DNA of 38,773 nucleotides, taken from positions 1 through 38,773 of the forward strand of contig JALXCB010000164.1 of the NCBI GenBank assembly GCA_026991225.1, read 5' to 3'. This stretch comes from Anaerolineae bacterium. Lineage in GTDB: Bacteria; Chloroflexota; Anaerolineae; J102. The notes under the pieces are model-generated. The model had not been told where the DNA came from. It saw only the letters and a program-made list of their open reading frames with translations, and made no database searches. The position numbers were made by a program, and so were the translations under genes. Of this stretch, positions 1 through 38,773 are shown in pieces (positions within the stretch are counted from its first letter, which is position 1; each line of letters begins with the position of its first letter).

Positions 1-290
1 ATCCAGGCCAGCGTCCCCACCCCCAGCGCCCAGGCGTCCACCCCGACGGAAGGGAACAGCGCGCCCAGCCCGCCCAGCAACAGCGCCAGCAGAGGCGTCG
101 TCGTGCCCAGATACGGCTCCCCACCGTTATACACAAACCCCCGCCCCAGGGCGATATTTTTGGCGTACGTCAGCGTGATATACGCGTCATCGTAGGTCAA
201 CGCGCCCCGCAATTGCCAGCCGACCCACAAAGGAACGATCCCCAGCGCCAAAGGAACCAGCCAGAGAAAGCCGCGGCGTCTTCTCGACAT
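1..290 (-). CDS. GT-C membrane glycosyltransferase, N-terminal part
   Basis: The reading frame opens with ATG at 290-288 on the minus strand and stays open to the left edge (96 codons), so only the N-terminus is present. It starts with a basic stretch (MSRRRRG), then a hydrophobic segment at about residues 8-24, then DDAYI at about residues 36-40 and GEPYLGTTTPL at about 60-70, followed by a second Leu/Gly-rich hydrophobic segment. An early Asp pair after the first membrane helix, with a downstream L-G-T-T-T-P-L motif, is typical of polytopic GT-C glycosyltransferases of the PMT/ArnT (GT39) type, which use lipid-linked sugars outside the membrane; this assignment is from family knowledge. The start lies 4 nt after the stop of the PspA-like gene and has no clear ribosome site, so translation is probably coupled. 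The exact sugar and acceptor cannot be told. Confidence 0.7.
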   Translation of the reverse strand, partial: MSRRRRGFLWLVPLALGIVPLWVGWQLRGALTYDDAYITLTYAKNIALGRGFVYNGGEPYLGTTTPLLALLLGGLGALFPSVGVDAWALGVGTLAW

Positions 291-294
291 GAAT

Positions 295-762
295 TCACGC
301 GGGCTGCAAACTGGCTTCGCTGGTCAGGTTGGCCTCCAACCGCGCCCGCATCCGATGGACTTCGGTCAGACGGGCCTCCAACTGCAACTTCGCATCCATG
401 AACTCCAACAGTCGGGCGTTTTGGATATCCGCCTCCGCCTGATACGCCCGCGCCGCCTCAGCCATCACCTCCTTCCTTTCCGCCGCCGCCCGCGCCAACT
501 TCCCCTGCCCCTCCTGCTGGAATTGATGTGCGTTCTCATCCGCCTCCGCGATGAGCTCCTCGAAATAGCGTTGGCGGCGGCGCAGACGCTTGACGCCCTT
601 GCCCAGCGTCTTCGTCATATCATCCACCACTTCCAGATAGGCTTCCATCTGGCGGCTGTAGTCGTCCAGCGTTTGCAAATCGGTTGGGGTGGGAGAATGG
701 GAATCCAGGTCTTTGAGGTTCTGTCGAGTGAGGGCCTGAATCGTTTGCACGAGCACGTTCAT
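295..762 (-). CDS. PspA/IM30-like coiled-coil protein
   Basis: A 155-residue, charged, almost wholly helical protein with no membrane segment. The first 20 residues (MNVLVQTIQALTRQNLKDL) resemble the short amphipathic helix that opens PspA/IM30 proteins. The region Q-E-G-Q-G-K-L-A-R-A-A-A-E-R-K matches the family pattern G-x-x-x-L-A-R-x-A-x-x-R-K in the central helical hairpin. I therefore infer a PspA/IM30 (ESCRT-III-like) membrane-protection protein, shorter than the usual 220 or so residues. The ATG at 762 was chosen because GGAG sits about 7 nt upstream; an in-frame ATG pair at 828/825 would add 22 residues but has a weaker site. The SPFH and NfeD genes lie just upstream on the same strand, a known genetic neighbourhood for PspA homologues. 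It could also be an unrelated coiled-coil protein. Confidence 0.6.
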   Translation of the reverse strand: MNVLVQTIQALTRQNLKDLDSHSPTPTDLQTLDDYSRQMEAYLEVVDDMTKTLGKGVKRLRRRQRYFEELIAEADENAHQFQQEGQGKLARAAAERKEVMAEAARAYQAEADIQNARLLEFMDAKLQLEARLTEVHRMRARLEANLTSEASLQPA

Positions 763-876
763 AACCAGCTCCGAAAAGCGAAATGGCGAGAGGAACCAAT
801 TCCTGGCGGGAACTTTCACCTTCATCATACACCCTTCCCACGCCCTTTTCCTGACATCTAGTTGACAAAATTTGAA

Positions 877-908
877 GAGCAGGGGCGATTCACGAATCGC
901 CCCTGCTC
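877..908 (-). terminator. perfect inverted repeat after the SPFH gene
   Basis: Two perfectly complementary 15-base arms (GAGCAGGGGCGATTC and its complement) are separated by only AC. The hairpin lies 15 nt past the SPFH stop on the minus strand. The tract after it there (TTCAAATTTTG) is only moderately T-rich, so it may be a terminator or a stabilising 3' hairpin. Its near-perfect symmetry would also work on the other strand. Confidence 0.6.
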
Positions 909-922
909 ACCCTCTATCTCAC

Positions 923-1861
923 TCACGCCGATGCGTCATCCCCTCCGCCGCTCTTGTCCTGAAACAGCTCGCCGATGCCGCCCAGCGCGCCCAGGATGCC
1001 CGAAGCCTCATAGGGGAGATAGAGCTTGGTGGCCTGTCCATCCGCCACCACCTTCAGGGTCTCCAAATACTGGATGGCGATGAGTTTGTCGTCGGGCTTT
1101 GCCTCCTTGATGGCGTCGAAAACCCGTTGCACGGCCACAGCCTGCCCCTGAGCCTCGGTCTCCAGCTTGTAGCGTTGGGCGTCCGCGATGCGACGGACGG
1201 CCTCGGCCTCGCCCTCGGCTTCCAAAATCTTCGACTGTCGCAGGCCCTCCGCCTCCAGAATCTTGGCCTGGCGGAAGCCCTCGGCTTCGAGAATGTTGGC
1301 CCGCTTCTCCCGCTCCGCCTTCATCTGCCGATGCATGGCCTGGGTCACGTCGGCTGGCGGATCGATGCGTTTGATCTCCACCCGCACGACGCGCACCCCC
1401 CATTTATCCGTGGCGTCATCCAGTACCTCGCGCAGCTTGGTGTTGATGATCTCACGGGATGTCAGGGCTTCGTCCAGCTCCATCTCGCCGATGACGTTAC
1501 GCAGGTTGGTTTGGGCGAGTTTGGTGGCCGCATCGAAGAAGTTCGCCACATTGTAGACGAGCTTCACAGGATCCGTGGCTTCGTAGAAAACAATGGCGTC
1601 CACGGTGACCACCACATTATCGCGCGTGATGACCTCCTGCGGGGGCACGTCCACCACCTGCTCGCGCATATCGACCTTGCGCATCTTGTCGATGAAAGGC
1701 ACGATGATGGTCAAACCGGGATTGGCGGTGCGAATATAGCGCCCCAGGCGTTCGACGACGCCTTTTTCATACGGGGAAACGATTTTGATGCTGGCCGCGC
1801 CGACGATCAGCACGAAAAGCGCCAACAGGATAAAGAACAGAATTGCTAATGCCGTTGCCAT
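923..1861 (-). CDS. SPFH/stomatin-prohibitin family membrane protein
   Basis: A 312-residue slipin/QmcA-type protein that would assemble into membrane-anchored oligomers at the inner membrane face. It has one N-terminal membrane segment (about residues 3-24), then [18 protein letters not shown], which opens the SPFH domain, and [13 protein letters not shown] at its end. A C-terminal coiled coil follows in which the unit ILEAEG occurs three times (NILEAEG, KILEAEG, KILEAEG). The start at 1861 was chosen over the longer frame to 1960 because AGGAGG lies 7 nt upstream and the protein then begins directly with the membrane helix. nfeD lies upstream on the same strand, the usual stomatin-NfeD arrangement, though separated by about 197 nt holding a repeat. 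Family membership is clear; cargo and function here are unknown. Confidence 0.92.
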
Positions 1862-1928
1862 GAGAAAAACCTCCTTGATCGAGATTGAGACGACGCGATG
1901 CGGCCGGGGACGTCTGCTTTGAAAATAG

Positions 1929-2042
1929 AGCCACGAAGGCGCGAAGGAAAGCGAAGGCACGAAGAAAAAAGACTGAAGACTAAAGATTATCTGCGGAAAT
2001 CAGCGTTGCATCTGCGTCATCTGCGTTCTCATTTTCATCGGT
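1929..2042. repeat. phrase-like intergenic repeat between nfeD and SPFH gene
   Basis: The spacer contains two repeat phrases also found elsewhere in the window. One is CCACGAAGGCGCGAAGG followed by GCGAAGGCACGAAG, related to 12807-12893. The other is ATCTGCGTCATCTGCGTT, related to 2568-2677. No coding potential was seen. Confidence 0.7.
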
Positions 2043-2058
2043 ATCGGCGGGCCGTTGC

Positions 2059-2535
2059 TCAGGCCGCCTGATTTGCACTTGCGGATGCCTGTTCGACAGG
2101 GCGCACCACCAGACGGGTGCCCTTCACGGAAATGACCTCCACCACACTGTTGACGGGGATGACCTGCGTCGGATCTTCGGGCAGCGCCCGCCACTCCTCA
2201 GCATCCACCCGCACGATGCCTGTGCCCCGAAGCGCGTTCAGCGGCTCGATGACGACCGCTTTCTTGCCCAACACGCGATCGACGCCCACCTTGGCGGGTT
2301 GTTCGGGCGGCGAAACGCTCTCGGCGAAACGGCGGGAGAGAAACAGCGCCACCGCGGAGCCGCCCACGAAGATCGCCAGTTGCCCGATAATGTCCAGGCC
2401 GAACAAGGCGGCCAGGGCGGCCAGGGCCGCGCCCACGCCGAACGCTGCCAAAAAGAACCCCGCGGTCAGAATCTCGCCCCCGAAGAAAATCAGGGCCAGG
2501 ATCAGCCATCCCCAGAAATAAAGGTCTGTTTGCAT
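2059..2535 (-). CDS. NfeD-like membrane protein with OB-fold domain
   Basis: A 158-residue NfeD1b-type protein, the partner of SPFH proteins. Two or three tightly packed Gly/Ala/Leu-rich membrane segments occupy about residues 7-65 (motif FFGGEILTAGFFLAAFGVGA). A soluble C-terminal domain follows (about 80-150) with GKKAVVIEPLNALRGTGIVRVDAEEWRAL and a closing V-V-E-V-I-S-V-K-G-T-R-L-V-V, the signature of the NfeD OB fold. There is no ClpP-like protease domain, so it is the short form. AGGAG precedes the ATG by about 7 nt. It is first in the order nfeD, SPFH, PspA-like, glycosyltransferase, all on the minus strand. A role in membrane microdomain or envelope-stress function is inferred from the family. 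Confidence 0.9.
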   Translation of the reverse strand: MQTDLYFWGWLILALIFFGGEILTAGFFLAAFGVGAALAALAALFGLDIIGQLAIFVGGSAVALFLSRRFAESVSPPEQPAKVGVDRVLGKKAVVIEPLNALRGTGIVRVDAEEWRALPEDPTQVIPVNSVVEVISVKGTRLVVRPVEQASASANQAA

Positions 2536-2567
2536 GATGACGACTCCTGCTACAAAAATAGGATTAG

Positions 2568-2677
2568 GGAACGCAGATGACGCAGATTGAAACGGATGAA
2601 CGCAGATGAAAAGAAAAAATCTGTGAAAATCATCTGCGGAAATCTGCGATGCGAAGCATCCGTGTCATCTGCGTTCC
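2568..2677. repeat. long imperfect intergenic hairpin (ACGCAGATGA family)
   Basis: The left arm starts GGAACGCAGATGACGCAGAT and the right arm ends TCATCTGCGTTCC; the arms are imperfectly complementary over roughly 45 bases. The words CGCAGATGA and ACGGATG recur inside. It fills the divergent spacer between nfeD and parA. Nothing else was recognised between 2678 and 2889. Confidence 0.75.
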
Positions 2678-2889
2678 ATCTTCATCGGTGTTGGCGGCCG
2701 CCTTGCGAACATCGTCATCTTCAGTATACGCGCCGATCCGATGACTTTCCTGACGAAAACGCGTTGGCTGCCCGACAGAAATCGGACAAATCCGCTGCAG
2801 CTTCTCATGTTGTGCCCGAGAGGGAACCAACGACATACACAGAGCGACCAGGTCCACTATACAAGCTGTGGGCGCGATTGTCCAGTTTA

Positions 2890-2898
2890 TGGTATACT
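2890..2898 (+). promoter_or_regulatory. extended -10 promoter for parA
   Basis: TGG directly followed by TATACT (2893-2898) forms an extended -10 element about 50 nt before the parA ATG. No good -35 hexamer is present at 16-18 nt, which is usual for extended -10 promoters. Confidence 0.45.
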
Positions 2899-2948
2899 AC
2901 CTCCTGACGTTCCCCCTATCCTCTCCCCCATCTTCAAGGATAGTCATC

Positions 2949-3764
2949 ATGACCCAGATTATCGCTGTTGCCAACCAGAAAGGCGGCGTGGGCAAGACCA
3001 CGACGGTGTTCAATGTGGGGGCCATCGCCGCGGACATGGGCTATAAAACCCTGTTGGTGGACCTGGACCCCCAGGCCGCGCTGACCGCGTCCTTGGGATT
3101 GCAGCCCAACCGTCTGAGCAAATCCATCTATCACCTGCTCCTGGCCAAAGAGCTGGACCCCGAACAGGTCGTTGTCCGTGACATTCGCCCCAACCTGGAC
3201 GCCCTGCCCGCGAACAAGGACCTGGTTCGCTCCGACGTGGAGCTGGCCCAGCAGATCGGGCGGGAATACCTCCTGCAGGAATCCCTTTTCCCCCTCAAGC
3301 CCGAATACGACCTCATCCTCATCGACAACGGGCCCAGTTTGGGCGTGCTCACGGTCAACGCCCTCACCGCCGCGGATCAAGTCTTCGTCCCCCTGGTTTG
3401 CGAATATCTGGCCTTGCGCGGCATGGGCATGCTCATCGAACTGGTGCGTCAGGTGCGGGAACAGACGAACCCCAACCTCAAAATCTTGGGCGTACTCATC
3501 AACATGTACGATCCCGCCTCCCTGCACAGCCGCGAGGTGTATGAGGAAGCGAAGCGCATCTTCGGCAATTACGTGTTCGAGCCGCCCATCCCCGAAAGCG
3601 GGCGCTTCGCCGAGGCCGCGGCCGCCCAACGCCCCATGATGGATTACGACCCCAGCCATCCTTCCGTAGCCATCTACCGCCAGGTCGTCAGCCGCATCAT
3701 GACCCCGCCCTCGGAAACGCCCGCAGAAGAGAAAACGACAGAAAAACCATTGGAAACTGCGTAG
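2949..3764 (+). CDS. ParA/Soj-family ATPase, no ParB alongside
   Basis: A 271-residue ParA/MinD-superfamily ATPase. The deviant Walker A KGGVGKTT lies at about residues 11-18, Walker A' is LLVDLDPQAALTAS, and Walker B is YDLILIDNGPSLGVLTVNAL. This is the chromosome/plasmid partition type (Soj) rather than MinD, as it has no C-terminal amphipathic helix. The start at 2949 puts the P-loop at the usual distance from the N-terminus; the frame is open further upstream but without family similarity. A parB gene would normally follow, but the next gene is the convergent pncB, so this is an orphan ParA in this window. Cargo positioning and a distant ParB are both possible. Confidence 0.88.
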   Translation: MTQIIAVANQKGGVGKTTTVFNVGAIAADMGYKTLLVDLDPQAALTASLGLQPNRLSKSIYHLLLAKELDPEQVVVRDIRPNLDALPANKDLVRSDVELAQQIGREYLLQESLFPLKPEYDLILIDNGPSLGVLTVNALTAADQVFVPLVCEYLALRGMGMLIELVRQVREQTNPNLKILGVLINMYDPASLHSREVYEEAKRIFGNYVFEPPIPESGRFAEAAAAQRPMMDYDPSHPSVAIYRQVVSRIMTPPSETPAEEKTTEKPLETA

Positions 3765-3768
3765 CAAA

Positions 3769-3833
3769 GACACGGATAGAAGAAACACGGATGAAGGTAT
3801 GAAACTCCATCCGCGTTTGCTTCTATCCGCGTT
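3769..3833. repeat. convergent intergenic hairpin (ACACGGATG family)
   Basis: The left arm 3769-3793 contains two ACACGGAT words. The right arm 3808-3833 contains CATCCGCG and CTATCCGCG and pairs with it almost throughout if G-U pairs are allowed. It lies between the convergent parA and pncB stops, so it may act as a bidirectional terminator. It belongs to the same repeat style as 2568-2677 and 30192-30273. Confidence 0.7.
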
Positions 3834-3846
3834 CTGTTCTTGCGAA

Positions 3847-4866
3847 TCAATCGGCGGGGATGACTTTTCTCAGGCGGGGATTGGGGGTGATGCCCGGGAT
3901 GCGCCCGCGCTTGGCCACGGGACGCCCGTCGATCTCCTTGATATCCGCCGTGAAATCGATGGGCGGCGCGCCCGAGATGGCGCTGCCGACGCCGAAACCA
4001 TCCACCGGCGCGTCCGCCTCCTTGAACTCGCGGATGCGTTCGGGCGTGACGCCGCCGCTGACGAAGATCTTGACGTGGGTGAAGCCCTCCAGATCGAGCC
4101 GGGCCCGCACCTCCTTCACCAGGTCGGGCGTCACCCGGCCTCGTTCCGAGGGCGTATCCAGACGCACGCCCCACAGCCGGTCGCCCAACGCCCGGGCCAC
4201 CCGCAGGCTCTCCTCCGCCTCATCCTTGAAGGTGTCCACCAGGGCGATGCGCCGCACCTCCGGGTCGATATGGCGGTCGAACGCTTCCACCGCCCGCACT
4301 GTGTCGCCCAGGCTGAGGATGAGCGCGTGGGGGATGGTTCCCGAAGGCTGAAGGCCCGCCAGCCGCGCGCCCGCGGGCGTGGCGCAGCCCACGCATCCCC
4401 CCACCACCGCCGCATACTCCATGCGGGCGGAGACGTCGGGATGGACGTGGCGGGCGCCGAAGCTGAGAACCGGAATAGGGTCCGCGGCCTCGACGCAGGC
4501 CCGGGCCGCGGTGGCCCAGCCCGTCTCATGGGCCAGGATGCCCAGGTAGGCCGTCTCGTAGATGGCGAAGGATTGGTAAGGGCCAGTGATGCGCAGCACC
4601 ACCTCGCGGGGTGCGATCTCCGAACCTTCGGGCAGGGCCCAGACCTCCCCGTCGGGAGGAAGCACACGGGCAAGGAGATTGAGCACTTCATTCATGCCCG
4701 CCAACACCGCGCGTTTGCGGGCGAACACCTCCATGCTCACCCGAGGATTCACGCCCTCGGCTTCGAGAATGTGTTTCGTGCGGAGGAAGTAAACGTCGGC
4801 GTTGTCGCCGCGCAAGGTGGCTTCGCTGGGAGCAAAGCGGTCGTCGGTGAAATTGAAATCAGGCAT
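3847..4866 (-). CDS. pncB: nicotinate phosphoribosyltransferase
   Basis: A 339-residue enzyme of the NAPRTase family, making nicotinate mononucleotide from nicotinate and PRPP in NAD salvage. Visible family features are the N-terminal NADVYFLRTKHILEAEG, FGARHVHPD, the central ALVDTFKDEAEESLRVAR, GVRLDTPSERG and the phosphate-binding VSGGVTPERIREF with DGFGVGSAIS. The length matches the shorter archaeal/thermophile-like form rather than the E. coli form of about 400 residues. The start at 4866 overlaps the end of the nicotinamidase gene by 8 nt (ATGCCTGA), which indicates translational coupling and consecutive pathway steps. A longer frame to 4911 lies wholly within the upstream gene and was not used. 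Confidence 0.9.
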   Translation of the reverse strand: MPDFNFTDDRFAPSEATLRGDNADVYFLRTKHILEAEGVNPRVSMEVFARKRAVLAGMNEVLNLLARVLPPDGEVWALPEGSEIAPREVVLRITGPYQSFAIYETAYLGILAHETGWATAARACVEAADPIPVLSFGARHVHPDVSARMEYAAVVGGCVGCATPAGARLAGLQPSGTIPHALILSLGDTVRAVEAFDRHIDPEVRRIALVDTFKDEAEESLRVARALGDRLWGVRLDTPSERGRVTPDLVKEVRARLDLEGFTHVKIFVSGGVTPERIREFKEADAPVDGFGVGSAISGAPPIDFTADIKEIDGRPVAKRGRIPGITPNPRLRKVIPAD

Positions 4867-5437
4867 GAACAGGCTCCTTTTCAGGTTCGTGGGTGCGGAG
4901 CCAGGTTTCATAATCGGGAACCACGGTCACGCCCAGGATCTTTTCCATGTGCTTCAGGGCGAAAGCGTGGGCCTCGGGGTCGAAGCTGGTCACCGCGTTG
5001 GCGGGGATGACGACGTTGTAATCGCGGTTGCGCAGGTCCGCGGTGGTAAACATCACGCAGATATCGGTAGCCACGCCCGTGACGATGACCATATCCGGCT
5101 CGATGCGCTTCAGCACCTCGTCCAGATTCGTGTCGAAGAACGCGCTGTAGCGGCGTTTGTTGATGACAATGGCGTTGCGGGCAAACTCAGCCAGTTCAGG
5201 GTCGATCTCCGTCTCCCACGTGCCCTTGATGCAGTGGGGCGGCCACATCTGAAATTCCTTGTCATCGGGGTCGTGCCAGTCGCGGGTGAAGATGAAATGC
5301 GCCCCCTTCGCGCCTTCCGATTTCAGGATCTCGCGGATGGGGCCGATGATCTCGCGCACGGAATCTCCGGCGTAGAGCGCGCCTTGGGGGTCGGTGAAAC
5401 CCCGTTCCATATCGATAACCATGACGACGGCCGTCAT
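4859..5437 (-). CDS. pncA: nicotinamidase (isochorismatase-fold)
   Basis: A 192-residue cysteine hydrolase that would convert nicotinamide to nicotinate. The catalytic triad is visible as D9 (VVMVIDME), K94 (VINKRRYSAF) and C127 (GVATDICV). Metal ligands are D53 and H55 (RDWHDPDD) and H68 (WPPHCIKGT). The pattern P-x-H-C-x-x-G-T separates nicotinamidases from isochorismatases. A strong GGAGGT site lies about 6 nt upstream. It is the first gene of a two-gene operon with pncB and sits behind a promoter and a palindromic operator. All active-site residues are intact. Confidence 0.93.
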   Translation of the reverse strand: MTAVVMVIDMERGFTDPQGALYAGDSVREIIGPIREILKSEGAKGAHFIFTRDWHDPDDKEFQMWPPHCIKGTWETEIDPELAEFARNAIVINKRRYSAFFDTNLDEVLKRIEPDMVIVTGVATDICVMFTTADLRNRDYNVVIPANAVTSFDPEAHAFALKHMEKILGVTVVPDYETWLRTHEPEKEPVHA

Positions 5438-5479
5438 GATTCACCTCCTTGTCGAGGGATGGGATAGGAAGGATAACGA

Positions 5480-5502
5480 CTTCGTGTAAAACTTACACTA
5501 AG
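5480..5502 (-). promoter_or_regulatory. palindromic operator in the pncA-pncB leader
   Basis: On the minus strand the half-sites CTTAGTGTAA and TTACACGAAG are separated by GTT; 9 of 10 positions pair. It lies just downstream of the -10 element, over the start of the transcript, where a repressor would block. Given the NAD salvage genes, an NAD-metabolism repressor such as NrtR or NiaR is the natural guess, but no regulator gene is nearby. Confidence 0.6.
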
Positions 5503-5512
5503 TTTCACCTGT

Positions 5513-5542
5513 ATTATAACACCCCCTGTCAAGTTTCCTCAA
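5513..5542 (-). promoter_or_regulatory. sigma-70 promoter of pncA-pncB
   Basis: On the minus strand TTGAGG (5542-5537) and a perfect TATAAT (5518-5513) are 18 nt apart. A TTGACA at 5532-5527 is too close (8 nt) to be the partner of this -10. Confidence 0.6.
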
Positions 5543-5604
5543 ATCAGAAAACGCGCATCGAGAGCATCCCCGCCCCACATTGCCAACTCGCCCGCTCTGT
5601 GCAA

Positions 5605-5835
5605 AAATAGTTTGGGTGCGTCCTAAATGAGTTGGCGTCGGCCGGACGCACTGGCCGAGTGAACTCGGGCTTTTTAGGCGCTTCGCGCCAATGGTCGACC
5701 TTCGTCGACCTGATTTCCATCATGAACATGGACGGCGGAGGCCGTCCACTGGCCGCAGGCCAGAAGAGTCCGACTTCAGTCGGTGAGTACTGCGGTGAAA
5801 CTCCTCAACCGAAAAAGGACACACCCAAATAGTTT
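5605..5835. mobile_element. MITE-like multi-hairpin element A with 9-bp target duplication
   Basis: The core runs 5614-5826 and is bounded by AAATAGTTT on both sides (5605-5613 and 5827-5835), an exact 9-bp direct repeat that looks like a target-site duplication. The termini GGGTGCGTCCT and AGGACACACCC are inverted repeats. Inside is a chain of short hairpins: CCGAG-TGAA-CTCGG, GGCG-CTTCG-CGCC, GGTCGAC-CTTC-GTCGACC, GGACGGC-GGAG-GCCGTCC, CTGGCC-GCA-GGCCAG and CCGACT-TC-AGTCGG. There is no credible open frame. The core matches elements B and C, while the termini match the 35420-36092 elements. Confidence 0.8.
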
Positions 5836-5838
5836 GCA

Positions 5839-5872
5839 GCCGTGAAAAGCCATCTCACCCACGTTTCACGGC
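5839..5872. repeat. short inverted repeat between elements A and B
   Basis: GCCGTGAAA (5839-5847) and TTTCACGGC (5864-5872) are perfectly complementary around a 16-nt loop. No gene is near enough to assign it a role. The rest of 5873-5941 is noncoding. Confidence 0.5.
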
Positions 5873-5941
5873 CCAGGCTTCCCGCGCCACAGCGGCGCGG
5901 AGCTTCATCACATCTCCGAATTCTGACTTCTACCTCTGAGC

Positions 5942-6165
5942 CTGGTTGACTGACAAATCTTGAGGCGTTCCTTTCCGGGCGCATTCACCGAGTAAACTCG
6001 GACTCTTTAGGCGCTTCGCGCCAATGGTCGCCCTTCGTCGACCTGATTTCCATCATGAACATGGACGGCGGAGGCCGTCCACTGGCCGCAGGCCAGAAGA
6101 GTCCGACTTCAGTCGACAGTATAGGCGACCGAAGCAGACCTAAACGCGTTTTGTCAGTCAACCAG
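5942..6165. mobile_element. MITE-like multi-hairpin element B
   Basis: A 224-bp element with terminal inverted repeats CTGGTTGACTGACAAA and TTTTGTCAGTCAACCAG. The core carries the hairpin series of element A (CCGAG-TAAA-CTCGG, GGCG-CTTCG-CGCC, GGACGGC-GGAG-GCCGTCC, CTGGCC-GCA-GGCCAG, CGACT-TC-AGTCG). Flanks are CCTCTGAGC at 5933-5941 and CCTCTGACC at 6166-6174 (8 of 9 identical), a possible target duplication, though the context is itself CTCTGA-rich. Confidence 0.75.
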
Positions 6166-6219
6166 CCTCTGACCTCTGACTTCTGACCTCTGATCCCCGA
6201 CCTCTATCTCTCGTCCGCC
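6166..6219. repeat. CTCTGAC-type short satellite before a start codon
   Basis: Several imperfect tandem units CCTCTGAC / CTTCTGAC run up to the next gene and end in a pyrimidine-rich tract. There is no ribosome site. Similar CTGA/CTGACC words precede the starts at 9298 and 21757. Confidence 0.5.
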
Positions 6220-9111
6220 ATGAACGCAAAAATCCAAGACTTCGCCCAGACCCTGCGCAAATACAGCGCCGCCGAGATCTACACCGATCTCGCCACCCGC
6301 ATCCTCTACAGCACCGACGCGTCCATCTACAAGATGACGCCCCTGGCCGTCGTCGTCCCCAAACATTACGATGACGTGCTGGCCACAGTGGAAACGTGCA
6401 TCGAATATGGCCTGCCTGTGCTCCCTCGCGGAGGCGGCTCCAGCCTGGCCGGACAGACCGTGGGCGAGGCTGTGGTCATCGACTTCACCAAATACCTGGA
6501 CCGCATCATTCGCGTGGACGGTGCCCAGCGCCGGGTGTTGGTGCAGCCGGGCCGCACCCTGGACCTGCTCAACAGGGAACTGAAGCGCTACGGGCTCATG
6601 GTCGGGCCCGACCCGGCCAGCAGTAACCGGGCCGTAGTGGGAGGCATTCTCGGCAACAACAGCACCGGCTCCCACAGCATCGTCTATGGCCGCATGGTGG
6701 ATCATATCCACTCCCTGCGCGTGGTCATGGCCGATGGCCGGGACGTGCGCTTCGGCCCGGCCACATGGGACCGCATCGACCAGCTTGCGCAGGGCGACAC
6801 CCTGGAGGCCCGGCTTTATCGCGACCTGCTCCCCCTCATCCGCCAGAACGCGGGCCTCATCGACGAGAAATTCCCCAAATACTGGCGGCGTTCGGGCGGC
6901 TACAACCTGGATTACCTGCGCAAACAACTGGATGGCGAAACCTTCAACTTCGCGCCCATCCTGGTGGGCAGCGAGGGCACGTTGGCCGTGTTCCTGGAAG
7001 CGGAGCTCAACCTCGTCCCCATCCCCCGCCACAAGGGCATCGCCATCCTGCACTTCGATTCACGTGAGGAAGCCTTCGAGGCCGTGCCCGGCCTGCTGGA
7101 ACTGCAACCCTCGGCCGTTGAACTCATCGACGACTATCTGCTGCGGCTCACCCGAACCTCGCCCGCGTGGAGCAAACGCCTCACCTTCATCGAAGGCGAT
7201 CCCATGGTCGTCTACATCGTCGAATTCGCCGGGGATGAGCCGGGCTGGGTTCCCCATCGCATGGAAGCCCTCAAACGACACCTCCAGCATGTGGGTTACA
7301 CGAACCCCGTGGTCACCATCACCGATCCGGTCGAGATGGCCAACGTGTGGGAGGTGCGTAAGGCCGGGCTCAACCTGCTCCTTTCCATGCGGGGCGACGC
7401 CAAACCGCTACCGGGCATCGAAGACGTGGCCGTGCCCCCCGAAAACCTGGCCGCGTACATGCGCGAGCTTTGGCAGATCATGGCCGACCGGGGCGTGGTC
7501 GCGGCCATGTACGCCCACGCCTCCGCCGGATGCGTCCACGTGCGCCCCATTCTGAGCCAGAAGAAAAAGGAAGACATCGACAACCTCATCTATCTGGTCA
7601 CCGAATCGGCCCGATTGGCCAAGAAATATGGCGGCGTGCCCAGCAGCGAACATGGCGACGGCCTCGCCCGCAGCTATCTCAACCCCGAATTCTTCGGGCC
7701 CGAGATCTACGATCTCTTCCGCAAAGTCAAGGGCGCTTTCGACCCCGACAACCTCATGAACCCGCACAAGGTCGTCGATCCCCTGCCGCCCGACCAGAAC
7801 CTGCGCTATGGCCCCGACTACCGCACCATCCCCATCGACCCCGTGTGGGACTGGTCTTACGATGGGAGTTTCGCCCAGGCGGTGGAAATGTGCAACGGCG
7901 CGGGGGTGTGCCGCAAGCTGGAAGTGGGCGTCATGTGCCCCTCCTTCAAAGCCCTGCGGGATGAGATGCACAGCACCCGCGGGCGGGCCAACCTGCTGCG
8001 ATCCGCACTTTCAGGCGAACTCCCCGGCGGTCTCGACAATCCCGACCTGCATGAGGCTCTGGACCTCTGCCTGGGCTGCAAGGCCTGCAAGAGCGAATGC
8101 CCTTCCAGCGTGGACATGACCAAGCTCAAGACCGAGGCCCTGGCCCAGCACTATCAGGAACACCGCCCGCCCATCCACAAATTGGTATTTGGACACATCC
8201 ACGAACTCTCCCGCTGGGGCAGCGCCCTCGCCCCCCTGTCCAATTGGGTGATGAACTTCGGCCCCACCCGCTGGGCCATGCAAAAGGCCCTTCACATCCA
8301 TCCCGACCGGCGCTTCCCCGTATTCCATCGCAAAACCTTCACCGCCCGCTTCCGCGACCACCGCCGGCAACGCCCCCAGAATGGCGCAGACCGCAAGGCC
8401 GTTCTCTTCGTGGACACCTTCACCGAATTCAATGAGCCCCACGTGGGCATGGCCGCGGTCAAGGTGCTGGAAGCCGCGGGCGTGGCCGTGGAGATCACCC
8501 CGGCCATGACCTCGGGCCGCCCCGCCCTCTCCCAAGGCCTGGTTCCCTACGCCAAAAAAGCCGCGGCCCAGGTGGTGCAGACGCTCCTCCCCCACGCCCG
8601 CGCCGGCGTCCCCATCATCGGACTGGAGCCCAGCAGCCTCCTCACCATCCGCGACGACTACCCCGACCTGCTTCCGGGCGACGACGCCCGTCTGGTGGCC
8701 CAAAGCGTCCTCCTTTTCGACGAATATCTGACCCAACTGCTGGAGGAAGAGCCTCGGGCGCTGCCCTTGCAGAAGACCCATACGCACTTCCTGGTCCATG
8801 GTCACTGCCATCAAAAAGCGCTGGTGGGCGAAGACCCCATCTTCAAGGTGCTGGATGCCGTGCCGGGCGCAGGGGCCGCGAGCACGGACGCGGGCTGCTG
8901 CGGCATGGCGGGCGCGTTCGGCTACGACGCCGATCACTACGAGGTGAGCAAGACCATCGCCCACGACCGCCTCATCCCCAGCATTCAAAACCACAAGAAC
9001 TCGGTCATCGTGGCCAACGGCACCTCCTGCCGCCACCAGATCATCGAACTCACGGGCCGGGAGGCGGTGCACCTGGCCGTGGCCCTGGCCGACGCCCTGC
9101 ACCTGTTCTGA
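6220..9111 (+). CDS. FAD/Fe-S oxidoreductase, GlcD-GlcF (D-lactate dehydrogenase-like) fusion
   Basis: A 963-residue two-module protein that would oxidise a 2-hydroxy acid such as D-lactate or glycolate and pass electrons through Fe-S clusters to the respiratory chain. The N-terminal half is a PCMH-type FAD domain (LPRGGGSSLAGQTVG at about 69-83, GPDPASSNRAVVGGILGNN) with the matching FAD-oxidase C-terminal cap (EHGDGLARSYLNPEFFG). The C-terminal half is GlcF-like: CNGAGVC at 558-564 with C573-P, then CLGCKACKSECP (C617, C620, C623, C627), then the paired Cys-rich CCG-type segments HGHCHQKAL and AGCCGMAGAFGY. All cluster ligands look intact. The exact substrate cannot be read from sequence. 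It stands alone, preceded by a short satellite and no Shine-Dalgarno. Confidence 0.88.
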   Translation: MNAKIQDFAQTLRKYSAAEIYTDLATRILYSTDASIYKMTPLAVVVPKHYDDVLATVETCIEYGLPVLPRGGGSSLAGQTVGEAVVIDFTKYLDRIIRVDGAQRRVLVQPGRTLDLLNRELKRYGLMVGPDPASSNRAVVGGILGNNSTGSHSIVYGRMVDHIHSLRVVMADGRDVRFGPATWDRIDQLAQGDTLEARLYRDLLPLIRQNAGLIDEKFPKYWRRSGGYNLDYLRKQLDGETFNFAPILVGSEGTLAVFLEAELNLVPIPRHKGIAILHFDSREEAFEAVPGLLELQPSAVELIDDYLLRLTRTSPAWSKRLTFIEGDPMVVYIVEFAGDEPGWVPHRMEALKRHLQHVGYTNPVVTITDPVEMANVWEVRKAGLNLLLSMRGDAKPLPGIEDVAVPPENLAAYMRELWQIMADRGVVAAMYAHASAGCVHVRPILSQKKKEDIDNLIYLVTESARLAKKYGGVPSSEHGDGLARSYLNPEFFGPEIYDLFRKVKGAFDPDNLMNPHKVVDPLPPDQNLRYGPDYRTIPIDPVWDWSYDGSFAQAVEMCNGAGVCRKLEVGVMCPSFKALRDEMHSTRGRANLLRSALSGELPGGLDNPDLHEALDLCLGCKACKSECPSSVDMTKLKTEALAQHYQEHRPPIHKLVFGHIHELSRWGSALAPLSNWVMNFGPTRWAMQKALHIHPDRRFPVFHRKTFTARFRDHRRQRPQNGADRKAVLFVDTFTEFNEPHVGMAAVKVLEAAGVAVEITPAMTSGRPALSQGLVPYAKKAAAQVVQTLLPHARAGVPIIGLEPSSLLTIRDDYPDLLPGDDARLVAQSVLLFDEYLTQLLEEEPRALPLQKTHTHFLVHGHCHQKALVGEDPIFKVLDAVPGAGAASTDAGCCGMAGAFGYDADHYEVSKTIAHDRLIPSIQNHKNSVIVANGTSCRHQIIELTGREAVHLAVALADALHLF

Positions 9112-9152
9112 AAATAACGTGGCGTTGGTTTGCAAAAGCAACTCGAAGCCCA

Positions 9153-9217
9153 CGTCGAGCGAGCCTGCTACGGACGTGATGCGTGATCCGTGAGGTCGTT
9201 ACGCATCACGCATTACG
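9153..9217. repeat. GTGATGCGTGA-type inverted repeat, copy 1
   Basis: Begins CGAGCGAGCCTGCTACGGAC and ends GTTACGCATCACGCATTACG. The internal arms CGTGATGCGTGATCCGTGA and TTACGCATCACGCATTACG form an imperfect hairpin. A closely similar copy lies at 21648-21720, also shortly before a gene. The rest of the spacer to 9297 ends in pyrimidine-rich sequence. Confidence 0.7.
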
Positions 9218-9297
9218 TTTCACGGCCCTGGCCGCCTCGCTCGACGCCGCCTTGACGAGACCAACGTCTCCCTGCCCCCTGACCTCTTCCACCCCCC

Positions 9298-10266
9298 ATG
9301 CGCCTCGCCCTCCTCGCCGACATCCACGGCAACATCCACGCCCTGCAGGCGGTGGCCGCCCGGTTGGAACAACTCCAGCCGGATGCGGTCATCGTCGTGG
9401 GGGACCTGATCAACGCCGTTCCCTTCAGCAGCCAAGTGGTGGATTTCATCCGTGAGACCGACTGGATCGTATTGCGCGGGAATCACGAGTTCTATTACCT
9501 GGACTTTGTGGGCGGCCGGGCGCCCGACGACTGGCATGACCCCATGCGCTGGGGCCAGCTCCACTGGCTGGCCGAGCACCTGCGCCCGGACCAGGGAGCC
9601 TACCTCGCGGCCCTGCCCGACGACCTGACCCTGTTCTATCCCCACACCGAGCCCGTGCGCCTGGCCCACGGCGCGCCCGGCAACCATCGCATGGGCTTTA
9701 TGCCCGACATGCCCGCTGAGCGCATCGCCGCGGCCCTGGCGGGCGTCGAGCAGGCCACCTTCATCAACGCCCACACCCACCAACAGATCGACCGCATCAT
9801 CACCCAGCCCGCGCCCGCGGTGGAGGAGACGGGCGATCCCGCCTTCTATTTTGAGAATGGCCAGCCGCACGCTCCCCGAACATGGCATGTCATCAATCCC
9901 GGCAGCGTGGGCCTGCCCCTGAATGGCGATCCGCGGGCCCAATTCGCCATCGTCGAAAGCGTCTCGCCCGCAGCCATCCCGGGCGGCTGGCGGGTGAGCC
10001 ATCACCGCGTGGAGTACGACCGTCGTCCCGCCCTGGAGGCCTACCATGCCAGCGGGATGCTGGCGCAGGGCGGCGTCATCTCCGAACTGTTCTATTGGGA
10101 ATTGGTCACCGCCCGGTGGGAGATCCCCTATTTCTTCATGTGGCGGCGAGAGCATCTGCCCCAGGATGGCGTCTCCTTTGAGGACGCATTCCGCGCATAC
10201 AAAGAGGCGACCGGGCGAGAAGCATTCGTCAGGGAGCGGGACCCGCTGCGCCGCCAGCGCAGATGA
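9298..10266 (+). CDS. calcineurin-like metallophosphoesterase
   Basis: A 322-residue soluble phosphoesterase with the complete dimetal motif set: D-I-H-G-N (D8, H10), G-D-L-I (D36), G-N-H-E (N62, H63), an AHGAPGNH segment, NAHTHQQ and the closing NPGSVG. This is the YfcE/MJ0936-type fold, extended at the C-terminus by about 80 residues (after residue 240) that I cannot match. Substrates in this family range from phosphodiesters to cyclic nucleotides, so no specific activity is claimed. The gene stands between a repeat-rich spacer and element C with no obvious operon partner. There is no Shine-Dalgarno, only a CCTCTTCCACCCCCC tract before the ATG. Confidence 0.85.
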   Translation: MRLALLADIHGNIHALQAVAARLEQLQPDAVIVVGDLINAVPFSSQVVDFIRETDWIVLRGNHEFYYLDFVGGRAPDDWHDPMRWGQLHWLAEHLRPDQGAYLAALPDDLTLFYPHTEPVRLAHGAPGNHRMGFMPDMPAERIAAALAGVEQATFINAHTHQQIDRIITQPAPAVEETGDPAFYFENGQPHAPRTWHVINPGSVGLPLNGDPRAQFAIVESVSPAAIPGGWRVSHHRVEYDRRPALEAYHASGMLAQGGVISELFYWELVTARWEIPYFFMWRREHLPQDGVSFEDAFRAYKEATGREAFVRERDPLRRQRR

Positions 10267-10360
10267 GCAAGACGCCGGGGCGCCTTGCCCCCTCCAACCT
10301 TCCCCCGAGCTGCGCTCGGCGGGGAGGCCATCCTCTTCAGAACGAAGTTTCTGTCCATGG

Positions 10361-10585
10361 CTGGTTGACTGACAAATCTTGAGGCTTTCCTTTCCGACCG
10401 TATTCACCGAGTAAACTCGGGCTCTTTAGGCGCTTCGCGCCTGTGGTCGACCTTCGTCGACCTGATTTCCATCATGAACATGGACGGCGGAGGCCGTCCA
10501 CTGGCCGCAGGCCTGGAATGGGACGACTTCAGTCGACAGCATAGGCGACCACAGCAGACCATAACGCGTTTTGTCAGTCAATCAG
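10361..10585. mobile_element. MITE-like multi-hairpin element C
   Basis: A 225-bp relative of element B with the same left terminus CTGGTTGACTGACAAA and a right terminus TTTTGTCAGTCAATCAG (one change). The core hairpins are those of B. Flanking nonamers (TGTCCATGG and CGTTTGACG) do not match, so any target duplication has been lost or rearranged. The remaining parts of 10267-10659 show nothing else. Confidence 0.75.
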
Positions 10586-10659
10586 CGTTTGACGTTTGAC
10601 GCCGGTTGCAAACTCGCCCCATCATAAGCCCGACGAATCTTTCGCGAATGACGCCACGC

Positions 10660-11187
10660 TCATTTGCGACTCAGCGGCGAATGGGGGCGGGTGACCACGT
10701 TCCGATCCTGGTTCCTGCGCTCCAATCGGATGCGCCGCCGTTCAGCAGCCTCCTCATAGCGTCGCTTCTCGTCCTCGGTTTCGGGGACAAGCGGCGGAAT
10801 GGGAACCCGGTTGCCGTCGGCGTCCAGGGCGACGAAGGTGAGATAGGCGGAGGAACAATGACGGCGTTCACCAGTCAGAGGATTTTCCGCCTCGACGCGC
10901 ACGCCCACCTCCATGCTGGTGTGGAAGGCGCGGTTCACCTGGGCCTTGAGGATGACCACTTCGCCCTGATAGATAGGGGCGCGAAAGTGAAGATCATCCA
11001 TGCTGGCGGTGACGACGATCTGTCGGGCGTGACGCGTGGCGGCAATGCCCGCACAGATGTCGGTCCAGGCCATCACCTGACCGCCAAAGGCCGTGCCAAG
11101 CGCATTGGTATGCGTGGGAAGGACGATCTCCGTCATCTCCACGTAGGATTCGCAAGCAGGTTTGGGGGAAAGATCATGGTCGGCCAT
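10660..11187 (-). CDS. acyl-CoA thioesterase (hotdog fold, YciA/BFIT type)
   Basis: A 175-residue hotdog-fold thioesterase that would hydrolyse acyl-CoA in the cytoplasm. The segment PTHTNALGTAFGGQVMAWTDICAG is the family core: the N-A-L-G-T-x-F-G-G-Q-V-M-x-W-x-D stretch holds the catalytic Asp at about residue 43. DDLHFRAPIYQGEVVILKAQV follows, then the strand R-H-C-S-S-A-Y-L-T-F-V-A-L-D. The charged C-terminal 40 residues are a variable tail. An AAAAGGTGAT ribosome site lies just upstream. The gene is divergent from the sugar transferase, and a 9-bp inverted repeat sits in the shared spacer. Chain-length preference is not visible. Confidence 0.85.
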   Translation of the reverse strand: MADHDLSPKPACESYVEMTEIVLPTHTNALGTAFGGQVMAWTDICAGIAATRHARQIVVTASMDDLHFRAPIYQGEVVILKAQVNRAFHTSMEVGVRVEAENPLTGERRHCSSAYLTFVALDADGNRVPIPPLVPETEDEKRRYEEAAERRRIRLERRNQDRNVVTRPHSPLSRK

Positions 11188-11206
11188 GGGATCACCTTTT
11201 CGTGTG

Positions 11207-11249
11207 GAATGTGATTCTCAAGCGAGATTGAGGCCAGTGTATCACATTC
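11207..11249. promoter_or_regulatory. spaced inverted repeat upstream of the thioesterase
   Basis: GAATGTGAT (11207-11215) and ATCACATTC (11241-11249) are perfectly complementary and 25 nt apart, in the divergent spacer. They could be paired operator half-sites for the thioesterase. No regulator gene is visible. Confidence 0.35.
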
Positions 11250-11346
11250 ACGGCATTTGATCACAGGAAAGTTTTCGAAAAACGAAAAAGCGAGATAAAA
11301 TAGATTGGCTGTCTCATCGCAACGATGCTACGCCCAAGGTGCAATC

Positions 11347-12765
11347 ATGCTCAGACGAGAGGAGGACGCCAACTACATCATTTTCGCCTACCTCAGCGAC
11401 ATCGTGTTGACCATGATGGCGCTTTTTGTGGCATATCAGGCGCGATTGCTCCTTCCATTGGGAATCCAACTGGCTCCTGAAAATATCTTCATCGACGCGG
11501 GGTTGTATGTCACGGTGGTGGTCATTTGGACCATGGTCTTTTTTCTGCTGCATGTGTATGACGCCCGGCATACATTGCGGTGGACGGATGAGTTGCGAAC
11601 GCTGGCGTTGGCTATCAGCCTGGCGGCGTTCGTGTTCGCGGGCGTGCTTTACATCTCCTATCGCGACACGCCCAGGTTGATGTTCATCTACTTCATCCTG
11701 GCTGATTTCATCTTCCTCATCGGCTATCGCTGGACCATGCGCCTGGCGTTGCGGTGGGCTGGCGCCCGGCAGCTTAGCCCGAGGCGCATCCTGATCATCG
11801 GCGCGGGCAGCGTGGGCCGCACTATCGCCAAAAAGATTCAGGAACAGGCCTGGACGGGATTGCAGTTGGTGGGGTTCGTGGATGACGATCCGGACAAACG
11901 GCGACAGGAATTCGAAGGCGCGCCGGTGTTGGGGGATTTGCATCAAACGCTCTCCATTGTGGATCGGCAGAAAATCGATCACGTCGTCTTCGCATTGCCC
12001 CTGCAAGCGCATGAAGCCCTGCGCGGCATCATCCTCCAGCTCTACGAACGTCCGGTGCGCGTTTTCCTCGTTCCCGACGTGCTCGACCTGGCCTTCTTCC
12101 GGGTGACGATGGAAGATTGGGATGGCATCCCCGTCATGGGCCTGAAGGAGCCGGTCATCGACGGCGTGGATCGCGTGATCAAACGCATCTTCGACCTGGC
12201 TGTGGCCACCATCAGCCTGCTGCTTCTCTGGCCCATCATGCTGTTCATCGCCATCGCCATCAAGCTCGACTCGCCCGGCCCGGTCATCCTCAAACAGGAG
12301 CGCGTGGGTGAGAACGGGCAGATATTCAAGGTGTACAAATTCCGTTCCATGGTGCAGGATGCGGACAAGATGCTGGACAAAGTCGTTGTTCGCACGGAGG
12401 ACGGAACCATCATCCACAAACACAAGAATGACCCGCGGGTCACGCGCGTAGGGCGGTTCATCCGTCGCACCAGTCTGGACGAACTGCCCCAGTTGTTCAA
12501 TGTGCTGAAGGGCGATATGAGCATGGTCGGGCCCCGGCCCGAGCTGCCCTTCATCGTCCAGAATTACGAAACCTGGCAACACAAACGCTTCGCCGTGCCG
12601 CCGGGCATCACCGGCTGGTGGCAGATCAGCGGGCGCAGCGACAAGCCCATGCACCTGCACACCGAAGACGATCTCTACTACATCAGTCACTATTCGCCGC
12701 TACTCGACTTGCAAATTCTCATCAAGACCATTGGCGTGGTGATTCGGGGGAAAGGGGCCTATTAA
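11347..12765 (+). CDS. polyprenyl-phosphate sugar-1-phosphate transferase (WbaP/WcaJ type)
   Basis: A 472-residue membrane enzyme that starts exopolysaccharide or glycan synthesis by moving a sugar-1-phosphate from a UDP-sugar to undecaprenyl phosphate. Four to five membrane helices occupy about residues 10-130, followed by a Rossmann-like CoA-binding_3 domain (RILIIGAGSVGRTIAKKI, about 147-164). The catalytic bacterial sugar-transferase domain runs from about 275, with a re-entrant helix (RIFDLAVATISLLLLWPIM), KQERVGENGQIFKVYKFRSM, RRTSLDELPQLFNVLKGDMS and the conserved MVGPRPELP. The start at 11347 was preferred to the frame start at 11305 because AAGGTG sits just upstream and the family begins close to its first helix. 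A TAAAAT at 11296-11301 could be a -10. No other glycan genes adjoin it. Confidence 0.92.
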   Translation: MLRREEDANYIIFAYLSDIVLTMMALFVAYQARLLLPLGIQLAPENIFIDAGLYVTVVVIWTMVFFLLHVYDARHTLRWTDELRTLALAISLAAFVFAGVLYISYRDTPRLMFIYFILADFIFLIGYRWTMRLALRWAGARQLSPRRILIIGAGSVGRTIAKKIQEQAWTGLQLVGFVDDDPDKRRQEFEGAPVLGDLHQTLSIVDRQKIDHVVFALPLQAHEALRGIILQLYERPVRVFLVPDVLDLAFFRVTMEDWDGIPVMGLKEPVIDGVDRVIKRIFDLAVATISLLLLWPIMLFIAIAIKLDSPGPVILKQERVGENGQIFKVYKFRSMVQDADKMLDKVVVRTEDGTIIHKHKNDPRVTRVGRFIRRTSLDELPQLFNVLKGDMSMVGPRPELPFIVQNYETWQHKRFAVPPGITGWWQISGRSDKPMHLHTEDDLYYISHYSPLLDLQILIKTIGVVIRGKGAY

Positions 12766-12806
12766 ACGGGCTTGGGGTAACTACTAAGGTGTTGCCACCA
12801 CTTTTT

Positions 12807-12893
12807 GCCACGAAGACGCGAAGAAAAGCGAAGGCACGACGTGTTTTCTTTATTTTTTCTTCGTGTCTTCGAAAAACTTCGAGCCTTCGTGGC
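12807..12893. repeat. CCACGAAG-family intergenic hairpin
   Basis: The left arm GCCACGAAGACGCGAAG and the right arm CTTCGAGCCTTCGTGGC are complementary with few mismatches and enclose a T-rich loop. It follows the sugar transferase stop, so it may serve as its terminator. Related words occur at 1929-2042 and 30192-30273. Confidence 0.7.
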
Positions 12894-13012
12894 TTTTGGC
12901 GGCCTAAAGTCAAGTGCGTTAGCAGTTACGGCTTGGGGTTGAAAAAAGGTGAAGAGTTGTTCATTTTGAGGGGATCAGGCGGTCGAATTGGGGATTTCCT
13001 GACGTCTCAGGC

Positions 13013-13041
13013 TTGTAGCAGGCGCGCTCATCTGCTACGAT
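13013..13041 (+). promoter_or_regulatory. putative promoter overlapping a palindrome
   Basis: TTGTAG (13013-13018) and TACGAT (13036-13041) are 17 nt apart. The same stretch carries the inverted repeat GTAGCAG (13015-13021) / CTGCTAC (13032-13038), which spans the promoter as a repressor site might. It lies about 80 nt upstream of the surface-protein start. Nothing else was seen in 12894-13118. Confidence 0.4.
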
Positions 13042-13118
13042 ACCGCTTCGCAATTCCCAAACGTCGGACAACGCCTCTGTTTGCCCGGCGAATCCCAACA
13101 TGGAGAATGACGTAATTC

Positions 13119-16100
13119 ATGAATCGACGATCCTGGATACTTGCACTGACATTGACCATCGCCCTGACGTTGTGGGCGGGAACAAGCATGGCCGCTCCTC
13201 CGCAGCCCGAAAACGAGGATTCTGGCTCCCTTCGCGCCCAACTCGCCGAGAATGCGAAAGGCGACTGGGAACGCGTCTGGCGTTCGGAAGGAAGCGTGAA
13301 TGATTTCTTCGGCATCGACGACGCCACTGTCATTGGCGTCGGATCCGATGGCATGATCATTAGCTCCACCGATGGGGGGACCTACTGGCATTATCAAGCG
13401 CCCACCGATGGCGCCGACCTTTTCGCCCTTGCCGGTTCGCAGAACGCGCTGTGGGCGGTGGGGGAAAATGGGACCGTGCTGAAGTCCCTGGATGGCGGCG
13501 CCGCGTGGGAAACCATCGATGCGGGCGTGGACATCACGCTGAAAGACATCGCGGCCGTGGGCGGCGCCAACGCCTGGATCGTGGGCGCGAACGGGGTCAT
13601 CCGCGCCACATCCGATGGCGGAGCCACCTGGATCGACCAGCCCAGCGGCGTCGATTCCGACCTCACCAGCGTCGCATTTTTCAGCGACGCCCGGCGCGGC
13701 ATCGTCGCGGGCAAGAACGGCGTCACCCTGTTCACAACGGACGGCGGAGCCACCTGGAAAGCGACAAACGCCACCTCCGCCACCATCAACGACATCTTCA
13801 TCGCCCAGGAGAAAGCGTGGATGGTGGGGGATGACGGCGTCGTCTATGTCAGCGAGGATTTCGGAGTGACGTGGCGCGCCCTGGCCAGCCTCTGGTTCCC
13901 CATCACCCGGATTCGCATGATGCCCGGGCAAACGCAACAAGGATGGCTGGTGGGGCCCGACGGCAAGATGGCGAAAACCACCGACGGCGGAGCGACGTGG
14001 GACACCAACCGCGGTGACGAGGGCTATCACCTCTACGCCCTGGGCATTGGCGGGTCCAACGGCCTGTGGGTTGGCGGATCGGTCATGGTGGAGGACCACG
14101 GCAATTGGGGGGATATGGGGAATCGCCCGAGCTGGTTCGTGTGGGGCAGCGCCGATGGCGGGGAGAGCTGGCGGGCTCAGATCACGGGCCTCTATCCCCG
14201 CCTCTACAACGTCACAGCGGCCAGCGACCAGGTGGCCTACGCTGTCGGCCAAAATCTTCAAGTGCTCACGACCAGGGATGGGGGCTATTCCTGGCGGGAA
14301 ATCCACCAGGAAATGCTGGCCGCTCCGGGCATGCCGCCGCTCAATCCTCTGGCGGATAAAATGCTTCACGCCGTCTCCTGCGCTCCGGATGATCCCAACG
14401 ATTGTCATGTTGCGGGCCGCGAGGAGATCATGCTTCACACCACCGACGGCGGCGACACATGGACGAAAGAGACCGTGCCCGGCGTGGGACGTTCCTTGTA
14501 CGACATCGTCATGACCAGCGCCCAGTCGGGCGTCGCCGTCAGCCGCGACTACAACTACTTCACCGAGGATGGCGTCACCTGGGACGGCGCTTTTGACAAT
14601 GGCCGACACCGCACCCATCTCGACCTGGACATGATCAACTCCTGGCAGGGCGTGGTTTCCACCAAAAAGAATCTGATTGACTACACGCTAGACGCAGGCC
14701 GCCACTGGAAGGGGTACTTCTTCTACCAGTTCGGCGCATTCTACAACTCGGGCGCTGACGCGCTGGATTATGATGGCGATGGCGAACTGGATTACGCCTG
14801 GCTGGCAGGCTGCACCGTCCAAAGCAGCGTCGAAGGTCCCTGCCTCGCGGGAGCCATCCTGTTCAGCCCCGACGTGCTCAGCGGCCCCGATAGCTGGCGC
14901 GCCCTGCTCCTCGATTCCAATGTGCCCCGCCTGCAGAAGATCGAGATGGCCGACGAGCAAACCGGTTGGGCCGTGGGCTACGACGCCACCGTGCTCTTCA
15001 CCGAAGATGGAGGGGCCACCTGGCAGGTCCAGCCTGTCCCCTCCGACGCCCACCTCTACGGCCTGGATGTGTACAACCGCGGCTTGGTCTACGCCGTGGG
15101 CTTGCGCGGCGACATCCTGCGTTACAGCGAGCCCGACCGTCGTCTCAACGCCAATCCGCAATGGCTGAACCAGGTGGACGGCGATCTGGGCGAATGGAAC
15201 GCGCTCAACGCCCGCCATCTCAACAGCGACGACATGGACGCCATCCAGGGTGACGCTCCCGCCCCCGCCGATCTCGATGCGAACGTGCGCGTGCGCTGGG
15301 ATGATTCGGGCATCTACCTGGGCATCGAAGTCACTGATACGACGCTGGTGGACAGCGGAGCGCTGGTGGATCAAATCGGCGTGGCCCTGGACGGGCTGAG
15401 TGACGGCGCTATCGGCGAGGACAATCACACCATCTTCTTCCTGGCGGATGGCTCCGCCCAGGGCATGCCAGAAGGCGGCCGGTACGCCATCACCCCAGGC
15501 GATGAAAGTTACACCATCGAAGCCTTTGTTCCCCAGAATGCGCTAGGCGGGGGGTTCGCCCATCTCCGCAAGATTGGCGTCAACTTCGCCCTCTACGACG
15601 CCCGTCCCGACGAAAGCGACTATGCGTCCCAGATGATCTGGGCGGGCGACTCCCTGTCAGATGATCCCGCGGCGTTTGGGTATATCACCCTGTTCCAATA
15701 CGACCGCAACCAGCCCACGCAGGTCGCTCTGTCCCGGGACGCTATCGAGATCGACGGCGACCTGAGCGACTGGTCCGACGAACACGCTTACCCGCTCAAT
15801 GCCGCCACGGCGGACAGCATCCAGGGCGAGTTCCCCGCCGGAGATGAGGACCTGAGCGGGACATTCCGCTTCCGCTGGTGGGAGAATTACCTCTTCCTGG
15901 GCGTACAGGTGCAGGACGACATCGTCACCGACGCCGATTCCGTCAAATTTGCGCTCGACGTGGATGCAGACGGGACGCTGAGTCCAAACGACGTCACCTA
16001 TCAGATCTGGCCCGACGGACGCGTCACAGCCAACGGCGACACGTCCGCCACCGTGCTGGCCGTGGGCTCAGTCACCGATTCAGGGTACACATTGGAGATC

Positions 16101-16940
16101 GCCATCCCCGCGGATGAGATCGGCGGCCCATTCCAGGCCATGTCCCCTCGCCAGATATTGCACTTCAACGACGGCTTGCTCGATGATGACAATGACGACG
16201 GTCAGATCGAGACCGCCACGAACTGGCAAGGCGCTTCAGTGGATGGCATCCGGGCCGATTACGGCTGGCTGGAAATCTCCCCCGTCACCCTGTTGGTGAA
16301 GGCCGATTTCGACGATCCCCGGTTCCAGGACACCTTCATCAACGAGTGGTCGCCCACCTCGAACTACGACAGACTGGACACCATGCGCATTCGCACCGGC
16401 GGCATCGAATCCCCCCTGGTGCGCCTGGACCTCAACGCCCTGCTGCCCGAAAATATCCGGATCACCATGGCTTATCTGGGGCTTTACACCGTGCAGGACC
16501 GGGAGGGAGCGTCCCTAACCGCCCGCATCTATCGAATGCTCAGACCCTGGACGGCCTCGGAAGCGACCTGGCAACAGGCCGCCAATGGTCAGCCCTGGGA
16601 ACAGCCCGGCGCCAAAGGCCCGAGCGATCAGGCGCAAACGCCCACAGATGAGGCGTCCCTGGCCCCCATGGGCGCAAACGGCGCTTGCGGCGACCGAAAT
16701 GCGACCTGGTTCACCATTACCGATGACGTGCAACGCTTCGCGTCGGGCGATGAGGAGAACAACGGCTGGGTGCTGCGTGGCGATGCGAACGCACAGATCA
16801 ACTATGTGCTGGCGTCCACGCGCCACAGCAACCCCGACTGCCTGCCCGAAGCCTACTTCGAATACACATTCCCGCCAGGAACGATTCCCCAGCCCACGCC
16901 TGCGGCGAAACACATCTACCTTCCCCTAATCGCTCCCTAA
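13119..16940 (+). CDS. secreted YCF48-repeat / CBM9-like / DNRLRE surface protein
   Basis: A 1273-residue exported protein. A signal peptide (MNRRSWILALTLTIALTLWAGTSMAA) is followed by many YCF48/BNR-type propeller repeats to about residue 680 (recurring DGGATW, with x-W-x-V-G-x-x-G before it). A Ca-binding-like loop DYDGDGELDYA lies near 550. Two CBM9/DOMON-like beta-sandwich domains follow at about 682-857 (VDGDLGEWNAL) and 876-1058 (IDGDLSDWSDE), then a C-terminal DNRLRE-type domain at about 1063-1255 (FQDTFINEW, with W-T-A-S-E-A-T-W). There is no sortase signal. Such mosaics bind surfaces or polysaccharides; no catalytic site is seen. The same DNRLRE module ends the protein at 36187. A GGAG lies rather far (about 13 nt) upstream of the ATG. 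Confidence 0.85.
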   Translation: MNRRSWILALTLTIALTLWAGTSMAAPPQPENEDSGSLRAQLAENAKGDWERVWRSEGSVNDFFGIDDATVIGVGSDGMIISSTDGGTYWHYQAPTDGADLFALAGSQNALWAVGENGTVLKSLDGGAAWETIDAGVDITLKDIAAVGGANAWIVGANGVIRATSDGGATWIDQPSGVDSDLTSVAFFSDARRGIVAGKNGVTLFTTDGGATWKATNATSATINDIFIAQEKAWMVGDDGVVYVSEDFGVTWRALASLWFPITRIRMMPGQTQQGWLVGPDGKMAKTTDGGATWDTNRGDEGYHLYALGIGGSNGLWVGGSVMVEDHGNWGDMGNRPSWFVWGSADGGESWRAQITGLYPRLYNVTAASDQVAYAVGQNLQVLTTRDGGYSWREIHQEMLAAPGMPPLNPLADKMLHAVSCAPDDPNDCHVAGREEIMLHTTDGGDTWTKETVPGVGRSLYDIVMTSAQSGVAVSRDYNYFTEDGVTWDGAFDNGRHRTHLDLDMINSWQGVVSTKKNLIDYTLDAGRHWKGYFFYQFGAFYNSGADALDYDGDGELDYAWLAGCTVQSSVEGPCLAGAILFSPDVLSGPDSWRALLLDSNVPRLQKIEMADEQTGWAVGYDATVLFTEDGGATWQVQPVPSDAHLYGLDVYNRGLVYAVGLRGDILRYSEPDRRLNANPQWLNQVDGDLGEWNALNARHLNSDDMDAIQGDAPAPADLDANVRVRWDDSGIYLGIEVTDTTLVDSGALVDQIGVALDGLSDGAIGEDNHTIFFLADGSAQGMPEGGRYAITPGDESYTIEAFVPQNALGGGFAHLRKIGVNFALYDARPDESDYASQMIWAGDSLSDDPAAFGYITLFQYDRNQPTQVALSRDAIEIDGDLSDWSDEHAYPLNAATADSIQGEFPAGDEDLSGTFRFRWWENYLFLGVQVQDDIVTDADSVKFALDVDADGTLSPNDVTYQIWPDGRVTANGDTSATVLAVGSVTDSGYTLEIAIPADEIGGPFQAMSPRQILHFNDGLLDDDNDDGQIETATNWQGASVDGIRADYGWLEISPVTLLVKADFDDPRFQDTFINEWSPTSNYDRLDTMRIRTGGIESPLVRLDLNALLPENIRITMAYLGLYTVQDREGASLTARIYRMLRPWTASEATWQQAANGQPWEQPGAKGPSDQAQTPTDEASLAPMGANGACGDRNATWFTITDDVQRFASGDEENNGWVLRGDANAQINYVLASTRHSNPDCLPEAYFEYTFPPGTIPQPTPAAKHIYLPLIAP

Positions 16941-16948
16941 AACCTCTC

Positions 16949-16977
16949 AGCCCCCGGTCGATGGCCGGGGGCTTTTT
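16949..16977 (+). terminator. intrinsic terminator of the surface protein gene
   Basis: A 9-bp perfect GC-rich stem (AGCCCCCGG and CCGGGGGCT) with a 7-nt loop is followed directly by TTTTT. It begins 9 nt after the stop codon. Confidence 0.92.
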
Positions 16978-17148
16978 GCATGGAGGCGTTGCCAATTGGG
17001 CGAAACCTCCAGGGAACGGTCCATGTCGACCGAAACCCTGGTGCCACTTTGGGAGCGACTGGCATTGTTTTCGGAGGCCCGTTTCATAGTGATTTTATTT
17101 ATCTTGATTGAGTATTGTTTCTCTTCATCGTCGTAGAGGCTGGGGATT

Positions 17149-17522
17149 TGTGGATAATATGACTATCTGCAACAAGTAACCCGCTATTTAGTGCCTGACA
17201 CCCGCCCCTCCCCCTATATCTACCTCCCGGTCTGCGTCGGGCCTGGGGATTTCCCCTGCGGAAAAGAGCGGGATGGGATCGGGATAAGTTGAGAAGGAGA
17301 GGGGCGCTTTCACGGCAGCAGGGAGAATGGATGCCGGGCGTTTCCTATGCCTCGTGGCGGCGCATAGTGCGGCTACTAAATGCAGTGTGACGGGCCTTGT
17401 TCTCTTGATTTGACGCCCCGATGACTTGTTCACAACCTATCCACGAGATATCCCAAGCAAAATCAGACAATCCCCAGGGATATCAGCAGGTTTTTGCTTA
17501 GATTTCCACATAGTTTTCCACA
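17149..17522. other. cluster of DnaA-box-like sequences in a long noncoding region
   Basis: In the 560-bp gap 16978-17538 I see one perfect DnaA box, TGTGGATAA at 17149-17157 (complement TTATCCACA). Near-matches are CTATCCACG at 17437-17445, ATTTCCACA at 17502-17510 and TTTTCCACA at 17514-17522. An AT-rich stretch lies at about 17087-17130. This resembles a replication origin or a DnaA-titrating locus, but the flanking genes converge and neither dnaA nor dnaN is nearby. No ORF or RNA gene was recognised here. Confidence 0.4.
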
Positions 17523-17538
17523 GATGGGGGATAAAAAA

Positions 17539-18903
17539 CTACGCGTCAGCGGTTTCGATCTGGAGAAAATAGCCCAGGGCGAACAGAGCGAGGATGAACC
17601 CCAGATAGTTTTCGTTGAGGAATCGGGAGAAAAAGGCGAACGCCAGCAGCAGGATGGCTCCATGCCAAAACATGTTTCCCAGCGTGTTCGCATGCAGTTG
17701 TTTGATGGCGAGGAGGATGAGGGCGGGAACGCCCACGATGAGCTCAGGAATCCAGAAGGGCCAGTAGGCGAATCGGTCGGGGAGGGCGCCCGTGGCCAGC
17801 ACGAAGTTGGCGAAGCCCAGTCCCCAGATTTGATAATGCACTTGGGCCGTGCCCGCGGCCCACCGCCATACGTCATCGATGAAGTCGTCGGGCGACCAGA
17901 GGAAGAAGGGCAGTACGAAGATGAGGAAGACGACCAGCGCGGGCAGCGCCCGGCGCAGGATGGTGATGATATTTTGCTTTCTGAAGACGGCTGGGAGGGA
18001 TATCGCTGGGTTGTCCAGTAAGAGCAGGAGGAAGAAGGGGGCCAGGAACCAGGCCGTGGGCTTGGACGCCGCAGCGACGCCGAAAAAGGCGCTGCCCCAC
18101 AGCCATTGTTTGCGATAGAGGAACCAGGCGCTGATGACCAGCCAGGCCAGCACGAACACGTCGTTCTGCCCGAAGATGACGTCCAGGCCCATGATGGGGT
18201 TGAGTCCCAGGATCATGGTCAGGCCCAGGGTTGCCAGCGGCTCCCCGCGGGTGAAGGCGTAGGCCAACAACAAGATGATCATGAACAGGATGAGGTAAGT
18301 GAATCGCTGGTCATACCACCCCAGCAGGGCGTTGGAGGTCAGTTGCACGGGGGCGGAGAGGACGAACGTGGCCGGGAGATAGGGATAGTGTTCGAGGGCC
18401 GTGCGAAATTCGGGAAAGCCCCACTCGGCCATGGGCGTGTCGTCGTAATCCTCGATATAAGGACTCTTGCCGGCCAGGAAGTAGTCGATGGCGATCTCCG
18501 TCTGGATGACGCCGCCGTCATGGCTGTAGGAGTGAGGCAGGTTATCGTGCCGGAGCAGCGTCATCTTCAGCGTGGGCAGCATCACCAGGGCCAGGATGAT
18601 GATCCACAGCAGTCCATACTTCCAGCGGAAGGTCGTTCGTTCCCTCCATCTCTCCTGAAACAGGTCGACGAACACGTAAACGAGAAAGGCCAGCAGGCTG
18701 ACCGCGGCCAGCAACAGGAAGATGGGATCGCCGTACCACGGCCCGAACGCTTCCGCCGCCCCGCGCGGCAGCCATCCTCCCACCAGCGGATGACTGATGA
18801 CGTTTTTGAAATGCTCGAACAGGCCCGCTTCGGCGAACTTGTTGAGCATCAGCCGGGCCAGGAGGAGAATGAACAGCAGCAGGACGTCGAAGGATTTCTT
18901 CAT
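17539..18903 (-). CDS. polytopic membrane glycosyltransferase, GT87/DUF2029-like
   Basis: A 454-residue integral membrane protein with about 10 hydrophobic helices. After the second or third helix comes DGGVIQTEIAIDYFLAGKSPY, the acidic first external loop of GT87/DUF2029-type GT-C enzymes (A-x-D-Y-x-L-A-G-x-x-P-Y), then HYPYLPATFVLSAPV. ASKPTAWFLAPFFLLLL marks the later conserved helix. Such proteins transfer mannose or arabinose from polyprenyl-phosphate sugars at the outer face; the substrate here is unknown. The start at 18903 was chosen because GGAGGA lies about 5 nt upstream and the protein begins with the first membrane helix; the open frame reaches 19107 but its extra N-terminus is Pro/Ser-rich and unlike the family. 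It converges with the surface protein gene. Confidence 0.75.
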   Translation of the reverse strand: MKKSFDVLLLFILLLARLMLNKFAEAGLFEHFKNVISHPLVGGWLPRGAAEAFGPWYGDPIFLLLAAVSLLAFLVYVFVDLFQERWRERTTFRWKYGLLWIIILALVMLPTLKMTLLRHDNLPHSYSHDGGVIQTEIAIDYFLAGKSPYIEDYDDTPMAEWGFPEFRTALEHYPYLPATFVLSAPVQLTSNALLGWYDQRFTYLILFMIILLLAYAFTRGEPLATLGLTMILGLNPIMGLDVIFGQNDVFVLAWLVISAWFLYRKQWLWGSAFFGVAAASKPTAWFLAPFFLLLLLDNPAISLPAVFRKQNIITILRRALPALVVFLIFVLPFFLWSPDDFIDDVWRWAAGTAQVHYQIWGLGFANFVLATGALPDRFAYWPFWIPELIVGVPALILLAIKQLHANTLGNMFWHGAILLLAFAFFSRFLNENYLGFILALFALGYFLQIETADA

Positions 18904-19066
18904 GACTCCTCCATGGTACACGAAGCGGGCGGGATGACAAAACCGGACGGGTTTGTCTGACGCCGTATCGAGACTGCCCATACGGCGAGGTGAAAACCGC
19001 GGGGACGCGATGACACGGAGGTGCGAAGGGTAGGAAGGCAGAGGCGATGCCTCCGGCGTCGGATCA

Positions 19067-19222
19067 GTTGGCCAGCTCCACCCGGCGCTGAAGGATATTG
19101 TTGGCAAACCCCAAGCAGGCTACAAAACGACGCCGGGTGAACCCGGCTTTGGGCGCGGGCTGGCTCTGAAAGCCCCCTTGAGGGGGCGCCAGGCGCAACG
19201 CGCCCATAACTTGGGACGCACC
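19067..19222. repeat. degraded multi-hairpin element D, right terminus intact
   Basis: A partial relative of the 35420-36092 elements. It keeps GCCGGG-TGAA-CCCGGC, GCCCCC-TTGA-GGGGGC, GGCGC-AAC-GCGCC and the right terminus ending TTGGGACGCACC. The first hairpin is broken (CCCGGCGC-TGAA without its partner arm) and the left terminus is lost. Its right end lies 16 nt upstream of the holB -35. Confidence 0.75.
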
Positions 19223-19238
19223 CCTGAAAGGGCGAGAA

Positions 19239-19267
19239 TTGACAAGCGGCGGGGGAAAGCATAGGAT
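19239..19267 (+). promoter_or_regulatory. consensus-like promoter of holB, leaderless spacing
   Basis: A perfect -35 TTGACA (19239-19244), a 17-nt spacer and a -10 TAGGAT (19262-19267). Only 6 nt separate the -10 from the holB ATG, so transcription should begin at or next to the start codon. Confidence 0.7.
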
Positions 19268-19273
19268 TGGGAC

Positions 19274-20275
19274 ATGATGACTGATGATTTTCGCATTCGG
19301 GTTTATGGCCACGCGTGGGCGCAGGACTTGCTGCGTCGGGCGTTGCAACACGGGGCCACCCGTCATGCCTACCTCTTCGCCGGGCCCGAGCATATCGGCA
19401 AGACCACCCTGGCCCGCGCCTTCGCCCAGGCCCTCACCTGCGAGAACCTCGCGGGCGAGGATGGGTTGGGCGCGTGCGGGCGCTGTCGCTCCTGCCGGCT
19501 GGCCGCGGAGGGCATGCACCCCGACCATCGCCTCTTCGCACCCGCGGGCAACCAGCTCCGCATCGATCAGATTCGAGAGGTGGTGCGGGAAGCAGCCCTG
19601 TCGCCCGTAGAAAGCCGCTACAAGGTCTTCATCATCACCGAATTCGAGCGGGCCAACGTGAACGCGGCCAACGCCCTCCTCAAGACCCTGGAAGAGCCCA
19701 GCGCCACCACCCGCATCATTCTCGTCAGCCATCAGCCTTCGGGCCTGCTGGACACCATCATCTCCCGCTGTCAGTTGTTGCGGATGCGGCCCTTACCCGA
19801 GAGCGAGGTCGTTCGGGCCTTGCAAGAGCGGTTGGGCCTGGAAGAGCCGGACGCCCGGCGGCTGGCCCGGCTCAGCAACGGGCGCATCGGGCGGGCCTTC
19901 TCCCTGGCCGAAGACCCCGAATCCTGGCAGAGTTACAACCAGCGCATCCAGGAGATGCAGGCCATCCTGGCCTATTCTCCGGCCCAGCGCATCGCCTACG
20001 CCCAGGCGCTGGAAAAGCACAAGCAGCTCGAAATCATCCTGCAGGAATGGCTGCTGTGGTGGCGCGATGTGCTTGTCATCCAAAATCGGGGCCAGGCGTT
20101 GATCGTGAACCAGGACCATCTCGACGCCCTGACGGACCTGGCCCGAAGCATTCCGGGCCCGCAGATTCGTCGCTTTGTGGACGCGATCATGACCACGGCG
20201 GCCTATCTGCGCAAAAACGTCAACCGGCAGTTGGCCATGGAAGCATTGTTGCTAAAAGCGCCCCATCGTGAGTAG
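19274..20275 (+). CDS. holB: DNA polymerase III delta-prime subunit
   Basis: A 333-residue clamp-loader subunit. It has the P-loop-like GPEHIGKTT (38-46), a zinc module with C56, C68, C71 and C74 (ACGRCRSC), the Walker B-like region YKVFIITEFERANVNAANALLKTLEEP, and the SRC sensor motif in TIISRCQLLRMRP. These identify delta-prime rather than tau/gamma, which would be longer. It forms the clamp loader that places the beta clamp at the replication fork. ricT follows 9 nt downstream, an order known from Bacillus subtilis (holB-yaaT). ATGATG at the start gives two possible initiators; the first fits the promoter spacing. There is no Shine-Dalgarno. Confidence 0.93.
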   Translation: MMTDDFRIRVYGHAWAQDLLRRALQHGATRHAYLFAGPEHIGKTTLARAFAQALTCENLAGEDGLGACGRCRSCRLAAEGMHPDHRLFAPAGNQLRIDQIREVVREAALSPVESRYKVFIITEFERANVNAANALLKTLEEPSATTRIILVSHQPSGLLDTIISRCQLLRMRPLPESEVVRALQERLGLEEPDARRLARLSNGRIGRAFSLAEDPESWQSYNQRIQEMQAILAYSPAQRIAYAQALEKHKQLEIILQEWLLWWRDVLVIQNRGQALIVNQDHLDALTDLARSIPGPQIRRFVDAIMTTAAYLRKNVNRQLAMEALLLKAPHRE

Positions 20276-20278
20276 AAT
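20249..20278 (+). promoter_or_regulatory. possible internal promoter for ricT, leaderless spacing
   Basis: TTGCTA (20249-20254) and TAGAAT (20273-20278) are 18 nt apart, inside the end of holB. The ricT ATG begins 6 nt after the -10. Confidence 0.45.
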
Positions 20279-20284
20279 AGGCCC

Positions 20285-21121
20285 ATGCCTCAAGTCGTTA
20301 GCATTCAATTCCAGCCCGTCACCAAGCTGTATTACTTCGATCCCGGCCCATTCACCGATCTCCTCCCCGGCGAATGGGTGCTGGTGGAGACCGCGCGCGG
20401 CAAGGAGCTGGCGCAGGTCGTGCTTCCCGCCAAGGAGGTGGACGAGGGCGAACTCGAAGGCCCGTTGAAGCGCATCCTGCGGCGGGCCAGCAAATATGAC
20501 CTCGACCAGAAGGCGTACTGGGCGAAGCAGGCCGAAGCGGCCATGCCCGTCTGCCAGGAAAAGGCCAACGCCCACGGGCTGAAGATGCGGGTGGTGCGTT
20601 GCATTTACAGCTACAACGGCGAGCGGCTCACTGTCGAGTTTGTGGCCGAGCATCGGGTGGATTTCCGGGCACTGGTGCGCGACCTGGCCCGTCATTTCAG
20701 CACGCGCATCGAGATGCGTCAGATTGGCGTGAGGGATCAAGCGAAGGTGGTGGGGGATTACGGTCGCTGCGGACGTTCCCTCTGCTGTCGCTCCTTCCTG
20801 CGGGAATTCCATTCCGTCTCCATCCGCATGGCCAAAAATCAGAATATCCCGCTCAGTTCGTCTGATATCTCGGGCGTGTGCGGGCGGCTCATGTGCAGTC
20901 TGGCCTATGAAAATGACATGTACGCCGCGGCCCGCAAGCATCTTCCCAAAGTGGGGCAGAAGGTGCTTACGCCCGACGGCCCGGGCGTGGTGCGCTATCT
21001 CAACGTGTTGTTGGGCAAGGTGTCGGTATATCTCGAATCGGGCGCGATGAAAGAATTCGACGCCCCCGACCTCTCCCTACCCGGCCATCCTGAGCGCGTC
21101 TATCGCATGCCCGAATTTTAA
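20285..21121 (+). CDS. ricT: PSP1-domain protein RicT (YaaT)
   Basis: A 278-residue protein of the PSP1/RicT family. In Firmicutes RicT joins RicA and RicF in an Fe-S-containing complex that promotes RNase Y-dependent mRNA processing; that role is family knowledge. The PSP1 core spans about residues 1-120 (GEWVLVETARGKELAQVV, then VEFVAEHRVDFRALVRDLA). It is followed by the Cys-rich signature with C162, C167, C168, C199 and C204 (YGRCGRSLCCRSF, then GVCGRLMCSL), fully conserved, and the closing YLNVLLGKVSVYLESG segment. holB is 9 nt upstream. No ribosome site is visible; a -10-like hexamer lies just before the ATG. Confidence 0.92.
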   Translation: MPQVVSIQFQPVTKLYYFDPGPFTDLLPGEWVLVETARGKELAQVVLPAKEVDEGELEGPLKRILRRASKYDLDQKAYWAKQAEAAMPVCQEKANAHGLKMRVVRCIYSYNGERLTVEFVAEHRVDFRALVRDLARHFSTRIEMRQIGVRDQAKVVGDYGRCGRSLCCRSFLREFHSVSIRMAKNQNIPLSSSDISGVCGRLMCSLAYENDMYAAARKHLPKVGQKVLTPDGPGVVRYLNVLLGKVSVYLESGAMKEFDAPDLSLPGHPERVYRMPEF

Positions 21122-21190
21122 ACTGGAAGCAAAACGAAAACCAGGTTTTGGGCTCGACTTCCATGCGAATATGACGCTGTTCTAAAACCA

Positions 21191-21308
21191 CCCGCAGGTG
21201 AACCTGCGGGCTAAGAACGACGCCCCATGAATGGGACTTTTCTGCCGTGGCCGCCATCAAGCCGGGTTCACCCGGCGTCGTTTCGTAGCCCGGAGCTTCA
21301 GCTCCGGG
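21191..21308. repeat. hairpin-chain repeat E
   Basis: Three hairpins with T-N-N-A loops: CCCGCAGG-TGAA-CCTGCGGG (21191-21210), GCCGGG-TTCA-CCCGGC and CCCGGAGC-TTCA-GCTCCGGG (21289-21308). The core style matches the 35420-36092 elements but the usual termini are not recognisable. Confidence 0.65.
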
Positions 21309-21356
21309 TGGCCGAGGCCAAAAAATGCCTGATTTCAAAATGCGTTCAGTTTAGAC

Positions 21357-21551
21357 CTATCGCGACCGATCGATCTGCAAGCGCAAACGATACTCCTCCG
21401 CCATCAACTGCTCCAGCCGGCGTTCGAGTTGAGCTCGTTTGCGTTTGTTCTTTTTGGTGGGATGCTGGTTTTCCCGCTCCAGCTCTCGCCGCACGCGCGC
21501 GATCTGGGCGATGACCTCGTGTTTGCGGGCGATGAGAGACGCCTTGTCCAT
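21357..21551 (-). CDS. small basic coiled-coil protein
   Basis: A 64-residue, strongly charged, helical protein (MDKASLIARKHEVIAQIARV at the start; a KKNKRKRAQLERRLEQL core) with no membrane segment and no Cys. An in-frame ATG at 21578 would add nine residues. Neither start has a good ribosome site. The heptad-like spacing of Leu/Ile and even charge pattern favour a real protein, but I recognise no family. It lies alone between repeat E and the nucleoside-phosphorylase operon, on the opposite strand to both neighbours. Confidence 0.45.
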   Translation of the reverse strand: MDKASLIARKHEVIAQIARVRRELERENQHPTKKNKRKRAQLERRLEQLMAEEYRLRLQIDRSR

Positions 21552-21647
21552 GCTCGAAATCATATCATGGTTCCGCATTCCGCCAAAAGCGCTGCTGTGT
21601 AAATAGGATTCGGATCGGGATTAGGATTAAGATCGTCAGGACAACGT

Positions 21648-21720
21648 TGAGCGAGCCTGCCACAGACGTGGTGCGTGAAACGTGAAACGTGAGATCGTTA
21701 CGCATCACGCATTACGCATA
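21648..21720. repeat. GTGATGCGTGA-type inverted repeat, copy 2
   Basis: Shares its beginning (TGAGCGAGCCTGCCACAGAC) and end (CGTTACGCATCACGCATTACG) with 9153-9217. It is followed by CTGATGACTGATCACTG-type words that run up to the next start codon. Confidence 0.7.
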
Positions 21721-21756
21721 CTGATGACTGATCACTGCTTACTGATAACTCCCCCT

Positions 21757-22524
21757 ATGAGCGCTCCCAAAGCATCGATTTCCACCCTGATCGTCGGCGG
21801 CACAGCCGCTTACGGGCTCGATCTTTCGCCCTGGCGGCCCGTGGGCGAGCCCATCATCCTGCACACGCCCTACGGCCCCTCGCCCCCCATCACCCTGCTG
21901 CAACCCGACCCCGACCATCCCCCGGTGGGGTTTTGCTCGCGGCATGGATGGGATGCGCTGAAGCGTTCTGCCGCGTTTCTCAATCATCGGGCCATCATCT
22001 GGGGAGCGAAGATGCTGGGGGTCACCACCATCTTTTCGTGGAATGGCGTGGGGGCCATTCATGAAGCCTTGGATGTGGGCGACCTGGTCGCGCCCGCCGA
22101 TCTCATCGATTTTACCCGCACCCGGGTGACCACCTTCGGGCATCCCGATCTCAAACCCGCATCGGGCCCGGCCTTTCATCCAGTCGCCCGCACTGCCATC
22201 CTCCGATCCCTGCCATCTGCCCCTCGCCCATCGCCCCTCGCCAACCCAACCTACGTCTGCACCGAAGGCCCGCGGCTGGAAACCGCGGCCGAGATCGAGC
22301 TCTACCGCCGCGCAGGCGCAGACGTGGTAGGCATGACCCTTTCCCCCGAAGCGTTTTTGGCGCAGGAGGCCGGGATCATGTATGCTTCTTTGGGTTATGT
22401 GACGAACTTCGCTACGGGCCGCGATTTGGGGCGTCCTCCTCGTCGCCAGTTTGGGCCCGTCGTCGCCCAAACCTGCCTGCCTCTCCTTCTGCAAGCAGCC
22501 GCCGTTCTCGACGTTAGCCATTAG
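21757..22524 (+). CDS. purine nucleoside / methylthioadenosine phosphorylase-like protein 1
   Basis: A 255-residue PNP/MTAP-family protein. The N-terminal VGGTAAYGL stands in place of GGTG, SRHG at 61-64 is the phosphate-contacting motif, and NHRAIIWGAKMLGV resembles the family N-Y-x-A-N-x-W-A. TEGPRLETAAE (169-179) and DVVGMTLSPEAFLAQEAG (189-206) are the family's hallmark nucleoside-binding segments. At the base-specificity position the family has Asp in MTAP and Asn in 6-oxopurine PNP; here it reads YVTNFATG (N217), so guanosine/inosine-like substrates are possible. It is the first gene of a four-gene run with a second paralogue, a zinc-ribbon/TPR protein and a class II aldolase. The start follows CTGA-type repeats with no ribosome site. 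Confidence 0.82.
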   Translation: MSAPKASISTLIVGGTAAYGLDLSPWRPVGEPIILHTPYGPSPPITLLQPDPDHPPVGFCSRHGWDALKRSAAFLNHRAIIWGAKMLGVTTIFSWNGVGAIHEALDVGDLVAPADLIDFTRTRVTTFGHPDLKPASGPAFHPVARTAILRSLPSAPRPSPLANPTYVCTEGPRLETAAEIELYRRAGADVVGMTLSPEAFLAQEAGIMYASLGYVTNFATGRDLGRPPRRQFGPVVAQTCLPLLLQAAAVLDVSH

Positions 22525-22540
22525 CCATTGACAATTCCGT

Positions 22541-23326
22541 ATGCCTCACCTCCTCATCCTCGCCCTGCCCATCCCGCCCCGCTCCCTGGAGATGCTGGGG
22601 GATTTGATCGAAGAACGGGACGTGCAAACGCCCTTTGGCCCGGTCGGGCCCCTGGCCCGCCGTCAGACCGCGGCCAGGGGTCCGGGCGTCTGGATCCTGC
22701 CCTACTTCGGCTCCCCCACCCGCACCGACCCCCGGGCGACCCTCTGGGCGGCCAAAGACCTGGGCGTGCAGCGCATCCTGGCCATCGAGGGCATGGTGGG
22801 TCTGGAACATGATCTCACCCGCGGGGATATCGTCATCCCCGTCGATTACATCGACTGGACCAAACACCAGCCCACGACCTTCTTCCAGCAGACGGGCGCG
22901 GGCTATATCTCCCAAAAGCCGCCTTTCTGCCCCGATATCAGCGCCGCCATCCGCCAGCATCTCCCCGCTGCCCGGCCCGTCATCTACCTGGGCGATGAAG
23001 GCCCCCGACACGAGACCGCGGCCGAGGCCCGCATGTTTCAGCAATGGGGGGCGCAGGTACGCGGCCTCAACCTCGTGCCCGAGACCTACCTGGCCAAGGA
23101 ACTGGAGCTCTGCTTCGCGGCCATCGGGCTGATCACCGCCCACGGCGCGGATCGGGAACGGGCGTATGGCAAGGGCGAGGTGCGTCGGGCCACGCGCGAG
23201 GTCCTGGAAGCCCTGCCAGCCATCTTCGCCGCCCTGCCCGACCCGCCCACTTGCGGCTGCAACCATCTGCAGGACAGCGCCCGCCAGCGCGGCGTGCTCT
23301 CCGATGACTGGAGAACCTGGAAATGA
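22541..23326 (+). CDS. purine nucleoside phosphorylase-like protein 2, divergent active site
   Basis: A 261-residue paralogue of the preceding gene. It keeps the scaffold landmarks LWAAKDLGVQRILAIEG, RGDIVIPVDYIDWTK, DEGPRHETAAEA and GLNLVPETYLAKELE. It lacks the N-terminal GGTG-like loop (LALPIPPRS instead) and the SRHG phosphate motif (PYFGSPTRT instead). The base-recognition position reads LITAHGAD with neither Asp nor Asn in register. Either the chemistry differs or it is a non-catalytic partner of the first protein. The C-terminus adds CGCNHLQD. It starts 16 nt after the first paralogue, and its stop overlaps the next start by ATGA, so all are probably co-translated. Confidence 0.75.
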   Translation: MPHLLILALPIPPRSLEMLGDLIEERDVQTPFGPVGPLARRQTAARGPGVWILPYFGSPTRTDPRATLWAAKDLGVQRILAIEGMVGLEHDLTRGDIVIPVDYIDWTKHQPTTFFQQTGAGYISQKPPFCPDISAAIRQHLPAARPVIYLGDEGPRHETAAEARMFQQWGAQVRGLNLVPETYLAKELELCFAAIGLITAHGADRERAYGKGEVRRATREVLEALPAIFAALPDPPTCGCNHLQDSARQRGVLSDDWRTWK

Positions 23327-25473
23327 CGACACGTACGACGAATGACATCGTCCGCTACTTGAAAAAATTATCGCCGGACACCATTCGCAAACAGACCTTC
23401 CTGCAATTCACCGATTCGGAACTGCTAGACGCCGCCAATGCGTTCTCTCGGGATAACGAACGCTTGACCGCCATTCTGGAAGCTGTCCTTCGCTCTCCGG
23501 AACACAGTCCCGACTTCATCCATTATGGAGGAGTTTATTCCGCCCTCAGTGGCATTGTCGTGCCGTTCCGAGGGCTTCAGGATAACCTGGCGACCTTTTA
23601 CGCCTGGTTTGCTTATGGCGTCCAGCACAATTATTTCGAGGATATATTCGAATCCGCTCAGAGCGTGATCATGGAATATCTGGATCAGGAGGAGAAAGAA
23701 GCGGTGGAAACCGGTCTTCGCATCCTGATTCGCTTTGCCCGGGCATTTTTCCCTACCATGGGATGGGCAGCTTGGGTTTTGGGATTTTTGAACGAACTTC
23801 CTCTGACGTGGAAGTTGGGCAGCCAGATCTTCGACGAGTTGATCACGCGCGTTCAATCGCAACCGGAGGCCGAAGAAGCTGTCGAAATCTTGGAAGCATA
23901 CGTGAAGAAAGGCGTTAGAGGGCCGCGGAAATCGGTGTCTGTGGATGCAGACCTGGTGGAAGAGGTGGTGGATGTGGTTAGCAAACTCCTTGTGGAGATT
24001 CCTTCTCCCGATATGCTCACATTCACTATTCAACCATCCTTGAGTGCGCTGTTTGATCCGGAAAAGAAGATGACGCCCCTGCCCCGGGCCGAAGAGGCCG
24101 TTTTAGAGCTCATCTATCTGGCTCTGAGCCCCAACATGGCCGAGACGCCCGAGGCGGACCAGGCGCTGCAGGTGTTGCAACGCCTGCTGAGGGAAGGAAA
24201 GGCTCCGCTGCAGGAATTGGCGCCCTGGTTGGAAAAAGCCCATGGCGATTGGCGGTTATTGCTTTCCGATAACATCTGTAAGGTGGGATTCCTGACGCCG
24301 GAGGAATTAAAAGCTCTTGCGCTTGATACTCAGGTCAATGTGTATTTACGCAACGATGCCGTCGATGCCCTCATCGAGATCGCCCAGCGCTTCCCCTCCC
24401 TGGAATCGGACGTCAAGGCCTTCGTTCGACACCTGCTGACCCGTCCCGAAAGCCGCGACGTTCCCGAGGAGGAGAGCTTCCTTGCGATGGTGATTTCGGC
24501 GCTTCTTGATGCGGATTGGCAAGACCTTCTTCCCGAAATCGAAGCGGCCTTCAAGGATGATGTGATAGATCCAGAGATCATTCGGCCAGAAGATATCTTC
24601 GATGCCTGGGGCGTCACTTTGGATGTGCCTGAGGTTATGCCCGCGCGCGAAGACGGCGAATATATCTTGCTTCGTTGTACAAATTGCGGTCGCTCTCGTT
24701 ACCACTTCGTGCGCAAGGTTTTGCTGGATATGGAGACCATGGACCGCAAGATTAAAGGGCTCCCCATCAAGTACGCTCCGTTCGTCATGGATCATGAGAT
24801 CGTCTGTCCCAAATGCGGCGCCAGGGACGCCTACGAAGTGAATGCACTATACGCCACAAAATTGATGGCGATGGCGTTCCCGGATGTAGAGCCCCCTGAA
24901 GACCTGCAAGATGAGAACGACCTGTTCACTGCACTCATGCTCCATGCCGTCCGTATAATTGAAAGCCCGTTGGAAGTCTATCCCATCTATTCGGCCACCA
25001 GAGGAGGAAGGTCGATCCATCCCCTGGCCTTACGTGATCGGTATCTGGCAAACATCGAGAAAAATCCTAAAGATCCGGCAAATTATGTTGGATTGGCCAA
25101 TGTGTATAAAAACATGTTCCGTGATGAAGACGCGCTGGCCATGGCTCGCAAAGCTCACGAGCTCACGCCAGACAATCTGGAAATCGCACTTTTACGGGCC
25201 ATGGCCGAGCACGATGCTGGCGATCCGGAGATGGCTCGCAAGCTGTATGCGCAGGTGATCGAGAATGCTGTCCGAAAAGGATGGGGATGGGAAGATGGCT
25301 TTGAACGGGTGGATATCGCGCGGAATGGTTTGCAGGCTTTGAAACAAGGCAAGCCTAGTCCCTGGGCTGAAGGCGCGCAAGAGATGCTTTTGTCTTCCTC
25401 TCGCTCCTTCCAGCGAGAAGACACGAAGCGGCGCAAAAAGAAGCGAAGGAAAAGGAAGAAGAAACGACGATGA
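23323..25473 (+). CDS. helical-repeat / zinc-ribbon / TPR protein with Lys-Arg tail
   Basis: A 716-residue protein that I do not recognise as a whole. Residues 1 to about 430 are all-helical and acidic, looking like HEAT-type repeats. A zinc ribbon follows with C452-x2-C455 (RCTNCGRSRYHF) and C495-x2-C498 (VCPKCGARDAYEV). About 575-690 carries TPR-like pairs (NPKDPANYVGLANVYKNMFR, then ALAMARKAHELTPDNLEIAL). The last 16 or so residues are almost only Lys and Arg, fit for nucleic-acid or ribosome binding. There is no signal peptide or membrane helix, so it is cytoplasmic. ATGA overlaps tie it to the genes on both sides. An adaptor or regulatory role in the operon is only a guess. Confidence 0.75.
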   Translation: MTTRTTNDIVRYLKKLSPDTIRKQTFLQFTDSELLDAANAFSRDNERLTAILEAVLRSPEHSPDFIHYGGVYSALSGIVVPFRGLQDNLATFYAWFAYGVQHNYFEDIFESAQSVIMEYLDQEEKEAVETGLRILIRFARAFFPTMGWAAWVLGFLNELPLTWKLGSQIFDELITRVQSQPEAEEAVEILEAYVKKGVRGPRKSVSVDADLVEEVVDVVSKLLVEIPSPDMLTFTIQPSLSALFDPEKKMTPLPRAEEAVLELIYLALSPNMAETPEADQALQVLQRLLREGKAPLQELAPWLEKAHGDWRLLLSDNICKVGFLTPEELKALALDTQVNVYLRNDAVDALIEIAQRFPSLESDVKAFVRHLLTRPESRDVPEEESFLAMVISALLDADWQDLLPEIEAAFKDDVIDPEIIRPEDIFDAWGVTLDVPEVMPAREDGEYILLRCTNCGRSRYHFVRKVLLDMETMDRKIKGLPIKYAPFVMDHEIVCPKCGARDAYEVNALYATKLMAMAFPDVEPPEDLQDENDLFTALMLHAVRIIESPLEVYPIYSATRGGRSIHPLALRDRYLANIEKNPKDPANYVGLANVYKNMFRDEDALAMARKAHELTPDNLEIALLRAMAEHDAGDPEMARKLYAQVIENAVRKGWGWEDGFERVDIARNGLQALKQGKPSPWAEGAQEMLLSSSRSFQREDTKRRKKKRRKRKKKRR

Positions 25474-26111
25474 CAGCCCGAGAGACCCTCGCACATCTTA
25501 TCGATCTGGGACAGGAGATCGTGGCCCGAGGGCTCGTGCTGGGCAGCGGCGGGAACCTGAGCTGTCGCGAAGGGGACCGCATGTTTATCACCCGGTCGGG
25601 TGCATTGCTTCACCAACTCACGCCCGACGACTTCCTGCCCGTGCCTCTTCATCGACCCTACCAGCAGCCCGAGACCGCCCCCCGTCCCTCCACCGAGACG
25701 CCCATGCACCAGGCCGCGTACCTCGCCCGGCCCGACGCCCGCGTCATCGTCCATTGCCACCCCGTCAACGCCATCGCCTGGGCCATGCAGGGCGCGCCTC
25801 TGCCCGCGGTCACGCCCGACTTCACCCTCTACCTGGGGGCCGAAGTCCCCGCGCTGCCCTACTTCCTGCCCGGCTCTCAGGCCCTGGCCGAGGCCGTCGC
25901 CCCGGCGCTAAGGCAATGCCCGGCCGTCCTGCTGGGCAACCACGGCGTCCTGGTCACGGGCAACGACGTGGCCCAGGCCCGGCTGCGCCTCTTCCACATC
26001 GACGAGACCGCGGAAATCTGTCTGAAAGCCCAGGCCGCGGGCGCTCTACGCCCCCTTCAGCCAGACGAAATCGCCGAGATCCTGGCCGTCTACGGCGCAG
26101 CCAAGGGATGA
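25470..26111 (+). CDS. class II aldolase/adducin-family protein
   Basis: A 213-residue zinc aldolase-fold protein. GSGGNLS (25-31) is the phosphate-binding loop, E76 in STETPMH is the catalytic acid, H95 and H97 (VHCHPVNA) and H158 (LGNHGVLV) are the zinc ligands. All are intact. The family includes fuculose-phosphate aldolase, ribulose-phosphate epimerase and methylthioribulose-phosphate dehydratase (MtnB). Behind two nucleoside-phosphorylase-like genes, a role in cleaving a pentose-phosphate derived from methylthioadenosine or 5-deoxyadenosine is plausible, as in the DHAP shunt. The isomerase MtnA that such a route needs is not in the window. Its start overlaps the previous stop by ATGA. 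Confidence 0.87.
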   Translation: MTARETLAHLIDLGQEIVARGLVLGSGGNLSCREGDRMFITRSGALLHQLTPDDFLPVPLHRPYQQPETAPRPSTETPMHQAAYLARPDARVIVHCHPVNAIAWAMQGAPLPAVTPDFTLYLGAEVPALPYFLPGSQALAEAVAPALRQCPAVLLGNHGVLVTGNDVAQARLRLFHIDETAEICLKAQAAGALRPLQPDEIAEILAVYGAAKG

Positions 26112-26160
26112 CCAATCCTGATCCCAATCCACCCGGACAAGCCGGAAGCAAGAAGCTGAT

Positions 26161-26235
26161 CTCACGCCAAGTCGCTAAGTCGCTAAGCTTTTCTTTGCCT
26201 CTTTTTCCCTTTGCGACTCTGCGTCTTTGCGTGAG
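26161..26235. repeat. CTCACGC...GCGTGAG intergenic hairpin
   Basis: The left arm CTCACGCCAAGTCGCTAAG and the right arm TTGCGACTCTGCGTCTTTGCGTGAG (26211-26235) are imperfectly complementary around a pyrimidine-rich loop. It separates the convergent aldolase and cutA genes and may act as a terminator both ways. Confidence 0.65.
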
Positions 26236-26277
26236 ACATTGCCTTGCCCAGCGATCAAGAATTCCATTGATGAGGCG

Positions 26278-26598
26278 CTATCTACCTCGCGTCTCCTCAT
26301 CCACCCAGGCCAGATAGGCGTCCAGGCCATCGGCCACGGGCAGCATGATGATCTCGGGCGTGTCGTAGCTGTGACGGGCGGTGATCCACGCCTCCACCAG
26401 GGGATAGAGGCCCGTGCGGGTTTTGATCAGCAGCAGGATCTCCTCATCCTTGACCACCTTGCCCTCCCAACGATAAGTGCTGCGGATGGGCGTTTGCTGC
26501 ACGCACGCGGCCAGTTGGGCTTCGACCAGGCCCGAGGCGATGGCGTCGGCCTCTTCCGGTGAGCCTGTCGTCGTGAGAATGACACAATAATCGGACAT
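26278..26598 (-). CDS. cutA: CutA1-family protein
   Basis: A 106-residue trimer-forming CutA1 protein of standard length. The opening YCVILTTTGSPEEADAIASG, the central AACVQQTPIRSTYRWEGKV and EEILLLIKTRTGLYPLVEAWI, followed by HSYDTPEIIMLPV, are the family hallmarks. It was first linked to divalent-cation tolerance, but its biochemical role remains poorly defined. GGAGG lies about 5 nt before the ATG. It is divergent from menG. Confidence 0.95.
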   Translation of the reverse strand: MSDYCVILTTTGSPEEADAIASGLVEAQLAACVQQTPIRSTYRWEGKVVKDEEILLLIKTRTGLYPLVEAWITARHSYDTPEIIMLPVADGLDAYLAWVDEETRGR

Positions 26599-26674
26599 AT
26601 CCGCCTCCGGGGATGATAGCTTGTGGGAATCATATCACGGGAGGATGGATTGATGAAAGGGATGTGCGGTCGCC

Positions 26675-26704
26675 TTTTACGGAATCCCCGATCCGGGATA
26701 TAAT
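26675..26704 (+). promoter_or_regulatory. promoter of menG, leaderless spacing
   Basis: A perfect TATAAT (26699-26704) sits 6 nt before the ATG, with TTTTAC (26675-26680) 18 nt upstream as a weak -35. No Shine-Dalgarno fits in the remaining space. Confidence 0.55.
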
Positions 26705-26710
26705 CTCCCC

Positions 26711-27424
26711 ATGCCCGAACACTCGCCTCTTCCCCCGCCTGAAGAAAAGCCCACCTTCGTCCGTCACATGTTCGCGGACGCGGCCCGCCGCTACGACCGC
26801 ATGAACCGCATCATGACCCTGGGCCAGGACCAACGCTGGCGACGGTTGGTGGTGGCGGCGTGTCACATCCCGCCCGGGGGCCGCCTGCTGGACGTGGCCA
26901 CGGGCACGGGCGACATCGCCCTGGAAGCCCTGCGTCAGCACCCCGACGCATTCGTCGTCGGCGCGGACTTCACCCGCGAGATGATGCGCATCGGTCAGGC
27001 CAAAGACCCCGACGGGCGCATTCCCTTCGTCGAGGCCGACGCCCTGCGCCTGCCCTTCCCCGACGACAGCTTCGACGCCGCCTGCTCTGGCTTCCTCATG
27101 CGCAACGTGAGCGACGTGGCCGCGGCCTTTGCCGAGCAGCGACGGGTGGTGAAGCCGGGCGGCCGGGTCGTCTGCCTGGAGATCACCCGGCCCGCCGCGC
27201 CCATCTGGCGTGACATCTTTCATTTTTATTTCTTCAACCTGGTGCCCCGCATCTCGGCCTTCCTCAGCAGCAACAAGGACGCCTACACCTACCTGCCCCA
27301 CTCCACCCTGCAATTCCCCCGCCCGCCCCAACTGGCCGAGATCATGCGCTCGGTGGGATTGAAGAACGTCACCTGGCGAACGTTGATGCTAAGCACCGTT
27401 GCCCTACACGTGGGTGAAGTTTAG
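26711..27424 (+). CDS. menG: demethylmenaquinone methyltransferase
   Basis: A 237-residue class I SAM-dependent methyltransferase of the UbiE/MenG family, catalysing the last step of menaquinone synthesis. MFADAARRYDRMNRIMTLGQDQRWRR at the N-terminus is the family marker. The SAM-binding LLDVATGTGDIA lies at 59-70, followed by GADFTREMM and ADALRLPFPDDSFDA. RVVKPGGRVVCLEITRP matches motif III, and a hydrophobic patch follows. Assignment to menaquinone rather than ubiquinone is inferred from the likely lineage. ubiX, another quinone-linked gene, lies about 830 nt downstream, separated by a toxin-antitoxin pair. Confidence 0.9.
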   Translation: MPEHSPLPPPEEKPTFVRHMFADAARRYDRMNRIMTLGQDQRWRRLVVAACHIPPGGRLLDVATGTGDIALEALRQHPDAFVVGADFTREMMRIGQAKDPDGRIPFVEADALRLPFPDDSFDAACSGFLMRNVSDVAAAFAEQRRVVKPGGRVVCLEITRPAAPIWRDIFHFYFFNLVPRISAFLSSNKDAYTYLPHSTLQFPRPPQLAEIMRSVGLKNVTWRTLMLSTVALHVGEV

Positions 27425-27458
27425 TGCTGTATTGCACAAATACGTTCCGAGATTTTGA

Positions 27459-27574
27459 ACGTCATTCCGAGCCCCGGAGGGGCGAGGAATCTAGCGAAGC
27501 GCTTGGCTTTGCCTGGGCGTGCGCTCGCTTCGCTCGCTAGATGCTTCAGTCGATTCACTCCTTCAGCATGACGT
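27459..27574. repeat. GTCATTCCGAG-type intergenic inverted repeat
   Basis: Starts ACGTCATTCCGAG with GAGGAATCTAGCG and ends with CGCTAGATG and CAGCATGACGT, imperfect inverted arms. The GTCATTC-CGAG / GAGGAATCT wording is a repeat seen in many environmental genomes. It lies at the 3' ends of menG and the convergent mazF-like gene. Confidence 0.65.
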
Positions 27575-27604
27575 AACCAGGAAGGAATTTAGGCAACGCT
27601 GTAT

Positions 27605-27958
27605 TTAGCTGGTTTTTTGAGATTCCAAAAGGCTGATCAGGCGCTCATAAATGACCGCCATTCGGGCGTCGTGGATTTCTCCCAACTTCGCAGGAATAAT
27701 GTTTCTTTCGACAGTCGCTAATCGTGAAAGCCTGATAACGGAGGTCTTTTTCAATCCCGTGACGGCAAAATCCGAATCGCTTTCAGCAATCAGTTCGTCG
27801 AATCCTGCGATGAGTTGGTGGGTTTTCGAGGAAATCATGGCCACGAGGACATCTTCATGACGCCCGGGCATGAGGGCAATGACCAAAGCAGGGCGTAATT
27901 TCCCGTGGACCAGGTCAACTCGCGGGAAAGCCACGAGGACGATATCTCCCGGATTCAT
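27605..27958 (-). CDS. MazF/PemK-family toxin
   Basis: A 117-residue type II toxin of the MazF/PemK endoribonuclease family. The opening NPGDIVLVAFPRVDLVHGKLRPALVI carries the G-D-I-V-L-V and K-x-R-P-A-L-V signatures. The middle holds VAMISSK and the C-terminal half KTSVIRLSRLATVERNIIPAKLGEI. The R-P-A and the S/T after the second strand, catalytic in the family, are present. Its start overlaps the antitoxin stop by 4 nt (ATGA), the usual antitoxin-first order. The fold is certain enough; RNA specificity is not visible. Confidence 0.88.
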   Translation of the reverse strand: MNPGDIVLVAFPRVDLVHGKLRPALVIALMPGRHEDVLVAMISSKTHQLIAGFDELIAESDSDFAVTGLKKTSVIRLSRLATVERNIIPAKLGEIHDARMAVIYERLISLLESQKTS

Positions 27959-28194
27959 CGCACATAAACCTCGACGGCATCCTCTAACGAGTATTCCACT
28001 TCATCTTCCTCTCGAAAAAACTGTTCCAAAGCCATCCGTTGCCATGTCTCGTCATCCCAATCGTCGATGGTGACGCCATAGCGCCGACGCGCCAAGACAA
28101 ACGCCATGAAATCGGCTACTTCTTGCAGCACATCGTCCGGCAAGTGTTCAATTTGTCGCTGTAATTGTTGACGCAACAGATTTGTGGCCATCAT
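27955..28194 (-). CDS. antitoxin of the MazF-like toxin (DUF2281-like)
   Basis: A 79-residue acidic protein. The N-terminal helix LLRQQLQRQIEHLPDDVLQEVADFMAFVLARR is typical of DUF2281/VapB-like dimerising antitoxin segments. An acidic C-terminal tail (FFREEDEVEYSLEDAVEVYVR) would wrap the toxin. GAGAGG lies about 6 nt upstream of the ATG at 28194; a second ATG follows at once. Its position just before the toxin with an ATGA overlap supports the role more than sequence alone. Confidence 0.75.
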   Translation of the reverse strand: MMATNLLRQQLQRQIEHLPDDVLQEVADFMAFVLARRRYGVTIDDWDDETWQRMALEQFFREEDEVEYSLEDAVEVYVR

Positions 28195-28208
28195 GCATAC
28201 CTCTCGAA

Positions 28209-28250
28209 ATGATTTTTATCAATCATAACACAATTTGATCGGCGGTTCAA
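28209..28250 (-). promoter_or_regulatory. promoter and operator of the toxin-antitoxin pair
   Basis: On the minus strand TTGAAC (28250-28245) and TATGAT (28227-28222) are 17 nt apart. An inverted repeat ATGATT / AATCAT (28209-28226) overlaps the -10, where an autoregulating antitoxin would bind. Confidence 0.5.
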
Positions 28251-28258
28251 CGTATTTT

Positions 28259-28861
28259 ATGTCCCCCCAACGACTCATTATTTCCATGAGTGGCGCCTCG
28301 GGCCAGATCGTCGGCATCCGCATCCTGGAGATGCTGCGGGATGCGCCCGATATCGAGACCCATCTGGTTGTCTCCCAGGCCGCACGCATCACCATCGCCC
28401 AGGAAACGGACGTCACCCCGGCCCAGGTCGAGGCCCTGGCCGACGTGGTCTATCGTCCGGGTGACATCGGCGCGGCCATCGCTTCGGGCTCCTTCGCCGT
28501 GTCGGGCATGATCGTGGCGCCATGTTCCATCAAGACCCTCAGCGCCATCGCCCACAGCTACGCGTCTGATCTCATTACCCGCGCCGCGGACGTGCAATTG
28601 AAGGAAGGCCGTCCCCTGCTGCTCGTGGTGAGGGAAACGCCTTTGCATCTCGGGCATTTGCGGCTGATGACCCAGGCCGCGGAGATGGGAGCGGTCATTT
28701 TTCCGCCGGTTCCCGCTTTCTACGCCCACCCCGCCAGCCTGGACGAGATGGTCACCCACACTGCGGGCCGCATCCTCGCCCGCATCGGCATCCCCAACGC
28801 CGCCTATCCCGAATGGCGGGGGATGGGGATTCCTGGCGAAAGGACTGATTCTAACGATTGA
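28259..28861 (+). CDS. ubiX: flavin prenyltransferase UbiX-like
   Basis: A 200-residue flavoprotein of the UbiX/Pad1 family, which attaches a dimethylallyl unit to FMN to make the cofactor of UbiD-type decarboxylases. The FMN-binding IISMSGASGQIVGIRILEML lies near the N-terminus, APCSIKTLSAIAHSYASDLITRAADV in the middle, and LLLVVRETPLHLGHLRLMTQAA with PPVPAFYAHPASLDEMV at the end, all family signatures. The start at 28259 places the motif at the usual distance. No ubiD partner is visible in the window; a link to menaquinone synthesis is likely but inferred. The promoter probably overlaps the divergent toxin-antitoxin promoter. Confidence 0.92.
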   Translation: MSPQRLIISMSGASGQIVGIRILEMLRDAPDIETHLVVSQAARITIAQETDVTPAQVEALADVVYRPGDIGAAIASGSFAVSGMIVAPCSIKTLSAIAHSYASDLITRAADVQLKEGRPLLLVVRETPLHLGHLRLMTQAAEMGAVIFPPVPAFYAHPASLDEMVTHTAGRILARIGIPNAAYPEWRGMGIPGERTDSND

Positions 28862-28884
28862 CGTTTATCCGGTCGCGTTATAAA
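28858..28884 (+). promoter_or_regulatory. promoter of the PNPOx-like gene, leaderless spacing
   Basis: TTGACG (28858-28863) begins at the ubiX stop. TATAAA (28879-28884) lies 8 nt before the next ATG; TAAACT at 28881-28886 would give a 17-nt spacer. Either choice leaves no room for a leader. Confidence 0.5.
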
Positions 28885-28892
28885 CTTCTTTT

Positions 28893-29345
28893 ATGCCCGC
28901 GCCCCAACCCATCCTCGATTTTCTCGCCGCGCACAACACCCTTACCCTGGCCACGGTGGGTCCGGAAGGGACGCCTCACGCCGCGGCCGTGTTCTACGCG
29001 TACACGCCCGAGGCAGCGCTCATCTTCCTCAGCGATCCCAATTCCCAACATGGCCAGCATATCGGTCAGGGAGGTGTGCGGGTGGCGGCCACTATCCAGG
29101 CCGATGACCAGCAATGGCAGCGCATCACAGGGTTGCAGCTCCATGGCATCGCCGCAGTGGCGGATCATAACGCTCGGGAGGTCTATTTGACCCGGTTTCC
29201 CTTCATCTACATCGCCCGCACCGGGCCCCTGGCCCGGGCCATGAGCAAAGTTATCTTCTACCAGATCACTCCCACCTGGATTCGGCTCATCAACAATCGG
29301 CTCGGGTTTGGACATAAGCAGGAGTGGCGTTTCGACCATGACTGA
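28893..29345 (+). CDS. pyridoxamine 5'-phosphate oxidase-like flavin/F420-binding protein
   Basis: A 150-residue split-barrel protein of the PNPOx-like superfamily. The N-terminal ILDFLAAHNTLTLATVGPEGTPHAAAVFYAYTPEAALIFLSDPNS is the classic start (the L-A-T-x-G-x-x-G-x-P strand-turn), followed by GVRVAATIQADDQQWQRITGLQLHGIA. It binds a flavin-type cofactor in relatives; the substrate is unknown and the gene is not a true pdxH, which is longer. The stop overlaps the next start by 8 nt (ATGACTGA), so it is co-translated with the methyltransferase. Confidence 0.82.
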   Translation: MPAPQPILDFLAAHNTLTLATVGPEGTPHAAAVFYAYTPEAALIFLSDPNSQHGQHIGQGGVRVAATIQADDQQWQRITGLQLHGIAAVADHNAREVYLTRFPFIYIARTGPLARAMSKVIFYQITPTWIRLINNRLGFGHKQEWRFDHD

Positions 29346-30090
29346 CAACATCGACGAAATCCGGCGCGATCAAGACAAGGCCGCGGCCCTGGGGCATCCC
29401 TCGTATGTGTGGCGCGAGGGGCAGCGTCGTCGGTTTGCCATGATTCGCCAGTGGGCCCAGGTGGACGGCGCCCGGGTGTTGGTGGACGGCGCTGGCGTGG
29501 GCATGTACAGCCGTCATTTGGAGGAGGCGGGCGCGTGGGTCGTCTCCATCGACATCGACCTGCCCAGTATGGTGGAGGCAAGCAAGCATACGCGCAACTG
29601 CCTGGTTGCTGCGGGCGAACGGCTCCCCTTTCCCGCCAACGCGTTCGACACCATCCTTTCCCACGAGGTGCTGGAGCACGTGAGGGATGACGCGGCCGCG
29701 GTGGCGGAGATGGCCCGGGTGCTGAAGCCGGGCGGCCGCGCCGTTATTTTCGTTCCCAACCGTCTCTACTTCTTCGAGACCCACGGCCATTTCTGGAAAG
29801 GCGAATACCACTTCGGCAACACGCCCCTCATCAACTACCTGCCCGACCGCTGGCGCAACCGGCTCGCCCCTCACGTCCGGGCCTATCGCGCGGGCGACCT
29901 ACGCCGCCTCATTGCGCCCTTGCCCCTGCGCATCATCCACTGGACGCAGATATACCCCGGCTACGACAATATCATCGCCCGCCAGCCCGCGTTGGGAAAG
30001 GGGGTGCGCGGATTCACGCGAATTCTCGAAAAGACGCCCCTGCGGGCCTTTGGCCTCTCCCATTTCCTCGTGCTGGAAAAGCGCGCGTAG
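29338..30090 (+). CDS. class I SAM-dependent methyltransferase
   Basis: A 250-residue methyltransferase of the Methyltransf_11 group. The SAM loop VLVDGAGVGMYSRHLEEAG lies at about residues 43-61, an acidic post-strand-2 SIDIDLPSM follows, then AGERLPFPANAFDTILSHEVLEHV (motifs II and post-II) and VLKPGGRAVIFVPNR. A C-terminal basic, hydrophobic region may recognise the acceptor. The target is unknown; the nearest relatives act on small molecules or lipids. The start at 29338 lies within the 8-nt overlap with the preceding gene. A promoter for the next genes begins 10 nt after its stop. Confidence 0.85.
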   Translation: MTDNIDEIRRDQDKAAALGHPSYVWREGQRRRFAMIRQWAQVDGARVLVDGAGVGMYSRHLEEAGAWVVSIDIDLPSMVEASKHTRNCLVAAGERLPFPANAFDTILSHEVLEHVRDDAAAVAEMARVLKPGGRAVIFVPNRLYFFETHGHFWKGEYHFGNTPLINYLPDRWRNRLAPHVRAYRAGDLRRLIAPLPLRIIHWTQIYPGYDNIIARQPALGKGVRGFTRILEKTPLRAFGLSHFLVLEKRA

Positions 30091-30100
30091 CGAAGCATCA

Positions 30101-30129
30101 TTGACAAATCAAGAAGACCTCTGTATTCT
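30101..30129 (+). promoter_or_regulatory. sigma-70 promoter upstream of hicB
   Basis: A perfect TTGACA (30101-30106), a 17-nt spacer and TATTCT (30124-30129). It lies between the methyltransferase and hicB; the leader would carry the 30192-30273 repeat. Confidence 0.65.
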
Positions 30130-30191
30130 TTTCACACGCCTTTTTGCCGTCTCCACTTTCTCGACAACCGCTAACGTGACCCGGTTCACTC

Positions 30192-30273
30192 AACACGGAT
30201 ACGAAAAAACACGGATAAAATTTCCTTGGATGCCTGCGTGCCTTCGTTTCCTTCGCGCCTTCGTGGCAAAAGA
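30192..30273. repeat. ACACGGAT / CCTTCGTGGC phrase-like repeat
   Basis: Two AACACGGAT words are followed by GCGTGCCTTCGTTTCC and GCGCCTTCGTGGC. It combines the wording of the 3769-3833 and 12807-12893 repeats, but no clean hairpin is formed. It sits inside the leader of the hicB transcript. Confidence 0.6.
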
Positions 30274-30322
30274 AGGATACCGGGGCCAGCGACTTTAGCA
30301 GTCTTATCTCGAGTGTAAGTTT

Positions 30323-30523
30323 ATGAAAACGAAATCGAAACCCCGCTACATTTACTGGCAAGAAGATGACTGGTGGTTGGGATATCTCGAAGAATTTCCC
30401 GACTACTGGACGCAAGGCCGTACACAAAAGGAACTTGAGGAGAATTTGCGCGATCTCTATCTTGAACTGACGAGCGGGAATATCCCAGGGGTGCGACGCA
30501 TCGCCGAATTGGAGATGGCATGA
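30323..30523 (+). CDS. hicB: HicB-like antitoxin
   Basis: A 66-residue protein of the HicB antitoxin type. The core YIYWQEDDWWLGYLEEFPDYW followed by TQGRTQKELEENLRDLYLEL is the partly degraded RNase-H-like fold of HicB (W-x-G-x-L, P-x-x-x-x-x-G-x-T-x-x-E-L-x-x-N-L). No DNA-binding extension is present. It lies directly before a frameshifted hicA with an ATGA overlap, antitoxin first. It may persist as an orphan antitoxin. Confidence 0.85.
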   Translation: MKTKSKPRYIYWQEDDWWLGYLEEFPDYWTQGRTQKELEENLRDLYLELTSGNIPGVRRIAELEMA

Positions 30524-30707
30524 AGCGAAGGGATTTAATCCGTACGTTGGAGAAGATGGGGGGTGTGTGTTGATTCGACACGGATCAAAACACGATTGGT
30601 ATCAGAACCCAAACACCAAAGTCTCTCAGCCTGTCCCGAGACATCGGGAAATCCATGAGCATCTGGCAAGGCATATCATCAAGATGCTTCGGGATGATAA
30701 GACATGA
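30520..30707 (+). pseudogene. hicA: HicA-like toxin, frameshifted
   Basis: From ATG at 30520 the frame reads MKRRDLIRTLEKMGGVC and stops at TGA 30571-30573. The rest of HicA continues in another frame from 30573 (IRHGSKHDWYQNPNTK, then VPRHREIHEHLARHII) to TGA at 30705-30707, which overlaps the next ATG. Removing two bases of the GTGTGTGT run at 30563-30570 would restore an intact protein of about 61 residues with the family histidine region (R-H-G-S-K-H). The toxin should therefore be inactive unless the sequence has an indel error or slippage occurs. Confidence 0.82.
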
Positions 30708-32383
30708 CGACCCTCATTCAAAACGGCATCCTCGTCACCGAAACCGAAACCTTTCCTGCTGATATTCTGGTCGAAGAGCAGCGCATCGCGGCCATCGGCC
30801 AGAACCTGCCTGCGCCCGCAGACGCGGACGTCATCGACGCCTCGGGCTGCTATGTCCTGCCTGGCATCATCGACCCCCACGTCCACATCCAGCTCGATAC
30901 GGGCGTCTTTCGCACCGCAGATGATTGGGAGACGGGCACGGCCACGGCCGCGCTGGGCGGGGTGACCACGGTCATCGATTTCGCCACCCAGTTTCCTCAC
31001 CAGACCGCGAAAGAGGGCGTCGCCGCCCGCCATCGCGAAGTGCTGGGCGTCGAGACCGCAGACCCGGACGAGCTGGCCCAGGCCCAGCCGCAGACGCCCC
31101 ATCCCCCCTACATTGACTACGCGCTCCACTGTATGCTCACCGTGCTCCCCGATGAGGACGAGGAGCTGGACGCGTGGATGCAGGACCTGCGCGGGGCGGG
31201 CGTCAGCGCCATCAAAATCTACACCACCTACCGCCCTAACTATTACCAGAACGACGCGGAGCTGCTGCGCTCCATGACGGCCGCGGCCAAAGCCGACCTG
31301 GTGGTCATGGTCCACGCGGAGAACGACGCCATCGTCAGCGACGCCACCCAGCGCCTGGTGGCCGCGGGGCGGACGGATCTCAGCAACCATGGCCGGGCCC
31401 GGCCCGGCTTCGCCGAAATCGAGGCCGCGCACCGGGTGCTCTTCCTGGCCGATAAAGCCCGGGCCGAGCTCTACATCGTCCACAACTCCATGGGCCGCAC
31501 CGTCGAACTCATCGCTCAGGCCCGGCAGCGAGGCCAGCGCGTCTGGTCGGAGACCTGCCCGCAATATCTGCTGCTGGATGAGCGCAAGTACGAAGGTGCG
31601 GACGCGTGGCGCTTCATCATGCAGCCGCCCCTGCGCGACCCGTACCAACCCGCGCATCTGTGGCAATTGCTGGCCTCGGGCCGGGTGCACAGCCTGGGCA
31701 CCGACCATTGCGACTATACCCAGGCGCAGAAGCTCGGCCTGCGTCCTTTGCAGGACGACCGCCTCATGGCCCGGCTGGCCGCGCTCGGGCCCCGCGTGCA
31801 AGACGTGATCACCGCCCGCTTCGGGCTGTTCGATGGCCGCCCCCGCACGCAGGAGGAGACCGCCCACTACCTGAACCTGCCCCTGGAGGCCGTGCAGCAG
31901 GCGGAGATGAGCGCGTTCGAGCGGATTCCCGACCTGGGCGAGCGCATGATGGCGCTCATCCAGGACTTGCAGCGCCTGGACCCGGCCGCGACGCCCCCGC
32001 GGCTGCCCTTCACCCAGACGCCCGGGGGGCTGCCCGGCCTGCAAACCGCACTGCCCCTCATGGTCACCTACGGCGTCATGCCGGGCCACATCACCTGGCC
32101 CGACCTGGTGCGGCTGATGAGCGCCAACCCCGCCCGCATCTTCCGGCTGAGCCACCGCAAGGGTGCGCTGCGTCCGGGCCTGGATGCGGATATCGTCATC
32201 TACGATCCCCGCGGCGAATCCGTCATCACCGACGGCGAACAGGCCACCATTGGCGGCTTCACCCCCTACAAAGGCATGAAGGTGACGGGCCGGGTGCGCG
32301 ACACCTTTGTACGGGGGCAGGCCATCGTGCGGGATGGCGAATTGATCGGGCCTCGCGGTTGGGGAAGGTACGTGGCATCATGA
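30704..32383 (+). CDS. dihydropyrimidinase/hydantoinase-like amidohydrolase with sigma-region-4-like insert
   Basis: A 559-residue cyclic amidohydrolase. The metal site is complete: H59 and H61 (DPHVHIQ), the carboxylated K171 ([10 protein letters not shown]), H204 (VMVHAEND), H260 (YIVHNSMG) and D334 (GTDHCDYT). The C-terminal [15 protein letters not shown] and DADIVIYDP are typical of D-hydantoinase/dihydropyrimidinase, which open cyclic diamides. It is about 80-90 residues longer than usual. The extra part (about 341-436) contains residues 352-408, which look like region 4 of a primary sigma factor ([11 protein letters not shown] at 372-382, then EE at 384-385 and V-Q-Q-A-E at 397-401). 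It overlaps hicA' and RNase Z by ATGA on both sides. The substrate is not visible; no other pyrimidine catabolism genes are present. Confidence 0.9.
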
Positions 32384-33297
32384 TCGAACTCACTTTCCTG
32401 GGCACCTCCGCGTCCGCCCCCTCCATTCAGCGCGGACTCTCCAGCGCCATCGTGCAGCACCGCGAACACCGCTTTATGGTGGATTGCGGCGAGGGCACCC
32501 AGCGGCAATTGTTGCGTTCGGGGCTGGGTTTCAAGCGCCTGAACAAAATCCTCATCACCCACGCCCATCTCGACCATATTTTGGGCCTGGCGGGGCTGGT
32601 TTCCACCATGACCCGCTGGGAAGTGATGGAGGGGCTGACCATCTACGGCGGCGCCTATGCCCTGGATCGCATCCGTCGCTTGCTGGACGTGGTCTTCTCG
32701 CCTCACCCCATCCCCCAAAGCATCGAGCTGCGAGAGGTGCGGCCTGGCGTCGTGTTCGCCACTGAGCATCTGCGCATCGAAGCCTTTCCCGTCATCCATC
32801 GCGGCCCCGACTGCTACGGATATCTCTTTTCCGAGACCCCCAAGCGGCCCTTCCTGGTGGAAAAGGCCGAGGCGTTGGGCGTGCCGCCGGGCCCGGAGCG
32901 ACGTCGGTTGGTGGCGGGGGAAAGCATCACCCTGCCCGATGGCCGGGTCATTCGTCCGGATGACGTGCTCGGGCCGCCGCGCCAGGGCGCTCGGCTCGCT
33001 TTCATCGGCGACCTGGCCCGCACCAAGGGCGTGGCCAAATTCATCCGCGATGCGGATGTACTGGTGGTGGAAGCGACCTATCTGGAACAGGACAAGGCTT
33101 TGGCCCGGCAGTACGGGCATCTCACCGCGGCCCAGGCCGCGCGGCTGGCCGCGCAGGCCCGCGTGGGTCAGCTCATCCTCACCCATATCTCCCGCCGCTA
33201 TTCCGACGAAGCCATCCTGGAAGAAGCCCGGACCATCTTTCCCCACACTGTGGTCGCCAACGACTTCGATCGGTTCGAGATCAAGCGGGCGAGGTAG
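32380..33297 (+). CDS. rnz: ribonuclease Z
   Basis: A 305-residue metallo-beta-lactamase-fold endonuclease that trims tRNA 3' ends. [17 protein letters not shown] opens the fold, [12 protein letters not shown] follows, and the zinc motif H-A-H-L-D-H lies at 61-66 ([14 protein letters not shown]). The family's exosite-like [15 protein letters not shown], the phosphate-contact [19 protein letters not shown] and the last ligand LTHISRRY are all present. Length fits the short (bacterial) form. The start at 32380 overlaps the previous stop (ATGA); a longer frame upstream is not in family register. Confidence 0.95.
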
Positions 33298-33393
33298 GAT
33301 TTTCGCTCGTCGATATCGTTGGGACGCTTTGGCTCTGCCGTCCATTAAGGCCCAGACAGCAGAAATTCATCCTGCGAGCGCCGCCAACACGAT

Positions 33394-33422
33394 TTGCATG
33401 TCCGGTCAGCTTATGCTAGACT
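33394..33422 (+). promoter_or_regulatory. promoter of the SAM riboswitch transcript
   Basis: TTGCAT (33394-33399) and TAGACT (33417-33422) are 17 nt apart, about 50 nt before the riboswitch. The first bases of the transcript carry an inverted repeat ATCGCC-CCAG-GGCGAT (33434-33449). Nothing else was recognised in 33298-33393. Confidence 0.5.
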
Positions 33423-33471
33423 AGCGCAACTTTATCGCCCCAGGGCGATTCCAATCGCATACACACAACAT

Positions 33472-33578
33472 CTTCTTATCCAGAGAGGCGGAGGGACCGG
33501 CCCGATGAAGCCTCGGCAACCAGGACGCAACCGTCCCAGGTGCCAATGCCGGACAGAATTATTCTGGACGATGAGAGG
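33472..33578 (+). promoter_or_regulatory. SAM-I (S-box) riboswitch
   Basis: The conserved S-box core is present: CAGAGAGGCGGAGGGACC, then GGCCCGATGAAGCCTCGGC with CAACC, then AGGTGCCAATGCC and GGACGATGAGAGG. Helix P1 forms between CTTCTTATC (33472-33480) and GATGAGAGG (33570-33578). The same 3' strand can pair instead with CCTCTTATC (33606-33614) in the terminator, the standard antiterminator switch. Binding SAM should stop transcription of the Cys/Met enzyme downstream. Confidence 0.95.
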
Positions 33579-33602
33579 ATTGTCGCATGCCAAGCCACTG
33601 AC

Positions 33603-33629
33603 AGACCTCTTATCGGAGGTCTTTTTTTT
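33603..33629 (+). terminator. riboswitch-controlled intrinsic terminator
   Basis: AGACCTC and GAGGTCT form a 7-bp stem with loop TTATCG, followed by eight T. The left arm overlaps the antiterminator partner of the SAM riboswitch. Confidence 0.92.
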
Positions 33630-33670
33630 GGGACCGCCGACGGCCTTTCTGGATGATTCCGGAGGCAGTC

Positions 33671-34918
33671 ATGCGACCCATTATCGAACAAACAGAAAAC
33701 GCATCCCATCGAACCAACGGGCGTCGGCAAAAGCGGGCCACGGCCTCGTCCGGCCCCAACACCCAGGTGCTCCATAAGGGCGCTCGGCGTCCACACGCGT
33801 ATCACAGCCTGACCCCGCCCATCGTGCAAACCGCCGCCTACACATTCGAGGACACCGAGGCGGTGATCGCGTTCAAGTCGGCTGCGGAGCGAGAGCGTCT
33901 GGAGTACGGGCGGTATGGGAATCCCACGGTGCAGGCCGTGGAGCAGCGCCTGGCCGCGCTGGAAGGGGGGGAAGCGGCCTTGTTGGTGAGTTCGGGCATG
34001 GCTGCGATCACATTGCCCCTGCTGCTTCTGATCTCCAGCGGCGATCATGTCGTCATGGGGGATGACGTCTACCACCGCACGCGCATCTTCGCCAACGAGT
34101 TCCTGACCCGCTACGGCGTGACTGTGACCACCGTCCCCACCTCGGACCTGACCGCCATCGAAGCGGCCATCCGCCCGAACACCCGCGTCATCGTGGCCGA
34201 AACGCCTACCAATCCGTTTCTTCGCTGCGTCGATCTGCGAGGATTGGCCGAGATCGCCCGACCCCGCGGGGTGCTCACCCTCATCGACAGCACCTTCGCC
34301 ACGCCCCTGAATCAGCAGCCCCTGCAACATGGCATCGATCTGGTGGCCCATAGCGTGACCAAGTATCTGGCCGGGCACAACGACCTGCTGGCGGGCGTGG
34401 TGGTCGGGCGCGGCGACCTCATCGAGACCGTGCGGGGTAGCCAGGGCCTGTTCGGCGCGGTGGTGGATCCCTCGGCCGCCTATCAAATTCATCGCGGCTT
34501 GCAAACCCTGGGCCTGCGCATCGCTCAGCAGAATCGCTCCGCCCTGGCCATCGCCCGCTATCTGGAGGAACACCCCAAGGTGCGGCGGGTGTGGTATCCG
34601 GGCCTGGCCTCCCATCCCGACCACGAGGTGGCCCGACAGCAGATGACCGGCTTCGGCGGCGTCGTCAGTTTTGAGATCGAAGGGGACGGGCCGGCCGCGT
34701 CTCGGTTCGTGGACGCGCTGCAACTGGCGCATATCGCGCCCTCCCTGGGCGGCGTCGACACCCTGGTCATGCAGCCCGCGATCCTTTCTTACTTCGACAC
34801 CCCGCGCGAACAGCGTCTGGCCCTGGGCATCACGGACGAACTCATTCGCCTGGCCGTGGGGATTGAGGACACTGAGGACCTGCTGGCCGACATCGAACGG
34901 GCGTTGGAGGTTGTATGA
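33671..34918 (+). CDS. Cys/Met-metabolism PLP enzyme (cystathionine gamma-synthase/lyase type)
   Basis: A 415-residue PLP-dependent transsulfuration-type enzyme. Family landmarks are LTPPIVQTAAYTFED, EYGRYGNPT, ALEGGEAALLVSSGMAAI, AETPTNPFLRCVDL, LIDSTFATP, the PLP-binding HSVTKYLAGHND with K231, and QLAHIAPSLGGVDTLVMQPA near the end. This group includes cystathionine gamma-synthase, gamma-lyase, O-acetylhomoserine sulfhydrylase and methionine gamma-lyase, which sequence alone cannot separate with certainty. Control by a SAM riboswitch favours a biosynthetic role in methionine synthesis. The start at 33671 has GGAGG 5 nt upstream. The first 35 or so residues are an unconserved, basic extension. 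Confidence 0.92.
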   Translation: MRPIIEQTENASHRTNGRRQKRATASSGPNTQVLHKGARRPHAYHSLTPPIVQTAAYTFEDTEAVIAFKSAAERERLEYGRYGNPTVQAVEQRLAALEGGEAALLVSSGMAAITLPLLLLISSGDHVVMGDDVYHRTRIFANEFLTRYGVTVTTVPTSDLTAIEAAIRPNTRVIVAETPTNPFLRCVDLRGLAEIARPRGVLTLIDSTFATPLNQQPLQHGIDLVAHSVTKYLAGHNDLLAGVVVGRGDLIETVRGSQGLFGAVVDPSAAYQIHRGLQTLGLRIAQQNRSALAIARYLEEHPKVRRVWYPGLASHPDHEVARQQMTGFGGVVSFEIEGDGPAASRFVDALQLAHIAPSLGGVDTLVMQPAILSYFDTPREQRLALGITDELIRLAVGIEDTEDLLADIERALEVV

Positions 34919-35397
34919 GTGCATCGTTGATTCCACCCGAATTCACCGCGGCCCTGCGGGAAATCTATAACAAGCTAGCCGGAACCGAGATCGTTTGGGT
35001 GGTGACGGGCAGTCTGGGGCTGGCCATCAAGGGCATTCCCGTCACCCCGCACGACATCGACATCCAGACGGATCGGGCCGGGGTCGAGACCTTCGCCCGG
35101 CTTTTTCGGGCGGAAATGGTGGATGCTCCCTTCTTTTGGGAATCGGAACACACGCGTTTCTGGTTTGCGCGCTTCCTCATCCACGGCGTCGAGGTCGAGG
35201 TCATGGGCGATATGCAGCATCGGGACGAGGAAGGCTTTTGGGATGATCCACCCAACCTGGAAGCGAATCGGCTCTTCATTCAGGTGGCTGAGATGGCTAT
35301 CCCCACCCTTTCCCTGGAATTCGAGGAAGATGCTTATCGCAGGATGGGGCGACGGGGCAAAGCGGAATTGATTGGTCAGTATCTACGGATGTGCTGA
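34915..35397 (+). CDS. small nucleotidyltransferase-like protein
   Basis: A 160-residue protein with a nucleotidyltransferase-like core. VVTGSLGLAIKGIPVTPHDIDIQTD carries the G-S motif and the later D-x-D metal pair of the polymerase-beta/MNT superfamily, with VEVMGDMQHR as the likely third acidic strand. The C-terminal part ends in a helical stretch with no further motif. Relatives include aminoglycoside/lincosamide-type and AbiEii/MNT proteins; no substrate can be assigned. The start overlaps the previous stop by ATGA, so it would be under the same SAM riboswitch. Confidence 0.7.
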   Translation: MSASLIPPEFTAALREIYNKLAGTEIVWVVTGSLGLAIKGIPVTPHDIDIQTDRAGVETFARLFRAEMVDAPFFWESEHTRFWFARFLIHGVEVEVMGDMQHRDEEGFWDDPPNLEANRLFIQVAEMAIPTLSLEFEEDAYRRMGRRGKAELIGQYLRMC

Positions 35398-35419
35398 CAG
35401 ATATTTCTTCGCATTCTTT

Positions 35420-35639
35420 GGGTGCGTCCTAAAATTTTGGCCAATCGCGTTGTCATCAGGAATTTGGTCATGCGGGCTCCACCCGGCGCTGAAGCGCCGG
35501 GCTACGCAACCACGCCGGGTGAACCCGGCTTTGGGCGGGGGCTGGCTCTGAAAGCCCCCTTGAGGGGGCGTCGTTTCGTAGCCCGGAGGTTCACCTCCGG
35601 GGCGTCAGGCGCAACGCGCCCATAATTTGGGACGCACCC
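35420..35639. mobile_element. multi-hairpin element F, tandem copy 1
   Basis: A 220-bp non-coding element. Termini are GGGTGCGTCCTAAAATTTTGG and the inverse CCATAATTTGGGACGCACCC. Inside are CCCGGCGC-TGAA-GCGCCGGG, GCCGGG-TGAA-CCCGGC, GCCCCC-TTGA-GGGGGC, CCCGGAGG-TTCA-CCTCCGGG and GGCGC-AAC-GCGCC. It is preceded by GCATTCTTT (35411-35419) and followed by the 9-bp spacer GAGAGAAAG (35640-35648). Short ORFs that cross it are products of the repeat. Confidence 0.85.
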
Positions 35640-35648
35640 GAGAGAAAG

Positions 35649-35864
35649 GGGTGCGTCCTAAAATTTTGGCCAATCGCGTTGTCATCAGGAATTTGGTCAT
35701 GCGGGCTCCACCCGGCGCTGAAGCGCCGGGCTACGCAACCACGCCGGGTGAACCCGGCTTTGGGTGCGGGCTGGCTCTGAAAGCCCCCTTGAGGGGGCGT
35801 CGTTTCTAGCCCGGAGGTTCACCTCCGGGGCGTCAGGCGCAACGCGCCCATTTGGGACGCACCC
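35649..35864. mobile_element. multi-hairpin element F, tandem copy 2
   Basis: Nearly identical to copy 1 but 4 bp shorter, with small deletions near the fourth hairpin and the right terminus (CCCATTTGGGACGCACCC). It is followed by the same 9-bp spacer GAGAGAAAG (35865-35873). Confidence 0.85.
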
Positions 35865-35873
35865 GAGAGAAAG

Positions 35874-36092
35874 GGGTGCGTCCTAAAATTTTGGCCAATC
35901 GCGTTGTCATCAGGAATTTGGTCATGCGGGCTCCACCCGGCGCTGAAGCGCCGGGCTACAAAACCACGCCGGGTGAACCCGGCTTTGGGTGCGGGCTGGC
36001 TCTGAAAGCCCCCTTGAGGGGGCGTCGTTTCGTAGCCCGGAGGTTCACCTCCGGGACGCCGGGCGCAACGCGCCCATAATTTGGGACGCACC
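35874..36092. mobile_element. multi-hairpin element F, tandem copy 3
   Basis: The third copy, with all five hairpins intact, ends GGACGCACC. It is followed by TCATTCTTT (36093-36101), which matches GCATTCTTT left of copy 1 in 8 of 9 positions, so the whole array is bracketed by a probable target duplication. A promoter -35 begins 16 nt after its end. Confidence 0.85.
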
Positions 36093-36108
36093 TCATTCTT
36101 TTGGGAAG

Positions 36109-36137
36109 TTGCAAAAACCAAAAATCAATCTTATAAT
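36109..36137 (+). promoter_or_regulatory. strong sigma-70 promoter of the right-edge surface protein
   Basis: TTGCAA (36109-36114), a 17-nt spacer and a perfect TATAAT (36132-36137), about 50 nt before the ATG. Confidence 0.75.
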
Positions 36138-36186
36138 CAAGGAACGCATTGCAACATGCCTCATCCCCCCATCGAAATAATTGGAC

Positions 36187-38773
36187 ATGGATTCCCCCAA
36201 CTTCCCCCGACGCGTTCTCCTCATTCTGATCACGGTCCTGGCGCTGATGGCGATTCTGCTGTGTGGGTTCGTCTGGAAACACTATCTGTTTGCATTCGAA
36301 CCAACGCCCGGGCCCGTCGCTGTGACGACAATTCCCACCACAACCGCAGAAACGTTGCCCACGGTTTCTTTCACGCAGACGCCCATCGCAGGTTCAGGCC
36401 TGCCCGACGTTTCGCAGCCGGAAGCGACGTCCGTATTCGGCAGTCTGGTTCCGGGCATGTATGTGGCGTATGACCAAGACCAATTCGAAGGCAACAATCT
36501 GGACTATGCGGCTGGCAGCCATTTGTTTGTGGCCTGGCGACTGATCGAGGATGGTCCGCGAGGGGCTTATGACTGGTCATTCATTGATAGTGCGTTGGAC
36601 AAACTCGCTCCGGGCAAGAAGGCGATTCTGCGCATTGTCACGCGTTGTCCGGATGTTGACGGGCCAGAGGGAATGCGGGACGCCTGTGCACCCAACTGGA
36701 CGCTCAATGCTGATCCCATCATTGTGGAGAACCCTCCGTGTGAAGCGCCCACCAGGCGCATGAATTACCTCAATCCCGTGGTGCAACAGGGCCTGGTGGA
36801 TATGATCCACGCCTTGGGGGATCGATATCGGGATGACGAACGGATTTCGGCCGTGGAGATTGCCATCGGGTATGGCGGCGAGCCTGTCCCTTGGCCCCAC
36901 TCCCCAACGATCTGTGATTACGCGGAACAAAAGACAGCCTATCTGGCCCGTCCCGAATATGCGTCGTCCGGAAAGGCCTGGGCCGAGTATCACAAAGAGA
37001 TTATTACGGCTTATGTCGAAGCCTTCCAGGTGAAAAAGCCCCTGACCACCATCATCAACGCGGCTTATGCCGAACGCTATCATGCAGATGTGGTGCGTCA
37101 TGCTGTGAAAAATGGCGTCGGGCTGGCGCTCACTTCATTGCACAGCGATTATAACGCCAATCGCGGCAGCGCCGATTATGTCTGTTATTGGGGATTTATT
37201 ACCGAACCCGGATTCGATAATGATTCCGAGATGGCGCAAGGGGCGTATCTCACGCAATGGGCGCCGTTGGTGGTGAACAGGGGCCGCGTTCCCATCGGGT
37301 TCGAATATAACAATCGATACGATAACACCGGACGCATTCCGCCGGAAGGGGAAGCGTTTACGCGTTGGGCCATGCTCAACGCGCTGGACAAGGGCGCTAC
37401 GTATGTGCTTGCTTTTAATGACGGCAAGGGATTCACAGGCAATATCCGCTATCCCGACGTATGGCGATTTTTCAACCGTTACGCCGGACGGGATGCGACC
37501 TCGACACCCGATGTCTGGATCGCGTTTCGCAGCCCCTGGAAAGAGGGGGCCTGGTGTCCCGACATTTACGATTATAGCTGGCATCTCACCTCCGAGTTGG
37601 AAACGCTGCCCTATGCGGATGCCGAAAGCCAGCAGAAAACCAACATGATCGACGCAGCCACGGGCGCGTTCGACATCGGCCCGAAATCCGACTGGCGCCA
37701 CTACTACGCCCGCACCACCGCGGACATCTGGCCGGTGTTCAATCTGGATGTAGATGACGCCTTCCTGTTCGATGCACCAACCCCGGTCGAGGTGGCGGTG
37801 ACTTACTTCGATCACAGCAAAGGCGGCAAGTGGGCCCTGTACTATGATAGCGCCACGGGAGAGAAGCTGGCGGGAACGGTGACGCTGACGGGAAGCAACA
37901 CCTGGAAGATCCAAACCTTCCGGCTGGATGACGCCCGCTTCGCCAATGGACTCAAGCCCTTCTCTCCTGATAGTCGCGCCAGCGGCTTCGACCTGCGTCT
38001 GGATCGGGCCGACGACGTTGACGACATTTTCAGCGTGGTGCAGGTCATCCCCGCTTTCCCGCCTTCCTCGCCCGAAGAACAAAGCATCCGCCTACAGCAG
38101 GGATTGGACGGCTTTCAAGGGTTTTCCGACACCTATTTGAGCGAATGGCAGCCCAACCAGGATTTTCATGAGAAAACGGTGCTGGCTTTGCGCATCGATA
38201 ACGTCATGACCAGCCTTCTGAAAGTCGACCTTTCGCACATTCCGCCCGGCTCCCGGATCCTCGAAGCGACCCTGCATTTCGCTCGCGTCGACCCACGCGA
38301 CCCCACCGTATGGGTGAATGCCTATGAGCTTTTGCGGGACTGGGACAAGAACGCCACCTATAACCGGGCGAGCAAAAACGTCAGATGGCAGAAGCCCGGC
38401 GCATTGGGCAGCCGCGACGCCCGCACGACGCCACTGAATCCCACCCCCGTAAGCGTCCCCAAAGGCGGGGCCGCGACCTTCGATCTGACCGAACTGGTGC
38501 AAAAATGGGTGAATGACCCTGATCAGAACCGGGGGATCATCCTGCGCGCCAAAAGCAATGCGAACAAACAATACAGCTTTGGCAGCAGTGACGCCCGCAA
38601 GCTGGCGTTGCGTCCTTATCTGGATATTCGCTTCATCCCTGGCGGATCTGCGCCCGCACCAACGCCGACGCCCGCGCCGACCAGCACGCCGATCCCGCCG
38701 ACGCCCACCCCGACGCTTCCACCCACCCTGCCTCCCACGGCCACCCCAGCGCCTCCCACGGCCACGCCAACAT
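36187..38773 (+). CDS. exported protein: glycosidase-like barrel, DNRLRE domain, Pro/Thr tail (3' end missing)
   Basis: Open from ATG 36187 to the right edge (862 codons, no stop). A basic start and one membrane anchor/signal helix (about 8-31, RRVLLILITVLALMAILLCG) lead into a Pro/Thr linker. Residues about 80-620 resemble a GH42-like or related beta/alpha-barrel glycosidase: AIGYGGEP holds E231 and PIGFEYNN holds E373, placed as the acid/base and nucleophile would be; this is an inference. A DNRLRE-type domain follows at about 636-815 (SDTYLSEWQPNQD, then W-V-N-D-P-x-x-N-R-G). From about 819 the sequence is almost only Pro, Thr and Ala, a cell-wall-spanning linker. It is preceded by a strong promoter and a weak ribosome site. 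Confidence 0.8.
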   Translation, partial: MDSPNFPRRVLLILITVLALMAILLCGFVWKHYLFAFEPTPGPVAVTTIPTTTAETLPTVSFTQTPIAGSGLPDVSQPEATSVFGSLVPGMYVAYDQDQFEGNNLDYAAGSHLFVAWRLIEDGPRGAYDWSFIDSALDKLAPGKKAILRIVTRCPDVDGPEGMRDACAPNWTLNADPIIVENPPCEAPTRRMNYLNPVVQQGLVDMIHALGDRYRDDERISAVEIAIGYGGEPVPWPHSPTICDYAEQKTAYLARPEYASSGKAWAEYHKEIITAYVEAFQVKKPLTTIINAAYAERYHADVVRHAVKNGVGLALTSLHSDYNANRGSADYVCYWGFITEPGFDNDSEMAQGAYLTQWAPLVVNRGRVPIGFEYNNRYDNTGRIPPEGEAFTRWAMLNALDKGATYVLAFNDGKGFTGNIRYPDVWRFFNRYAGRDATSTPDVWIAFRSPWKEGAWCPDIYDYSWHLTSELETLPYADAESQQKTNMIDAATGAFDIGPKSDWRHYYARTTADIWPVFNLDVDDAFLFDAPTPVEVAVTYFDHSKGGKWALYYDSATGEKLAGTVTLTGSNTWKIQTFRLDDARFANGLKPFSPDSRASGFDLRLDRADDVDDIFSVVQVIPAFPPSSPEEQSIRLQQGLDGFQGFSDTYLSEWQPNQDFHEKTVLALRIDNVMTSLLKVDLSHIPPGSRILEATLHFARVDPRDPTVWVNAYELLRDWDKNATYNRASKNVRWQKPGALGSRDARTTPLNPTPVSVPKGGAATFDLTELVQKWVNDPDQNRGIILRAKSNANKQYSFGSSDARKLALRPYLDIRFIPGGSAPAPTPTPAPTSTPIPPTPTPTLPPTLPPTATPAPPTATPT

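Follow-up and report, generated by a model that had tools for sequence, protein, structure and literature searches.

A six-hairpin core shared by MITEs with three types of ends in an Anaerolineae genome, probably a transposase-less IS200/REP-type mini-element

A 213-base unit in the genome of an Anaerolineae bacterium, here termed element A, is very likely an ISKra4-type MITE that holds a tnpA-less Y1 mini-element, whose core is common to three pairs of ends and later recombined among its carriers. This reading, drawn from sequence comparison, builds on features that can be read directly: the ends, the target duplications, the homology of the cores, parent elements in related genomes, Y1 transposase genes flanked or split by the same hairpin array, and mosaic elements. 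The analyzed window, 38,773 nt long, corresponds to contig C164 in a draft genome of 3.87 Mb (G000, 201 contigs).

Element A (5614–5826, plus strand) is non-coding and directly abutted on both sides by AAATAGTTT (5605–5613 and 5827–5835). The two copies match at 9/9 positions, as reported in a first-pass annotation of this sequence; two fixed flanking positions would share an exact 9-mer by chance with a probability of about 4e-6. The element starts with GGGTGCGTCCTAAAT and ends with AAAGGACACACCC; its left end, of a type termed F, is GGGTGCGTCCTAAATGAGTTGGCGT (5614–5638, plus strand) and its right F end reads CTCAACCGAAAAAGGACACACCC on the plus strand (5804–5826, minus orientation). Core 1 (5655–5783, plus strand) is an array of six hairpins, arranged as three plus three inverted. 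These comprise hairpin 1 (CCGAGT-GA-ACTCGG, 5655–5668), hairpin 2 (GGCGC-TTC-GCGCC, 5677–5689), where other copies bear nested inserts, hairpin 3 (GGTCGAC-CTTC-GTCGACC, 5693–5710), hairpin 4 (TGGACGGC-GGAG-GCCGTCCA, 5729–5748), hairpin 5 (CTGGCC-GCA-GGCCAG, 5749–5763) and hairpin 6 (CCGACT-TC-AGTCGG, 5770–5783). Linker 3 (5711–5728, plus strand), the place occupied by tnpA where the transposase gene is present, carries the S-type allele TGATTTCCATCATGAACA.

Two further MITEs on the plus strand of the window, elements B (5942–6165; core 1 at 5988–6115) and C (10361–10585; core 1 at 10407–10535), have cores homologous to that of element A between different, S-type ends (CTGRTTGACTGACAAA). Element B lies 115 bp from element A in the same orientation and is flanked by CCTCTGAGC and CCTCTGACC (8/9 identical; 5933–5941 and 6166–6174), while no target duplication was found in the flanks of element C (3/9). 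The F ends of element A recur at 35420–36093 (plus strand) on three tandem elements with the 9-mer GAGAGAAAG between them. They share with element A the first ~11 bp and a TTGGC-like motif, and their inner arms and core (core 2) are unlike those of element A. Both relationships, of the termini with this array and of the core with elements B and C, had been noted at first pass and hold. A truncated F/core-2 element (19076–19223, plus strand) retains its right end only. Tandem F-ended elements spaced by GAGAGAAAG occur at three separate loci, namely the one in the window, L097 on contig C16 (172–387 and 8261–8606) and L094 on contig C194 (2090–2766), as if the units moved or were amplified as a block.

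We sorted ends and cores genome-wide, as the first-pass annotation had advised, using 129 elements drawn from sampled stretches of the genome, and recombinant combinations were found. End-sequence searches of the genome returned 62 + 58 F-type and 56 + 57 S-type matches, with 4 + 2 and 1 + 0 for reversed control patterns. The core had been described as moving with two kinds of ends; it does occur on differing ends, which here are of three types, the third being G (GGGTGCGTTTCAATTTGGGGGC) on elements with core 1. The catalogue contains 75 F, 40 S and 13 G elements and one chimera with a G left and an S right end. Flanks were identical at 9/9 positions in 36 of 75 F, 30 of 40 S and 11 of 13 G elements. 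F ends enclosed core 1 (27), core 2 (39), core 3 (4), fusions (2) or unclassified cores (3), S ends enclosed core 1 (35), core 1b (2) or core 4 (3), and all 13 G elements had core 1; the chimera carries a homologous core as well. Identical copies at different exact 9-bp duplications comprised three G copies as well as pairs of G and of S elements, and the G copies indicate that the end-plus-core unit transposed as a whole. S elements often sit in short ACGTCA or TGACGTTT-like repeats (for example, L019, L024, L077, L109 and L148), which suggests a target preference. Additionally, a possible fourth end, GTGAGCGTCCATAAATAACTTCC, was seen beside core 1 in genomes G002 (L300), G005 (L301) and G008 (L317); L301 looks like a chimera with an F left and a fourth-type right end.

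Parent elements for all three end types were identified in other genomes. F ends bound a 1,463-bp ISKra4-family IS in a congeneric genome (L188, 40–1502), to whose end family the left end of element A belongs and whose transposase scored 256 bits against NF033572 (cut-off 205). A second ISKra4-family IS, which is frame-split, is bounded by G ends (L214). At a greater distance, in G038 (L165/L173) and G049 (L268), genomes from other families of the class, S ends enclose IS4-family genes. The G038 parent, spanning two contigs, reached 140 bits with NF033591, below the cut-off of 152, and 39.8 bits with PF01609, above the cut-off of 23; Y2R3E6K is readable in its transposase sequence (DDE/YREK type). 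The same core is found between ends of different transposase families, ISKra4 type for F and G and IS4 type for S, which supports the earlier suggestion that two transposases mobilize a shared core. By their match to IS ends and their 9-bp duplication, F-ended elements are ISKra4-family MITEs. The S ends of elements B and C likewise identify IS4-family MITEs, with ends of an IS4-type IS and a 9-bp duplication as in the IS10 subgroup, although at the level of single elements the duplication is 8/9 for B and absent from C; IS10-subgroup members of IS4 have CT ends and 9-bp repeats (PMC2266710). No matching duplication was found at the G049 S parent or at L188. Searches of the 201-contig draft itself for ISKra4, IS4 and DDE_Tnp_1 transposases found none, an absence that counts less because multi-copy IS are easily lost in such a draft, and this genome yielded no full-length parent with F, G or S ends. 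A 1,480-bp S pair with matching flanks (L071) was considered as a full-length parent and rejected, as it encloses a non-transposase gene and the G/S chimera. The coding sequence of each ISKra4 transposase is divided between two frames close to a CTTTTTCCCCC run (L188, ~449–480; L214, ~2435–2457), a candidate programmed frameshift.

Exchange between elements was assessed in an alignment of 74 core-1 elements, where linker alleles are end-specific with exceptions. Element A is the sole F element with an S linker-3 allele, the G linker-3 allele is carried by L098 (F) and L077 (S), and the F1-type linker-5 allele GGCCAGAAGAGTCC occurs in no S element but B. These mosaics and the chimera, which has one G and one S end (L071, 2709–2980), support the module exchange postulated at first pass. 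Over hairpins 1–6, element A differs from its nearest S elements at 7–12 of 129 positions and from typical F1 elements by ~20 differences, 11 of which represent one linker-length difference. Of the original proposal that element A bears the core of B and C on F ends, an S-like internal patch remains and a whole foreign core does not, since the six-hairpin core often exists between F ends in a version of its own. Element A is an F1 element with F arms and an internal S-like patch, probably converted by its neighbour B. Short-tract gene conversion would account for the patch most simply, in the presumed direction from B to A. Recombination with some other S element is conceivable, if doubtful: L010, located elsewhere, shows five differences to element A over hairpins 2–6, the same number as B, and is slightly closer to A than B is over hairpins 1–6. 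Against it, GCGCCAATGG is private to A and B among the 74 elements and, together with the F1 allele that B alone carries among S elements, argues for two-way exchange with B.

Hairpin-forming inserts of ~50–70 bp are nested in core 1 of elements with different ends, at two recurring positions. They were observed in hairpin 2 of L031, L032, L040, L042, L044, L070–L072, L079 and L257 and between hairpins 4 and 5 of L032, L040, L044 and L084, and possibly represent a further small mobile hairpin. Their presence is polymorphic within end families, in F, G and S for the hairpin-2 loop and in F and S for the site between hairpins 4 and 5. F and S elements each exist with and without the insert, four combinations that can only have arisen by exchange or repeated insertion. 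The hairpin-4 loop is inverted from GGAG to CTCC in L042 and L093 (both F) and L244 (G), elements of two end families, which suggests intrastrand inversion at the palindrome. Furthermore, hairpin 1 of one S element (L020, 1286–1672) contains a MITE-like insert with ends GTAACTGCTAAGG and an apparent duplication, AAACTCGGG; its interior resembles inverted repeats at 1929–1980 and 12843–12894 of the window.

Core 1 extends well beyond these MITEs. A covariance model detected it in 43 of the 120 genomes searched from this class, often as tandem copies lacking the F, G and S ends; copy numbers are lower bounds because scoring covered at most ~28 candidates in each genome. Order and size of the six hairpins are kept, while the stems have changed compensatorily. 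Among 12 representatives with <75% identity, 377 of 394 pair cells are Watson–Crick and double changes number 49 versus a maximum of 19 in shuffles, in a test where the alignment is fitted to the covariance model, favouring pairing, and the shuffles ignore relatedness. Folded as single-stranded DNA, the core of element A yielded z = −6.7; in an alternative fold, the arms of hairpin 1 pair with those of hairpin 6, which makes the array an inverted 3 + 3 dyad. In genome G029, whose assembly is a single contig, the array occurs in tandem without F, G or S ends, and around the tandem arrays of this genome and its relatives we found no terminal inverted repeats beyond hairpin self-matches. In the genome of element A, core 1 was located ten times outside catalogued F, G and S elements, six times at Y1 loci and otherwise truncated or insert-bearing, in a sample that was chosen by ends and Y1 genes and is biased accordingly. 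The sequence 5′ of hairpin 1 varies and often ends in CTGG or TTTG.

The Y1 loci indicate what core 1 may be. The genome has five Y1 genes, and core-1 hairpins flank those on contigs C23 (L392) and C167 (L393). At L393 and, in congeners, at L405 and L410, the order is hairpins 1–3, tnpA, hairpins 4–6. Across 40 non-redundant Y1 loci, a core-1 array was present within ~700 bp at all nine loci of one clade (46–100% protein identity to L392), two of them with weak matches (L381, 37 bits; L382, 28 bits), versus none of the 31 others, among which L398 has one match 1.1 kb away. Fisher’s exact probability is ~4e-9 when related loci are treated as independent, and 1.3e-5 for a subset of 20 loci alone. 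Core-2-type hairpins flank a different Y1 clade (L394, L399 and L401). The Y1 proteins resemble solved IS200/IS605 transposases, with the HVH motif (HUH histidines), Tyr and Gln invariant. L392 scored 68.5 bits against the IS200 model NF033573 (cut-off 55), and a Y1 protein scored 28 bits against the REP transposase model NF047646 (cut-off 80). The GTAG/CGTC tag at the hairpin foot is absent from core 1, and GTAG lies next to the outer hairpins of core 2. Because core 1 differs in both tag and transposase subgroup from REP elements, we did not file it as REP. From the arrays that flank or are split by Y1 genes of one clade, we read core 1 as an end-only mini-element of an IS200/REP-type transposon, and core 2 likewise, from its hairpins beside another clade, as that of a second such transposon. 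Core 1 is therefore probably an IS200/REP-type mini-element that lacks tnpA and is nested in MITEs with IS ends. The hairpin payload of the first-pass annotation is shared as claimed, and it is not neutral but most likely such a mini-element. Nesting, which that annotation had named as a refuting scenario, becomes part of the answer alongside exchange if the core is such a mini-element.

We propose the following scenario. An ISKra4 transposase supplied in trans would recognize the GGGTGYGTCC... ends of element A and would have inserted it, generating the 9-bp duplication, and IS4 transposases would mobilize S-ended elements in trans. The core would be a Y1 (HUH) mini-element of IS200/REP type, consisting of two three-hairpin ends that remained once tnpA was lost from its place between hairpins 3 and 4, with hairpins that the Y1 protein presumably recognizes. 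Related mini-elements appear to lie inside G (second ISKra4-type) and S (IS4-type) MITEs, giving at least three DDE-type end pairs. The core may have entered the MITEs by nesting or recombination, in a nesting order that is presumed; empty sites for insertion of the core were not found among F, G or S elements, which leaves nesting through Y1 transposition putative. Once dispersed, homologous cores would have recombined in short tracts, the S-like patch of element A most likely coming from B. In a tentative extension, the six-hairpin mini-element would be doubly mobile: Y1 would insert it in single-stranded form into MITEs from different DDE families, these would disperse it by means of their own ends, and the single-strand transposon would spread through repeated changes of its double-strand-transposon carrier.

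Alternatively, the core could be a functional RNA or a transcription-terminator cluster that MITEs acquired as useful to them or their host, which we consider unlikely. Six ordered hairpins with compensatory changes would fit such a role, and clusters of short hairpins have been proposed as transcription terminators (PMC8355165). However, mismatches over all 2,904 pair cells are 31 G–T and 28 A–C, a near-equality that is expected of a palindrome in DNA, not of a stranded RNA, and leaves a stranded RNA constraint unsupported; in the 12 divergent representatives the ratio is 10:4, from small counts. The model matches the array, a dyad, on both strands, core 1 was rejected as a described RNA family after a search of window positions 5000–11000 gave no Rfam match at E values up to 1, and the Y1 clade association accounts for the hairpins without an RNA role. 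That template-switching self-correction alone kept the palindromes similar, with convergent sharing among end types, is highly improbable: the inverted GGAG loops and the inserts nested in hairpin loops do represent intrastrand events at hairpins, and self-correction may contribute to palindrome upkeep, but common order, spacing, private variants and linkers require common descent, and the shared linkers, being non-palindromic, refute it as the sole explanation.

Returning to the preferred reading of a Y1 mini-element within DDE-type MITEs, several known systems are similar in part. The PATEs of Haloquadratum (PMC3119063) are also tnpA-less IS605-type derivatives reduced to palindromic ends and heavily nested with MITEs in the same genome. 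There, however, MITEs insert into PATEs, whereas here MITEs with three end types enclose the mini-element, which has three hairpins per end. REP/BIME sequences and REPtrons (TnpA-REP; PMC8266576, PMC3733652) share inverted hairpin units, a variable linker, tandem copies, arrays flanking a Y1 gene and clade-specific hairpins; core 1 differs by its missing GTAG/CGTC tag and by a Y1 protein that scores as IS200 and not as REP transposase. ISKra4- and IS4-family MITEs agree in end sequences, 9-bp duplications and lack of coding capacity, yet the interior here would stem from a transposon of another mechanism and not from the parent IS. The BrickBuilt MITE of Porphyromonas gingivalis (PMC4596501) also has a repetitive payload between MITE ends, in that case a minisatellite of one MITE family that is not common to several. 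Our literature search found no paper on this repeat in the phylum and no description of a single-strand-transposon remnant inside several DDE MITEs with exchange. Nested mini-elements are already known; the combination of three systems in a 213-base unit appears to be new.

In these elements, the sharing and exchange of one interior among non-autonomous members of different transposon families can be observed in nature and counted. That interior is identified as what is probably left of a single-strand transposon, its ends only, and is kept across a bacterial class. The origin of MITE interiors and their passage from carrier to carrier can now be tested, as can the role of hairpin arrays beside Y1 transposases as transposase substrates versus regulatory RNA.

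Follow-up and report, generated by a model that had tools for sequence, protein, structure and literature searches.

Results

The Hydantoinase Locus and Its Insert

The window, by which we mean the whole stretch of DNA analysed (38,773 nucleotides, contig JALXCB010000164.1 of an Anaerolineae bacterium), contains an ORF on the plus strand at 30704-32383 that starts with ATG and encodes a protein of 559 amino acids. The features of this ORF, and the evidence used to assign them, are as follows:

30704..32383, plus strand: insert-bearing dihydropyrimidinase/D-hydantoinase of the amidohydrolase superfamily (TIGR02033, 391.2 bits; PF01979; structure match to 1k1d; invariant metal ligands)
31733..32008, plus strand: whole inserted segment, residues 344-435 (alignments; absent from relatives)
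31757..31927, plus strand: sigma-70 region 4 core, residues 352-408 (PF04545; PDB profile search; Foldseek)
31757..31819, plus strand: helices 352-359 and 363-372, the equivalent of region 4.1 (AlphaFold model with DSSP; motif alignment)
31817..31849, plus strand: turn motif, residues 372-382, with R372, G374, D377, G378 and R381 invariant in 16 of 16 sequences
31850..31924, plus strand: helix-turn-helix, helices 383-390 and 394-407 (recognition helix, degenerate here)
31934..31972, plus strand: additional fifth helix, residues 411-423, ahead of the linker to the barrel (AlphaFold model)

The insert starts after the motif G-T-D-H-C-D-Y-T-x-A-Q-K, about nine residues beyond the last metal ligand, D334, and stops at P-F-T-Q-T-P-G-G; alignments place it at a single, precise site in the enzyme. 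In an alignment of 117 homologues, the window protein has 96 residues between these anchors and the insert-bearing proteins have 92, 96 or 104, whereas insert-free homologues have about 9-12 and rarely 18 or 25. The original prediction, made from the letters of the window, placed a sigma region 4 look-alike at residues 352-408, in a normally short loop that follows D334. The mapping to 31757-31927 was exact and the loop is indeed short in relatives; as for its extent, the core stood, but the full insert is larger, about 90 residues with the fifth helix at 411-423. Two deep-branching hydantoinases (L046 and L047) have Q-K-R-E-F-T-E at the insertion site, and without an insert the loop is short and variable. 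An Anaerolineales hydantoinase (L049) has a 25-residue loop there with no evident relation to sigma region 4, and the site may perhaps be permissive to insertions.

The whole 559-residue protein matched Amidohydro_1, Amidohydro_3 and Sigma70_r4 (PF04545) as its sole Pfam families, and sigma factor regions 2 and 3 were not found in it. Its TIGR02033 match is split by the insert and scores 391.2 bits relative to an equivalog cut-off of 393.25; two other insert-bearing proteins (L008, 402 bits, and L025, 408 bits) and insert-free relatives (437 and 449 bits) are over the cut-off. The whole-protein model matched D-hydantoinase 1k1d with a TM of 0.94 by target length (Foldseek). It was found that the metal ligands H59, H61, K171, H204, H260 and D334, the carboxylated lysine position included, are invariant in 16 insert-bearing and 22 insert-free proteins, as the original prediction of intact ligands around the insert had it, and that just three scaffold positions, all conservative, track with the insert. 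Therefore, the enzyme that carries the domain is a normal one, with a hydantoinase scaffold that is apparently intact and catalytic chemistry that is apparently kept. Like the TIGR02033 enzymes 1k1d and 1gkp, the window protein has the barrel, the dinuclear metal ligands with a carboxylatable Lys and the C-terminal F-T-x-T-P-G-G substrate loop; unlike them, it carries about 90 additional residues in the loop that follows the metal-ligand Asp.

Homology to Sigma-70 Region 4

PF04545, which has a curated cut-off of 24.1 bits, matched residues 358-408 of the whole protein (E = 2.5e-8, 33.8 bits) and the isolated 96-residue segment (E = 1.3e-9, 37.8 bits), and was matched by all 16 insert-bearing homologues. 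Among NCBIfam models, the isolated segment matched those of sigma factors only, with RpoD, SigB and SigC in the lead. A phmmer search of PDB sequences gave Thermotoga maritima RpoD region 4 (1tty_A, E = 7.5e-9) followed by SigA chains, and a profile of the inserts found solved SigA/RpoD region 4 at 2.5e-14. The initial observation that the segment follows region 4 of group 1 sigma factors almost motif for motif is borne out by these matches, that of the isolated segment included.

In the AlphaFold2 model of the whole protein (56 aligned sequences; mean pLDDT 95.2, pTM 0.93) the insert is confidently placed, with helices at residues 352-359, 363-372, 383-390, 394-407 and 411-423 by DSSP; modelled alone, it reached a pLDDT of 80 and a pTM of 0.68. 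The predicted structure is the four-helix fold of region 4 with its helix-turn-helix, as had been anticipated, and when the isolated model was submitted to Foldseek, sigma factors filled all 50 best PDB matches (for 4g8x, TM 0.79 by target and rmsd 2.2). The E-values were modest, with a best of 0.01, as they are for short domains of about 60 residues, and the probability was 1.00 for most matches. At positions that we took, from general knowledge of the fold, to form the region 4 core, the inserts are hydrophobic at a frequency of 0.89, compared to 0.20 elsewhere (permutation p<1e-4).

Residues 352-408 are thus almost certainly a homologous sigma-70 region 4 domain. Helix-turn-helix folds are common, and a helical insert might come to resemble region 4 by chance or convergence; this is extremely improbable given the profile E-value of 2.5e-14, the motif-for-motif identity, including R-x-G-L-x-D-G, and best structure matches that are all sigma factors, and chance resemblance was ruled out on the PF04545, PDB profile and Foldseek matches. 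Like region 4 of primary sigma factors (RpoD/SigA; 1tty, 4g8x, 1ku3), the domain has the fold, the hydrophobic core and the R-F-G-L-x-D-G-x-x-R-T motif; it differs in being internal to an enzyme, without regions 2-3, in its additional C-terminal helix and, in inserts of the window's family, in a degenerate recognition helix.

Distribution and Origin of the Insert

Searching homologues for a conserved insert, as had been proposed, yielded 16 genomes of two families: ten of the genes (seven from the window's genus) belong to the window's family, here called f1, and six to a second family of the same class, f20. The insert is present in 6 of 6 f20 genomes examined and in 10 of 20 f1 genomes, the other f1 genomes being without this enzyme or having only a distant homologue. 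The named relatives of the insert-bearing enzyme are Anaerolineae/Chloroflexota MAGs, and among 400 sampled genomes of the phylum, insert-bearing matches came from the window's family only. An assembly chimera or frameshift artefact was ruled out, the ORF being unbroken in 16 genomes.

When the insert profile was run on 396 genomes of the class, the same 16 genes scored at least 114 bits; the next matches, at 60 bits or less, are sigma factors, judged by their length and by those coordinates that were checked. No scaffold other than this hydantoinase carries the insert in these 396 genomes, and no viral contig encoding a relative was found; a widespread mobile domain was ruled out on these grounds. 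In the window's own genome, the profile matched RpoD best (51 bits); a second RpoD-like sigma factor came next (37 bits), and ECF factors scored no more than about 20. Recent copying from the RpoD of the same genome was ruled out on two grounds: the insert and that RpoD agree at some of the motif positions only, and all sigma factors group together, separate from the inserts, in a tree of region 4, which has few columns and is weak. The 60 columns of this tree are too few to name the donor sigma factor.

An enzyme tree built without the insert columns places both insert clades in one 24-row group together with insert-free enzymes of two further families (f16 and f31). This tree implies two changes, and a topology with all inserts in one clade was not rejected (p-AU 0.176). 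Both clades have the insert boundaries and the G-L-x-P lead-in in common, which favours a single gain, and we infer that the insert was gained once, with loss or poor resolution behind the rest.

The ten f1 enzymes have, unrelated to the insert, another additional stretch of about 18 residues (residues ~116-134, 31049-31105) that is absent from f20 and nearly all insert-free relatives.

DNA-Recognition and Core-Binding Residues

The residues that contact the -35 element are a functional feature of sigma factors and are not required for membership of the fold family. The E. coli RpoD residues published as contacting the -35 element or as core-binding (PMC4943231) were compared with the inserts, in E. 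coli sigma70 numbering (window protein residue + 190). Recognition-helix residues are kept at 92% in the sigma factors of these bacteria, compared to 19% in f1 and 40% in f20, and core-binding positions at 93%, 52% and 64%, respectively. The -35-contacting recognition-helix residues are mostly lost in f1, where basic residues at DNA-contact positions other than R562 occur at 0.13, equal to background, and in the window protein TRERIRQ has become PLEAVQQ, the replacement of arginines originally pointed out. In f20, the recognition helix reads S-R-D-A-I-R-R-L-E-N-D-A-V-R-R-L versus T-R-E-R-I-R-Q-I-E-A-K-A-L-R-K-L: R584, R588, R596 and E585D/E are retained and E574, R586 and Q589 are not. Leaving R562 aside, f20 keeps half of the basic contacts; basic DNA-contact positions taken together stand at 0.57 versus a background of 0.15 (permutation p=0.013).

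The original prediction that -35 DNA binding is unlikely thus holds for f1 and only partly for f20, which keeps S-R-D-x-I-R-R. Our best reading is that the insert of the window's lineage would no longer be a promoter reader, a reading not to be extended to all relatives. The retained basic contacts of f20 make that family the most plausible place for a DNA-binding trigger enzyme coupling catabolic flux to transcription. Such a role is nevertheless very unlikely overall, considering the 19% retention in f1, the window included, the residues lost in f20 also and the net charge of -1 of the window's region 4 core, although region 4 of the genome's own RpoD is likewise not basic overall. Trigger enzymes with a DNA-binding domain are known, such as PutA, BirA and NadR, in which the domain is terminal and DNA binding is established. 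What the hydantoinase has in common with them is the pairing of a metabolic enzyme with a transcription-related domain, but its domain is internal and sigma-derived, and DNA binding by it is doubtful.

On the core-binding side, R562, D567-G568 and E575, which are important in sigma factors, are retained in the inserts, and some ancestral binding is possible by this comparison. R562 is present in 16 of 16 and position 565 is L or F in 16 of 16 (L in 14, F in 2), with E555 in 5 of 6 f20 inserts. If the domain still bound a region 4 partner (the beta-flap tip helix, an anti-sigma factor or an activator), a nucleobase-catabolism enzyme would be tethered to transcription, or a regulator sequestered. 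The best Foldseek matches, to sigma-A region 4/beta-flap chimeras, would fit such docking, but these probably stem from the sigma part, full SigA chains aligning over similar lengths. Docking is quite unlikely, with E555 in only 3 of 10 f1 inserts, F563 lost in f20 and in 3 of 10 of f1, and G577 replaced by A or S throughout, and the positions that are kept are also structural. More broadly, the captured primary-sigma region 4 might, in one lineage or more, bind DNA, RNA polymerase or a sigma regulator and so connect the opening of nucleobase rings with transcription. This proposition is doubtful; polymerase or DNA binding is less likely than a role as a cap or contact surface, and is likeliest in f20.

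Selection on the Insert

NG86-type estimates of dN/dS are about 0.12-0.43 for the insert in most pairs and 0.07-0.22 for the scaffold; the closest pair gave 0.57 for the insert, a value resting on very few changes. Besides the five residues of the turn motif, K343, G345, P348 and L361 are invariant in 16 of 16. The insert evolves faster than the scaffold (between families, for example, 32% versus 58% identity), and by these estimates it is under purifying selection. The suggestion that it may be a captured domain is backed by this selection and by its conservation in 16 genomes. A tolerated ornament, accepted by a permissive loop and kept merely to fold without harm, would be expected to look in part like what we see, namely a fast-evolving insert with almost no linked scaffold change in an enzyme whose sisters presumably work without it. 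We consider this unlikely in view of the purifying selection, the invariant turn motif and the absence of a clear loss in either family.

Discussion

Proposed Capture and Reuse of the Domain at the Active-Site Rim

The explanation that we favour starts in an ancestor of two uncultured families of Anaerolineae-type Chloroflexota, whose D-hydantoinase/dihydropyrimidinase would have received a sigma-70 region 4 in the loop that follows barrel strand 8; among region 4 domains, those of primary (group 1) sigma factors resemble it most. The captured domain would have found a new use on the rim of the active site as a rigid module of helices, serving as an interface for contact with a subunit or partner and/or as a lid that modulates access to the active site. 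The enzyme would keep its catalytic chemistry, and in the window's lineage the domain would have stopped reading promoters. We give this reading as a whole, an ancient capture with reuse at the rim and loss of promoter reading in the window's lineage, a probability of about 0.5. The structural or protein-interaction role of the insert is a tentative assignment, to which we give a little less than an even chance. In P. aeruginosa dihydropyrimidinase, the counterpart of the insertion site is not part of the published dimer-dimer contacts (PMC5832032); therefore, a role at the dimer-dimer interface is not indicated.

Sigma region 4 is generally seen as a dedicated promoter- and polymerase-binding module. 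Here an unrelated enzyme carries it within the catalytic domain, and the module is selectively kept in two families with its recognition residues unequally eroded. The parts are known and the architecture appears to be new: literature searches, with subscription papers and preprints outside their scope, found no report of sigma region 4 inside a hydantoinase, in agreement with the original prediction. Taken together, the f1 and f20 inserts could show, as a natural series, how a transcription domain is put to new use, and the insert-bearing hydantoinase is a candidate on which a connection of catabolism with transcription can be tested.

Gene Neighbourhood

A gene for 8-oxoguanine deaminase lies directly upstream of the insert-bearing hydantoinase in three genomes (G016, G017 and G018) and one gene apart in a fourth (G100). 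The two f1 copies that were scanned with NF006055 scored 695-699 bits against 532, and the copies in G018 and G100 were identified by BLAST clustering. In the window's genus, the neighbours of the hydantoinase are unrelated and synteny points to no functional partner; the window's genome has a relative of the deaminase gene on another contig. The deaminase neighbour suggests a context of purine or pyrimidine breakdown and does not account for the domain. A role of the enzyme in breaking down nucleobases is a reasonable guess.

These deaminase-hydantoinase neighbourhoods (L144:5224-7481, L145:5792-8084, L150:7663-9024 and L151:2396-3757) belong to two different families. At L145, a Sir2-type deacetylase gene stands between the deaminase and the hydantoinase, and at L144, an aminotransferase-like gene adjoins. 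A second, divergent hydantoinase-like gene (L144:12293-13735) is present in genome G017, about 7 kb from the insert-bearing one.
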